From Syncephalis plumigaleata (lineage: Eukaryota > Zoopagomycota > Zoopagomycetes > Zoopagales > Piptocephalidaceae), in the NCBI GenBank assembly GCA_025201365.1, contig JAIXMF010000001.1:1736001-1800000 (forward strand): a DNA stretch of 64,000 nt, in the 5' to 3' direction. Positions 1 through 64,000 of this stretch are shown one piece after another. The position numbers and the translations under genes were made by a program. Within the stretch, counting starts at the first letter, position 1. Each line of letters starts with the position of its first letter. Under the pieces are notes generated by a model. It had not been told where the DNA came from. It did no database searches and saw only the letters and a program-made list of their open reading frames with translations.

Positions 1-543
1 GTCAACCGGCTTCACAGTCATTCCTTGTAGGATCAATTTAACGGGAAAAAATGACTGACTCACTAGCCAGGCATTGTATTGTTTAATTGCACCCATAAGC
101 TAGATCGTTTCTCGACATTAATTTATGAAATAAACACAAATCGCCAATGCGTATGAGAGATATGAACTTACATTAGTATTATCGGTACAGCTAGATCTCT
201 CGATATCCGTCATATTGAGGAGGACTATCACCGAGTCGACAATATTCGGTAGAATAGCGCGTGTATCATTGAAATTAAATGGGACTGTCTTATTGAATTC
301 ACAATTGGCACTATCGAGCACGATACGAGGAGTGACTAGAACACCGGTGTTGTTGTACCATGGCATTCTATGCTGATACGGATCGGTGGTGCGTGACTCG
401 AACGTCGCGTTCATTTGTCGATTGTACACGCGTATGGATGCGGACACATAGTATTGACGGATGGGAACAATACTATTCGGGACAAGTAGGAAACCAAGAA
501 GGATTCGACATAGTAGGAGGAGAAGGGTAGTCCGCCACATCAA
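1..543 (-). CDS. Secreted or membrane glycoprotein, 5' part only
   Basis: I do not recognise the family. The ATG at 543 opens a protein with a strongly hydrophobic N-terminus (residues 4-22, Leu-rich), which reads as a signal peptide or signal anchor. It is followed by a segment with several N-glycosylation sequons (for example NAT, NNT, NKT, NDT, NMT, NVS) and a few cysteines, so a lumenal or extracellular position is likely. Exon 1 (543-172) ends at a GTAAGT donor. A 72-nt intron (171-100) ends in CTAG, and exon 2 (99-1) stays open in the same phase to the window edge, so the gene continues to the left. A protease-associated-type ectodomain was considered but I could not support it. The exon call is firm; the function is unknown. 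Confidence 0.6.
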
Positions 544-1132
544 TCGTCGTACTCGTAGTAATATAGTAGTGATAGTGATGATAACAATGATAGTGTATAT
601 ATATATATATGTTGATATGTTGATATAACTACATATAATCTTTCGATTAATATGATAATGAAATAATACTGAATTGAATAAATAATAATAGCATAATTGA
701 AGTGATACGGATGGAAACTTGCAACTAACTAGCTAAATATTACAAGGAATAATTACAAGGAAGAAAAGTATGCACGCAATGGACATTCACGGTAGTTGCT
801 GCATATTCTACTAATAGCCATACGCCTACAACTCTACCATTACTCGTTTACTGATTGGTGTGTGTAATCCTATTGATGAGGGATAAGGCAAAGAACCGGT
901 TTCTATAAACAATGACCTGTGCCCTACATGTTCACGGGTAAGTCAATACAGAAATGTACAGTGTCACATACTCAACTATGGCATATTTTAGTACGTGAAT
1001 GAACACGAGCGATTCAATATTCCTCAGAATGTATTATTGAAATATATATGTACTATATATATATATCCAGTTTCATGCTACCACGCCATGCTTTGTAATA
1101 ATCACTATGGATCATTTTATTGAACGATTTCA

Positions 1133-1163
<31 letters not shown>

Positions 1164-1304
1164 TCACTTTCTTCTATTATTGCTCATATTATGCTATCTT
1201 CATATTTATCATTCAGATCATTGCAACATATGCATACACACACACACACACACAACATGGATTATCCTAACAACATGGGCCGTATGATAAACCGGATCCG
1301 TGCA
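544..1304. other. Intergenic region with microsatellites
   Basis: Between the 5' end of the glycoprotein gene and the 3' end of calcineurin A. It holds short AT-rich runs, a CTTT repeat (about 1134-1166) and a CA repeat (about 1235-1254). The small open frames here are low-complexity by-products and I see no gene. Confidence 0.6.
1134..1166. repeat. CTTT microsatellite
   Basis: About seven to eight tandem CTTT units lie 140 bp beyond the calcineurin stop codon. Confidence 0.85.
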
Positions 1305-3863
<2,559 letters not shown>

Positions 3864-4779
3864 GTTGTCGAGAGTTAGCTAGGTGTATTGACGATACGGA
3901 ATAGTAAAAGAAAGAGGGCAATCAATGCAGTTATATACGCGGGCTCACAATCCTACTAGTGTATATGCCCGAACGCGTAACTATATAGACAATGGAGAAT
4001 ATAGATGATGAATGTGGCAAGTACACGCACACACGCACAATAAACCAGGATTGGATATTATCGTGATAATCCAATTAGCAAACACCACCAGTACTATATA
4101 AGCAGTGGCGAATAAAGAGGAGATGACGCGCGAACGAGTAACAGCGAACGGTAGACGAGAACAGATGTAAGAAAATGAATGAATAAATGAATGAGCGGTG
4201 TAAGTGAGCGAGTGAGCATATGTGTGGCGATAGTCCGCTGTGATGCGGAGAAATCACACACACGCACTGAAATACAAGCATGGTACCTTGCACAGAGACA
4301 TCCAATAATCATCGCGATTTACGCATGGTTAGATTGTCTGTGTGCTAATATGTATATGTATATATACTACAAGCAGCAACCATGAATACACTCATCCATT
4401 CAATTAGTTCAAGGTCAAAGTAAACATGGCATGATATACACATAACAGACCTTGTAGATTGATCATCATACAACATGGAATCATTAGAGTATTGTAAAAA
4501 GTGTTATCTTGTAACTGGTCTTCTATTCGTATAAATGAATCTAGTTAATGTAGCCATGAGATGATCATCTAGTATTGTCGTTATCATCAACGACTACTAG
4601 TCATAAGTAAGAGACAGATAGACAAGTATGTCATCATCATGTAATCATCGTAACATTGTTAGGATACTTTTACTCGTTCACTCTTACTCTCTCACTCGTT
4701 TCGCTTTATTCTTATTTATTTCTAAAACGGTTTCTTTTGTACTGGTATCCTCATCTTTTTTCTTCTTCTTATTTCAAGT
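3864..4779. other. Divergent intergenic region (CNA1 / VAM7 promoters)
   Basis: Shared upstream region of two divergently transcribed genes. The VAM7 side ends in a pyrimidine-rich tract (about 4740-4776) directly before the ATG. Open frames here, including one that runs into VAM7 in another frame, show no family resemblance. Confidence 0.5.
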
Positions 4780-6120
4780 ATGGCGGATCCCATTCGTAGT
4801 GTACACATTCCAACAGCAGAGCATAAGTCATCCCCGTCCTCACATATCGCTTATCGTCTTGACGTGCAAGCAGCCGTACGAGCCTGGAGTGTTTGGCGGC
4901 GCTACTCGCAATTCGACCAGTTACATCGCGATTTACTACGCATTCATCCGCAGCATCCTCCTCCATTACCCTTACCGGCTAAGCACTATTTCTCGTTCAC
5001 GTCGACCGCTTCATCTCCAGCCTACATCGAGCAGCGTCGTCATGGCCTTGAAAAGTATGTACAGGCCCTTCTCAACGACCCTGATCCACGCTGGCGACGT
5101 ACGCATGAATGGCGTGAATTCCTCGGTGTACCTACAGCACGTGCATTTACCGAGGACCACTTTACCGCCAGCAGTTGGATGGAGGAGTTACGAGCCGTGC
5201 AAGGAGCACTACGCGAATGTCGAGCACTAGTGCATCGTCGTGAGGCTAGTGCAGCTCGTAAGGACACGGCAGAGGTGCATCGATGCACGCAGGATGCTCG
5301 TCGACGTCTGCAAGGATTAGCGGAACAAGTGCGTGCATTAGAGGCAGGACTCAAATCGTTAACCATTAGTCGAAGTGGTGCTGGTAGTGATCGTAATGGC
5401 GCTGGCAATGCTGACTTTGATGATGATCGCGATTACAACAATTACAATACGAATTATGATGACGATGATGGCGTGGATGACGACAGCGACGATAGTAGTA
5501 ATGGCAATGGTGCTGGCAGTCGTTCAAACGGTGATCGTAATAGTTGTCGTATTACGGAAGCAGAGAAACTACGCCGTCAAGATTTGCTGGAAGGTATGCG
5601 TGCTGATCTACGCACACTAACTCGTCTAGTGGAGGGACGTCCTACCGTTGCATCGAATAATGTGGAGCGACGTGATCTATTGCAGCAACATGATGGTACA
5701 GGTAATGCATATGGCTATGGTAATAGTGCTTTGGTTGATGGTAATGGAACAAAGGCTGCAGCACTCAATCGTAGTAGTACAACGCATAACGTTGGCATGT
5801 CTACATCGCCAGCTAGTACGACGGGAGGTCCACAGTCTCGTCGAGTATTCGGACGAGCCACCACTTTAGTGCCGGAGACCACCGAGACACGCTCGTTAGA
5901 CAATAACGAGCTATTAGGTCATCAGCAAACATTGATGCAACGACAAGATGATCATATGACACAACTGTCAGGTGTACTACAACGACAACGGCAGATCGCT
6001 CTAGCTGTAGGCGATGAAATTGACATGCAAAATCAAATGCTCGATGAACTTGATGCAGATGTGGAACGCGTGGCAGATAAGCTAGGCAGGGCTGGACGTC
6101 AACTCGACAAAATTCATTAA
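4780..6120 (+). CDS. VAM7: PX-domain Qc-SNARE, Vam7-like
   Basis: Single-exon 446-residue protein. Residues about 5-120 form a PX (PI3P-binding) domain, with the RRYSQF motif that precedes the phosphoinositide pocket, a PPLP segment, and a C-terminal helix ending in WREFLG. The C-terminal 65 residues are a Qc-SNARE heptad region; the DEIDMQNQMLDELDADVE stretch carries the zero-layer Gln. No transmembrane segment follows, as in yeast Vam7, which is brought to the vacuole by PX-PI3P and the HOPS complex and drives homotypic fusion with Vam3, Vti1 and Nyv1. Between the domains lie a predicted coiled coil (residues 130-190) and a low-complexity Asn/Asp/Gly linker. The start is the first ATG after the CT-rich leader. 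An AATAAA at 6293-6298 is the likely polyadenylation signal. Confidence 0.9.
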   Translation: MADPIRSVHIPTAEHKSSPSSHIAYRLDVQAAVRAWSVWRRYSQFDQLHRDLLRIHPQHPPPLPLPAKHYFSFTSTASSPAYIEQRRHGLEKYVQALLNDPDPRWRRTHEWREFLGVPTARAFTEDHFTASSWMEELRAVQGALRECRALVHRREASAARKDTAEVHRCTQDARRRLQGLAEQVRALEAGLKSLTISRSGAGSDRNGAGNADFDDDRDYNNYNTNYDDDDGVDDDSDDSSNGNGAGSRSNGDRNSCRITEAEKLRRQDLLEGMRADLRTLTRLVEGRPTVASNNVERRDLLQQHDGTGNAYGYGNSALVDGNGTKAAALNRSSTTHNVGMSTSPASTTGGPQSRRVFGRATTLVPETTETRSLDNNELLGHQQTLMQRQDDHMTQLSGVLQRQRQIALAVGDEIDMQNQMLDELDADVERVADKLGRAGRQLDKIH

Positions 6121-6381
6121 TATCTTCTTTTTATTTTTTGTTATTGTCAATGCTATATATATTATAATAATACCCCATTTGTTACCTTTATATGATGTTA
6201 TATTCGATGATCTATTAGCTGGTAGCTGGATTGATATTATCGATTAATCGTGAATGTAGGATTACTAGTCATTTGTGTCATGATTTATATTTAATAAACT
6301 AGGTGAGATTGTTACGTTAACCGAGTACCGTCTTGCATTATTTCATTCATTATAATCGATGTAATGATCAGAATAGACATA

Positions 6382-6387
6382 TTTATT
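6382..6387 (-). terminator. Poly(A) signal of the microexon gene
   Basis: AATAAA on the minus strand, about 155 nt into the final non-coding exon. The convergent VAM7 transcript ends near 6300, so the two 3' ends nearly meet. Confidence 0.4.
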
Positions 6388-6593
6388 CAATAAATGATTG
6401 AATAATGATCTTGTAGATATATTTGTAGTTGTTGTACCAAGGAATAATGACTTGAATGGCATGGACACTAAAGGGTCTTGCACCAATCCATTCTTGACTT
6501 GAATACCTATAATATCTACTTGATGATGTCCTTGTCTTGTTCTGTAATCATAATGGATTAGTATGGGTATGATTATTATGAATTATTACTTAC

Positions 6594-7917
6594 TGCTTAT
6601 CCTTGTTGCTATTCATTCAATATAGATTGTATTACGGTTAATACGTCGTAGGTGACTATTGGAATAGTAACTTACAAGCTATTATACGCAAGCATATGCA
6701 GGCATGTGCCATATCGTAGTTAGTACTCATTCGGTACATTCCAAACGGTAACTTACCTTCTATCATACGCAAGCGTACGTGAATCATGTGCCATATCGTA
6801 GTTAGTACTCATTCAGTACAATCCAAACGATTACTTACGGCCTATCATACGTAAGCATATGCGGGGCATGCGTCATAGTGTAGTTAGTACCATTTAGTAC
6901 AATCCAAACGGTAACTTACCTTCTATCATATGCAAGTATATGCGAATCATGTACCATATCGTAATTAGTACCATTCAGTACAGTCCGAATGATTACTTAC
7001 GGCCTATCATATGCAAGTATATGTGAATCATGCGTCATATCGTAGTTAGTACTCATTCAGTACAATCCAAACAGTAACTTACCTTCTATCATACGCAAGC
7101 ATATCCGGGCATGTGTCACATTGTAATTAGTACTCATTCAGTACAATCCAAACGATTACTTACGGCCTATCATATGCAAGTATATGTGAATCATGTGTCA
7201 TAACATAGTTAGCACTCATTCAGTACAATCCAAACAGTAACTTACCTTCTATCATACGCAAGCATATGCGGGGCATGCGTCATGGTGTAGTTAGTACAAT
7301 TCAGTACAATTTGAATGATTACTTACAAGCTGTTATACGCAAGCATATACAAGGCATGTGCCATATCGTAGTTAGTACTCATTCAGTACAATCCGAATGA
7401 TTACTTACGGCCTATCATACACAAGCATACGTGAATCATGTGCATATCGTAGTTAGTACATCGATTGTTTACAATCCGAATGATTACTTACGGGCTATCA
7501 TACGCAAGCATATGCGGGCATGTGCCATAGTGTAGTTAGTACCATTCAGTACAGTCCGCACGGTAACTTACAGGATCTTGAAAACGTAAACACGCATGAT
7601 AAAGATTTATACAGCAATTAGAATAACACATATTATGGTCAATAACTAGCTTACCTTCTATAGTTAACAAATTAATAAATAGAATAAACATTACAACGTG
7701 ATTAGCACGTCAAAACAACCATTTAATATACATGAACTTACGAGCTATCGGCAATCATCGATGGATAATGAAACAATAGACTACGATTAGTACATCAATT
7801 GATAGGGTTACGGCCAGACATACCACGACGATCCAGGGCAGGTGCTGCTTCAACGGCGACCAGACTGGCGAGAGCGACAACGGCGACGGCAATAGCGATA
7901 ACGGCAGAGAACTTCAT
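6594..7917 (-). CDS. Small secreted peptide encoded by one-codon microexons
   Basis: No known family. Exon 1 starts at 7917 and encodes a classic signal peptide (MKFSAVIAIAVAVVALASLV, then AVEA before APALDRR). Two donors are possible: GTATGT ending exon 1 at 7824, or GTAACC ending it at 7812; both leave phase 1. Then come microexons CTC 7744-7742, AAG 7657-7655, ATCCT 7576-7572, CCC 7494-7492, GCC 7411-7409, CTT 7329-7327, AAG 7248-7246, GCC 7166-7164, AAG 7085-7083, GCC 7003-7001, AAG 6922-6920, GCC 6841-6839, AAG 6759-6757, CTT 6678-6676. A 15-nt exon (6608-6594) carries the TAA, and a last non-coding exon starts at 6541. Joined, the tail reads QDPPALKAKAKAKLQQG and then stops, for 49 or 53 residues in all. 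From CCC onward each microexon is exactly one whole codon. Every intron has a GTAAGT-like donor, and the array introns all have a TACTAAC-like branch site and a terminal AG. Splicing is inferred from sequence only. Confidence 0.72.
6679..7571 (-). repeat. Tandem array of eleven near-identical introns separated by 3-nt exons
   Basis: The unit is about 78-80 nt of intron plus 3 nt of exon, period 80-83. On the minus strand each copy reads GTAAGT, about 25 nt, TACTAAC (variants TACTAAT and TGCTAAC), about 40 nt without any internal AG, then TAG or CAG. Two subtypes alternate: one with GTAAGTTAC near the donor follows AAG, the other with GTAAGTAATC follows GCC. They form a dimer of about 163 bp, and the four AAG exons of the array are spaced exactly 163 bp apart. 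CTT and CCC exons flank the AAG/GCC core. The five other introns of the gene are not copies of this unit. Confidence 0.88.
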
Positions 7918-8014
7918 GTTGATATTGGCTTAGTGGAATGGATAGACAGATAAGTTGACTAGAACGAGAGTAGATAGTAGTGAGAGTAGAATAGAACGAG
8001 AATATAAGCAGTGG

Positions 8015-8020
8015 TATATA
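8015..8020 (-). promoter_or_regulatory. TATA-like element of the microexon gene
   Basis: TATATA about 100 bp upstream of the ATG, followed by a pyrimidine-rich leader. Confidence 0.35.
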
Positions 8021-8089
8021 CGAGTAGTAGTAGATAGTAGCTAGAGTAGAACAGAGTAGAAGAGCGAGTATGAAGATAGCAAGTCGAGT

Positions 8090-8736
8090 GTGTCAAAAAG
8101 TGCTCGATTTATAGCCGAGATGATGATGATGGCGGATATTCCTAATGAGCATAATACGATGGACATAGGTCACAGTCATACTATCTCCATACGATACTCT
8201 CCTCTGTACATGGATTGTACTCGGAATGATGGAACATCCATCAGACTGCACGTTTACCATGCCATCCATGTGGATATTGACCAGTAGATTTGCTATCTGA
8301 ATGATAGGGCAATACTGTTCTAACAGCATCATGCCAATTAGGAGTGGATATTGGTATAACCGAGTTGCCAATCGATTGCTTATTGGCAATGCATTCAGTA
8401 AGCAAGCACCAATTAGATTAATGAATGGTGAATGTCTGCCATGTCGTGTAACCGCATGCTCTGTTAATTGTCTGAATCTACACATCATCATTTCAGAATA
8501 CTCCATTAATAATGACGTGTATACCTGTTACAACCATCATGACAGGCTATATTCTATTGAAATGATTGTACTAAACAACATGTATATGAATGTAAATCAA
8601 TTCATATTATGCCGATGACAATGTATTATTGCAGCCATCAATAACAACATGTGTAGGTGTGTTTACCAACCCATTTTATCTTGTTCCTTTTCTCTTCGTT
8701 GAATCGCATTCTAGAATCTTACCGCTAACCTCCACC
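8090..8736. other. Intergenic region upstream of the cyclophilin gene
   Basis: Overlapping open frames of 65-137 codons occur on both strands (for example 8506-8093 minus and 8301-8618 plus). None has domain-like composition or splice sites that extend it. I treat the stretch as the non-coding space between two divergent promoters. Confidence 0.5.
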
Positions 8737-9563
8737 ATGCCTACCAATCCTATTGTATTCTTCGATGTATCCATTGGTAATCAGCCAATTGGTCGAATGA
8801 AGTTTGAACTGTTCGCTGATAAATGTCCAAAGACCGCGGAGAACTTTCGTCAGCTTTGTACGGGCGAGTACCGGTAAGTTCTATTCTGTTATGGTAGCAA
8901 TAGATTAGACCACATAATCTCACCTATATAACAGCATTAATGGTGTACCACAAGGCTACAAGAATTCTATCTTCCATCGGTATGCTCATTAACTAGTGTA
9001 TTCCTGACTATTTATTATTGTAAACTAACCAATAAATACTTACTAACGATAGAGTTATCAAAGATTTCATGGTACAAGGTGGCGATTATTTAAAGGTAAT
9101 CTACATTGTTATAACGCGTAATTGATCCATTAATCCATTGGTATACTATGATAATAACTATCAGGGAGATGGTACGGGTAGCATGAGTATTTATGGCACT
9201 GAATTCCCCGATGAAAACTTTGAAGTCAAGCATACTGGTCCTGGCCTATTATCTATGGTAAGCCTAATGGTGACTACTACAAAGAAAGGAGTAGAACGTA
9301 GTAGTAGTAATGAATGATTCACCATTCCTATAGTTATACTAATATCTTTATTGATTATTTAGGCTAATAGTGGCAAGGATACTAATGGTTGTCAATTCTT
9401 TATTACGTGTGCACCTTGTGATTTCCTTGATGGCAAGCATGTTGTATTTGGCAGATTACTAGGTGATGGTATGCTTGCCCTACGTAAGATTGAGAATGTC
9501 ACAACAGGTGCCAATAATCTACCGAAACTTCCCGTTGTCATTACCGAGTGTGGTGAGATGTAG
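8737..9563 (+). CDS. PPIH: Peptidyl-prolyl isomerase, cyclophilin H type
   Basis: A 172-residue cyclophilin in five exons: 8737-8873, 8935-8979, 9053-9095, 9165-9257, 9363-9563; the lengths sum to an exact frame. Conserved active-site elements are visible: [14 protein letters not shown] (catalytic Arg and the Phe-Met-Gln group), [12 protein letters not shown], and WLDG-like [12 protein letters not shown]. The C-terminal ending with [15 protein letters not shown] closely resembles PPIH/USA-CyP, which binds the Prp3/Prp4 part of the U4/U6 snRNP. The usual Trp of the cyclosporin pocket is Phe here (CDFLDGKHV). Introns are 50-110 nt with GTAAGT-like donors, and one has TACTAAC immediately before its 3' splice site. 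Confidence 0.93.
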
Positions 9564-9694
9564 TCAACATTTACCATGATAATAAATGCCACTGTTTACA
9601 TTTTAGATACGCGTATTTATGTTATACTACACTAGTAGTATTGCTTAGTTTATCACTGGATGAATAGTTCTATGCATACATCTTTAATACATAT

Positions 9695-10309
9695 TTATTT
9701 TGATTCGACGCTGCTTAGATAAGACTGAACACGCCATAAAATACGGAATAGCGATAGTTGACGCGTTGATACACGTTCGTATTTGATGGTTTTCACGATT
9801 GTTTCCTACGTGAATATCGTTGCAAGTCAGATGGAGTAGCGTATACCAGTCTTATTACTTACCTTTAGCTGATATTCTGTTTCCACATGACTAATAAATG
9901 TTTCTATTTGTTTCGTATCATCGTTGATAGTAATATCGTTGGATGTAGCATAGATGCTAACAAGTAACTGATGCACTAATACGTTGCTTATTAGATAATC
10001 AATCAATCAATCAATCAATCGAGTTACTTGCATTTCTCTAGTATCTCTTCCAGTTCAAGTAAGGCACGACCTGTAACTATATACAATCATGTATTAGCAC
10101 TTATTAAGCGTATATACACGGCTTACTTGCCATCATTTTCTGTTTCTAGCAGCGTTAGTAAAGAATCCGCAGATTCGTTGACTGTATTCCAGTCTGTATA
10201 ACTAAAGCATAATTATTCACATTAATATGAGTATCGTATACGAGTTGTTAACACGTACTAACCTAGCAACCAATCTGGAATCTAACTCTGATACTATTAC
10301 TGACGACAT
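9695..10309 (-). CDS. Small helical protein, family not recognised
   Basis: Five exons: 10309-10263, 10201-10131, 10070-10032, 9975-9863, 9805-9695, giving exactly 126 residues. The frame closes only if introns 2 and 3 use GC donors (G|GCAAGT and T|GCAAGT); the alternative GT four bases downstream breaks the frame both times. The product is rich in Leu, Glu and Thr, largely amphipathic helix, with a central coiled-coil-like stretch (residues about 38-60, LLELEEILEKLHQLL) and a basic C-terminal helix. No signal peptide or membrane segment. Size and composition would suit a subunit of a helical complex such as a kinetochore or trafficking assembly, but I cannot name it. The convergent cyclophilin gene ends 131 bp away. 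Confidence 0.65.
9998..10020. repeat. CAAT microsatellite
   Basis: About six tandem AATC units inside intron 3 of the small helical protein gene. Confidence 0.8.
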
Positions 10310-10412
10310 TTCGTATAATTAGCAACTTAAAAAAGAAAGGAAATCCTACTTGATTAATTGATAAATTAATTTCGTATTTCTTTCTCTTCTCTCTCGCTCT
10401 TTCTTCTCCACG

Positions 10413-11269
10413 ATGTCGTCGTCATACTGTACTGGCCAGCAACCACACGAACATTTACGTCCGTTTGGACTGACTCATGTGCTATTCCACAAGGATGATC
10501 CACTAGGTCTACTTATGGCTATGGTGACACTTGTACCTATTGGGCTTATATGCTCGTATCTATCGGTGCTTGTCACTAGTCGTAAAGCGTGGGTTGCACT
10601 GGCTGCCATCGGTCAATTAGGCAACGAAGTAATTAACTTTATGCTAAAGAAATATATTCAAGATCACCGACCACATCGTAAGTTATATCTACGATTAGCA
10701 TAATAATAATAGTAGTAGTAACATTGATATCATGACTGATATTGAATGAATATTAGGTTGTCTAGCCGGTGGTTATGGAATGCCATCGAGTCACTCGCAA
10801 TATATTCTCTATTTTGCTACATTTACTACGCTATGCTTATCGAATGGGTGAGTACTATGCATGTATATATAATATACGAATGTTATACTTATTTAGCATA
10901 CTTGATGCTCTATTAGACTTCCTAAAACACCATCACAACTAGTGTTGACTATTCTATTGTATAGTATTGGTGTAGCAGTTTGTTATTCCAGGTAACTCAT
11001 AGTTGTTATTGGTTTGTTTACATAACTAACAATGCTAATATAGGGTTCATTTGGGATATCACACTGTAGCCCAGGTGTTGGCCGGTTCAACCCTAGGCTT
11101 TGTCGTATCAACAATGTGGTACCTACTAATACAACGTGTACTTAAACCATCAGGTATACTTGCCAGTATATTCCGTCTACCATTATTGTCATTGTTAGAT
11201 GCAAGTGATTTCGCAACAACAACAACAAATACAAATACGAATGATACTCGTCGTAATAAGAAAGATTAG
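10413..11269 (+). CDS. CAX4: Dolichyl-diphosphatase (PAP2 family)
   Basis: Four exons (10413-10677, 10757-10847, 10917-10991, 11044-11269) give 218 residues in exact frame. The three PAP2 phosphatase motifs are present: KKYIQDHRP (KX6RP), PSSHS (PSGH-type) and SRVHLGYHT (SRX5H). At least four hydrophobic helices surround them. The N-terminal LRPFGLTHVLFHKDDPLG matches the CAX4/DOLPP1 family, which hydrolyses dolichyl pyrophosphate on the lumenal face of the ER so that the lipid carrier can be reused for N-glycosylation. The C-terminal 25 residues are a polar Thr/Asn tail ending in a lysine cluster, possibly an ER retrieval signal. The ATG follows a CT-rich leader. Confidence 0.93.
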
Positions 11270-12336
11270 GCGACACGACATCTCTTCTTATAGCTGCAAA
11301 CAGCTTAATTATACAAGGAATCAGCAGTTCTAGTCTATCCATCATTACTTGCTTGCTTGTTAGTATGTCGAGTTGAATTTGTCTACCAATCATGCTAGAT
11401 TAAAATATACATTCTCTCTGTTAATTTGTACATCTACAATGCTAGTATTGTAGTCAGTAAACGAGTAAATCACGTATGCATTCGAATTCATTTATTGGCA
11501 TGTGATTGTCGGATAGCAAATAAAATGCGTACATAATCAGGTTGGATGTGCATGTCACGTTTTGTTATTGTCGGAGTTACCCTGTTTCTGCAAATAGCTC
11601 CGGGATATTCCGGGAATGTACTACTTGTAGAACGATAGCATGTTCTATTGAGTATAGCAATAGATGTTACGGATAAATATGTATTTTACACATTGAAATA
11701 GCATTCCATGCCATGTAGCATTGTAATCGATAACGCGATAATTCAATGATGAATGCGTTGATGTTTCAAGTAGTAAACATGACGAGGAATAGCACAGTTG
11801 CCTTAAGCGATAAGACACAGTTTGATGTGTATTGAGGATGATAGTAACAGAATCCCATTCCTCATTTGTTATATGAATATAGTATAGCCGGTTCTTATCT
11901 TAATAAAATGACGAACTCGTATAAATGAACAGATTGGCACAATAGGCGGAATATGGAATAGGGATGAAACTGAATTACAAGAATGTGGTCACAAGTGAAA
12001 CGTGTCCATCAAATGATTATAGCAAACAACGACTACTATGGCAATAACAAGTGTACGTGTACGTGTGAGCGTGCATGAATGAATGAATGAATGGTGCAGT
12101 ACTTGTCCCAAACTGAAAGGCTTATTTAAATCAATATATAGAATTTAGACAAAGCGTGAATTTCCTTCTAAATTCATTATCATCATTATCATCGTCACTA
12201 TCATCATCCACACATTGGACAAGTAAAACGCTACTTGCGTATTCTTTACTATTTGACTTGACTCTTTTTCTTTCTTTCTCTCTTTCTTTCTTCATTTTAT
12301 TATTGTTGTCATTGACTAGTTTAAACAGCAAGAAAC
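11270..12336. other. Intergenic region
   Basis: About 1.07 kb between dolichyl-diphosphatase and malic enzyme. It holds AT-rich sequence, short ACGT/GAAT simple repeats near 12050-12090 and a CT-rich tract near 12260-12300 that may be the malic enzyme leader. No gene seen. Confidence 0.5.
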
Positions 12337-14296
12337 ATGTCGCATGAACTAAACCTGGCCTCAGTACGCCAAGTGCAAACAAATGCAGCTAATACATTCC
12401 AAAATATGGGCAAGTATTGTAAACGATATAGCTAGATAGCAGACTAATAATGACATTGTTCTATCGTTTTTTTAGATACGGCAACAACTAATGAGGAACG
12501 ACAAATACGTCGTCTACGTGGTATTATGCCTGGTGCGATAGAATCGATGGACCTACAAATGGAACGAGCATTGGAGCAGTTACGTCGTCGCGCGGAACCC
12601 ATCGACAAGTATATATTCCTATCTAATTTACGTAATACGAATATTCGTCTATTCTATTCATTATTACTCGATCATCTCGAGGTAAGTAAATTACATCCAC
12701 TGCAATATAAATTGGTATTGATTATTATTATGCGTTTGTAGGAAATCTGCCCCATTATCTATACGCCCACCGTTGGTACAGCTTGTCTGGAATACTCGCA
12801 TATCTATCCGTTCCTTGGTACTACTAACCAGCCGGATGGCTTGTATATCCGTGCCGATGATTTACCTGTCATTGATCAGCTATTGGACAATTATCGCGCC
12901 ACTCTACCTGCAGATCCACAAATCTGCGTTATCACTGACGGATCACGTATTCTCGGTCTGGGTGACCTCGGCATCAATGGTATGGGTATTCCGGTGGGTA
13001 AGCTACAACTCTACGTGGGTGCAGCAGGCTTAGATCCACGTCGTGTATTGCCCATCTGTTTGGATCTTGGCACTAATACGAAGCGCTACCTCGAGGATCC
13101 ACTCTACTTGGGTGTACGTCGCAATCGTCCTGATGATGATGAGGTAACGTGAAATAACAATGATATTCAATACATTATATTTATATGTATGTCTATAGTA
13201 TTATCCATTGGTAGCCGATATATTGCATGCTGTTCATCGTCGCTTCCCTCAGATGTTGATTCAATTCGAGGATTTCTCGTCTGAACATGCATTCGAGTTG
13301 TTGTCGCGTCATCGCGATGAGATGCTCTCGTTCAATGATGACATTCAAGGTACGGGTGCGGTCATTCTTAGTGGTTTCATGAATGCCATCGAGCAGGTGG
13401 GCAAGCCCATCAACGAGCATCGTATTCTGTTCTTCGGTGCTGGCAGTGCAGGTGTAGGTGTAGCCAAACAATTGTCCGAACACTTTATCCGTGCCGGTGG
13501 TATGTCGGAAGAGGAGGCTAAGCGTCGTTTCTGGCTAGTAGACAGCAAAGGATTGATCACCAAGGATCGTGGTGATCGTCTAGCCGAGCATAAGGTCTAC
13601 TTTGCTCGCGATGACAATGAAGGCCAGCAGTGTCGCTCGCTCGAGGAGGCCATCGAGTACGTGAAGCCAACCGCGCTTATCGGGCTCAGCTCGCAGGCAA
13701 ACACATTCACGCCCGAGGTCATTTCTCGTCTGGCCGAGTTGAACGAGCATCCCATCCTATTCCCGCTATCGAATCCAGCCACGAATGCCGAATGCGACTT
13801 TGAGACTGCCATGCGTCATTCGGATAATCGAGTAATATTTGCCTCGGGTACAGCCTTCCCTGCCTACACTATTCCCGGCACGGATGAGCAACGAGTGCCA
13901 GGTCAAGGCAACAACATGTACATCTTCCCTGGATTGGGATTGGGCGCTGTACTAGCTCAACCGGCACAGGTTACAGACGAGATGATCTACGCGGCTGCCG
14001 CTGCTCTTGCCGGTGCACGTACCGCCGATGAGGTTGCCGCTGGCGATCTCTACCCGCGCATCCAGCGTATTCGCGAAGTAAGTGCTAAGGTGGCGGCTGC
14101 CGTCATTCAACAAGCGGTCAAGGACGGACAAGCATCGTCGGCCCCTGCTATTGCTGCTGCTAAGTGTGGCGATGCTGGCCTCACGGCGTATGTACACCAT
14201 AACATGTGGCATCCTACCTATGATGCACCCATTCAGGATGCAACCACTTTGTCGGCACCATCTGTCAATAGTCCTGCCGGACAAAGTCATATCTAA
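12337..14296 (+). CDS. Malic enzyme (NAD(P)-dependent)
   Basis: Oxidative decarboxylation of malate to pyruvate with NAD(P)H production. Four exons (12337-12409, 12476-12681, 12742-13143, 13199-14296) give 592 residues. Intron 1 must use a GC donor (G|GCAAGT); the GT four bases later would introduce a stop. Visible blocks are YTPTVGTACLEYS, TDGSRILGLGDLGINGMGIP, the metal site FEDFSSEHAFELL with FNDDIQGTGAV, the dinucleotide fold FFGAGSAGVG, and PLSNPATNAECDFE near the C-terminus. No mitochondrial presequence is apparent (it starts MSHELNLASV), so a cytosolic enzyme is likely; NAD versus NADP preference cannot be read safely. The last exon is GC-richer and uses C-ending codons, as expected of a highly expressed gene. 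Confidence 0.95.
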
Positions 14297-15165
14297 TTGA
14301 TGAAATAATGCAATAATAACCGTGTAGGATGTTGTGTACACATTACTTTTCTTCTACATTATCAACAAGTAATTGATGAATCAAGTACCATTGGTTATAT
14401 AGATACATGTCGTTAAATTCCCAATAATCCATCACAATAGCTATTACTATTGAAAATGAGTATCTACTAGATAGTATGCGTTATTATTGACAGTGACATC
14501 AAAGCAATAAAACTTGAATGACACTATACATTTACTTTATTACAATGATGTACCTTAGTTTAACCGAACATACTGCGTGTATGTAGTCACAAAACAAATT
14601 ACTTCATTATGCCATTCAGTATTGCATATACATCCTTTATAAGGTAACGGCGAAATTTAACCGAAGTAAGCGAGATAACAAGCACATGACATGGATCTTC
14701 CTGATGTTTTTACATTCATTTTATGTCACTATTTAATGGTGATTCTATCGATATTAGATCTACAAAAGTGCAATTTCTTTTGCAATAAAATATATATATA
14801 CAAGATACAATATGGATGATATATACACGTATATATATGACAAATAATTAACAACGGGTTAGAATGATGATAACATGTCAATCTTGTGTCATAGGCCTTA
14901 TTTGTCACTAAAAATCATCTGGCCAAGAAACTGCCATGGTCTTGGATGCACGTTACACGAGAACGCAAGCATCCTCACTATCAAGCTATCGTCATTTCTT
15001 GGCTAGTACTCGGATAAACTCGAGTAGACGTGCAATCTCTACCGAACAACACTATATAAGCAAGCAAAATTGATACAATTCATTATCGCCATCATCACAT
15101 TGTACCTACACTGTTTCTTCTTTACTCATTCCTTCTATTGTCCGACACACAATCGATACGTAACC
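14297..15165. other. Intergenic region with TATA box
   Basis: About 0.87 kb of AT-rich sequence between two same-strand genes. A TATATAAG lies at 15053-15060, roughly 110 bp before the monooxygenase ATG. Nothing else recognised. Confidence 0.5.
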
Positions 15166-17154
15166 ATGACCATGGAACAAGGAGATAGCAACAAACCGCC
15201 TGTTGTCATTGTTGGTGCCGGTCCTTCAGGTCTCATGACCGCGATAGTACTCACTGATGCCGGTGTTCCCGTAGAAATCTATGGTTAGTTAAGGCGAGAA
15301 TGAATAACAGCTATCATCGATTTACTAATACATCTATGATTTACTTCTTATCCATAGAACGCAACCTCAAGCCAACGACTGAATGGCGTGCCCCTGGTAT
15401 ACATTCACGTACCATCGAGATGTTCGCTCGCTATGGCCTATCAGAGAAACTGACTGACGCGGGCAACTCAGTTGACAAGCCTTGTTTCATCAGAAATGGT
15501 CAACGCTTTCCTGGCATGTCAGTCGGTCTGATCCGTAGCGAGTTTCCCTTTATACTCGGTTGTGCTCAGGATATTACCGAGGGTATACTTCGCGAAAGTT
15601 GGCGCAACAAGGCATTCACGTGAAGTGGGGCTGGGAATACACTTCGTACGAGGTGGTTGGCAATAGCGAGCACATCAAGATAACGTTAAAGAAGGTGGAC
15701 TCACCCGATGAAACTATTACCGCGAGGCATTCTACATGATCGGATGCGATGGCGGTCGTAGCATGATACGCAAAGTATTGGTGCCAAGTTTGACGGGAGA
15801 TTCGTCGATTATCGTATTGCCGTATGTGACCTGGAGGTTGATGTAGACTGGCTACCCGTTGTATCGTAAGTAAAATACGTAAAAATCATAATATCACATT
15901 CATCATCTACTAATTATTATTATTATTGCTATAGTTTTGTAATCAACGATGAGGGTATGCTAGGCACTATACGTGCGCATAAGGGCAACAAATATCGTGT
16001 ATTCACTAGTTGGAGTGCTGATGCTCCCGAATTGACACCTGATTCATTAATGGAGGCTATTAAGCGTCGTGTACATCCATACGATCTGAAAGATCCGCGT
16101 ATCTTGTCATTCTCGGTCTTCAGCATCAATGAGCGTCGTGCCTCCCAGTACATATCGAATGATGGACGAGTATTTATTTGTGGCGATGCCGCGCATGTAC
16201 ACAGTCCAGCTGGTGGACAGGGTATGAACACGGGATTACAGGATGCCGAGAATCTTGCCTGGAAGGTCGGCATGGTTTACAATGGACTTGCAAAGCCAGA
16301 ACTGCTAAAGTCATACGAGATTGAACGTACTGTCGTTGCCGATGAAATAATTAAACTCTCCAGCAACTTACTGACCATGCTCACTAATCCAAAAAGAGCA
16401 TAATGGTTTCAAGGATGATGCCACTAATGAAGTATATGCCATTATTCATTTTACGTCCACAAATGGAAAAGACCTCGCAACTTCGTATCGAGTATCCTGC
16501 AGCCGAGCATTGTAGTTCGTTTGCTGACTCACAAGGATGGACCAAGGCTACATCATCATGGTTTCCATTTAACTGGTTCTCCGATCCACTATGTACACCG
16601 GAACACGCTCCATTGATTGCCAACTCATTGATGCTGCTACCCAAAGCATAACGAGAATCCGTCATTTCTATGCAGTACACAATCAATCCTTCAAAGCAGT
16701 ACTGTTTATTGATTATCGCATAACAGAATCATGCAAGGACAACGATAATAGCAATGCATCAGATGTAAATACACGTCAATTATCCGATGATACGATTGCT
16801 GAACTCAAGCGAGTAATGGAGGCATTCCAAGCATATCAATCACCAGTAAGACCGGCATTTGTTATCCATAACATACCCGGCATCACCAGGGTGACAACAG
16901 TAATCCCGGAGTACGCTAACAAGATGATCAAGCAATTAAACAATGAATTTACTAGTGTGCCAGTATTTGTCGATATGAATCAAGAAGATCGATACGACAA
17001 TATGACAATGGCCGACTTGTATACGTGTTCACGTATGAAGCAACACGCGGTATACCTCATTCGTCCTGACACTTATGTATCGGCACGTATGCTGTTATCT
17101 GAAGCAGCCACACTAGTTCGTAATCATCTAGATACGATATGTTTATCGAAATGA
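15166..17154 (+). CDS. FAD-dependent aromatic hydroxylase (phenol 2-monooxygenase-like)
   Basis: Three exons (15166-15283, 15358-15865, 15935-17154). Domain order: Rossmann FAD motif VVIVGAGPSGLMTAIVL at residues about 12-28, substrate-domain segments, FYMIGCDGGRS (the DG motif), the second FAD motif FICGDAAHVHSPAGGQGMNTG, and a C-terminal thioredoxin-like domain typical of phenol hydroxylases. It would hydroxylate a phenolic substrate with NAD(P)H and O2; the true substrate is unknown. The sequence as given is out of frame at five points (around ESLAQQG, before EAFYMIGC, before GAKFDGRF, after TNPK, and before SITRIRH). Each is cured by one added base and each sits in a short homopolymer; with five bases added the CDS is exactly 617 codons. 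Conservation continues across all five, so missing bases in the assembly are likelier than decay. Confidence 0.87.
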
Positions 17155-17297
17155 TATCATCATATATATGTATAACCTAACCAATCTTATCAATAAACTT
17201 AGTCATTACTTAATTCTATATGAATATAAATGTCACATCGAACTACATAAACGTAATCTAATGTGTAATGATTAAATGATAGTCTACAATTACTTGT

Positions 17298-20290
17298 TTA
17301 TTGCTTAATGCTTTGCAGATGCAGCTGTGTTGTGCCAAACACGCTATCGAGTATTTCCTTTTGTCGTTGGTCGCTTTCAATCAAATGGCCTAATATCACG
17401 TTTAGATAGGTCATTTGCATCCTTACTTCAATCGCATTATCCGATTCCTATAAAGGAGAAAACTGTTAGATTTGCATGATTACATAGATCTATTAGTAGT
17501 TAAATACCTTGTCAATCTCGACTCCTAATCCATCATCATCATCATTGTTACTCGTAGATTTGGCGTATAAATATTGAAATAGTCGAGCAAGATAAATGAT
17601 AGAGTAGACTTGATCACCTTGACAATTACACTGTTGCCAGCATAGATCATTTTGCTGACATGTCGTACTGATACCTAGATGAAGAGAATGACGATACCGC
17701 TGTAAGCAAGGGTGATACTTTATATATATATCTAGTAGCAATATAACTTACGCATTGTACAAAGTTGTTGACAGCATTCCATCGATTGCTCGACTAGATT
17801 GACTAGTAATCCCAATGACAATAATACTAGATCATTACTAGCTCCACTTCATGGTATCATGATCATGATCTTACTCGTATCCTGATGTACTTTCCGATAA
17901 ATAACCTGCATTAGTATAGGAGCTAGCTGCATGGATACTAATGTCTTAGCAGCTTCCGTGCATTTATCGGTAATGCTAATGCATAGTCGTAGTATACATA
18001 TGGCAATTCTAATTCATATGACATTAGCATAGCACATCAATAGTAATAACTTATTACCTTGCGATAGAGTTGCATCATTGCTATTCGAAGAATGTCGAAT
18101 AAGCCAGGCAATACATGTACCAGCTTTGACAACCAATCTTGATTCATAATTATCATGGATCTATATGTCATACAACTTGCAACCACCTCCTCCACCACAC
18201 GTAAACATTGCAATGCCATCGTCTCATTCATTGTTTTGTGTGTAGTCTTTTGTTGTTGTTGTTCGAGTATTAGACAATAAGATAATGCAATATCTCCTTC
18301 TTCGAATAACTTACCGAATACCGTAGTTGATGCAGTGTATCATGCAATAAAGATAAAAGTGATATAAAAATACGCTTATTAAACAGCATATCAATCCATT
18401 TTGTTCCATGTAAATTCAAAGTATTCATTAGGGCAGCCATTAAATGAACACATAATACATGATGTGATGGCTATCGTATATATCATATTAGCTATTATTC
18501 ATCCAGTAATGTATACAGTTTAGTAATTACCAATGTTATCCAGCTTAAATGTGAAGTATGATTGACCAAATCAACTAGCTGTGCCATCTATCATACTAAA
18601 TGTTAGCGTATTATTCCATCTAATAACAACAACATATAGACATTACCTGTGATACTAATCGATCATTACTACTACGCTTATTACTATTACCAGTGGACAT
18701 GGTATCAGTTGTCCATATGATATCTGATTTGCATAACAAGTGCTCCAAATGCTTAGCTATACCGTGAGATGCTAGCCAAACACTAACACGTCGATCAATG
18801 ACTACCACTCCTAGGATAAATAGGAAACATGCCTGTAATAAAATGTCATCTTCCTCTACTGTTAATAAATCGTAGAACTTGACTAGAAAGTCATGTTGTC
18901 GAAATACATTAGCAAATTTCACGTCTTGTACTTTATGACATAACATCATTGCACTAGTAATGAATGATAAGTAATAATCATTGTTAGTTTATCAACATTT
19001 CATAACAAGACAACAATACCTTGATCTTCGTAATGTTATCGGTTTATGACTGGCCATACTAATAATCAAATCATCTAATTCATCTGCAAATCGACGTTGT
19101 AATCCAAGTGCTCGTAATTCATGATTACTCTTAAATGTATTAATGTCACATTCCTATATATATATATATATGTGTGTATACATTATGAGTTAATATCATC
19201 TTATACAATTATTAATACTTACTTCATCAACATAAATCCATGAATTCGGCTTTGGCATCATCATCATTTCCATATTATCAAGCATATTATTAGAGAACTG
19301 AAAACTACGCTTTCCTCCATAGGTGGTAATGACTCGATGTGGTTGTGATAAAGGTGCATTACTCTCCATATTGATTGAGTTATAGCTCTTAACATTGGAT
19401 GTACATACTGATGCTTCTTTGTTACGTTTACCATAAGTGCGGCGTACCTTTTGTATAGTAGGTGCTTCTTGTAGTTTACTACTATCATCAATTGATGTTG
19501 TTTCAGTAATCGATACTTGTGTTGTACCCTCTTCAGTTGGTAGTACATCATGTATTACAATAGTATTATTACTGTTGTTGTTGTTGTTGTCTAATGGATT
19601 ATCATTCACTTGAGTTGATGTAGTAACTAAAATATCTTGATTACAATGCAACTCAATAGATGTAGATGAGATAGTATGCGATACTAATACATGTTGTGTT
19701 GATTCTGATGGCAATGAAGATGTGGTGATATCCATGCTTGCTAATGAGGTAGTAGCACTATCAATAGAATCAATTGGTGATATGATAGTATGATCTACAG
19801 GTACATTGGTAGTATTAACGGCAACTACATCTAGTGTATTAGATTGTTGTTCTGTCAATGTGTCCATACACATATCGTTGTCATCTATCTGAACATCTTG
19901 TGTAGTATTCTTCTTTTTTGCACGAGTATGATATTCTATTGTTGTTGTTGTAGTAGTTTGTTTACGCGTAACATTTGAACGTTTACACCTCAATTTAGAT
20001 GTATCATTGATATCTACTTCAGTATTAGACAACATAGTATCTGTAGTGTTGTGTTCAACTTGTAATTCATGATTAGACCGTTTCGTAGTAGAGCTATTAG
20101 TGTCTGTACTCTTAGTGACAGACGGTGTCATAGAGACAGTCAAGTTGTTTGTATTTTCATTATCGAATAATGAAGCAAATGTATTTGCTGTAGAAATAGA
20201 ATATACCACGTCATTACTAGAGGAGTAAGACGTGGTAATTGGACGTTTCTTACGACCATAAGTATGAATGACACGTCGTGATTTGATCAT
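17298..20290 (-). CDS. WPL1: WAPL-type cohesin release factor
   Basis: About ten exons; approximate bounds 20290-19223, 19153-19020, 18953-18647, 18587-18531, 18470-18315, 18246-18058, 18008-17875, 17826-17752, 17671-17509, 17449-17298. The long first exon is Thr/Ser/Asn-rich and repeats short TYGRKKR / TYGKR / TYGGKRSF motifs, the hallmark of WAPL N-termini (Pds5/cohesin binding). Downstream exons form an alpha-helical HEAT-like domain with LRALGLQRRFADELDDLI, a hydrophobic DDILLQACFLFILG stretch and LLSLGLLVNLVEQS, matching the conserved WAPL C-terminal domain. WAPL opens the cohesin ring and releases it from chromatin. I chose the ATG at 20290 (MIKSRRVIHTYGRKKR); an in-frame ATG at 20380 would add a hydrophobic segment unlike a nuclear protein. 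The exon 6/7 junction does not close in frame as read. Confidence 0.8.
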
Positions 20291-20604
20291 ACAGGCAATA
20301 GAATAAAGTAAATAAATAAATAGTGTAAACAAGCAAGGAACAACGCGTGTAGCATGAAATAATTGATTTGCGGATTTCATTTATTGCTATTAATATGAGG
20401 AATGGTTTAATCACATGACTTTTATTAACTGCTGCCATCTAGAATACTTCAAGAACATTGATCTATTTACTATCATTATAAGTATGACTAATTCAACAAG
20501 ATAATAATAAAGAATGATTAATTGAATAATGTATTATAACTAATATTTCATTGAATAACAAAAAATAATAACGGATTCTATTTTGAACATCTTCTGCCTC
20601 TTGT

Positions 20605-22482
20605 TTAGCGAACAATGCTTTCCTGTTTATTGGCCATTGCTTCAAGTGCCGTGGATAACTCTTCTAGTTCAATGGCCGTGGGTGGTTTCGCTAATAATCG
20701 TTCGTGTATTACATTGAGTGCACGATTGGCTGCCTGTTGTTCAATGACACAGGAGATATTGATCTCTGAGGCACCCTGTGAGATCATTTCAATGTTGACT
20801 TTAGCATCTGCTAGTGCGTTGAACATACGTCCAGCGATACCGACAAGATTACGCATTTGTCGACCGACTAGACTGAGAATTGCCATGTTCTTAATGACAT
20901 CTACGGTACCGAAACGACCCAGTGCTCGAATGGCGTGTTTCAGTGCACGCTCGTGTGTATGTGCACCCAATGCCATTGAAACGTGTACTTCACTCGTGGA
21001 GATCAAGTCAACAATGATACCGTAAGCATCTAATGTCGAGAATACTTGAGCGAAGAATCCATGAGATACTGATTTCCTATTACTATGAATGTTCAACACG
21101 ATAACATCATCCTTAATGGTGACGGCCGTGGGATGACGACGTGACATATCACCGGCATATCCATTCTCAATAAGAACTCGTGGTGGAGATGAGCTATGCG
21201 TAGATGCTGATGATATATCGGGTGATGTTTGTCCCGATGAATGTTGAGATCCACTATTACCATTACTGCTACTAGTATGTTGCTGTTGTTGCTGTTGCTG
21301 TTCAATCTCCATATTCCATAGGAAAGCATGATCGGGAAAGATGACCGTTCCTTCACCGGCTGGATTCTTTACATTCTTAATACGAATAGGAATACGTGCA
21401 CGTATCACTTGTTCCATCGTGAATGGATGAATAACCTCAGAACCGTAGTAGGTTAGTTCTGCCGCTTCCTCTGGTGTGATAATAGGCAGTAGACGTGCTT
21501 CTGGTACTTTACGTGGATCTGCCGTGAACACACCATCTACCTCCTTCCATACTTGTAGTTCTTTAGCGTTCAATCCAACGGCAATAAGTGCCGCGGTCAA
21601 GTCGGTGTAGCCACGACCGACACTATTCAATATACCACCGGGCACCATGCCGAAATAACCTGTAACCACCGGTATACGATCACCGCATTGTCGTACGGCT
21701 GCCGACATCTTGGCTGATAAATAGTCGTAGAACGATTGATCGAGTTGTTTCGCATCGAATGGACGTTGTATCACTCGTTCGAGACTAACGTATTCCGCAT
21801 CGACACCGACATCTCTTAATGCCTCGGTGGCAAGCTGACACATGAGACGTTCGCCGGTACCGATGATAATATCGCGTGATCGTGGTGACACTTCATCGAT
21901 CACTTCGGCTGCCTCTAAAAAGGAACGCAATCGAGCGCACTCCTTTTCCAGTAATTGGATCAAGTTCTCACAGTTGGTCTCCTCCTTGACATGCTGACGT
22001 GCAGCCCTTATGTGTTCATCGCATATCATATTCACGATATTGTGGTAGTCCTCCGGTGGAGCAGGGATCGACACTGCCGATGCCTCAGATGGTAGTACGA
22101 CTGCTGACACTGATGCTATACCATTCTCCTCGTCCAATTCATCGGTATATGCCCGTGAAGTGGACACTGCTTCCGCTGCACGTAATAGTCGACTGGTGGT
22201 GCCCTCCCGTTTGTTGTCGGTACTACGTGCCGAGCATACCACCACTACACGATAGTCATTAAGTAGGTTTCTACGGTTAAAGGAAATGTAAGTAATTGAG
22301 GCGTGAAGAAGTATACGCATATACTCTAAAAAGGAACATTCTCCCTCTCTCTATTAAAGGTAATAGGACACTCACCTAATAATATCACTAACAATTGTGT
22401 CGAGGAATTTACCAACACTAGTACCACCGAACTTCAGTACTAACCATGGCTTATCGTGAGCATTCTGCTGCAGAGCCACCAT
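20605..22482 (-). CDS. HOM3: Aspartokinase
   Basis: First step of the aspartate pathway to Thr, Met and Ile: L-aspartate + ATP to 4-phospho-L-aspartate. Two exons (22482-22376, 22270-20605) give 590 residues in exact frame. The catalytic domain starts with LKFGGTSVGK and continues through VVCSARS, EGTTSRLL, SPRSRDIIIGTGERL, VTGYFGMVPGG, GRGYTDLTAALIA and WKEVDGVFTADPRKVP. Two C-terminal ACT domains (residues about 400-560) are the usual site of threonine feedback; SQGASEINISCV is clear in the second. Between the two halves lies an unusual low-complexity insert of about 45 residues (poly-Gln, then Ser/Thr/His). The architecture and motifs are those of fungal HOM3. Confidence 0.96.
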
Positions 22483-24844
22483 TGTGAATATAAAGAACAG
22501 AAAAGAAATGCAAACAACTACACGGTACAACAAGTAGAAGAGAGGAGGAAGGGAAAGTTAAGGAGAAAGAGAATATGATAACGACAGTAACACAGACCAA
22601 GTAGTTAACTACTTGAGAGCGGACTAATTCTGGCTATTTTATATTTAAATAATGTGTGCGTGTGTATGCATGTATGCCTATGTGTGCGTATACCGTTCTT
22701 TCTGTAGTCGGCGTTTTTCAATTAATATGAGCTTATCAAGTAAAGGAAGTAAACGAGAATTATCCAAGGGATATTAATGTCGATGATATGGGAATTCACG
22801 GAATACAAGCGGAATAGCAAAATCGTTTGTTTCTCAACTAACAACAAGCAATGTACGTCAGCAGTTACACGCGATAGTTATAATGGCAGTGTATACGCAT
22901 GCATATACGTAATGCAATAGGATATACAAGTGTATGTCTACTTGTCTACACACACCACAAGATATCACAATGATATATTATAGAGGAAGAAATGAAAAGG
23001 CATATCAAATGAAGGAACAATCAATAGTTGCATAGCGAAACAGGAAGTATACAAGGCACGGTATTTAACAGGGAATGTGGTGTGATGAATCATTTGTAGT
23101 GAAGCAAGGAAAAAAAAGGCAAGTACTGATGCAGACATTCTATTGGCAATCAATCAGAGAAAAAGCGATTATCTATTAAGATTTGCAATATCAGTGATAA
23201 GCACAATCATTATTACTGAACATTGATTGGATGAAATAATGACGTGCTTGGCTATGCTATCTATTCTTTTAAGGAAAATCTGGTTTTATTACTATTATTA
23301 TAACAACAATTTACTGGGTGTGTACATGTGTGTATGTGTCTAGATAAGAGAGGACATGAATAATAACCTACTATAAAGAGTAGCAAGATGGTTAATATCA
23401 TCTGGATGATGTATTTGAAAGTAGTAATGATAATGAAATCAAATGGATCAGTAGAAAGGTTGTCGTCTCAGATGGACTCGGGTGAAACACAGACTTGATA
23501 AATCAAGCGCATCATATCCATTGAAGAGGAGAGGAGGGGGAAATACAAAACTATACTTACCCTATGTAAAGGAAAGAGAGGAAGACTTGAAAGAAGAGTG
23601 GCAATGTAGATCTAAAAGAAAAGAGAGTACAACTACTCGATATGTTGTTAGTAAATGATTCATTGCAACATGTTTACACAATAATAGAATGAATAAAAGA
23701 AGTTGGCTCAGTAAAAAGGTAAGCGGTAATGTTATCTTCATGAAAGCCTCAGTAGCAGAACTGAACATAGATACACTCATCATAGCCAACAAACAATGGA
23801 ATATTGCACAACAATTATGGTAGATTACTTACATTGGAATACTACAAGAAGATGGGAACCATGTCTATATGTGATAGTAGTGTCCAACTGGAGTTCTATA
23901 ACAACAATAATGTGATTAGTAATGTTGATCAATTACAGTTGTGTAGTGAAAGTGGATGGAATAAAGAAAAGATAGCACTCAGATGGTGATGCATGTTTGT
24001 ATTAGGTATAATCATTACGTTCATACAAGTTTCTATGGATATTAACAATCATCATGGCAATATATATGCTTATGAAGCAAGCAAAGAAAGAGAAAAAAGA
24101 GAGAAGATACATTATATGATACTTACTATAATATACATCAATCCATCGAGTACTACACGACGACCATTACTCTATCAATAATATACACAGATCCTAATAA
24201 ACAAATAACTAGTTAGTCAACTTTGAATACATCAATGTAGGTTCATCCAGTCAACATCTATCAAAGTGTCAAGTAGCCAGAATGGATCAGAAACGAGGAA
24301 TTCCATTTGTTTGTATCAACGACAAGTTAGTCCACAGATCTGACCGTAAACACACGCGGTGAATACGGACAGGGTACGTGATTCAGGCATCAGGTGATAC
24401 ATTCATCATCCCATGGATGGACTACCACTAACAACAATAGTGTAGATAGCAACGACGTCTACTTACATGTATTATAGACAATAACTTGAAGAGTGAAGGG
24501 CGAAGAGAGCAAAGAAAGGAGGAAGGAAAGATATGAAGAAAGGTTGAGGTGAGTGTAGTAGTGTCTCACCATTTAAAGAGTAGTTTGTAGATATTTTTTC
24601 TTCTTCTTCATTTCTACCAATAACAGGGGATGGTGAACTAAACCAATCATCATGCGTATTCCACCCCTGTTTATCATGACAACACGATATGCGTAATTAA
24701 GTTGTGACTCGTTCGCTATTCAAACACAGTTTCTAATCTGTTGAACTACAACTGCTTATAAGCTAACATTTATTGCTCAAGTATATCTAACAAAAAAAGG
24801 CATAACACGACCACTACTACTATTGATGACAATGATTGCGACAT
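22483..24844. other. Unusually long gap with no recognised gene
   Basis: About 2.36 kb between the aspartokinase start and the stop of the kinase-like gene, both minus strand. It contains AT-rich sequence, purine-rich GA runs (22540-22580, 23520-23600, 24480-24560) and several short open frames on both strands, some next to GTAAGT-like sites. None gives a convincing protein. It may hold the aspartokinase promoter and leader, a non-coding RNA, or a fast-evolving short gene. Confidence 0.45.
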
Positions 24845-26177
24845 CTATTGTCCTCCGGTAGTAGTAGTAGGTGAATTCGGACTGGATTGTGATGATGCTG
24901 GAGCATTTGGTGGCGGTAGCGTTCTTAGATATGGCTTCAATTTCTCGGAGAATACACGTTCTGGCGTGTAGCGATCATTTGGATTCACAAACATAAGTAA
25001 CATAGTAAATTCGGCGATCTTGTCGGCATGATTACTTTTGACGGCATCATCGGTACTCTCGACTAGTTGCTTCAAATGAACCAAATGATTATTGCTGGCA
25101 GCCTGCTCCCTAAACCATATACCATAATTTTGATAACGAGTTTTCCCCATGGCTTTTCCTGCTAAAGGTAAATCGGGAAAAGCATCCACGGATAGTAGGT
25201 ATATATACATTGTTGCCGCGATAGACCATGATACGGCAAGTGGCAAGTTCACCGGTTGTTTAACAGCGGGGCTTATTGGGTTATTCTTGAACACTTCTGG
25301 CGCGCAATAGCCGAGTGTCGAACAATGTATCGGCTGAACCTGACTACGTGCAATATTCCTGATAATAGCATAATCGATAACCTTCAACTGTGGAATAGCA
25401 TCATTTTTGTTGTAAATCAAGATATCTAGTGGCAACACTCAGTGTAAGCGCTAGAATAAACGATGTATATTATTTTATGATAATAATAGTAAACTTACTT
25501 TCTGGCTTAATGTCCATATGAGCAATACCCAAACAATGCAAATAAGATATACCTATCAAATACGATTAGTTTACCATTTGTAAAATGATCAATAATAATG
25601 ATAATAATATCGGTGTAGTAGTAGTGCATACCTGTTACTATTTTATAAAAGACGGGAATGGCGTTTTTATACCGTACATTGACGTTTGTCGATCGAATAT
25701 ATTCATAGAGATCCTCGGCATCATCAGCAGTCTCCAGGAAGATGCAACCAAATCCGTTATTCGTCTTTTTAAAACCCATTGCCCTTAATAAAAGTGATGT
25801 AGCGGTATTGGGTAGTTTACACTGTTCCGGTTGTATTGGCGGATTACTCAAAAACTAAACAGGGACATCAGTAGCTGGTTAGAATTGTAATGATCATAGA
25901 CACATACCGCGTACACATTCTTTTCTATCTCATATTCATCCAATTGGTTGTTACATTTGGCAAAAGCTAACATGTTATTGTAGCGTGTCTTGGCGATGTA
26001 AACGTTCTTTCTAGGCGTCGCCTTCCAGTCATCGCTTTGTAGACCGTACTCGGTTAAATCCGGGGTAGCTGAAAGTGGCTGACTTTGCGTGGAGCCTGCA
26101 CTACAGGCTAACATCTGACTGCATAGGCCAATAACAACGCCAATTGTAGTCACTCGTAAACAATGATGGAAAATCAT
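24845..26177 (-). CDS. Secreted or membrane-anchored protein-kinase-like protein
   Basis: Four exons (26177-25908, 25854-25632, 25552-25499, 25437-24845) give 379 residues in exact frame. The N-terminus MIFHHCLRVTTIGVVIGLCS looks like a signal peptide or anchor. A divergent kinase fold follows: YLHCLGIAHMDIKPE is the catalytic loop (HMD for HRD, Asp and Lys kept), LKVIDYAIIRN stands where DFG should be (Asp kept, DYA), and STLGYCAPEVF matches the APE region. The N-lobe is short (an AKTRYNNMLAFAK region may carry the Lys) and no glycine loop is obvious. The tail is Pro/Ser/Thr-rich. It could be an active atypical kinase or a pseudokinase. A DIRS-type element lies about 240 bp upstream of the ATG in the same orientation and may have replaced part of the promoter. 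Confidence 0.72.
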
Positions 26178-26577
26178 ATAGTCCGTAAAGAAGAAGAAAG
26201 CGAAGAAGAAGGTAAACGTAACAAAAGAGGTCAAGAAGTAGAAATAAGATGAATGGCTTATGATGATGATATCGTTGACTTTTCTTCTTCTTTTGTTTAT
26301 AAACTTATTTGACTGATATTTAGAGCCACTAATACATTCTAGAATCATTTAGCATTTGCACATGACAATCAATTGCCGAGATGTTTTCTTTTGAGCATTA
26401 CACCCTAAATAGTCTTATTATTGCCTGGGGCCAAAAACTTTATTGAAAATTTGTTAACTATGTGAGCTAATGGGGGGTGAAAGGGAATATTAGTAGGCTA
26501 GTGAGCAAAGAGGAAACCGACAATAAAGGAGAAAAGTTAACTCTCCGCACCAGGCATAAGGGTCTGTGGATGGGTGG

Positions 26578-26707
26578 GAGAGATGGCCAACAAACGAATA
26601 AAGGAGAAAAGTAGTGGTCGCCGGTGAGCTGGACTCACCGGCTCCTTTATAAAGATTTTTGGCCTCTCATCAATAAAACGCTATTTAAAATTAAAATAGC
26701 GCTATTA
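26578..26707 (-). repeat. DIRS element internal/terminal direct repeat, left copy
   Basis: 130 bp, identical to 30792-30921. It contains a perfect 9-bp inverted repeat (GCCGGTGAG / CTCACCGGC around a 5-nt loop) and a second one near its end (CGCTATTT / AAATAGCG). A short TATTATTGCCT next to this copy recurs at the outer left end (26416), as expected of split terminal repeats. Confidence 0.9.
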
Positions 26708-26727
26708 TTGCCTATTGTCCGGAGGTC

Positions 26728-29598
26728 TTATAACAAGAAGTTATAAAAAGCATAGTCAAATGGGTGAGGGACATATTCTGGCCGTGCGTACCTTTGCATC
26801 GAGCTTATGGTCTCCCATAGACCATAATGCATGATTCGCGAAGCGTCTACACCAATACTGTGTGTAGCTGAAGTGAATGTACGTCGAATGCTATGGGACA
26901 TCATCGAATTAGCAACGGCTGCTGGCACGCCCGCTTGCTTTAACACCTCTCTTAGAATCCCCGTAACTGTAATACTGCTCCTAAATATCTCTTTGGAGGA
27001 GAACACGGGAACCCAAAACGTTGGTTCCGTGTTGTTGATGTATGATGCCGACTCCAGGTATCGGCGAATGAGGGGGGCGGCGATGGTTTTAGTGGTGTCG
27101 ATGTTGACAGGCCGTCCAGGTTCATGCGTATGACGCTTAGAACCATGAACCACTACCCGTAGGGTAGGGCCTACCAATTGCACGTCACTCTTCTGAAGTT
27201 TCATCAGAGAGGACGCGCGCAACCCACACAATAAACCTACTAAAACCACCACCAGGTCGCGCAGCTCCTTTTGGCTTGGAGACTGCGTATCCCCCGACAC
27301 CAATGGGGCCAGCCAGGAGGGGAGGAAAAAGTTTAGGTTTGAGGATACGGTGGGTCGTTCAGTGTACGACCACGACGCGTATCCTCTCGTTAGTTGTGCA
27401 ACCAACGAGCCCTCGATTTCCGGGAAGCCGAGATGCTCGTTGATTGACCGTAGCGCCGAAAGGCGCGATTGAATTGTGGATGGAGCCAGTTCTCGCAGAC
27501 TGGCTGTGGCGATGTAAGCTGCTAATGTACCCACCTGCAAAGGGAATGGCGGCTCGTTATGTAACTCACAAAAACGCGTATAATTAGTCACATGCGAAGT
27601 GTATGTATTCCACGATGCTGCTGTATACTGCCGTTCGAATAACAACATAAGCCGCTCACGCTGCTCATCGCTCACGTTGACAGGTAGATTCAGTTGTTGC
27701 ATCCAACTTCGCACCATCTGGGCGCGCAAAGTCTCGCTCCGTCCAACCGGGCTACCAATATCTTCCAAGCGGGATTGACGAGAGGCTCCGGCATTATGTC
27801 TGTGTTGGACAGTATGTTCGCCCATACCCGAGGTGAGTCTACCTCCAATGTGGAAACCATCAGCTTGAGCACCAACGGCCACCAAGGTTGACTGGTCCAT
27901 CTGGGCAATATGACGGTAGCCTGCGCCTGATCTCTTACCAGCTTGTTGAGGATTACCCCGATGAGTCCGAAAGGAGGGTTGATGAAGTTGTTCTCCCCTT
28001 TCCATGACCACTGTAGAGCGTCCACTCCTTCGCAGCCATCGTTGACGTTGAGCGAGTTGTAGCGCGGTAGCTGTGCGTTCCACCCGGCTGCGAATCGATC
28101 GATTGTGTGAGGTCCGTATGCGTCTTCTATCTCTTGAAACATTGCTTTGGGTAGTTGCCAATCTGATTTTTGTATTATTCGCGACAAGAAATCCGCTTCT
28201 ACGTTGTATCTTCCTGGCAAATATTGAATCAACCCCAATAGCTGTATCTTGTTTCGTTGACATAGCTCCCATACGCGTCTCACGATGCTGTGCAAGGAAG
28301 CGCTGGAAGATGCGTGTGCATTTAGCGCGCCAATCGATGCCTGCGCGTCCATTCGGGCCTGTGCTGTGGAATTGTGTAGGAAAGTCTTGAAGGCCGTTAC
28401 GCCGTATAAAAGCCCCAACGCCTCTCGATGGACAATGTGCAACTCTTTCTCCTCCTCTGACCACTGACCGTAAGCTAATCTTTCCCGTCCTCCTTCTTCC
28501 ACCATTGTCGCTCCCCACCCTTCGTCTGACGCGTCGGTAGTAATGGTGAACTGTGCTGGACGTTGCTTTATCGGTGCGGCTGGCTGATCGCTCACGATTC
28601 GTAAGATTCGTCGCATCTCCCGTATACTGGCGTTGCTGACCTTGACTTTGACCTTCCAACTTTCCTTTCCGCGTAGATCGTTGTATAGCGCTCTGAGATG
28701 TATCATGATGTATGGAATCGCGTGTCGCGCGGCTATGACAATGCCTGTTACTTGAGCTAACTGCTTTGCGTCGAGCTTTCGCGTTTTCTTGGCACACTCT
28801 TTTAAGGCGTGTAATAAAGTAAACTTTATTTTTTCGCGATACGCGTCGGTTAATTGAAACTCCATCTTTGCAAAATCTAACCGATAACCGAGATGATCTA
28901 TGACTCGCGTAGGTGTCCAAGTACATTTTGTTGGATGCGCTCGTAGACCTAAGCTCCTCAACAATAGCTGTACCTTTTGTGGCCATCTTTCCTTCTTCTG
29001 CTGATGGTCGAGTAGGATCAGAAAATCGTCCAAGTAAGCTAGACACCGCAGACCTAGCACGCGCAAATGCTGTACCATGGGTCGCATTACCTTGACGAAG
29101 AAATAAGGAGACAGGTTCCAACCGAACGGTAGAGTCTGATACTGGTAATACCTTCCTAGTATCTTCGTTTGGAAGTACTGTTGCTGACTGGGCCTGATTC
29201 CTACTGCTAGATAGCCGTCCTTTAAATCGAAGGCGATAGCGGAGTCGTTGGGTTGTGCCAGATATTTTAACACGCGCAGGTCTTCGTATCGCATAGGCAT
29301 TTCCTGACAATGCTGATTCAAATAACGTAGGTCGATTATCAGTCGATAGCCTTGCGGTTTGCGAGGAATCAAGAAGGTTGGTGAGACGTATTTGGCTTGA
29401 CTCTCTGGGATTTCGATTATTGCACCGGCTTGCAACAACCGTTGAACTTCCAATTCGAGGAACTGGACTTCCGCTGGGTCGCGGGCCTGGTAGGATTGAT
29501 GATGAAAAGGTGAGGGCGCGCCTGCTGCTGCCCAAGGTACCGTCACACCACGCCGGATCCACTTCAACACTCTTCCGTTCGCCCCTATATGATGCCAC
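26728..29598 (-). CDS. DIRS element frame ending in a tyrosine recombinase
   Basis: Long frame overlapping the reverse transcriptase frame, a typical DIRS arrangement. Only the 3' third (roughly 27720-26728) has the composition and conserved blocks of a phage-integrase-type recombinase; the rest is the shadow of the reverse transcriptase region. The recombinase would circularise and integrate the element's DNA copy. Confidence 0.8.
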   Translation of the reverse strand: MASYRGERKSVEVDPAWCDGTLGSSRRALTFSSSILPGPRPSGSPVPRIGSSTVVASRCNNRNPRESSQIRLTNLLDSSQTARLSTDNRPTLFESALSGNAYAIRRPARVKISGTTQRLRYRLRFKGRLSSSRNQAQSATVLPNEDTRKVLPVSDSTVRLEPVSLFLRQGNATHGTAFARARSAVSSLLGRFSDPTRPSAEEGKMATKGTAIVEELRSTSASNKMYLDTYASHRSSRLSVRFCKDGVSINRRVSRKNKVYFITRLKRVCQENAKARRKAVSSSNRHCHSRATRDSIHHDTSQSAIQRSTRKGKLEGQSQGQQRQYTGDATNLTNRERSASRTDKATSSTVHHYYRRVRRRVGSDNGGRRRTGKISLRSVVRGGERVAHCPSRGVGAFIRRNGLQDFPTQFHSTGPNGRAGIDWRAKCTRIFQRFLAQHRETRMGAMSTKQDTAIGVDSIFARKIQRRSGFLVANNTKIRLATTQSNVSRDRRRIRTSHNRSIRSRVERTATALQLAQRQRWLRRSGRSTVVMERGEQLHQPSFRTHRGNPQQAGKRSGAGYRHIAQMDQSTLVAVGAQADGFHIGGRLTSGMGEHTVQHRHNAGASRQSRLEDIGSPVGRSETLRAQMVRSWMQQLNLPVNVSDEQRERLMLLFERQYTAASWNTYTSHVTNYTRFCELHNEPPFPLQVGTLAAYIATASLRELAPSTIQSRLSALRSINEHLGFPEIEGSLVAQLTRGYASWSYTERPTVSSNLNFFLPSWLAPLVSGDTQSPSQKELRDLVVVLVGLLCGLRASSLMKLQKSDVQLVGPTLRVVVHGSKRHTHEPGRPVNIDTTKTIAAPLIRRYLESASYINNTEPTFWVPVFSSKEIFRSSITVTGILREVLKQAGVPAAVANSMMSHSIRRTFTSATHSIGVDASRIMHYGLWETISSMQRYARPEYVPHPFDYAFYNFLL

Positions 29599-29696
29599 CG
29601 TTTCCAGGCCGATCTTACACTTAAGTGCAGGGGCCGATCGCCTGGAGGTGGCGAGTTCGAATCAGGCATGACCGGCACCGCCCGCCGGACCGCCAT
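27690..29696 (-). CDS. DIRS element reverse transcriptase/RNase H
   Basis: Reverse transcriptase in the N-terminal half, recognised by the catalytic YLDD-type block, then RNase H, then a region resembling the DIRS-associated N6-adenine methyltransferase-like domain. It begins within the 3' end of the gag-like frame. Confidence 0.88.
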   Translation of the reverse strand: MAVRRAVPVMPDSNSPPPGDRPLHLSVRSAWKRWHHIGANGRVLKWIRRGVTVPWAAAGAPSPFHHQSYQARDPAEVQFLELEVQRLLQAGAIIEIPESQAKYVSPTFLIPRKPQGYRLIIDLRYLNQHCQEMPMRYEDLRVLKYLAQPNDSAIAFDLKDGYLAVGIRPSQQQYFQTKILGRYYQYQTLPFGWNLSPYFFVKVMRPMVQHLRVLGLRCLAYLDDFLILLDHQQKKERWPQKVQLLLRSLGLRAHPTKCTWTPTRVIDHLGYRLDFAKMEFQLTDAYREKIKFTLLHALKECAKKTRKLDAKQLAQVTGIVIAARHAIPYIMIHLRALYNDLRGKESWKVKVKVSNASIREMRRILRIVSDQPAAPIKQRPAQFTITTDASDEGWGATMVEEGGRERLAYGQWSEEEKELHIVHREALGLLYGVTAFKTFLHNSTAQARMDAQASIGALNAHASSSASLHSIVRRVWELCQRNKIQLLGLIQYLPGRYNVEADFLSRIIQKSDWQLPKAMFQEIEDAYGPHTIDRFAAGWNAQLPRYNSLNVNDGCEGVDALQWSWKGENNFINPPFGLIGVILNKLVRDQAQATVILPRWTSQPWWPLVLKLMVSTLEVDSPRVWANILSNTDIMPEPLVNPAWKILVARLDGARLCAPRWCEVGCNN

Positions 29697-30687
29697 TTCG
29701 AGTTGTATTGGCGGGTTTCTTGGCGTCGGTAGCCGTTGAAGCCTTTGATTTGCTGCTAGACGATTGGTTTGCAGTTCGATGAGCCTGCATACTTTCCTTC
29801 TTCCTCAGCGCACGGAGTATCTCAGCTTGGGTATTGTGTGTGTATCGAATCATACCGACCGAATCCAATCTAGACTCCACCTGTCGAATAGCGTCGTCGT
29901 TCAAATCCAAACGAGCTCTCACCATCGAATAGCGGGTAAGTACGGTACGCTCTATCACCTGTAGGATGCTGGCTACTATCAAATACCCAGGCGATCCTTT
30001 CTTCAACTCAACGTTCCAAGCTGACCACGCCTGCATGGTTCTGATGATGTACAAAACCAGCGATAACATCGCGCGTCCCTCTCGCTGTCCTTCTCCCGTT
30101 AACTTTGGGAAAATTTCATCGTGAATGGTTGAGAGATTTTGCGGCCGTGGATCCACATAATTAACAACGGGAATAAAACCCAAGAAGGGAGTCAATAATT
30201 CATGCGACTGAGCATATTCCGACGGCGATTCATAGAAATGCGTAATCCGAAGCAAAAATTCGACAAATTGCGGCGATGTTGGATCGAACTCCACTGGAAC
30301 TTCCGCTTCTTTTTCGTTTGTAATTTTTATATTCCCACGAGGGTCCTCGTCCTCGGACGCTTCATCAGGGTCTAGCTGATTCTCGCTCGCCTCCCGCTGT
30401 TCCCTCTCGCGTTGCATAATCTGTGCAACCTGTCGTGCCCGTTCAACATCTTGGACACCCTCCTGTATTAGACCGGGTGCTTCGGCCTCCTGACTAGCAC
30501 CTGCCCTCGTACCGTTCGCCTGCAGACCATTATTGTTTGCACGATCCGAAGCTCCAGTTGGGCGATGGGGGTTCTGTAACATCCTTTGAGACACTAGATC
30601 TGCTATTGCGGCCATATCCTCCTGACATATGCGCACAGCAGCAGGCTCTTCGTCTTCGAAATTCTGTTGACTTGTCCCGTCTGACAT
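29662..30687 (-). CDS. DIRS element gag-like protein
   Basis: First frame of the element, about 341 residues, with an acidic, Glu/Gln-rich N-terminal third and a basic Ser/Lys/Gly-rich tail. Assigned by position; gag proteins of this order are poorly conserved. Confidence 0.6.
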   Translation of the reverse strand: MSDGTSQQNFEDEEPAAVRICQEDMAAIADLVSQRMLQNPHRPTGASDRANNNGLQANGTRAGASQEAEAPGLIQEGVQDVERARQVAQIMQREREQREASENQLDPDEASEDEDPRGNIKITNEKEAEVPVEFDPTSPQFVEFLLRITHFYESPSEYAQSHELLTPFLGFIPVVNYVDPRPQNLSTIHDEIFPKLTGEGQREGRAMLSLVLYIIRTMQAWSAWNVELKKGSPGYLIVASILQVIERTVLTRYSMVRARLDLNDDAIRQVESRLDSVGMIRYTHNTQAEILRALRKKESMQAHRTANQSSSSKSKASTATDAKKPANTTRNGGPAGGAGHA

Positions 30688-30791
30688 GTTATAAAAATAA
30701 ATATATATGGAAATATAGATAGATAAAGGTAAGAATATTCTTCAATAAAAAATTTTGACTTGCTAGAACGCTTTATTCAGTTGTTTGCCGA

Positions 30792-30921
30792 GAGAGATGG
30801 CCAACAAACGAATAAAGGAGAAAAGTAGTGGTCGCCGGTGAGCTGGACTCACCGGCTCCTTTATAAAGATTTTTGGCCTCTCATCAATAAAACGCTATTT
30901 AAAATTAAAATAGCGCTATTA
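30792..30921 (-). repeat. DIRS element terminal direct repeat, right copy
   Basis: 130 bp, base-for-base identical to 26578-26707 as read, ending at the element's 5' boundary. Confidence 0.9.
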
Positions 30922-32044
30922 GATTGCTAAATGGAGCGAATGTACCACTACTAATTGACTTGTAGTGCAAGATGGCGAAATCGGACTTGTTACCGCATGT
31001 CATGGAGTTTAAAAATGAAACATCACCACATGCTAGTGTCGTTAATTGATGGTTGCTGGCACTTTTTCCCGTATTTTCAACATATCATATTTCCGCATCA
31101 ATGTCGCAACAGCTATTGTACTGCTGCTGTTACCGCTATTGCTATAATGAAATTGTCATAACCACTTTATTACTATTCGTCGATCAATTTGGCAAATGGC
31201 CTTATTTTACGCGTATTCTTATCTATTTCGGGTTCCTATACTTGAAGGTAGGAAAAATGGCCAGTTCTAATCATGCGTAGTTAATTGTAAAGTGATGTGA
31301 CACCAACAGACAAGGGCAATATTCCTGTAAACTATGACGAACAAGCAACAAACTAATATCAATAAAAATGAGTTATATGATTCACTACTGGCCTAGTTTA
31401 GGGTATGACCATGTTAACCAAAAAGCCAGGTTTGCATCATTGAACTATTTACACATCTAATCGAGTACTAATAGTTAGTATAGCTTTCTCCATACAAATA
31501 CATCACTATCTAAGCGAATGATGTCTATAGCTTGAGCATAAATTAAATCTGAAATTAGCATTTGTGACTGACATGCTATGGCAGCCAGTTGTCAGGTTGC
31601 AATTCGTACGGGAAACGTGAACAAAAGGTATCATCATTATTATTAGGCCTTTAGTCGCCCATTTTAAGTATTGATAGTGGTTTTCATTCAATGATGTAGC
31701 ACTCTTTGAACGTATTAACTAGCCAGCGAGAATAAAAAATTACAAACTATCGATCATTAGCGTAGAATACTCAGATGGAACGATGTTCAATTGCATGTCG
31801 ATCGTAATATCAAAGTAAAGGTGATACTAGTCCTATATCGTCTAATGCTTTAAGCTGTATAAACGAGTATAAAAGAGCCCGAGATTTGGTTCTTTTAGCT
31901 ATCATCATCATCACAAATACGAATATATCCTCAATTAATACGCTATCGTTCATAACCGATTCTTATCCTGCTTTCCGAGGGATAGTCAAGCAACTTCACA
32001 TCTAATAGCTGGTCTGACACACAAGATTATCCCAATTCACGACA
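30922..32044. other. Intergenic region with TATA box
   Basis: About 1.1 kb between the mobile element and the PI-PLC-like gene. A TATAAAAG lies at 31868-31875, followed by a leader of about 170 nt. The open frames in 30955-31690 look like chance. Confidence 0.5.
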
Positions 32045-33322
32045 ATGTCATTCATTCAAGCCAATAAATATACAATGCTAGCCGGTGTAGCCATTATGAT
32101 GTTGGCTACAGCGTCTAGTACTACGGCCATAGATTGCAATGGATCACCCGATTACTGCAAGTTACCATTTGATCGTTACACGTTCGCAGGCACTCATAAT
32201 TCGGCCGCTTACAATTTAACACCTGATTGCTCGAATATCCCGCAATGCAAGCAAGCAGAGAGCGTATGCGCCAAGACCGAGGAGCAATGTGTCGCTGGTT
32301 GGACGACAAAATGCACAGCGTTCGAGGATAAATGTACAAGATTCCTTCCATGGCCACTTAACAAGATTTGTCTGTTCTCTAGCAGTGTATGTAAAACTAC
32401 AAGTAAAGTGTGCAAAGGAGTGGGCAAAGTATGCACTCTACCCATTAGTCTTTGCTCGTCCAAGCTTCCGTTGATGTGCAAGGAGATGCCACCATGGATG
32501 CGTCAATGCTTCTGGGAGAATCAACCCGATCACACCATCGGTCAACAGCTAAGAGATGGCATTCGTCTCTTTGACATTGACACTTGTGTCGACCATAATG
32601 GTCAGGTCGTCACCTGTCATGGTGATGGTCCCTCTCGTGCGCTTGGTGCACCATTAGACGAGCACCTCGTAGAGGTACGCGATTTCCTTAATGCAAATCC
32701 CAACGAGGTGGTTGTACTCGAATACGCCGACTACGATGGCGATAAGGGTGTCATTGCTCGTGGTATTCGTAGTAAATTGCAACAATATCTACCGGGTATG
32801 CTGCACGAACGCAATAGGAGCGACGAGCAATGGCCAACCCTAGGTGAAATGATCGAGAGTGGCAAGCGAGTTGTCGTCATCTTTGGCTCGTTCCTCTCCG
32901 TGCTCGAGGGCAACGATCGTTCAGCCTGGATGTTGGCACGCAGCACATACCTCGAACACAGCTGGCCGTACACCCGTCATGCCGCAGATGAGAAACAACT
33001 TAGACATAGCTTTATCAAGCGTGCAAGAGAGAGCAGTGCCAACGAGAAGAAATGGCAATGCGTCGACTACGGATATGACATTGTTCTATCGACCATCAAG
33101 GATGACCTAGCGAATCTTAGGGAACCGACCATTTGTCTTGCACGTCTTGAGGAAAAGGCACGTCCTCATCTCGATGAAGTGGTTGCCGCCTACAAGAGCA
33201 AGTTCACGCATCTACATCGTGTCAAGGTCGACTACTACCATAACATATTGCCGCTTTTGTTGAAGGTCGTGCACGATGCCAATAGGACGAATTTACAACG
33301 TCTTAATAAGACACCATCCTAA
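32045..33322 (+). CDS. Secreted PI-PLC X-domain-like protein with Cys-rich insert
   Basis: Single exon, 425 residues. A signal peptide covers residues 1-28. FDRYTFAGTHNSAAY carries the first catalytic His of the PI-PLC X fold and LFDIDTC ... VVTCHGDG the Asp and second His, as in bacterial-type PI-PLC. Between these halves, at residues about 60-160, sits an insert with some 17 cysteines, many in a C-x6-C rhythm, that a plain X domain lacks. The remainder (NPNEVVVLEYADY, VVVIFGSFLS) is the rest of the barrel. Proteins of this kind are extracellular and cleave phosphatidylinositol or GPI; the substrate here is unknown. Two sequons (NLT, NRT) suit secretion. There is no GPI signal at the C-terminus. 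Confidence 0.85.
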   Translation: MSFIQANKYTMLAGVAIMMLATASSTTAIDCNGSPDYCKLPFDRYTFAGTHNSAAYNLTPDCSNIPQCKQAESVCAKTEEQCVAGWTTKCTAFEDKCTRFLPWPLNKICLFSSSVCKTTSKVCKGVGKVCTLPISLCSSKLPLMCKEMPPWMRQCFWENQPDHTIGQQLRDGIRLFDIDTCVDHNGQVVTCHGDGPSRALGAPLDEHLVEVRDFLNANPNEVVVLEYADYDGDKGVIARGIRSKLQQYLPGMLHERNRSDEQWPTLGEMIESGKRVVVIFGSFLSVLEGNDRSAWMLARSTYLEHSWPYTRHAADEKQLRHSFIKRARESSANEKKWQCVDYGYDIVLSTIKDDLANLREPTICLARLEEKARPHLDEVVAAYKSKFTHLHRVKVDYYHNILPLLLKVVHDANRTNLQRLNKTPS

Positions 33323-33448
33323 TAATCACCTATCCTTCTAATAGAACCAATGATTACGTTAATAATGGAATAAAACTATAGCTTAATATGTTAACGATGT
33401 AGCGAGTACTTTGTTTTATTAATATGCAATCAACATAGTCGTTGAGCA

Positions 33449-36400
33449 TTAGAAATCTAGCAGATCACGAATAGCTTCACGAGCATTAATACGTGCATAA
33501 TAGACTGGACATGATATTGATGTGCAATCCATATTATTCCGATTAGGTGGCAATTCTGCACAAGAAAAGCAAACACGAAGAATGTCTTGATAGGTTGATA
33601 ATCGAGTATGATTCGTCCATAGTCTTACTACATATTCTTGCTCATCACCTTAATATTACCAAATGATTAGATACAGGAATGAGTAGTATAAGCACATTAC
33701 CTCGATTGGCATGTCGATTCACTTGATCATACATTATTCCATGTGAGTAGACGATCTTCCTTGGCATACTATTATACCACGTAGTAACATCTATGTACAA
33801 TTCCACTTAGCAAGTATAGATTATGGCTACATCATAATACACTTGCCTATATCCATCAAGTTGAAAATACGATTTAACGGTGGGATGATCTGCTTGGTGA
33901 TGTAGTAATCGGCATTGAAACGTAGATTTCTAATGAGAATTAGTTCAACTACTTTATAGAGTAGTTATTCGTATAGCTACTTACTGCTGGACAAACTCTT
34001 GCGGGGAAACGGCCATGTCCGCGAGATTAGTGTATCGTTCGTTGTAAACAATGATGTAGGGCACGCGTTCGCCGTATTGCGGTCGTGTTTGCGGATCCGT
34101 CTTCATTCTCCTAGTGCATACGGCAACACCGGGCGTCACATGGCTGTACTCTCTTTGATCCAATCTAACCTCCTTTGCAATGATCAAATCGGTCAATAAT
34201 ACCCTGCCTTGCAATAGCATGCTGAACTGTTCCAGTAGGTAATCTTTGACTTTAGACAGATTTTGTTCATCAAACAATAAACTATAATGCATTGAGATTA
34301 ATGATTTACTGTTGGTTCGTTTGTATTCTTATCATGCTACCTTAATGCTTCCTTCAATATTCTTGATGTCGCTCCACAATAATCGCGTCTCACCGTCTCT
34401 ATCCCCTTTGCATCGTAGATAGGTCTATCTTCCGGTGAATTGTAACTAAATCCGACGTATCTTTTTTTCGAAAGTAATACACATGGCATGTATACCTGCC
34501 ATGGGAGTAAGTGATGCTGCTTGGAAATCACATAGCTAATGACTTTCTTCTACTTGCCTTTTCAAGTTTCAGCTGTACCGGGCGTGGATGCATACTTGTA
34601 ATCGACTGAGCAATAGAGTTGCCTATTTGAAATGCTCTGTCAACACTGACACCCTCTACATTTACGAATATACTAGGTGGCCTTGTTAACTAACGCATAC
34701 TTGATTCGTATACTTACCTATCGGTATCGCCATACACCACTCTTGCCGGTGATGGTTCGATTTCATTGATCCAATTGATTGTCTACCCGCTCGTTCATTA
34801 GTATCGCGTGTAATGGTCATGATTGCGTATACTCCTTACTCCTTCTAGTAAATTACGTCCGTAGGATACAATTGCATCAGCCAGATCAACACACGGCATA
34901 CGTCCTGAATAACTGGCCGACATATAGCCGTACATGACATTGGCGATGAACTTTAAGCCGGAATCTCTTACTTTGAGCAGTTTAAGGAAACTCGGCGTCT
35001 ACGAGAAGTCAGTCGTCGCTCTAGTCAACAATGTGCACTTACCTTATCGTAACCTTCGTACAGCTTTATCGATTCCTTAACCATGGCTCTTGTAACTAAT
35101 AGCTCGTGCAACATTTGTGAAAATAAACTTCTTCTAGCCGATGTATCCAGAAATACCGCGCCATTCGGTGCCACTATTACATGTTAATACAAGATTACTC
35201 TAACAGTCATCGTCATACCATGAAGCTTGTCTCGTAAGGCTGCAAACTGTCCAACTGGTACTTGATATGGTAGGACACCCAGTTCATTACGCCATAAATT
35301 GCCAAGACATGTGGAATAGCTATTTCGACATTGATGATTATTCTTATAGTAGTGACGTCTAGCAATAACAATCAATCCCTACCATATGTTATAGGCGATG
35401 ATAAGCGATGGATAAAGCGAACGAAAGTCCAACACTAGTGTCGGATCTTTGTAGTATCCCTCATATGGCTCCATCACTAAAGGAATATACTCTAATGCAC
35501 GCTGACCGGCAACCTACACTGGATTGTTAGTCAAACTTGATGACAACTCTAGTTTTGCCTTGCCTCTTTCCTAGTTGGCGATAGTAGTACATAATTGCTC
35601 AGTTTCGCCACTCGTAACAGCAACGATTCAACTTTAAACTGCGAACCACGTGTCAATATCGACATGAAATCAACGCCAAACACTCGGGCAAACTCGCTAT
35701 ACGTCATCAGTTATAGTTATAGTGATAATCATTGCTAGCCTATATCATGAATACCTGGTCGTTTCTATCACTTGTCTTGCCTCGAGAAGTTCAAGTTTAT
35801 AAGTTATATGATTGAAAAAATGACTGATCGCTCGCCAACGATGCAACATTGAATCACCAATAAACCATTTGTGTAGTATGCTATTTTCGAATTTCGGAAT
35901 TCTAGCATACGTTTCATTAGCAAATGTTATACGCTAATCCCGTCAATCAATTAGTCGTTTACCGTATACGTAGCACTTCGAATACGATATTCTCAAATGA
36001 GTAATCCGTTACCGAAAGTTCGGTACGCATTATTTTCCACACATTTATTACATGACGTCCCGGCACGTATAATTCGGGTGATCTTGTACTCTTCCATCTA
36101 CTCATATCTCTATCCACGCTATTAGAGGAAGCCATCACTCTACCTATCATTGAACAAAATGGCATGTCTAATATTTATAGTTTAGATTAGTTTAGGTTAG
36201 AATCATACGTGTATACTTTTATTGATTAAACTATTACCGTATGCCTCCTGTGCTCGTTTAGCAATATAATTCCACGAGCAGTGATGTAACTCGTATCCGA
36301 TAAGAATGTCAGGATCGCATAATTGTATACACTTCGCAAATCGACGAATGACTGCATCCTCACTCTCTTCCACAAAAGTATAGTCGACTAAAAGTGCAAT

Positions 36401-39129
36401 ATGGTCAGTGCTTACTTCTTACTGCAACTACAACTATTAGCGAATGACCTTTTCTACCACAAAGTACTTGACGTATATTTCGACATGATGTCACAATGCC
36501 GTATCTATGCGTCATTTTACAATGCATGTTAGCTCCATTGTTGCATTGTTGCATTGAACAATGTGCACCAACATTGGTTTAGCGTGATAGTCATGCTCCA
36601 AATCCGTATTCCATAGCTTGTAACAGTAGAATATTGCGATGATCGCATCCATCTCGGGATTGGGCAATAGTTCGCCACGAGATTCGGCTACATACCATAG
36701 TTAGATGATTGTTTGCATTATCACTTTATGTCTATATACCAAGTATTTCCAATGATATCACAGCTAGATTTTCAAATCTTGATTGTACACTGGTATTGAC
36801 ATCTTTCATCGATGTAAACGGTTGTGACTAAATGTCAATGGATCAGTCCAACTTCTTGTAACCAATGCTATATTGACAGTTACCGCATGTTCACTAGTTT
36901 GTACGAATGTCGACTTCACTATGAACTAATGGATCAATGATCATATCAGTCGTCATTATTCATTGCTAACCTTCCGCTTCCATCGATAATGAACGGGCAG
37001 CGGGTGGATCGAGGGCAGGTCTCCATCGACGAATAGTTGATCCTTGTAGATCTGTCATGTATACGTAATTAATTAGTAATAAATGAGCTTATCCTCTAGC
37101 TTACCTTGCTTAATGTAAATGCTGCCTAGTCTTTTTGTTCTCGAGTAATTTCCTATTTCATTATAGGTGGGTGCATAATGAACTTCTTCGGGTAGGCCAT
37201 ACTCGGCCAATGTTTCCTGTAGCCTTTTTGTCGATGGTGGTGGAATCTTATAGCGCATATTTAGCTTACTATGTCGATTGCAACCGAGTAATCTCGATGG
37301 ATTCAGCATGCTTTCCATGTCTATCCTTGCTTCTGTTAACTCTTCACTTGGATGTTCTCTATCATCCTGCTTATTCGATCCTTGTCGAGGTAATGCTGTT
37401 GTACTTTCATCTAATGATGCCGTTTTCGTTGACACTAGACTTTATGATTCATGATTGTTAGGGAAAAATAACAGCGATCTTTGTTAGGTCAATCGTTAAT
37501 GTTACCTCGACATGCTAAGACTAGTTTCACGGTATACCGGCTGTTTCCCTTTAAACAATCCTGTAATAGCCTTGAATGTTGTCATTGCCCATGAAATGTC
37601 ATTTTGTACACTATCCTCGGCTTGCTGTATTGAACTTGCCGTTTCATCTAAAAGAATACGCCGTTGCAATATCGATATATTTTCCTCGTTATTATCAGTT
37701 CTATAGGATGATGTATCGGATGCACCAATTTGTGATAGCGATAATTCGACTCCTGTTAGATTATATTTGGCACGACGAGTTGCTTCATTCTATCAGCTTG
37801 TTAGTTGATTCGATATTCCACTGATCAGGTGGATGATTAGGCATATCATTCTACAAACATCCACATTCATACACTCATACTAACCTCCCATATCTCTTTT
37901 AATGACGGCAAGTACACGCCTTCTATGGAATTACTATCACGCTGGCTCTCATCAGTGTATACCACTGTTGCCAAATTATTCTGACGCAGTGAATAATAAT
38001 TAATGATATCTATCGTGTATCAATATATATATGTTATTATTGCTGCTATTACTATTACTATCAGAATAGTTGATAATACCACTAGCAATTATATCGACCT
38101 CTATTTCACAATACGATAATGGTTTAACGACCGATTGTTCTAATTATATGTATATGTATTCCATCAATACTTGTATTCATACAACTGCTAATCATATACA
38201 CCTTACCTGTACCTTCCTCGAATATTGTCGACCCGTTGTCTGCATTGTCCTTGTTTTGTGATCGTTTCCTCGATCTAATCCTTCCCATATGAATCCATCC
38301 CATACCGTAGATGTTGAAATCGGCCATGAACTGTAACGTGAATGGTATGTGCGCTTCATAGATATGAAATTTCGTCCCCATCACCATACCGCTAGCAAGT
38401 AGATTGGTGGCCTTCTCAAGGGAATTAGGCAGTAATGTATACGAGAGATATACATCCCGATAAATAACGATGAAAGCTAAGAATATAAACGACGATAATC
38501 ACCACTAGTATACACTCGCGTGACTACATATAAAGCGAAGCAAAACGCAATGCCTTCTTATCTATTGTCATCATGAAAGGATATAGATAGATCTTCATTA
38601 ATAATACGTGTTCTGGATGATATCCATAAAACGGGATTCCTCGGACTGGCAATACCCCGCCCACGTATTTCATTCGATAATTATCATCAATGGCCACTAT
38701 ATCATGACCATAACTTGTTGCTATTGCGCTTTCCAATGCCATTCCCAGATGATCGCAATAATCGGATGCTACACATTTATCCACGTATCGTATTAATGCT
38801 TGATCTACGCTTACACGCGTTTGCTTTACCAGTAGATGCCTTGAGTAGCTCGTTGCAATTGATGTAGAAATACGGTAATGCCTAGTTGTTTCACATTATA
38901 TATCGATATCCATATGTATTTGCTAGGGAAATACCTGGTGTACGTGAACGCACGCCTTTTGCCCACTTGATGTCGTTCCGAACACTCGTATCAATGGTGA
39001 GATCTTGACGAAACGATCATTTCCATGACCAAACATCGCTGGTAGGTCGTATTCCGTGGGTGCAGCATTATAGTGATCGATATACACTACACGCGTGGAT
39101 AATACGGATGCTGGTACATGGGCCTCCAT
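33449..39129 (-). CDS. REV3: DNA polymerase zeta catalytic subunit
   Basis: Translesion polymerase. Many short exons run from an ATG at 39129 to a stop at 33451-33449. Blocks in order: N-terminal domain with PLIRVFGTTSSGQKACVHVH (about 39000) and GIPFYGYHPEHVLLMKIYLY (38600-38650); FHIYEAHIPFTLQFMADFNIYG (about 38330-38380); RYKIPPPSTKRLQETLAEYG (37200-37260); exonuclease-region GRHVINVWKIMRTEL (36000-36060); polymerase motif DFRSLYPSLIIAYN (about 35400-35440); motif C YGDTDS split by an intron near 34740; KKRYVGFSYNSPED (34440-34480); and the C-terminal cysteine module with C-F-S-C and C-x4-C (33500-33580) that holds the iron-sulfur cluster and binds Pol31/32. The large central insert of animal REV3 is absent, so the length is closer to yeast. 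I did not resolve every exon. Confidence 0.9.
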
Positions 39130-40324
39130 TCTACGTGTATCAACAGCCCTGATAAATTAAATAGAAAAAAGAAATTACATTGTTAAAAAAAAGACGTCAG
39201 CACAACGCATGGTGGTAACAAGGGCCTGTCAAACATAGGGGTAATGTCTTGCTTTTGTTGTGTGTTCAATGTAGAACAAAGCAAAAAGGCGGCACATGTG
39301 ATTTTCGTGACCAATCAAGCATGAGGAGCCCCTTGAAGCAATCGGTCCCTTCTACTTGTTATGCATTATCGATCTTTAATCTTATTTACGCCATTCTAGA
39401 GTACACTTGGATAGCTGGACCAATGATGAAAATGTTTTCTCTAATGGAATGTAAGTAGATTGTAAAGAAAAGATGTAGGTATAACTAGCGTATTGATGCT
39501 TGTAGTATTTAGTGATATTAACAGCAACGCTATTGATTCATTAGAACTAGAAAGGGCGTACTGTATTCCAGGTTTATCAATACAACGCCCAAAAGGGAAT
39601 GCCAATCACGCGTGGAAGGTAGACCTCTGGTAGCTGTTGCTGCTATTGTATCATCCGTAATAGAATTGGCCAAATAGCCAACAATGTAAACCTATGACAG
39701 GTTGGGGGCGAACTCAACGTGTCAACTGGTACTGGATTATTCGTGTATCGATTAATTCAACATAAAACACTTGTGTACAGATATGTTCATTATTAGACCA
39801 TTACACGAACAGGCTAGATTCGAAGTCAATGGCAATGGAGGCAAACTTGTGTCTACTTCATTTAAACCACGCATGTGTTCTAAAAAAAGTAGAACACAGA
39901 TAGTAATCATCGTTATTTACTGATGTTTTTTATGTTGATTGGGATCTCGGGTATGTGCGTGCGTGTGTATGTGCACATGCTTATGTGTGTCTGTCTATGT
40001 GTGTGTGCATCGGTAGAACTTGGGCAGCCTTGATAAAGCCGAAAATAAGAATGGCAATGGCGCAGAGACATGAACTGGTTTTCCTAGGCAGACATGGATT
40101 CCCCTTAGCGTTTACTAGCATCGCGTGTTAGAAATGGCACGAGCATTTCCCCATATATTATACCTCTTGGCATGCTATCTTTTTTTTGTAACAAAGTCCT
40201 CCTCCCCACACAGTATTAGTTGATAGTTAATTTTTGCGCATTTGAGCCAGTCTCAATCCATCATCGAAATATCTGTTTAATATTAGTGTAAGAAAGCAAT
40301 GATCGACGAGTTGTTCATTTCATC
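39130..40324. other. Divergent intergenic region
   Basis: About 1.2 kb between REV3 and the seven-helix gene, with an imperfect GT-rich run at 39955-40010. The small frames (for example 39249-39458) are not supported. Confidence 0.5.
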
Positions 40325-41229
40325 ATGCTAGAAGATCTATCTGCGTTGGATTTTCTGGCACAATCTGCCGATCTAAACGAGGCTCGCTTTCGATTCAAGG
40401 GCAATAGCATACAAACATTTGCTACCGTTATTGTGACTTATCTATTCTTCTGGAATACCTGGAGATCCCTGCGTCTTTTGTACATAAACCCGCGAAGTAT
40501 CGTAAACTGGTGCTGCTTTGTACAATCGTTTTGGGGTGCAGCACGAGTGTTCATAACCATTGCGAATCTTTTCACCAGCAAAGGTAATTGTAGCATGGCT
40601 ATATGGATGTCGCTTACTGGATTAACGGCATCCGCCGTTTGTACGCTTATTTGCATGCTGTCGAAAGCTTACATGGTGCAAATGCGCGACAAACGCATAC
40701 TATGGATGGGTATTCTGTTTATTCCGCTGGTATTAAGTAGCGCTGTGATATTTGCATTCAAAGGAGCTCCATTGATGACAAAACAAGGCGTTTGCATTGG
40801 CGTGATCCCTTCCTGGCTACCATTAACGCGCGCCATCGTTGAAGTATCCGTTAATGGCGTATTCTCGTATATATTTCTTCGTGCTGTTATACAGCAATAT
40901 CGTGTATTTGGCAGTAGATGTTGGGATAAACTAAAATCAGATGGTATATTCTATTTGTTGTGCGTGGCCGCTTCCAGTATACTATGTGCCATACTCATGG
41001 CCACTGAAGCACTTGGAGCGATGAGTGAAACGCTATTTCTTGTTGATTGTAAGTATGAAGTGGATAAGGAAAGCTCACCTATAATGAAGTTTGACTAACC
41101 ATTTGCAATACTATAGGGCTAGTAGCGTCGACACTACTCATTCATCAGTATCAAGGTATGCGTACTGCTCTCCACAGCAATCGACCTATAACGCAACATC
41201 AAGCATTTGTAACAAGCATTGCACGGTAG
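40325..41229 (+). CDS. Seven-helix membrane protein, unrecognised family
   Basis: Two exons (40325-41048 and 41117-41229) give 278 residues in exact frame. Without splicing the frame would end at 41098; using the donor T|GTAAGT and acceptor ACTATAG restores the last helix (LVDWLVASTLLIHQYQ). Seven hydrophobic stretches can be counted: residues about 34-52, 60-78, 90-112, 122-145, 165-188, 200-225 and 233-255, with charged loops between (WRSLRLLY, MRDKRILW). The N-terminus is acidic, the C-terminus short and polar. The topology resembles a receptor or a fungal integral membrane family, but no GPCR signature motif is evident. Function unknown. Confidence 0.72.
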
Positions 41230-42214
41230 TGTATATGATGTGCTGGCCACATTATCATTCTTCATTATTTATAATAAACTAAGCTAACTACTATTATACA
41301 AAGTACATCGAATTAAGTAATAATCGACGGATTCGTATCCATAAGTACACGCCAGTATCTATTAGACCATTATGCTCGAGTATATTGTACAATGTCAAAT
41401 GGCTAATTGCCCCGCATCTCTATAGTGTATAGTTTGTACATCCAGCTAGCACAATGTTAACACGCGGTATTACCTGACAATACCAAAGAAAGAGTACTAC
41501 TGTATGCTTGTCACGCGATTACACAGAACGAGGTAGAACGTGGTAGAACGCTACAAACATGGCATGATATGGAAAGTAGCGGATACTCGTGGAAGAAATC
41601 ATGTCACAAGCAGCAATGATGATGGCGACAATGATGCTCGTATGATCATGCTTGATGACGTGTTCTACCATCCTGATAATATCAACGACTGCAGAGTGAT
41701 ACGCTATTCTCCGTAAACATACTTACTTAAATGATTAATAATGCATGGCATTGGCTCTGTATTAATCACCGCCATTAGATAGATGTTTAATTTTCCTTTA
41801 TTATAATTTTACAAATCAGCATTATTCTAGCAATAAAGTATATCGAATAATTCTCATGACATTCATGGACATCCGCGTATGTGGTACTTGTTTCCCATCC
41901 TACATTCGCCTCGTTTTCGCTAAAACGCAAACTGGACTATCACGTTCAACAACCAGTGTTGTTAACGTGAGTCACCACAACGCATGCTCAGTATACGTGT
42001 ACAGTTCTATCTACGTCGATGAAACTGACGAGTATCACGTACCATAACAACCGAGTAGAACTAGCACTGGCACATCATTATTTAAGTTATAAAAAAGAAA
42101 CCCCTGAGCAGTTAGCCATCTAGCTTATTTACATCACTTTATCTATTCGAACGCTACTCTTTCTCCTTATCATTCTCTCTAGTCGCTTGGTGTAGTTGAT
42201 TATTTACCTATCTG
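41230..42214. other. Intergenic region with TATA box
   Basis: About 1 kb. A TATAAAAAA lies at 42088-42096, 120 bp before the next ATG, followed by a CT-rich leader. An open frame at 41856-42047 is not supported. Confidence 0.5.
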
Positions 42215-43375
42215 ATGGAGCTCGCTAAAACGCTAACTCGTCACTACAACCCTCTATCACGAGGAGGGATGTGTATGCTGGCATTGTTCCTGCAAATACT
42301 GCACATCGCCTGTGATGGTGAGGCAGCGAATTCATTGGCCGTACAATCATTGAAAGCAGAGCGTATTCCTATGCCATCGGCACCTGCAAACTGGTTCTCC
42401 AATCTGGTCGAGGGAACGGCGGTAGACGCCGATGGCAACTTGTTTGCAGCCAATTTCCGCGATCAAGATAACACGTCATCCGATCCGCCTTACAACACGA
42501 TGGGTCGACTGGACGCGGAAACAAACGAGGCCAACATTTGGTATACTGATCCCTTGCCGAGTAGCTGGTTCAACGGTGCTCGAGTAATGAAACCACTCGA
42601 CAACGATGACGGTGGTGATGGTGGTGGTGGTGGTCGTATGCTTCTCGGCGACGTCAATAATCATCGTGTAATCGAGATCAGTTGGAGCGATGGTGGCAGG
42701 GCACCGCCCAAGAATGTCAATGCTGATAATGCGAATATACGCGTCGTCTGCGAGGATCCCACGATGATACAACCGAATGATATAGCCGTGACTCCGGATG
42801 GTCGTAACATTTACATGACTGGCATGCGAGTAGTCGGCGAAACAAGCACTGGCGATCTATGGCATTGCAATCCCGAGGAGGGTATCATGACTCGTTTCTC
42901 AGTGGAGGGTATGGGTCGTACAAATGGTATTGAAGTGTCGCCGGATGGCGAGACGCTTTACGTGTCAGAATCTACAGGCGGTTGGACACCCACGAGTACG
43001 CGTATTTGGCGCTACCGTCTCGAACCGGGCACAGGTCGTGTAGTTGAGAAGATGGGACTACTGGTGGATTTCAATCAACTCGACGGCACTGGCAATGTCG
43101 AGGTGGATGGCATGCGTACCGATGTTAATGGTGCGCTATACGTCACACGCGCAACACGCAACGAAGTGGTCAAGCTATCATCTAATGGCGAGCTATTAGC
43201 ACGTATTGAACTGACAATAGCTACACCAAGAAATCTAGAACTAGGCGGTGCAGATGGTAAAACTCTCTTTGTCGTCGGTCCATGTCCACTGCCATCCAAT
43301 AGTAGTATCACCGTTGGATGTGTCGATAAGGTAACCGTATCAGATTCTGGTCGAGCATGGTCTGAATTACAATAA
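42215..43375 (+). CDS. Secreted SMP-30/gluconolactonase-like beta-propeller
   Basis: Single exon, 386 residues. An internal hydrophobic stretch (residues 19-33, MCMLALFLQILHIAC) after a short polar start reads as a signal peptide or anchor. The body has repeated propeller-blade motifs: EGTAVDADGNLFAANF, QPNDIAVTPDGRNIYMTG, TNGIEVSPDGETLYVSES and VDGMRTDVNGALYVTRA. The metal-binding Glu/Asn/Asp set of SMP-30 is plausible at EGTAVD, PNDIAV and NGIEV. Family members hydrolyse lactones or related esters; the substrate here cannot be read. A glycine/aspartate loop (DDGGDGGGGG) inserts near residue 131. A later in-frame Met (residue 21) would give a cleaner signal peptide. Confidence 0.8.
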   Translation: MELAKTLTRHYNPLSRGGMCMLALFLQILHIACDGEAANSLAVQSLKAERIPMPSAPANWFSNLVEGTAVDADGNLFAANFRDQDNTSSDPPYNTMGRLDAETNEANIWYTDPLPSSWFNGARVMKPLDNDDGGDGGGGGRMLLGDVNNHRVIEISWSDGGRAPPKNVNADNANIRVVCEDPTMIQPNDIAVTPDGRNIYMTGMRVVGETSTGDLWHCNPEEGIMTRFSVEGMGRTNGIEVSPDGETLYVSESTGGWTPTSTRIWRYRLEPGTGRVVEKMGLLVDFNQLDGTGNVEVDGMRTDVNGALYVTRATRNEVVKLSSNGELLARIELTIATPRNLELGGADGKTLFVVGPCPLPSNSSITVGCVDKVTVSDSGRAWSELQ

Positions 43376-43564
43376 CCTATTTAGTATCATTAATAAATTG
43401 ATATATATACATTACTCGAATCATTAATAGAAATGTGTTTGATCAATTTCAAAACACACACAACCCATTTCCACTTTCTACCTTCTACTACCACCTTCTA
43501 CTTTGTGGCTCGTCGTCATCAAGCTACACTTACTTACTAAATCACACGCATACCATACTGCAAT

Positions 43565-44460
43565 ATGGAGGGATTGCAAGCACTCCGACAAATGAGTATA
43601 AGACAGGTAATATACAAGCATACACGCATATACATATATTCAAACCGAGTATTTATTATCCACTGATGTTATTGATATTTTACCGAACATATTATGCGAT
43701 AATATAGCTGGCGTCTCAGTGTCTGAATTTTGCTCTCATCATTGCCTCAGCACTGATGATATGGAGGGGTCTATCGGTCTACAGCAATAGCGAGAGTCCT
43801 ATTGTAGTGGTTCTCAGGTAAATTACGGTTTATTTAATAGTATAACGCGGTATATATATATACACGCGTATCGGTCAACTCGTTCGCTAATTGCGTTTAC
43901 TTGTAACACTGAACAATAGTGGAAGTATGGAACCGGCATTTCAACGAGGTGACCTTCTATTCCTATCGTTAAGTGACGAACCTATTGCCGTCAACGATAT
44001 TTGCGTGTTCAAGATTGAAGATCGTGAGATTCCTATTGTACATCGCGTACTACGTGTACACAACAAGTAAGCATGATGATGATAATGATGATGATGAAAG
44101 ACATAACAGCGGTAATGACAATTAACACATCACTATCAATATGTGCACGATAGTCGAAAGACAGGCGAGCAATATTTGTTGACCAAGGGCGATAATAATC
44201 CAGTCGACGATCGTGGTCTCTATAATCCAGGTCAAGATTGGGTTCGTAAGAAGGAGGTGGTAGGCCGTGTCAAAGGGTAAGCATATTCAATGATATACAT
44301 GTACATGTACAAGATAGTAGTAGCTTATTAGCATACTCTATGTACTATTAGATTTCTACCTTATGTCGGTATGGCCACGATTATCATCAATGATTATCCG
44401 CAGTTACGCTACATTCTATTCGGTGGTCTCTTTGTGATTATGCTATTTAATCGCGAATAG
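43565..44460 (+). CDS. SEC11: Signal peptidase complex catalytic subunit
   Basis: Five exons (43565-43606, 43708-43817, 43920-44066, 44154-44276, 44352-44460) give 176 residues in exact frame, the usual SEC11 length. A single N-terminal membrane helix ([13 protein letters not shown]) leads to [20 protein letters not shown] with the catalytic Ser, then [10 protein letters not shown] with the catalytic His (eukaryotic enzymes use His in place of the bacterial Lys), then [14 protein letters not shown] with the Asp group. A C-terminal hydrophobic helix ([15 protein letters not shown]) ends the protein. It removes signal peptides in the ER lumen, and would act on the secreted proteins of this window. 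Confidence 0.95.
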
Positions 44461-44625
44461 AATGATTGATTGCTCAATCTAGTATTGCTTCCCTTCTTTA
44501 ACATTGACCGTAGCCTATCTTTATTAGAATAAACTATGTCTCCAATGTGGTAATCAAAAATGCGTCATACACATAAAGTGAATATTAAATAGATAAACAA
44601 AAAGATATGTGCTCTACGATATTGC

Positions 44626-45201
44626 TCAAAATAGACGCTCCATCTTAACATGAGCTATATTCTCCTCATAGAATACCGTATCATCATAGACGGTATAGCC
44701 TAATGCCTGGTAAAAGGCAATCTTATCACTTTGTGCGTGCATGTAGATTCGCTTCAAACCAATAGATTTCGCATACGCTTCGAGGTGTTGCATGAGTAAA
44801 CGACCGATACCTTGTCCGCGACACTCTTTCAACACGGCTAGTCTACCCAATTTAGCCGATGATGGTGATGCCGAGGAAGGTAGCAAGCGCACAGTACCTA
44901 TTGGTTTACGCGACTGTTCCTCGCTCTCCTTTGCGATAGGCGTTGTCGTAGTTTGATAGGCCACCCAATGATACGCTAGATCATCCTCACTATTCATTAT
45001 AATTAATATAGGAATGTCTACATATTACTGATTATTATTCTATGCGAATAAGCAAACTTACGGTTCAATTTCAGTATCTGGATCCACCTTTTGCTCGTTA
45101 ACAAATACTTGTATACGTACAGCATAAGCATCGGCCAAATCCTGTGGTGTATCCGTTTTAATCACCGTGATTAATGCTGATTCCGAGTGTACACTAGACA
45201 T
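44626..45201 (-). CDS. GNAT-family N-acetyltransferase
   Basis: Two exons (45201-45062, 44989-44626) give 167 residues. The GNAT fold is recognised by RIQVFVNEQKV near the start, IGTVRLLP, then LGRLAVLKECRGQGIGRLLMQHLE, where RGQGIG is the acetyl-CoA pyrophosphate loop, and YMHAQSDKIAFYQALGYTV (motif B). The arrangement is that of the ElaA/GNA-like small acetyltransferases; the acceptor substrate is unknown. It lies tail-to-tail with SEC11, the stops 166 bp apart. Confidence 0.85.
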
Positions 45202-45491
45202 GATGGTATAATAGGCGTGTATATCACTTTTGAAAAGACAAACAAATGGACAATAGATAAATAGGCAGAGTAATAATGTTGCCAATGGTCGCAAGGGAAA
45301 AGAACGAGCGTGTTTAAATAGAGAATCGTGGTTCGAATCTATTTTTATTTCCATTTCAATTTCAGATATTGACGTGAATATACGAGGAAATGATGAGATT
45401 ATCCAATCGATCGTTATCATTCTCTTTGTTTCTTATACATTCCGTGCATTTATATTACTAATATGACGAGCACACGGGTATCTCATCTTCT

Positions 45492-47003
45492 ATGCCGATA
45501 AGGCGTATTGGCTATATTCTATCGCCGAAAAAGATGAAGCATACTCGATTTGATACGTTTAATGTAGTCGGACAGTAAGTAACTAGCTGATACTACTACT
45601 ACAATAATAATAGTGTCTAATCGTGAGTATTATAGACAATATGGTATGGAATTCGTACCTCTAGACTTGAACGAATCATTCGAGAAACAAGGACCATTTG
45701 TTGCGATACTGAATAAAGTCGCGCATATTATACTAGCAAAGAATCGTGGTGATAGTCAAGCTGAACAAACCTGGAATACCATAGAAGTAGGTAACTAATA
45801 CTAACGAATTAATTATTGCTTATTACTCAATTACAATAGAATTTAATCCAAGCCTATCCATCTATACCATGGATTGATTCACCGTATAGTACACTCGCAC
45901 TATTAAGTAGGGAGACAACTTTGAATCATTTAATGGATCAATATCGTAAACAATTACCCACACCAGGTAACATAGAATATGCAATAACCAGGTGATACTT
46001 GTTACTAACAACGAGTATTATATGATAGATTTCAAAATACCACCCTATGTAATTGTTCATCCTAATAATAACAAGTATAAAAATAGTCTGAAGCAATTAC
46101 AATTTCCCGTAAGTGATTACTTGTAGTACACTTCGTATTAGATATGCTTACACGAATCATAACAACTAGGTATTATGTAAACCGGTATTAGCGGCAGAGG
46201 CACCAGAATCACATCATATGCATTTGATATGGTCATCGATGACATCTGTACAGAGTCAACAGTGGATCCATTATCTAACAAATCTACTGGACTAGTCATT
46301 AAAGAATCGATGATTATACAGCAATTTATCGATCATGATGGTGTTATCATCAAGGTATACGTTGCAGATGACTGGTTCGACATTGAGGCACGACCTTCTA
46401 TGGCCAATACTGAATCGATTGCACACTCACAAAGAAGTAAGTAGTAATGCTGCATGATTGTTACTACACACCTTATTAACGAGTTCATTAGCAGGCATAC
46501 GTCCTTTGATAGTCAGAAAATGCCTACACAATTTGGTCAGGCAACAGCAACTACTACACCAGTAACAAAGGATATCATCAATGATCTAAAGGTAGATGTC
46601 AATCTACCGGATACAATATGGCAAGAGAAACTACAAATGATCGATCGTGAACGTGTTCATCGTATTGCCATTGCTATTGGTAAAGCACTTGTAAGTGAAC
46701 TATAATAGATTATATTAATGCCTCTAACATTTACTATTACCATTACTGTCTAGTCCATGTCATTATTTGGATTCGATATCGTTATTGATGCAAATAATCA
46801 TCATGATTATTATGTAGTTGATGTCAATTACTTTCCAAGTAAGTAGTTGTCATTGATAGTACACACTCTTTATAGAATAGAATGGAATAGAAAAGATTTA
46901 ATAATTATTCATTTCTCGTTTTATCAATACAGGTTTCCGAAATCAGAATGAATTCCCGCAAGCTTTATGTAATCTCATAGAAAAACGATTGCTATCGAAA
47001 TAA
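45492..47003 (+). CDS. ITPK1: Inositol-tetrakisphosphate 1-kinase (ATP-grasp)
   Basis: Eight exons: 45492-45574, 45636-45786, 45840-45966, 46029-46108, 46170-46436, 46492-46690, 46754-46838, 46933-47003. Recognised by IGYILSPKKM, EKQGPFVAILNKVAH, PWIDSP, LCKPVLAAEAPESHHM, the ATP-grasp core MIIQQFIDHDGVIIKVYVADDW, and FGFDIVIDANNHHDYYVVDVNYFP with the Mg-binding Asp/Asn. ITPK1 phosphorylates inositol tris- and tetrakisphosphates on the soluble route to InsP6. Two bases are missing for a perfect frame: one T before FDMVIDD in exon 5 and one base at the exon 5/6 junction; with them the CDS is 355 codons including the stop. Its stop codon (47001-47003) directly abuts the LSG1 stop on the other strand. 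Confidence 0.87.
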
Positions 47004-49696
47004 TTAAATGTCATAACCTGCACGATGTCGATGTTTGACGTGTTTCTTTCCTTTCTTGTGTTTCTTTCCTGTATCTTGTACTAATAATGGTGCACCACTA
47101 CTGCTACTACTACTGCTATTCATCATACTAGGATGATTGGCCGAACTACTAATGGTACCATCATTATTGGTTCTCGTTTGATGTGGAAACATTTGAACAC
47201 GATTGAATCCATTTGACGCGTATTTCCCTACAACACGAGGTGCCGAATGCTGACCATTAAAGAAGGCATTATCAAGTGCATTAACACGACTGGAACCACC
47301 AGGTTTAACATGTTGTTGATTGGTATCCATCATTTTACGTGTTACTTGTTTAAGCTAGATAGCAGTTAATGACATGTAACTATGAAGATTAGCACATCAA
47401 TATTACCTGTCGTGCCTCGCCCACTAGCTTTTTACGTTCAAACTTTTGTTCAAATAGTGCCGGATTATGAATCTCCTCATTGAACTTGCCAGCATCTTGA
47501 TTTGGTGGTGGATGACAGAAGAGTAGTTTACCCTATTCATAAAGAATAGACAAAGAGTCAACATATGACATGATGTAATAATGAATAACTTACATTAACA
47601 TAATCCTTTAGAATGCATCGAGCAGCACGCGATTCATCTGGATTACCCATACCGGACTTCATGAAACCACGAGCAGCTATGATTAATCATTAGTTACGGG
47701 TTATTATTCATCAATGATACTACTTACTTGCATAAGCAACGAGTACTTCCTCTGCTGTAGGAATACCGGTACCACCTTCTTCCTCACTACGCATTATAAC
47801 TCGAATACCATAGGTGGCTTCAATGAACCATTTCGGTATACGCCGCGCTACCAATCCCATTGGACCGGTGTATTCGCGTAACTGATCAATTGGTAGTACA
47901 CCATCACACACCATGGCTGCCTTGGTGGTGGCAAACGAGGGGAATACTAGACCGGGACAATCACACAACAATAATTGATCGGTCAAGTGAATGGTCTATA
48001 CGGGTCATTGTATTCGTGTAAGTGAATAACCAGCCAAGCATTTCAGTTATAGGATATATAGAGATGACTGACCTGAAAGTGTTTAGTTTTACCGGGAGTC
48101 GAGCCAACCGCGACACATTTGGCACCGACCAACGCGTTAATAGTTGAACTTTTACCGACATTAGGATAGCCAACTAATCCGATATTGCTTTACGCTGTTG
48201 ACCAGCTGCATCAACTTGTCCTAATAATAGAATATAATGAGTAATGCATTATTGTATAGTATATCATTTAGATGACATACCTTCCATGGATGGACATTCA
48301 GCAAGAAGACGATCTGCCAATTCTTCAGCTGATAATACGCGAATCGACTCTTCCTCTTCCTCTTCGACTTCTTTAATTTCCCATGGCTTTACCGGTGTAG
48401 ATTTGCTTTCCTTTTCTTCCTCTTCACTGGTTGCATTATCATCTAGTGTAATCTCATTCAACTTGTTTGCAGTCTAATAATGATTATATTATCAGATATA
48501 TGAGCTATACATTCAATGACACTACTTACCTCCTCTTCCTCCTCCTCTCTCTCTTCCTCTTCCTCTTCTTTGTCTTCCTCATCTTCCGGATCAGCACGAG
48601 CAGTTCCTGCTTTTAATGCAGAAAAGTAAATGTACTCTATGCCGTTACTTTGAAAGTACTCTGCCCATAATCGTCTAATATTCAATAATAATAATTAGAC
48701 CCAGTAGAACGAAAGCACCACTTCAGTATTAGAATAATTACCGTTGATTTGCAGTTAACATATCAGCCTTGTTCACCAACAATAGACAACGTTTACGTGG
48801 ATCAATCTCCTGAACATATGTCTCCAGATCAGTGGATCGGAAGAATAGCGGATTACGTGCATCCACAATTTGTACAATCAAATCAGATCGTTCTATTACA
48901 CGCCATAACTGACGCCAAACTTCGAGGTTCTTCTCGAATGGTGTCAATACTAGTCCATGTTCCTCTTCAAGTCTAGATATGATAACAATGATACATGTTA
49001 AATATATATTTATACAAGTTGTATCATTCATTGTAACTTACAATGCTAAACCACGACGCCATTCGACGAAACTTTCTCTCTCGGCCTGTTGCAATTCCTC
49101 GGCAGTCGTTGTCTTGTCCCAATGTGGTCTAATCACATATATACATATCATTAATATACAATACTATGGCTATCAATGAGTGTTCTATATTTATATAACA
49201 TTACCGACGAGGTACCGTTAAACTACGTCGATGCTCTTCATGTTTCGCTAGTGTTTCCTTCTCTTGTTGTTTATTCAATAGGAATGGATTGTTATACGCA
49301 TTAGAGACCACCTTGACATTTAGTCGTTCTACAATAATCGATGCATTTAGTATGGCTGACTAATACAAGTTTCCATTCTATTTCAGTAATTACCAGCAGT
49401 AAACTCGGTGCCTGCTAACTGAGCAGTACGCAGGAATTCATCGAGATCGTTCTCTTGTGTGATAGACTGCATCTTTACCCAGTTGGGTCCATCGTCCACC
49501 TCGGTCGTGTGCTATTCAGTCAATAGATATATGCATATATGCGTGTATTGATTAACAGAGGAAGATGCTATACTATTACACTTTCGCTACTTACTCTTGA
49601 CGAGGTGTTATTGGGATCTCGTTGTCTTCCATTGAATCTAGCTCGTATAATGGCCTTACCGAGACCGTTATTCTTACTTGACGTACCCTTGCCCAT
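47004..49696 (-). CDS. LSG1: 60S ribosome-assembly GTPase
   Basis: Cytoplasmic GTPase that releases Nmd3 from the 60S subunit. Twelve exons: 49696-49595, 49511-49394, 49328-49205, 49128-49042, 48972-48742, 48674-48530, 48473-48281, 48220-48073, 47995-47728, 47676-47594, 47532-47407, 47354-47004. The GTPase motifs are circularly permuted, as the family requires: LLLVNKADM (G4) comes before GLVGYPNVGKSSTINAL (G1), followed by DCPGLVFPSF (G3). A Glu-rich acidic segment lies between G4 and G1, and the C-terminus is basic (KKHKKGKKHVKHRHR), as in yeast Lsg1. One base is missing just before GLVGYPNVGKS in exon 8 (an AA run where AAA is needed); with it the CDS is exactly 659 codons. All other junctions close. 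Confidence 0.93.
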
Positions 49697-50140
49697 GATA
49701 ATAATTATAATGAGAGAGTGTATGTGTATAGATAGAACAAACAAGTAAAAAAAATAAAAGATGGGTTTGGTTTTTTTGTTTTTTTTGTTACTACTGCCAT
49801 TTCACTATTATTTATTTGTTAATGACGAGATTCAATATCCAGCTGACTAATAAATGATTTCTAAACCATTTCAGCAATCATTCTATTCAGTGTATAATCA
49901 AATCTATAACTATTGACATGCGAATCAATAGGATAGATATCTTTATTAGACATGTATCATGTTATAGTGCATTTATTCATGAAAGAACAGGATAGAGCAA
50001 TAACAGAGATGATCCATAAATAGGTGACATCGTGCTACCGACCACGTCATTCTACAATTTACTTCTTCCCTTCTTCCTTCTTTCTGTCTCTCTCTTCTAT
50101 TCTACTCTGCTTTACTTTGTTACTATCCAACTTATTCAGT
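49697..50140. other. Divergent intergenic region LSG1 / PMP3
   Basis: T-rich tract at 49760-49800 and a strongly CT-rich leader (50060-50130) before PMP3. No gene seen; the 50024 and 50032 frames are extensions or shadows of PMP3. Confidence 0.5.
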
Positions 50141-50480
50141 ATGCATCTTGCAAAGCGGGATTTCGGTCTACTTGTCGTCGGTTTCTTCCTACCGCCTGTT
50201 GCCGTATGGGCTAAACGTGGTCTTGGCTTGCCGGTATTACTCAATATTGGCTTAACATTTTGCGGAGCTGTTCCAGGTAAGCGATAAACGTAGTAAATAC
50301 ACCTTTCTACTTGTACCAATACTCTTCATCAAATGGATACTAACATTACGATGATTGTAAGGTATTCTACATGCTTGGTATATCGTTATCCGGTATCGTC
50401 GACTACCACCAACTACACCGGCATCATCCGATATGAAAACAGTGGGAGGAATGCCTACAACGGATCAACACCTCGACTAA
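50141..50480 (+). CDS. PMP3: PMP3/RCI2 small membrane proteolipid
   Basis: Two exons (50141-50276, 50362-50480) give 84 residues. Two hydrophobic helices (LLVVGFFLPPVAVWA and LPVLLNIGLTFCGAVPGILHAWYIV) with FFLPPVAVW and the PG turn are diagnostic of the PMP3 family, which modulates plasma-membrane potential and cation tolerance. The polar tail of about 25 residues is longer than in the shortest members. Confidence 0.93.
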
Positions 50481-50740
50481 GGAGTGCCACTTCTTTCAAG
50501 CTTCATCAATGCTTATTTGGATGTAAATAAAGCATGCTAACCCGCATTACAATGAACTAAATGAGCAGCAGTGTATTAGATGATGAATGTCAATTAGCGA
50601 CATTCTTAGTATCTCATTGCTTATTTATAATGATGTCATATCGAGTTGTTTGTTTAGGAACGGATGAGACATGCCATGATTTAATGTGCCAACAACCATT
50701 TACATAGATGCCTTGTAGATTATATGTTTTAATTAATTCC

Positions 50741-50774
<34 letters not shown>

Positions 50775-50968
50775 ATTGGTTCTAGAAGTACAAACAGCCT
50801 AGTAACCAGCCACGATCGACCAATTAGCCGATCAACAAACAGCTTACCATCGTCACGCTATTCATTATAGTTTGTTGACTTTTATCGTTTTACCATATCA
50901 TTTATACACGAGATTATCTGTAAAAGTCATTGTCTTTTCAATAGTCATAAGTAATTGCGTAGAGGTAT
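50481..50968. other. Intergenic region with AAT microsatellite
   Basis: About 0.5 kb upstream of the ABC transporter. An AAT repeat of about nine units lies at 50743-50771. Nothing else seen. Confidence 0.55.
50743..50771. repeat. AAT microsatellite
   Basis: About nine to ten tandem AAT units. Confidence 0.85.
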
Positions 50969-53900
50969 ATGGATCGATATCGACAATCCAGGAATACCAA
51001 TGATGAACAAATGGCATCTACCAGTTATGGCGAAGAGAATACAATACCACCCATGGAGAGGAGTGCATCCGCGGAGGAAGGATTGCGCCATCGTAGACCA
51101 TTGGCAAAGCGTGCCACCACTAATTTCGGTGAACCATCGAGGGTTGACGCGGAGACCGGAAAGGCAAAGTATGCCGCGTTAAGCAAAACGTTCAGTCATC
51201 CCCACCGGTGCTGGTGCTGGTACAGAAACGATCACCGCATCACCCGCTCAGATGGAGGAAGGCAAGCAACAAGAGGGCAAGGTCGATCTGGAAGAGTATC
51301 TCAACAATCGATTGAACGAAGCGAAACGTCGCGGTATACACGGCAAGAGACTCGGTGTCACCTTTCGTGACTTGGTGGTGATCGGTGACTCGGCGACACG
51401 CGAGCATATTCAAACTTTTTGGACGCCATTCTATCGGGCTGCTCGTTCGCTCGGTGTAATGCTACATCTCGCGGCGAAACCACCACCGGCGGAACGTGTT
51501 GAGATCCTGCACGGTATCACCGGGCTATGCGGTTACGGTGAAATGCTACTCGTGCTGGGTAAGCCAGGATCGGGTTGTTCCACGCTATTGCGCGTACTCG
51601 CCAATCAACGTCATATCTACAAAGAGATACGTGGTGATGTCAGTTATGGTGGTATACCCGCCACTGAAATGTCACAATACAAAGGAGAAATTGCCTATAA
51701 TCAAGAGGATGATATCCATTACCCGAAAGTAAGTGTCTACACTATTGTTATCATTATTATTGACTAACTAACTGATCAAATGAAATAGCTTACCGTAAGG
51801 AATACGTTAGAGTTCGTGTGCAAGTGTCGTACACCCGAGAAGAAGGTGACCAATAGCTCGAGTGAATTCGTGAGGGAAATGGTCGATAAGGTGTGCGAGA
51901 TATTCGGTTTGACTCATTGTAAGGACACGCAAGTCGGTAATGAAACGATACGCGGTGTGTCTGGCGGTGAGCGTAAACGTCTCTCCATCGCCGAACAAGT
52001 AGTAACGATGGCCACCATCGGTATATGGGACGGGAGTACGAAAGGATTGGACGCGTCGACCGCACTTGATTTCGTACGATCATTAAGAATCAGCGCGGAC
52101 ACATTGGAGCGTACCACGATTGGCACATTCTACCAAGCGAGCGAGAACATTTACAACGAATTCGACAAAGTGCTCGTACTCGACCAAGGGCATTGTCTTT
52201 ACTTTGGTCCAACCAGTCAGGCAAAGTCCTACTTCGAAGAGATGGGCTTCGAGTGTCCAAAACGTATGACGACACCGGATTTCCTCACGAGTGTGACACA
52301 GTCGCGAGAACGACGCGTCAAATCAGGCTACGAGGACACGGTACCGACTACGGCGGAGGAATTCGCACAACGCTTTCGAACAAGTTCACAATACGCGATC
52401 ACCTTGAACGAGCTGGCCGAGTTCAGCGAGACACTCGGGGAGGAGCGACCCGATGTCGAGTTTCGCGAGGCAGTCATTCAAGCGAAACATAAAGGCGTCA
52501 AGCGTCGTTCACCCTACATGACACCCTATCGCCACCAGTTGATGGCGTGTCTAATACGTGAATTCCACATCATGTACGGTAATCGATTCGAGATCATCTC
52601 CCATTTGGTATTCACCATGGTGATGGCCGTGATTGTCGGTTCACTCTTCTACAAGTTACCGCTGGATAGCTCGGGTGCGTTCACTCGTGGCGGTGCACTC
52701 TTCGTGTCGGTACTGTTCAACGCGCTCTCATCGCAAGCGGAACTATCCAAGACATTCTATGGACGTGGTGTACTCTATAAGCACAAAGCGTACGCGCTAT
52801 ACCATCCGTCGGCATTCTATATAGCGCAAGTAATTGCGGATATCCCACGTATTCTATTATCGGTCATTCTATACGCCGTGCTCATTTATTGGATGAGCGA
52901 GTTCTACTCGAGTGCAGCCGCTTTCTTCACTTTTGTCTTTGGTTTTTCGTTATGTCCATGGCTATGACGGCGTTGTTCCGTCTATTCGGTACGATCACGC
53001 CAAACATTCAGATAGCCAACATTCTATCGGGTATTTTCCTGTTGAGTTTCCTATTGTACACCGGCTATATCATACCATGAGTAGCATGAAGGGCTGGTTC
53101 ATCTGGATACGTTATATCAATCCGTTAGCATGGGGATTCGAGGCGCTACTTCTTAACGAGTATAAGAATATCGTATTCCATTGTACACCGCCTAGTCTAC
53201 TACCATTTGGCACGGGATACGATGATCTACGCTATAAAACATGCACCATTGCCGGGGCATTACCCGGTACGGATAGTGTGAGTGGTGCCACCTATTTAAG
53301 CACGTATCTTAGTGCACATGTACCGATGCTTTGGCCGGATCTTGCCATCACCATTGGATTCTGGCTATTATACATTGTTATGGCAATGTTCTTTATTGAG
53401 GTATTGGAGTTTGGCAAGGGTGGCTATACCACGAATGTTTACAAGTCAGATGTCGATAAGCGATGTCCTCCACATCCGATGCATCAGATCGATGCAAAGG
53501 ATGATGATGATGATGATAGTGCATCCAGTGATTCTGAACGAGAAGGAGAAGGAGAGGAAGGAGAAGTAGCAGTAGGAAAGGCAAAGAAAGAATGCCAGCA
53601 CTGGCCAGCATAAGAAAGTCGACACGAGTAGACGACATGACGAGGTACCAATATTCTTTTGGAATAAAGTAAGCTACGTCGTACCGGTAAAGACCGATCC
53701 AAATGGTAAGCGTCGCTTGCTCAACAACGTATCCGGATGGATCTACCCGGGTGAACTCGTGGCATTGATGGGCAGTAGTGGTGCCGGTAAAACAACTCTA
53801 CTCGATGTTTTGGCACAACGTAAAGCTGAAGGATCCGTTAGTGGTGATATTCGACTACAGAAGCATGTACCCAGTACTGATTTCCGTTTATTGACGGGCT

Positions 53901-55946
53901 ATTGCGAGCAAATGGATGTACACAATCCGTTTGCCACTGTACTCGAGACACTTCATTTCTCGGCCGATTTACGTCGACCCTCGAGTGTTAGCGAAGCGGA
54001 GAAGAACAACGACATACAAATGATTATACGCTTATTAGAGTTGGAGAATATTGCACATGCCATGATCGGACACCCTTCCACCGGTAAAGGAATATCCGTC
54101 GAGGAACGAAAACGAGTTACCATTGCCATGGAATTGGTGGCACGACCCACCATTCTGTTCCTCGACGAACCGACATCGGGTCTAGGTAAGGTTGCGTGAT
54201 ACCGGCGTGACATATCACTAGGATACAATGCAATACAATGCAATATATATCTAACAATAGAATGCTTGTAATTTAGACGCACAAGCTTCATTCACCATTA
54301 TATCGCTTATTAGACGATTGGCCGATAGTGGTCAAGCCATTATATGTACGATTCATCAGCCGTCGGCTCTTCTATTCGAACATTTCGATAAACTACTACT
54401 ATTGGCACGCGGTGGTAATACAGTTTATTTCGGTAAAATTGGCAAAGATTCACACGAGCTCATCTCGTATTTCGAGCGTAATGGTGCAGCGCAATGTCCA
54501 CCTACCGCGAATCCAGCCGAGTACATCCTAGATGCTGTAGGAGCGGGTGTTACCGCAGATGCCACCGTAGATTGGCCCCAAATATGGCGATCATCGCCCG
54601 AGGCAAAGAAGGTGCAGACCAGTTGCGATCATTTTACAGCCGAGTGTAAACGATTCATAGCTGAAGAAGCGGCAGCATCCCAGGCACAATCGCATCATCA
54701 TCGTCGTCATCATCGTCAGGCACCGCCACCTGCCTACTATACGAACGGTTATAAACAGTGTAGAATTGTGACGGAGCGTATGGTGCTCAACTACTGGAGA
54801 CAACCCGATTACAATTTTGGACGACTGCTCAATCAAATTATTATCGCGTTAATTTTAGGGTTTACCTTTTATCGTTTGGATTATGATAAGGCGGATTTGA
54901 TGAATCGATCATTTGCTATATTTCAAACTACCGTACTCGGTGTAATCGTTATTAACGATGTGATGCCCCAGTTCTTCCAGCAGCGTTCACTATTTATACG
55001 CGAGACATCTGCCGGCTATTATTCGTGGTGGGTATTCACCACCGCAATGATACTGGCCGAAATACCCTACCTCCTATTGAACGCTACGATATTCTTTGTT
55101 ATTAATTATTATCTGACTAATTATAATCCTAAAGGATCGCGAGCAGTCTACTACTGGCTAATGTATCTTGTCTTTATCATGTTCGCCGGCACATTTGGTC
55201 AAGCGATCGCCGCCATGACACCTAATCTTATGGTGGCCATGCTGGTGGCACCGTTCTTCTCCGCGATGATGGGCATTTTCAGCGGTGTTATCATACCGAA
55301 CTCGGCGATGGTGACCTTTTGGCGTCGTTGGATGTACTGGGTGGATCCTTATCATTATGTCATTGAGGTAATAACATTATAGATGTATAGCATTCGTATA
55401 ATACTAACAATGATGTACTAGGGCCTACTCACCAATGATTTACATGAGAAACCGCTCTTCTGCTATGGTGATCAGTTCAACCTACTGCAACCACCACCGG
55501 GTCAAACGTGCGGCGGTTACATGGCCCGATTTCTCGCCTCTAACACGGGCTATATCGACAATCCAGCTGCTCGAGCCAATTGTCGCTACTGTCAATACAA
55601 GGTGGGCGATGAATTCTACGCCGCTTACGACTGGAGTTTCGCACATCGTTGGCGTAACTTTTGCATTATCATTGGATTTGTCGTGGCCAACATAGTGATC
55701 ATATACCTGGCAATGACTCGATTTAAAACGAAGAAACAAAAGTATGCGCAATACTAATGACACTTTACAATACTGACTAATATCCTGTTCTTTTGTTTAT
55801 TCATTCCTACTAGAATTACACAAGTGCCTTCTTCTTCTCCGGAAGCGGATACTTCCTATATAGAAACGGAACCGGTAGCATCGCCAGGAAACGAACGAGA
55901 AATGACAAGTACTGAGATGTATTCACAACGAAAATTTATTCCATAA
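50969..55946 (+). CDS. Full-size PDR-type ABC transporter (ABCG)
   Basis: Five exons (50969-51728, 51789-54185, 54277-55367, 55422-55741, 55814-55946), about 1,566 residues in NBD-TMD-NBD-TMD order. NBD1 has the degenerate Walker A GKPGSGCSTLL (Cys for Lys) and a proper signature VSGGERKRLS; NBD2 has canonical GSSGAGKTTLL and FLDEPTSGL but a degenerate signature (STGKGISVEERKR). This asymmetry is typical of fungal PDR pumps, which export drugs, sterols or lipids at the plasma membrane. NBD1 is followed by TMD1 and an acidic Asp/Glu linker (53490-53570). A His-rich stretch lies at 54690-54720, between NBD2 and TMD2. The frame shifts at about 51200, 52940, 53075 and 53590; the four shifts cancel over the whole CDS (4,701 nt). 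They sit in poorly conserved or homopolymer-rich places and look like assembly errors. Confidence 0.9.
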
Positions 55947-56427
55947 TTGATCAACCTATTAGATCAACTGTAATAATAATAATACTAAACCTATTCGTTT
56001 TTTGTTATATATGTTATATGTTTTTAAATAAAGGAAGAATGTGTGTACAAAATTGAACAATCGAATACACGATGACCGATGGCCAAGATTATTCGATTTG
56101 CCTGATGTACCAGCCCACAACAATGAAATAATCATTGCGAGGATGATCTAACGTAGCACTAGCGCGACCACAACTATGGAAAAGTGAACTATAAAACCGG
56201 TGAGTTAACACTAGTTATATAGATGACACTTTGGTGAGATGAGCCGCGACTCTGTGCCCGTAGGAGCATCGAGGCAAAAGACCGACACCGATAGACATGA
56301 CGACGGGCGTGTGGCTAATCTATTATAGTAGATTATGGGATTGTTACCATCAACATCATTACCAATATCAGCATCATTCAATCGTGTTTTTATTTTTCAT
56401 TTATTGTCTAGCTATCACTTCTAGATT
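55947..56427. other. Intergenic region
   Basis: About 0.48 kb between the ABC transporter and the PPR gene. It contains AATAAA at about 56028-56033. Nothing else recognised. Confidence 0.5.
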
Positions 56428-57976
56428 ATGTTTTTACGTTTAATTACTCGTGCTGCCACACGATCAACTGGCATACAAACAAGGACGAACGTATATTGTA
56501 ACTGCTTTGCTTCGCATTCTTCACTAGTTATACACCGATTGACGAATAACGGTAGTAGCAGTAGTAGTAGTGCTTGTTCATTCAGTTCCACGTCGGATAA
56601 TGATGCTTCTCGCGTAGCAGGTGCGCTAGACTCAACGTCACTCCCTGAATCAAACGACATCACCGTGCAGCACTACTGCCACGATATAAAGTGGACGAGG
56701 CACTGCTACAGTTTCGCGCTTTCATACTACGTGGACAGATTAACGACGCGTGGCATCTCTACACGACACTACAACGACAGGGTCAGGTGAATCAGTTGAA
56801 AGCGGAGGATCACTCGCGTTTACTGCAAGCGTTATGCCACTCGGTAGAGAAGCCACGCTGCAATCCAATCTATTCACCAATGGCACGATTAATGGTAGAC
56901 CACTCGCCGAGGAGGATGAAGTGAATGCCAGCGAACTTGAAATGGAACAAGTGCAATGTGCACGCGTATTACAAATACTGAATAATTTTGCCGTTCATCA
57001 GTATCAACCGGATATGCGTGATTTCTCGGCGGCACTCCTCGTACTCGGTCGACGCGGTATTGTGGCTGATGTCGAGGACATATGGAATAGGATGATGGTC
57101 GTTAGTAATGGTAATGGCGTACAACCAAGTCGATTTGCTTGGAATGCTCGTTTGGACGCTCATGTTCGTGCTCGTGCCGTTTCATCCGCCTACCAGATTG
57201 TACGTGATATGCACAAGTACGGCGTGATACCCGACAGTCTAACCTACGATCTGTTGGGCGATCTGCAAGGCTTAGTTGGACACCCGGAAGGAACGGCTCG
57301 TTTACTAAGACAGCGATTGGAGGCAGCCAACTTCACCGGCTTTGAAACGCTACTTGTATCGGAAATGACGGCCAACGACAATGATACCACCGAGTACCAC
57401 AATGAAGATAGCGATAATGCAGCACGTATTCGATTTAAACGTAAAGCATCCTCGACGACTAGTAATCGAATGGCAGAACTGGAGTTTCCCTTGCCACCAC
57501 CTACCGTGCACACGTTCAATCGAGCTATTCGTGCGTATAAACGTGCCGGTGACGTCGAAGGGGCCACACGAATCTATCGACTATTAACGGAACTGATTCG
57601 ACCGCCACCCGACACAACACTATCGATTAAACCGAATGTATCCACGTATAACGAGTTTATGGCGGCACAGTATCAGGCGGAATTCAATCTTCATCTCGAG
57701 TTGTTGGAACGAATGCGTAAAAATGATATTGCACCCGATGCGTACACGTACCACTTGCTCATTAAGTATGCATGTTGGACACGCGCCCATTGGGTACACG
57801 TAGAACGACTATGGAGGGAGATGCGCGAGAAGGATATTCAACCGCTGGGTCGTACCTGTAAAGTGATCTATAGACGATTAAAACGACCACAATTCGAGCA
57901 ACTACGCAAGGAAGCCTACGAGATATGGCAGGCATCGCAGGATAATAGTGGTACACGGGCAAAATTAGCATTCTAA
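56428..57976 (+). CDS. Pentatricopeptide-repeat (PPR) protein, probably mitochondrial
   Basis: The N-terminus MFLRLITRAATRSTGIQTRT is basic and hydroxylated, a good mitochondrial presequence, followed by a Ser-rich linker. PPR-like helix pairs are visible: DEALLQFRAFILRGQINDAWHLYTTL, ARAVSSAYQIVRDMHKYGVIPDSLTYDLL, HTFNRAIRAYKRAGDVEGATRIYRLL, and HLELLERMRKNDIAPDAYTYHLLI. Such proteins bind organellar RNA and affect its stability or translation; the target is unknown. Two bases are missing for frame: one A just before VDEALLQF (about 56690) and one G before REATLQSN (about 56840). With them the CDS is exactly 517 codons without introns. Confidence 0.82.
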
Positions 57977-58390
57977 TGACGACGCGTATCATTATTACTA
58001 CTACTACTACTATCGTTATCATTTGATAAGCTATGCTACGCGTATATTATTCATGAGCATATCGAGTATGATACAAAATTGAAAACATATCATTATCATT
58101 ATCTTTTCTTTCTTTTGCTATAAATAATTAACTTGTACAAGATGATAACATCAATCAGAGTAATGTTCATTGTTATTATTAAGCATTCTATCGCTCTTCT
58201 TTCTATATGTTTGTAGCAAGATTGATAAAATCAACTAGTATACAATCGCATGTCTACATAGATTAATACAATAAGCATACCAGCTTATTATTTGCTAATA
58301 CGAATGTGTTTATGACATCACATTCACTAATGTTAGTATTGACATTCATCTTTTTTCTTTCCCTCCTCCTTCTATCCTTATTGAATATCA
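57977..58390. other. Intergenic region
   Basis: About 0.41 kb, AT-rich, with a CT-rich leader (58350-58385) before the next ATG. No gene seen. Confidence 0.5.
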
Positions 58391-59449
58391 ATGACACTAC
58401 CCGTAATTGGTTATCGCTATCTGGGCGTTGTTCCTTATAGAACTGCATTGGCATTGCAACGTGCTATCGTTGACTATCGACTGGCTTCGCGTAAACAAAA
58501 CGATAGCAATGGTGTATGGGACCAGGATGTTCTATTACTGCTACAGCATTCACCCGTTTACACCACGGGTATTCGACGATTCGCTCTACGTAATACGGCC
58601 GAACAGGATAGTGATGTCGAGGCGGAACGTGCACGTCTTACGACACTAGGAGCGGACTACTTTCAAGTAAGCAGTGCGATAGCTTTACCTGTTGTTGTTG
58701 CTGTTGTTGTTGTTGTTTGTCGCTTATTAGCTATGTGTGTGTGGTTGTGTAGACGCGTCGTGGTGGACAAATTACATTTCATGGTCCAGGTCAACTTGTA
58801 GGCTACCCGCTAGTTGATATTAATAATTACAAGGTAATACGAATAATAGTGAGTGTACAACAACATACATCCTCTAACTGATAGTGTGAAAACATAGTTT
58901 GGCGTACGACAATATGTGTGTGCACTAGAGAAAGCATTGATTGCCACTTGTAGTCATTATGGCTTGAATGCCGATGCTAGTAAAGAGACTGGCGTATGGA
59001 TTGACAACGATAAGATTGCAGCTATTGGTAAGAGGGAATTACGTGCAAGTAATCGATAGTAATTGACATGACATGATTAGGCATTGAGATACGTCGTTAT
59101 ATAACAAGTCATGGATTTGCACTTAATTGTAATACAGATCTCGATTGGTATAAGCATATTATCCCGTGTGGACTAGTAGATCGTGGGGTTACTTCGATTA
59201 CACGAGCATTAGAGGAACGGCAGCAACAAAGTAATGTTATTATTATGCGAGTACAATTGATATCCTATATTCATTATTCTACTCCATCTAGATCAAACAA
59301 CAATGCATCGCACTATTACCGTAAGCGATACCATTCCTGTAGTAGTAAACGCCATTGCCAATCAATTCCAATGTGATATCGAATCATTAGAACGGATTAA
59401 TCCTGTATTAGCACGTAATATCGATCAACTAATCATAGAACATCGATAA
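58391..59449 (+). CDS. LIP2: Octanoyl-[acyl carrier protein]:protein N-octanoyltransferase (LipB)
   Basis: Five exons (58391-58666, 58753-58833, 58898-59027, 59081-59230, 59292-59449) give 264 residues in exact frame. The LipB signature [19 protein letters not shown] is clear, followed by [28 protein letters not shown] with the catalytic Lys, and [11 protein letters not shown] with the catalytic Cys. The enzyme moves octanoate from mitochondrial ACP to the lipoyl domains of GcvH and 2-oxoacid dehydrogenases. Despite its expected mitochondrial place no long presequence is present (it starts [12 protein letters not shown]). Intron 1 contains a TTG-rich simple repeat. Confidence 0.94.
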
Positions 59450-59553
59450 TGATTTATTATAAAGCAACGAATAAACTACACTAACATATGTCATTATATT
59501 TATTACGCTAATATTTTTAACAATTAAACATTACTAGTATTCATCATGAGTGA

Positions 59554-60741
59554 TTACGTCAATTGTCGATGCATTAATTCCTAATATGATGTGATATTGT
59601 ATTAGTATTAATCCTTGATTATTTATATAGATGTACACTTACGTAAACTAGAAATATAGTGGAACTACCCGGAATACTACGTACTAGTGTAATGCCAAGA
59701 CCACGATAGAAACCACGAATACCTTGTGCCCGATATAGTCCCGCTGCCACTTGATAGAAACTAGCTCGACCCGTAGTGTCAGTTTGCATTCGTGACTTGA
59801 CTACATCCGCGGGGAATAGCGCGGCATTATACGCCATACCAGCCAGTGCACCGCTCGACATGAGTTGTGGCACGGTAAGATCGGCACGAGTCGGGCTATC
59901 CCTCGTGTCAATCGATGCTAATGATGCTGATGATGTCGATGATGTCGATCCTTGTGCAGCCCATTGTTGACGTAGTCTCGCCAAATGCCAGTCGCACGCC
60001 CATTCATACATACCGAACCAGGCAGCACCACCACCTACTTCGCGTAATAACGTGCCCAAACTACCACGATACAATCCGAGTGGACCTCGTTCACGTAAAG
60101 TGCGTGCAATGATCGTCCAAGGACCATGACCTGATCTTGGACCGGATTCCACTTGTAATTGACACTTGACAAGTTCCACCGGTGTTAGCACCAATGCGGC
60201 ACCTACACCTGCTAATGCACCTGCTAAACATCGCTCTCGCATACTAAGTGCACGATCCTTGTCATCCTCATTGTACTGCTGTGCACCACCAATTTCCGAT
60301 GGATTTGACCAACATTGACGTATGGCTCGTTGAGCCAAATCATATCCCATGAACAATGCGGCATTCTCGATAACTGCACCGAACAATGGAGCTGATAATC
60401 CCTGTACATTCATATGATTTACTATGATATTACATCCTGATGATAATGCTACCCTATTTACCTGATAGAATGATAATGCTCCTTCATTGCATAACATTTG
60501 CTTGATACAATCCCATGTATTACGATAGACTGGTTGAGCTAGTGGTTGCGTTTGTAAACGCACTTTTACCGTATCAAACGGAAACTCAACCATTTTCCCT
60601 ATAAATCCACCAACCTAGTAATAATAATAATGATGGTGATATAACTTGATCTATTAGTAGGCAATAATGCTTGATTGATATCACTATACTTACTGAGCCA
60701 CAAGTCAGTTCTACTAGGGCGTTTTCTTGTGGTTTTGTCAT
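59554..60741 (-). CDS. ORT1: Mitochondrial carrier, ornithine/basic amino acid type
   Basis: Four exons (60741-60694, 60614-60462, 60401-59643, 59580-59554) give 328 residues in exact frame. Three carrier repeats are visible with signatures PFDTVKVRLQ, TPVELVKCQLQ and PADVVKSRMQ, each followed by the glycine-rich matrix-helix pattern (for example RGPLGLYRGS, IRGFYRGLG). The N-terminus (LTCGSVGGFIGKMVEFPFDT), VELVKCQLQVE and the ending YELMHRQL are most like ORT1/ARG11 ornithine carriers, but a carnitine-type carrier cannot be excluded without contact-site comparison. Located in the mitochondrial inner membrane. Confidence 0.87.
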
Positions 60742-61404
60742 GGTATAATACTAAAAAAATATATACGTAGACGTGTGTGTGCGTGTGTTTATGTTGGTCG
60801 GCGATAATAAGACAAAAAGATTGATTTGATCTGATTTGATGAATGAATAGAGATGACTTTTTCTTTTTCTCTCTTTCCTTGCCTCTCCTGATCAACCGAC
60901 ATTTACCGTAACAAGATTGGAAATGGTTCAATAATTGCTTAAAATAGTAGTGATGATGAATGGATGACGGATATAACGACGTCAGCACATACATACAAAT
61001 ACATACATGACGTGGTTTCTAATGTGTGTACCTTTTTGCTTAAATGGTTATTCAGTCAATATGATTGTTACCAAGTGGGTAATGATGATAATGATACAAG
61101 TAGAAAAGTAAGAAAGAGTGACCTACTTGGTTACAATATAAAGACATTGACAATGTAATGTAGATATACGTGTATTGACATAGTAAGTAAGAATTACTGA
61201 TAATTACTAAATAACAACCGTAATCATTGTAGTAGTAATAGTTTTATATCACATGATTACCATTCATCTAATCATTTCATTATTAGGCCTTGGCTATTTA
61301 CCGGTACCTGCTATAATGACAAGCCATAGTATGAACTAGATAGAAGAATGCCAATCAACTCAATGACGTGTCTTGCTTCTTTCTTGTCTTCTTATGCTCA
61401 TGCA
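60742..61404. other. Intergenic region
   Basis: About 0.66 kb between the 5' end of the carrier and the 3' end of CENP-O, both minus. GT-rich run at 60774-60796 and a CT-rich tract (60860-60890) that may be carrier leader. Nothing else recognised. Confidence 0.5.
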
Positions 61405-63090
61405 TTAGTGCCGATGTCTTGTAGCACGATCGATGACTTGTTCCATAGCAACTAAAGGACCGTGTCGTTTCACAAGCAGTTCAAACTGTTCCGGCATACG
61501 TTCTATCGGATAAGCATCATCATGCCAGTGTAAAGCCACTAGTATATTCATTCATCAATGATTAGTATCTTCACTAGTCGATGTCATTCAAATGACTACT
61601 TACCATCGGTGATACCTCCATCATTAATTGTACGTGTGGTGTTATATAACCATAATCACTAACATGCATCTCCCAAATGAATAATAATTTAGGATAGGGT
61701 GTACTAATAAAGTAGTTAGTCATTATTAGTAGTATCTAGTAATAACTTCTTACCCAGGTCCATTAAATTGTAGCGTAACTTGTTCTGCCGCTTGTTGAGC
61801 CATACTCGTCAATAATGCATCTGTCCATTCGGTGTCCTTTTGTTGCTCTACCAATTCACTCGGTACAGGTTGCCAAACATCTACGTATTTGTGTATCAAT
61901 TCGTAATATATACTATAACGCATTCTATCCAATTGAGCGTAATCGACAATCATACGAAAGAACTTGACCAATTGATGATTTGTCTCCATTCTAGATCATT
62001 GTAATAGTATGAGTGTCATAGTAATAATGACGATTAATTGTACACACACTTACTCAGTAAGACATGCTTGCATTTCTACTTGCATCTTCCTACCTACACC
62101 TAGCTTTAATGCTAAAATGGATTTATCCGTTTCACGAACATGTAGTAGAACGTTGAATCGGAATTTCTCATTGATTGTGTGACCTGACATTTGGTAGATT
62201 CGTTTATGAACTATACGTGATGTCATCATAGGATCAGTGTAAGTATCAAATGTGCTACTATAACATGTCACTTGCCTTGATTATTTTGTAATTCGGTGGA
62301 TGTTTTAATATGATCAAATTGGACTTTGGCCAATTTACTTGCCTATATATATATATAAAATCATTGTAGTCAATAGAATGAGCTTTCCTTTTCCTCTTAT
62401 TTACTTACCCATTCCAATTCGTGTTCCTTAGTCAGAGCAGTCAAGTGTTCCTCGGCCATTAGTAGTTTCTCCATAGATTCCGATCTAATGGCCTTTTGTT
62501 TCTTCTTCTTTATACGTTTAGCGGCAGCAAAATACATACTGTAATCATTCTCCATAAGTAGCATACGTCTAGATCATTTCATATTCATCATGACATCACC
62601 GTAATGGATTGTTAATACAATGACATCGACGTATATTCTCCTGTATATCACTTACGCTAAATCTGTTTCATCACTTTGTGTACTATCTGGGGTGGATATG
62701 TCACCGCTAACATCGTTTGATTGGGCTTGCAACGCGTGTAATTTACGCTGTAGCTTTGCCACTTCTTCGCGTACTTGTTTCAGTTGCAGTTCTAATTGTT
62801 GCGCCTGTTGTTGTACCGGGTTCGTTTCCTGGTGTCGCGACAAGTCATTCATACTTATTGTGTCGCTCTAAGTAGAATGTATTCACACAATCACTCCTCA
62901 TTAGCTTACTTCACTCACTATATATATATATGTATTCTATTAGTCTTACCTCTTGCGTAGAATTATCCTCCGTCGTGTTGCTAAAAGTATGTGACGAGTC
63001 GTTGGATACATCATGTACTAGAGCACTAACATCAACTGCATCTTCTACTTGCTCGTCATCTGACAACGGTAATGATGTCATTGTAGTCAT
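61405..63090 (-). CDS. MCM21: Kinetochore protein CENP-O/Mcm21-like
   Basis: Seven exons: 63090-62950, 62867-62656, 62568-62409, 62342-62054, 61990-61754, 61703-61604, 61538-61405. The acidic Ser/Thr N-terminus leads to a coiled coil (residues about 65-95, LELQLKQVREEVAKLQRKLHAL), then a double-RWD-like region, with KFRFNVLLHVRE as a beta strand pair, and the C-terminal MPEQFELLVKRHGPLVAMEQVI, which matches the closing helix of the CENP-O/Mcm21 family. Mcm21 pairs with Ctf19 (CENP-P) in the inner kinetochore COMA complex. One A is missing in exon 4 (before RQVTCYSS) and one G at the exon 6/7 junction; with both the CDS is exactly 425 codons. Two in-frame ATGs lie 9 nt apart at 63090 and 63081. 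Confidence 0.77.
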
Positions 63091-63310
63091 TAGACAAGCA
63101 AACTAGAAAAAGAACAAAAATAAAATAAAGACGAACAAATGTTGATGCGAGCATGTTTGCTCGTTTGTTCGTTTATTCCTTTGACAATGACTCATTTCGA
63201 TGACTTGTACCAAATAGGGCGTGCTCATTTCCTTTTTATACACGTATTTAAATGGAAAAAGACACGCTACCATTCTCTACATGTTAGAACATTATCACTA
63301 TTTAATTGCA

Positions 63311-64000
63311 CTACTCGCGAGTAATACTGAACATTTCAGCTAATGAGATACGCTTAATTGCTAGTAATCGAGTTGTAGCAGTATTAACATCTATCCATGT
63401 AAACATTAGTGAGATGATGATTACTATGAATTCAATAATCGCTCATTAATCGTATACACACCTCAAATTGAATGTGAACCGGTTTAAAGAGTAGATCCAT
63501 CTATATCAATCAATTGTTAGTGAATTCATAGTAGAATAATAGTAGTAGTGTATACTCACCTTTATAGCCATACGCTTACTAGTATTTAATTGACAGTAAT
63601 CATATGCCTATTAGTGTGATTAGTATTAGTCTGCATCATTACAGTATAATGAATACATAAACTTACACTTGTACCTATCAATTGTTCTGCTACTTTATTA
63701 CTAATCTCAAATTGCTTTAGCTCACCACTATGATCAATGAATGATATGTGACGGGATAGCTGATACGTATAATGCTTCGTAGTTAATGGTCGTCGACAAT
63801 TAACACATTGTGATACAGATGTGTTCACTGGTACAATTGGACAAGTTGATGATTGTTGATCACTACTATCATTCATTAATATTTGCTTGTTTGTTTATTG
63901 ACTAGATAATCTATTAAACAATGTTCACCTACCATTGTATAACTATCATACCTCTATCCACGATATCAATATCTAATCGACATAGATAGGCATAAACAGA
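63311..64000 (-). CDS. RPA1-like OB-fold protein, C-terminal part
   Basis: Exons 63865-63667, 63607-63560, 63500-63462 and 63390-63311; an earlier exon probably runs off the right edge (64000-63952). A CVNC zinc-ribbon pair is followed by HYTYQLSRHISFIDHSGELKQFEISNKVAEQLIGTS, the pattern of the RPA1 DNA-binding domain C (the strand that reads ADHTG...F...AE.LLG in relatives), and a short C-terminal strand (LLFKPVHIQFE). RPA70 coats single-stranded DNA in replication and repair. A start at 63876 (MNDSSDQQ) is possible and would make a small stand-alone protein, but the zinc ribbon would then lack a partner strand. Two junctions need one extra G to stay in frame. Confidence 0.6.

Follow-up and report, generated by a model that had tools for sequence, protein, structure and literature searches.

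The locus considered here raises the question of whether a gene can be built, for most of its coding length, from exons of a single codon each. It lies in a 64,000-nt stretch of DNA (the window) from Syncephalis plumigaleata, a mycoparasite of the order Zoopagales (Zoopagomycota); in the available part of a published survey, S. pseudoplumigaleata is listed with mycoparasites and the genus is cited as one of obligate mycoparasites (PMC6784888). An earlier note, made from the letters of the window, had proposed a signal-peptide exon, thirteen 3-nt exons, a 5-nt exon and a 15-nt exon on the minus strand, and had taken the product to be a real secreted peptide. We found that the locus is very probably one member of a hypervariable secreted-peptide family of S. 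plumigaleata, in which, judging from the sequence, the mature peptides would be encoded by units consisting of a codon and an intron.

All of the proposed exons were placed by our parse, which runs from 7917 to 6541 on the minus strand and also includes a 3'UTR intron. Upstream, a TATAAA box-like hexamer (8108–8113) is followed by a CT-rich presumptive 5'UTR (both by eye). Exon 1 (7824–7917; 94 nt, i.e., 31 codons plus one base, with the ATG at 7917) covers a putative signal peptide, judged by eye, and a pro-part that extends to Arg-Arg. Intron 1 (7745–7823; GTATGT..TACTAAT..TAG) is followed by the microexons CTC (7742–7744) and AAG (7655–7657), both with split codons, and then by the 5-nt exon ATCCT (7572–7576), which stands between the second and the third 3-nt exons and sets phase 0. 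From this point on, as the earlier note had stated, each 3-nt exon is one phase-0 codon: CCC (Pro, 7492–7494), GCC (Ala, 7409–7411), CTT (Leu, 7327–7329), AAG (Lys, 7246–7248), GCC (Ala, 7164–7166), AAG (Lys, 7083–7085), GCC (Ala, 7001–7003), AAG (Lys, 6920–6922), GCC (Ala, 6839–6841), AAG (Lys, 6757–6759) and CTT (Leu, 6676–6678). The 15-nt exon CAACAAGGATAAGCA (6594–6608; CAA CAA GGA TAA GCA) closes the frame with the stop TAA, as had been claimed; beyond it, we can add a terminal 3'UTR intron of 52 nt (6593–6542; GTAAGT..TACTAAT..ACAG), the flanks of which are contiguous in five of nine intronless paralogs, and a terminal exon with a conserved 3'UTR (6300–6541, from family comparison; the lower limit is approximate). 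Joining the exons gives MKFSAVIAIAVAVVALASLVAVEAAPALDRR-AQDPPALKAKAKAKLQQG-stop, thus reproducing an uninterrupted frame with a Lys-Ala tail. It should be noted that the microexons add 13 x 3 + 5 = 44 nt between exon 1 and the 15-nt exon, and not the 47 nt that had been predicted.

The splice signals are of the kind that had been described, GTAAGT-like donors and AG acceptors. The donor is GTAAGT in 14 of the 16 introns, and GTATGT and GTAAGC occur once each; all 16 introns, 52–84 nt in size, have GT, a branch-point-like TACTAAC-type motif and AG, as expected for U2-type introns, all three being required by the parser. An ordinary intron of the window, ending at 51788, has a matching splice grammar (by eye). 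Elsewhere in the window, an aspartokinase frame matches a deposited S. plumigaleata protein at 100% identity over 96% of the query, and two frames of a retroelement, presumably DIRS-like (26728–30741, minus strand), contain Pfam domains of the reverse transcriptase, RNase H-like, Dam and phage-integrase types.

A tandem repeat of codon-plus-intron units (~81 nt, with a 163-nt dimer) spans 6679–7571 and takes in ten of the microexons (repeat analysis and parse). The window gene alone proves little because its repetition, with the 163-nt period, reflects descent; the proof has to come from the family. Exon 1 is matched at least 149 times in the genome (of 173 candidates, 150 were scored), including some near-identical copies on short contigs, and a hydrophobic N-terminus, taken by eye for a signal peptide, is common to the 149. 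We fetched 40 loci, mostly the best-ranked of the 149 matches, and seven more that were chosen as near copies or array hits; arrays were followed only close to the exon-1 family. A donor at the same place of exon 1 and at least five chained introns were found in 31 of the 40 loci, the other nine being without them; all seven added loci carry arrays, which together with the window gene makes 39 array genes. These were parsed by chain scoring, with exons of 1–18 nt allowed without preference, and with GT, TACTAAC within two mismatches and AG required. A greedy parser that skipped many exons had been dropped in favor of it, and a variant that took AGs near the branch point produced worse chains (e.g., the first microexon was lost), so its counts were not used. 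The number of one-codon exons per gene ranges from 3 to 46.

Several observations touch on individual loci. The array of L027 (C113:157800-163900) opens with exons of 9 and 12 nt, encoding a proline-rich stretch, and continues with 3-nt exons. Loci L011 and L012 have an intronless frame, yet a long series of sites resembling 3-nt exons lies ~2.6 kb downstream of exon 1 and is perhaps a second gene. Short contigs such as C178, C281, C189 and C328 contain copies that are nearly identical to array genes and may be haplotigs or repeated regions.

The length of three nucleotides does not depend on the parse. Of the 898 internal exons in the 39 parsed genes, 771 measure 3 nt, i.e., are short and frame-neutral, under a procedure that is agnostic to length, and 763 of 937 family introns have 76–84 nt. 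In the parse-free count at 47 loci, TAG-N3-GTAAGT occurs 514 times versus 0–17 times for any other length from 0 to 15, and the reversed-donor control at the same loci gives 1–18 at every length. The window outside 6500–8000 has no N3 peak (3 at length three, 0–4 elsewhere). Genome-wide, the pattern TACTAACN{30,45}TAG-N3-GTAAGT has 281 matches and its reversed-pattern control has none; the same pattern with N4 or N2 has no matches (controls 4 and 2), and with N6 it has four (control 6), three of which share letters and lie on three contigs.

If the arrays are translated, the codons should be free of stops in one frame. There is one stop in the 771 3-nt exons, compared to 7/688 in the concatenated runs read one base off and 73/688 two bases off; from composition, the first 608 3-nt exons would be expected to have 15 to 28 stops (about 15 by position composition). 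Control triplets taken at eight further fixed positions within the unit contain 1 to 47 stops of 458, and at one of these positions the count is as low as in the microexons (1/458). Since a low stop count is thus possible at one intron position, comparing the frames with each other is the better test. It should be noted that 222 of the 771 exons are outside phase 0 by the parse, partly by design, being upstream of the phase-correcting exon. Codon choice in the microexons is narrow: A and G make up 7% and 3% of four-fold sites versus 30% and 19% in the window genes, and we read this avoidance of purines at the third base as a probable splicing constraint. Synonymous choice in the microexons shows no agreement with that of the window genes (RSCU rho -0.21, p 0.12).

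At the end of the array, TAAGC[AG] or TGAGC[AG] closes the last parsed exon of 30 of 39 genes, and TAAACA that of two more; by the parse, 22 of these 32 genes have the terminal stop in the same frame as the ATG. In 20 of the 39 parses, the only stop falls within the last three codons, nine have none because the array end was left unparsed, and ten have an earlier stop. Two of the ten early stops (L016 and L025) are inside the final exon, two more (L028 and L038) arise because the parse missed a 5-nt exon that is visible in the sequence, and the candidate causes of the other six are the parser, the assembly or decayed copies. These early stops, together with the broken exon 1 of L054 and the many matches on short contigs, would fit a decaying multicopy family in which some arrays were once spliced and most, perhaps including the window copy, are now pseudogenes. 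We consider this unlikely: the window copy is intact and has strong signals throughout, 29 of the 39 parses have no early stop, and in nine close pairs the splice signals differ at 42/2602 positions (1.6%), significantly less than the other intron positions (389/10611), with the limitation that the sites were picked on one member of each pair. Constraint on the splice signals is thus supported by comparison of near copies.

The intronless members of the family provide traces of the joined form. The nine relatives, out of the 40 fetched, that lack the array share exon 1 and have a continuous frame. In five of them (L023, L029, L034, L039 and L040), the frame continues as Arg-Arg-Ala-Pro, and many array genes would likewise have RR-AP after splicing, via differently cut exons. 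In five (L011, L012, L023, L034 and L040), TAAGCA is directly joined to A[AG]CAAGACA, matching the junction expected once the last intron of the array genes is removed. These paralogs appear to be processed copies or intronless cousins, and the predicted exon boundaries are supported either way.

The same paralogs bear on the origin of the arrays. The multiplication of codon-plus-intron units has to be weighed against an invasion of intronless genes by introner-like introns inserted between codons; this second origin would be in keeping with the first exon and the 3'UTR that the intronless paralogs share with the array genes, and with the introns of different genes being ~70% alike. Codon choice in the intronless copies, which also bears on this origin, is mixed, being microexon-like in L009 and L040 and otherwise in L034. 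Insertion at every phase-0 codon boundary is, however, hard to explain, and near copies gain or lose whole units: the gaps between L030 and L051 measure 80 and 82 nt, and L052 and L053 are separated by a single gap of 996 nt, i.e., 12 x 83. Therefore, we regard the introner origin as improbable. L030 ends in TAA and L051 in TGA. The pair L028/L038 had been considered as a further case of unit gain and was dropped, its alignment having no gap of 20 nt or more. Introns associated with the same codon are slightly more alike upstream than those of different codons (0.714 vs 0.701), and values over 0.85 were found in 48 vs 5 of 2500 pairs, which hints that codon-plus-intron cassettes may move.

Within the units, it is the codon that varies. 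Across 549 units, the three microexon positions have column information of 0.03, 0.08 and 0.15 bits, the lowest among 60 positions, and some positions upstream of the acceptor reach 1–1.5 bits. Three pairs that are more distant differ at 46–65% of their microexon bases and at 24–27% of the remaining intron. The 3'UTR terminal exon is present in 37 of 48 genes and is strongly conserved across the family; a long open frame in this last exon was ruled out as coding because variability is equal at the three codon positions. Some deposited models nevertheless translate the 3'UTR exon, despite the absence of codon-position bias. Since introns and 3'UTR are alike across the family and the codons are almost free, the arrays would be a substrate for peptide diversification.

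Deposited protein models agree in part with such arrays. With the predicted peptide of L031 as a protein query, we found nine deposited S. plumigaleata proteins. When P0123 was compared to the ordered loose 3-nt candidates of L031, 40 of its 51 mature residues matched; the Ser at 258 is probably a chance match, and without it 39 residues follow in order from the Asn at 505, with two candidates unused inside and one Cys before. Similarly, 38 of 61 residues of P0126 match the loose candidates of L022 in order, with two unused inside, and include a Glu that the parse missed and that is present in the loose list. P0124 has a short array stretch, PQEWNEF, and then departs from the array. The deposited models omit some microexons and in places read into introns. 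Strings of 3-nt exons are seldom proposed by gene finders without transcripts, and for this reason the deposited models, BDF22DRAFT_685769 and BDF22DRAFT_685685 among them, probably rest on transcript evidence. In another public record, P0002 (46 aa; ENA contig of 7762 nt) is a read-through of exon 1 with 60% identity, which may indicate that a relative shares this first exon and its donor.

In an alternative reading, the array would be a minisatellite within a single long intron, exon 1 being joined to the stop exon and the signals being frozen copies of an ancestral intron end. The units are indeed tandem repeats, and repetition copies signals passively. In addition, divergence of the microexons in the nine close pairs, 16/577 (2.8%), is not significantly below that of the introns, 389/10611 (3.7%; Fisher p 0.30), which falls short of establishing purifying selection on the codons, even if four of the nine pairs have no microexon difference at all (0/250). 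A minisatellite is nonetheless very improbable given the scarcity of stops in one frame, the exact 3-nt spacing in diverged paralogs, a Cys at a fixed position and deposited proteins with dozens of array codons in order. Recursive splicing, with the units as ratchet points (zero-length exons) of one long intron that is removed stepwise and leaves no codons, is hardly credible, since, for all that the acceptor adjoins the donor, that AAG|GTAAGT of the window gene could serve as a ratchet point and that 31 of 771 3-nt exons end in AG, zero-spaced TAG-GTAAGT occurs once against 514 times at three, 711 of the 771 exons are without AG, and the codons and many terminal stops are in frame.

Splicing of the arrays is thus strongly supported as a prediction from sequence, and a real spliced peptide of one-codon exons, as the earlier note had proposed, is the best reading, given dozens of genes, few phase-0 stops, joined junctions and deposited proteins. 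In this family of codon-plus-intron genes, exon 1 would provide the signal peptide and a short pro-part with a dibasic Arg-Arg end, which we take to be a Kex2-like site, and the mature peptide would come from tandem units, each consisting of one codon and one intron of ~80 nt with its own donor, branch point and acceptor. Since every intron bears all its signals, intron definition would suffice for the spliceosome to take out each of them. The weight of the donor is in GTAAGT rather than in exon bases, which is consistent with free variation of the codon. Adjacent introns are probably spliced one by one rather than simultaneously, because two spliceosomes can hardly fit 3 nt apart. With exons of one codon, mostly in phase 0, the gain, loss or skipping of a unit changes one residue and keeps the frame.

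Downstream of the pro-part with its final RR, almost all of the mature peptide would be encoded by the array. Cys is absent from the window copy, and its Lys-Ala tail is peculiar to it among the fetched members; the predicted mature peptides of other members are quite different, many having Cys. Of the 33 genes with a phase-0 microexon, 16 have Cys as the first of these, two near-copy pairs being among the 16, compared to a shuffled mean of 2.7 and a maximum of 9 in 5000. The pattern C..CC..C appears in eight of 39 parses; adjacency of two Cys (11 vs a shuffled mean of 5.7 and a maximum of 13) is within the shuffle range. No Pfam family was above the cut-off in seven family proteins, and the one peptide searched against the PDB had no match. 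From the signal-peptide-like exon 1, the diversity and the lifestyle, we infer that the peptides are most likely released and act on or at the host fungus; self-recognition or an antimicrobial role may be alternatives.

The exons of aphid bicycle genes are larger. These genes are, according to the available part of their description, a fast-evolving family of putative effectors that was sought through gene structure, as here, but in insects (PMC9168663). In small secreted salivary proteins of the Hessian fly, the signal peptide, UTRs and intron are likewise conserved and the mature region is highly diversified, but the abstract mentions no arrays of tiny exons (PMC2955719). Xlr2 of Trichoderma virens provides a functional microexon in a filamentous fungus; unlike the present case, the part available describes a single exon that is regulated, and the gene encodes a GAL4-like DNA-binding protein (PMC11121469). 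Plant microexons (1–15 nt, including the 1-nt exons of APC11 and VPS55) have strong donors (GTRAGT at VPS55) and are often missed by annotation, whereas, in the portion of the source available, they are single conserved exons of ordinary genes, two adjacent at most, without arrays (PMC8831610).

The closest likeness that had been suggested is to the micro-exon genes (MEGs) of Schistosoma, and the comparison is fair: in the accessible text of a review, MEGs have many tiny, mostly frame-neutral exons and encode variable secreted parasite proteins (PMC10526429). The size range given for them needs care, the abstract stating 3–81 bp and the text a minimum of 6 bp (PMC10526429, the same portion). 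As described there, MEGs have 10–20 very short exons, mostly of 15 bp, and introns of 100 to almost 5000 bp (PMC10526429), in contrast to a fungal family with series of exons that measure exactly 3 nt, as many as 46 in one gene, and near-repeat introns of ~80 nt. The Syncephalis family has neither the long introns nor the predominance of 15-bp exons. Among the matches listed, the open-access literature contained nothing on runs of 3-nt exons or on a Syncephalis peptide family, in agreement with the earlier note, which knew of no described run of single-codon exons; microexons and micro-exon genes are already known, and it is the series of single-codon exons, as many as 46 in one gene and arranged in tandem units, that are undescribed among these matches.

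Such genes would be easily missed by standard annotation and read mapping; therefore, more may exist. If true, a succession of up to 46 exons of 3 nt would put the spliceosome to an extreme test on exons too small for two neighboring complexes, and intron definition likewise. More tentatively, the unit of evolution may be the codon with its own intron, so that cassettes could be gained, lost, exchanged and perhaps alternatively spliced in a frame-safe manner, giving the parasite a library of hypervariable secreted peptides. If true, this would be a simple way for a fungus living on other fungi to diversify its secreted peptides rapidly while keeping the frame.
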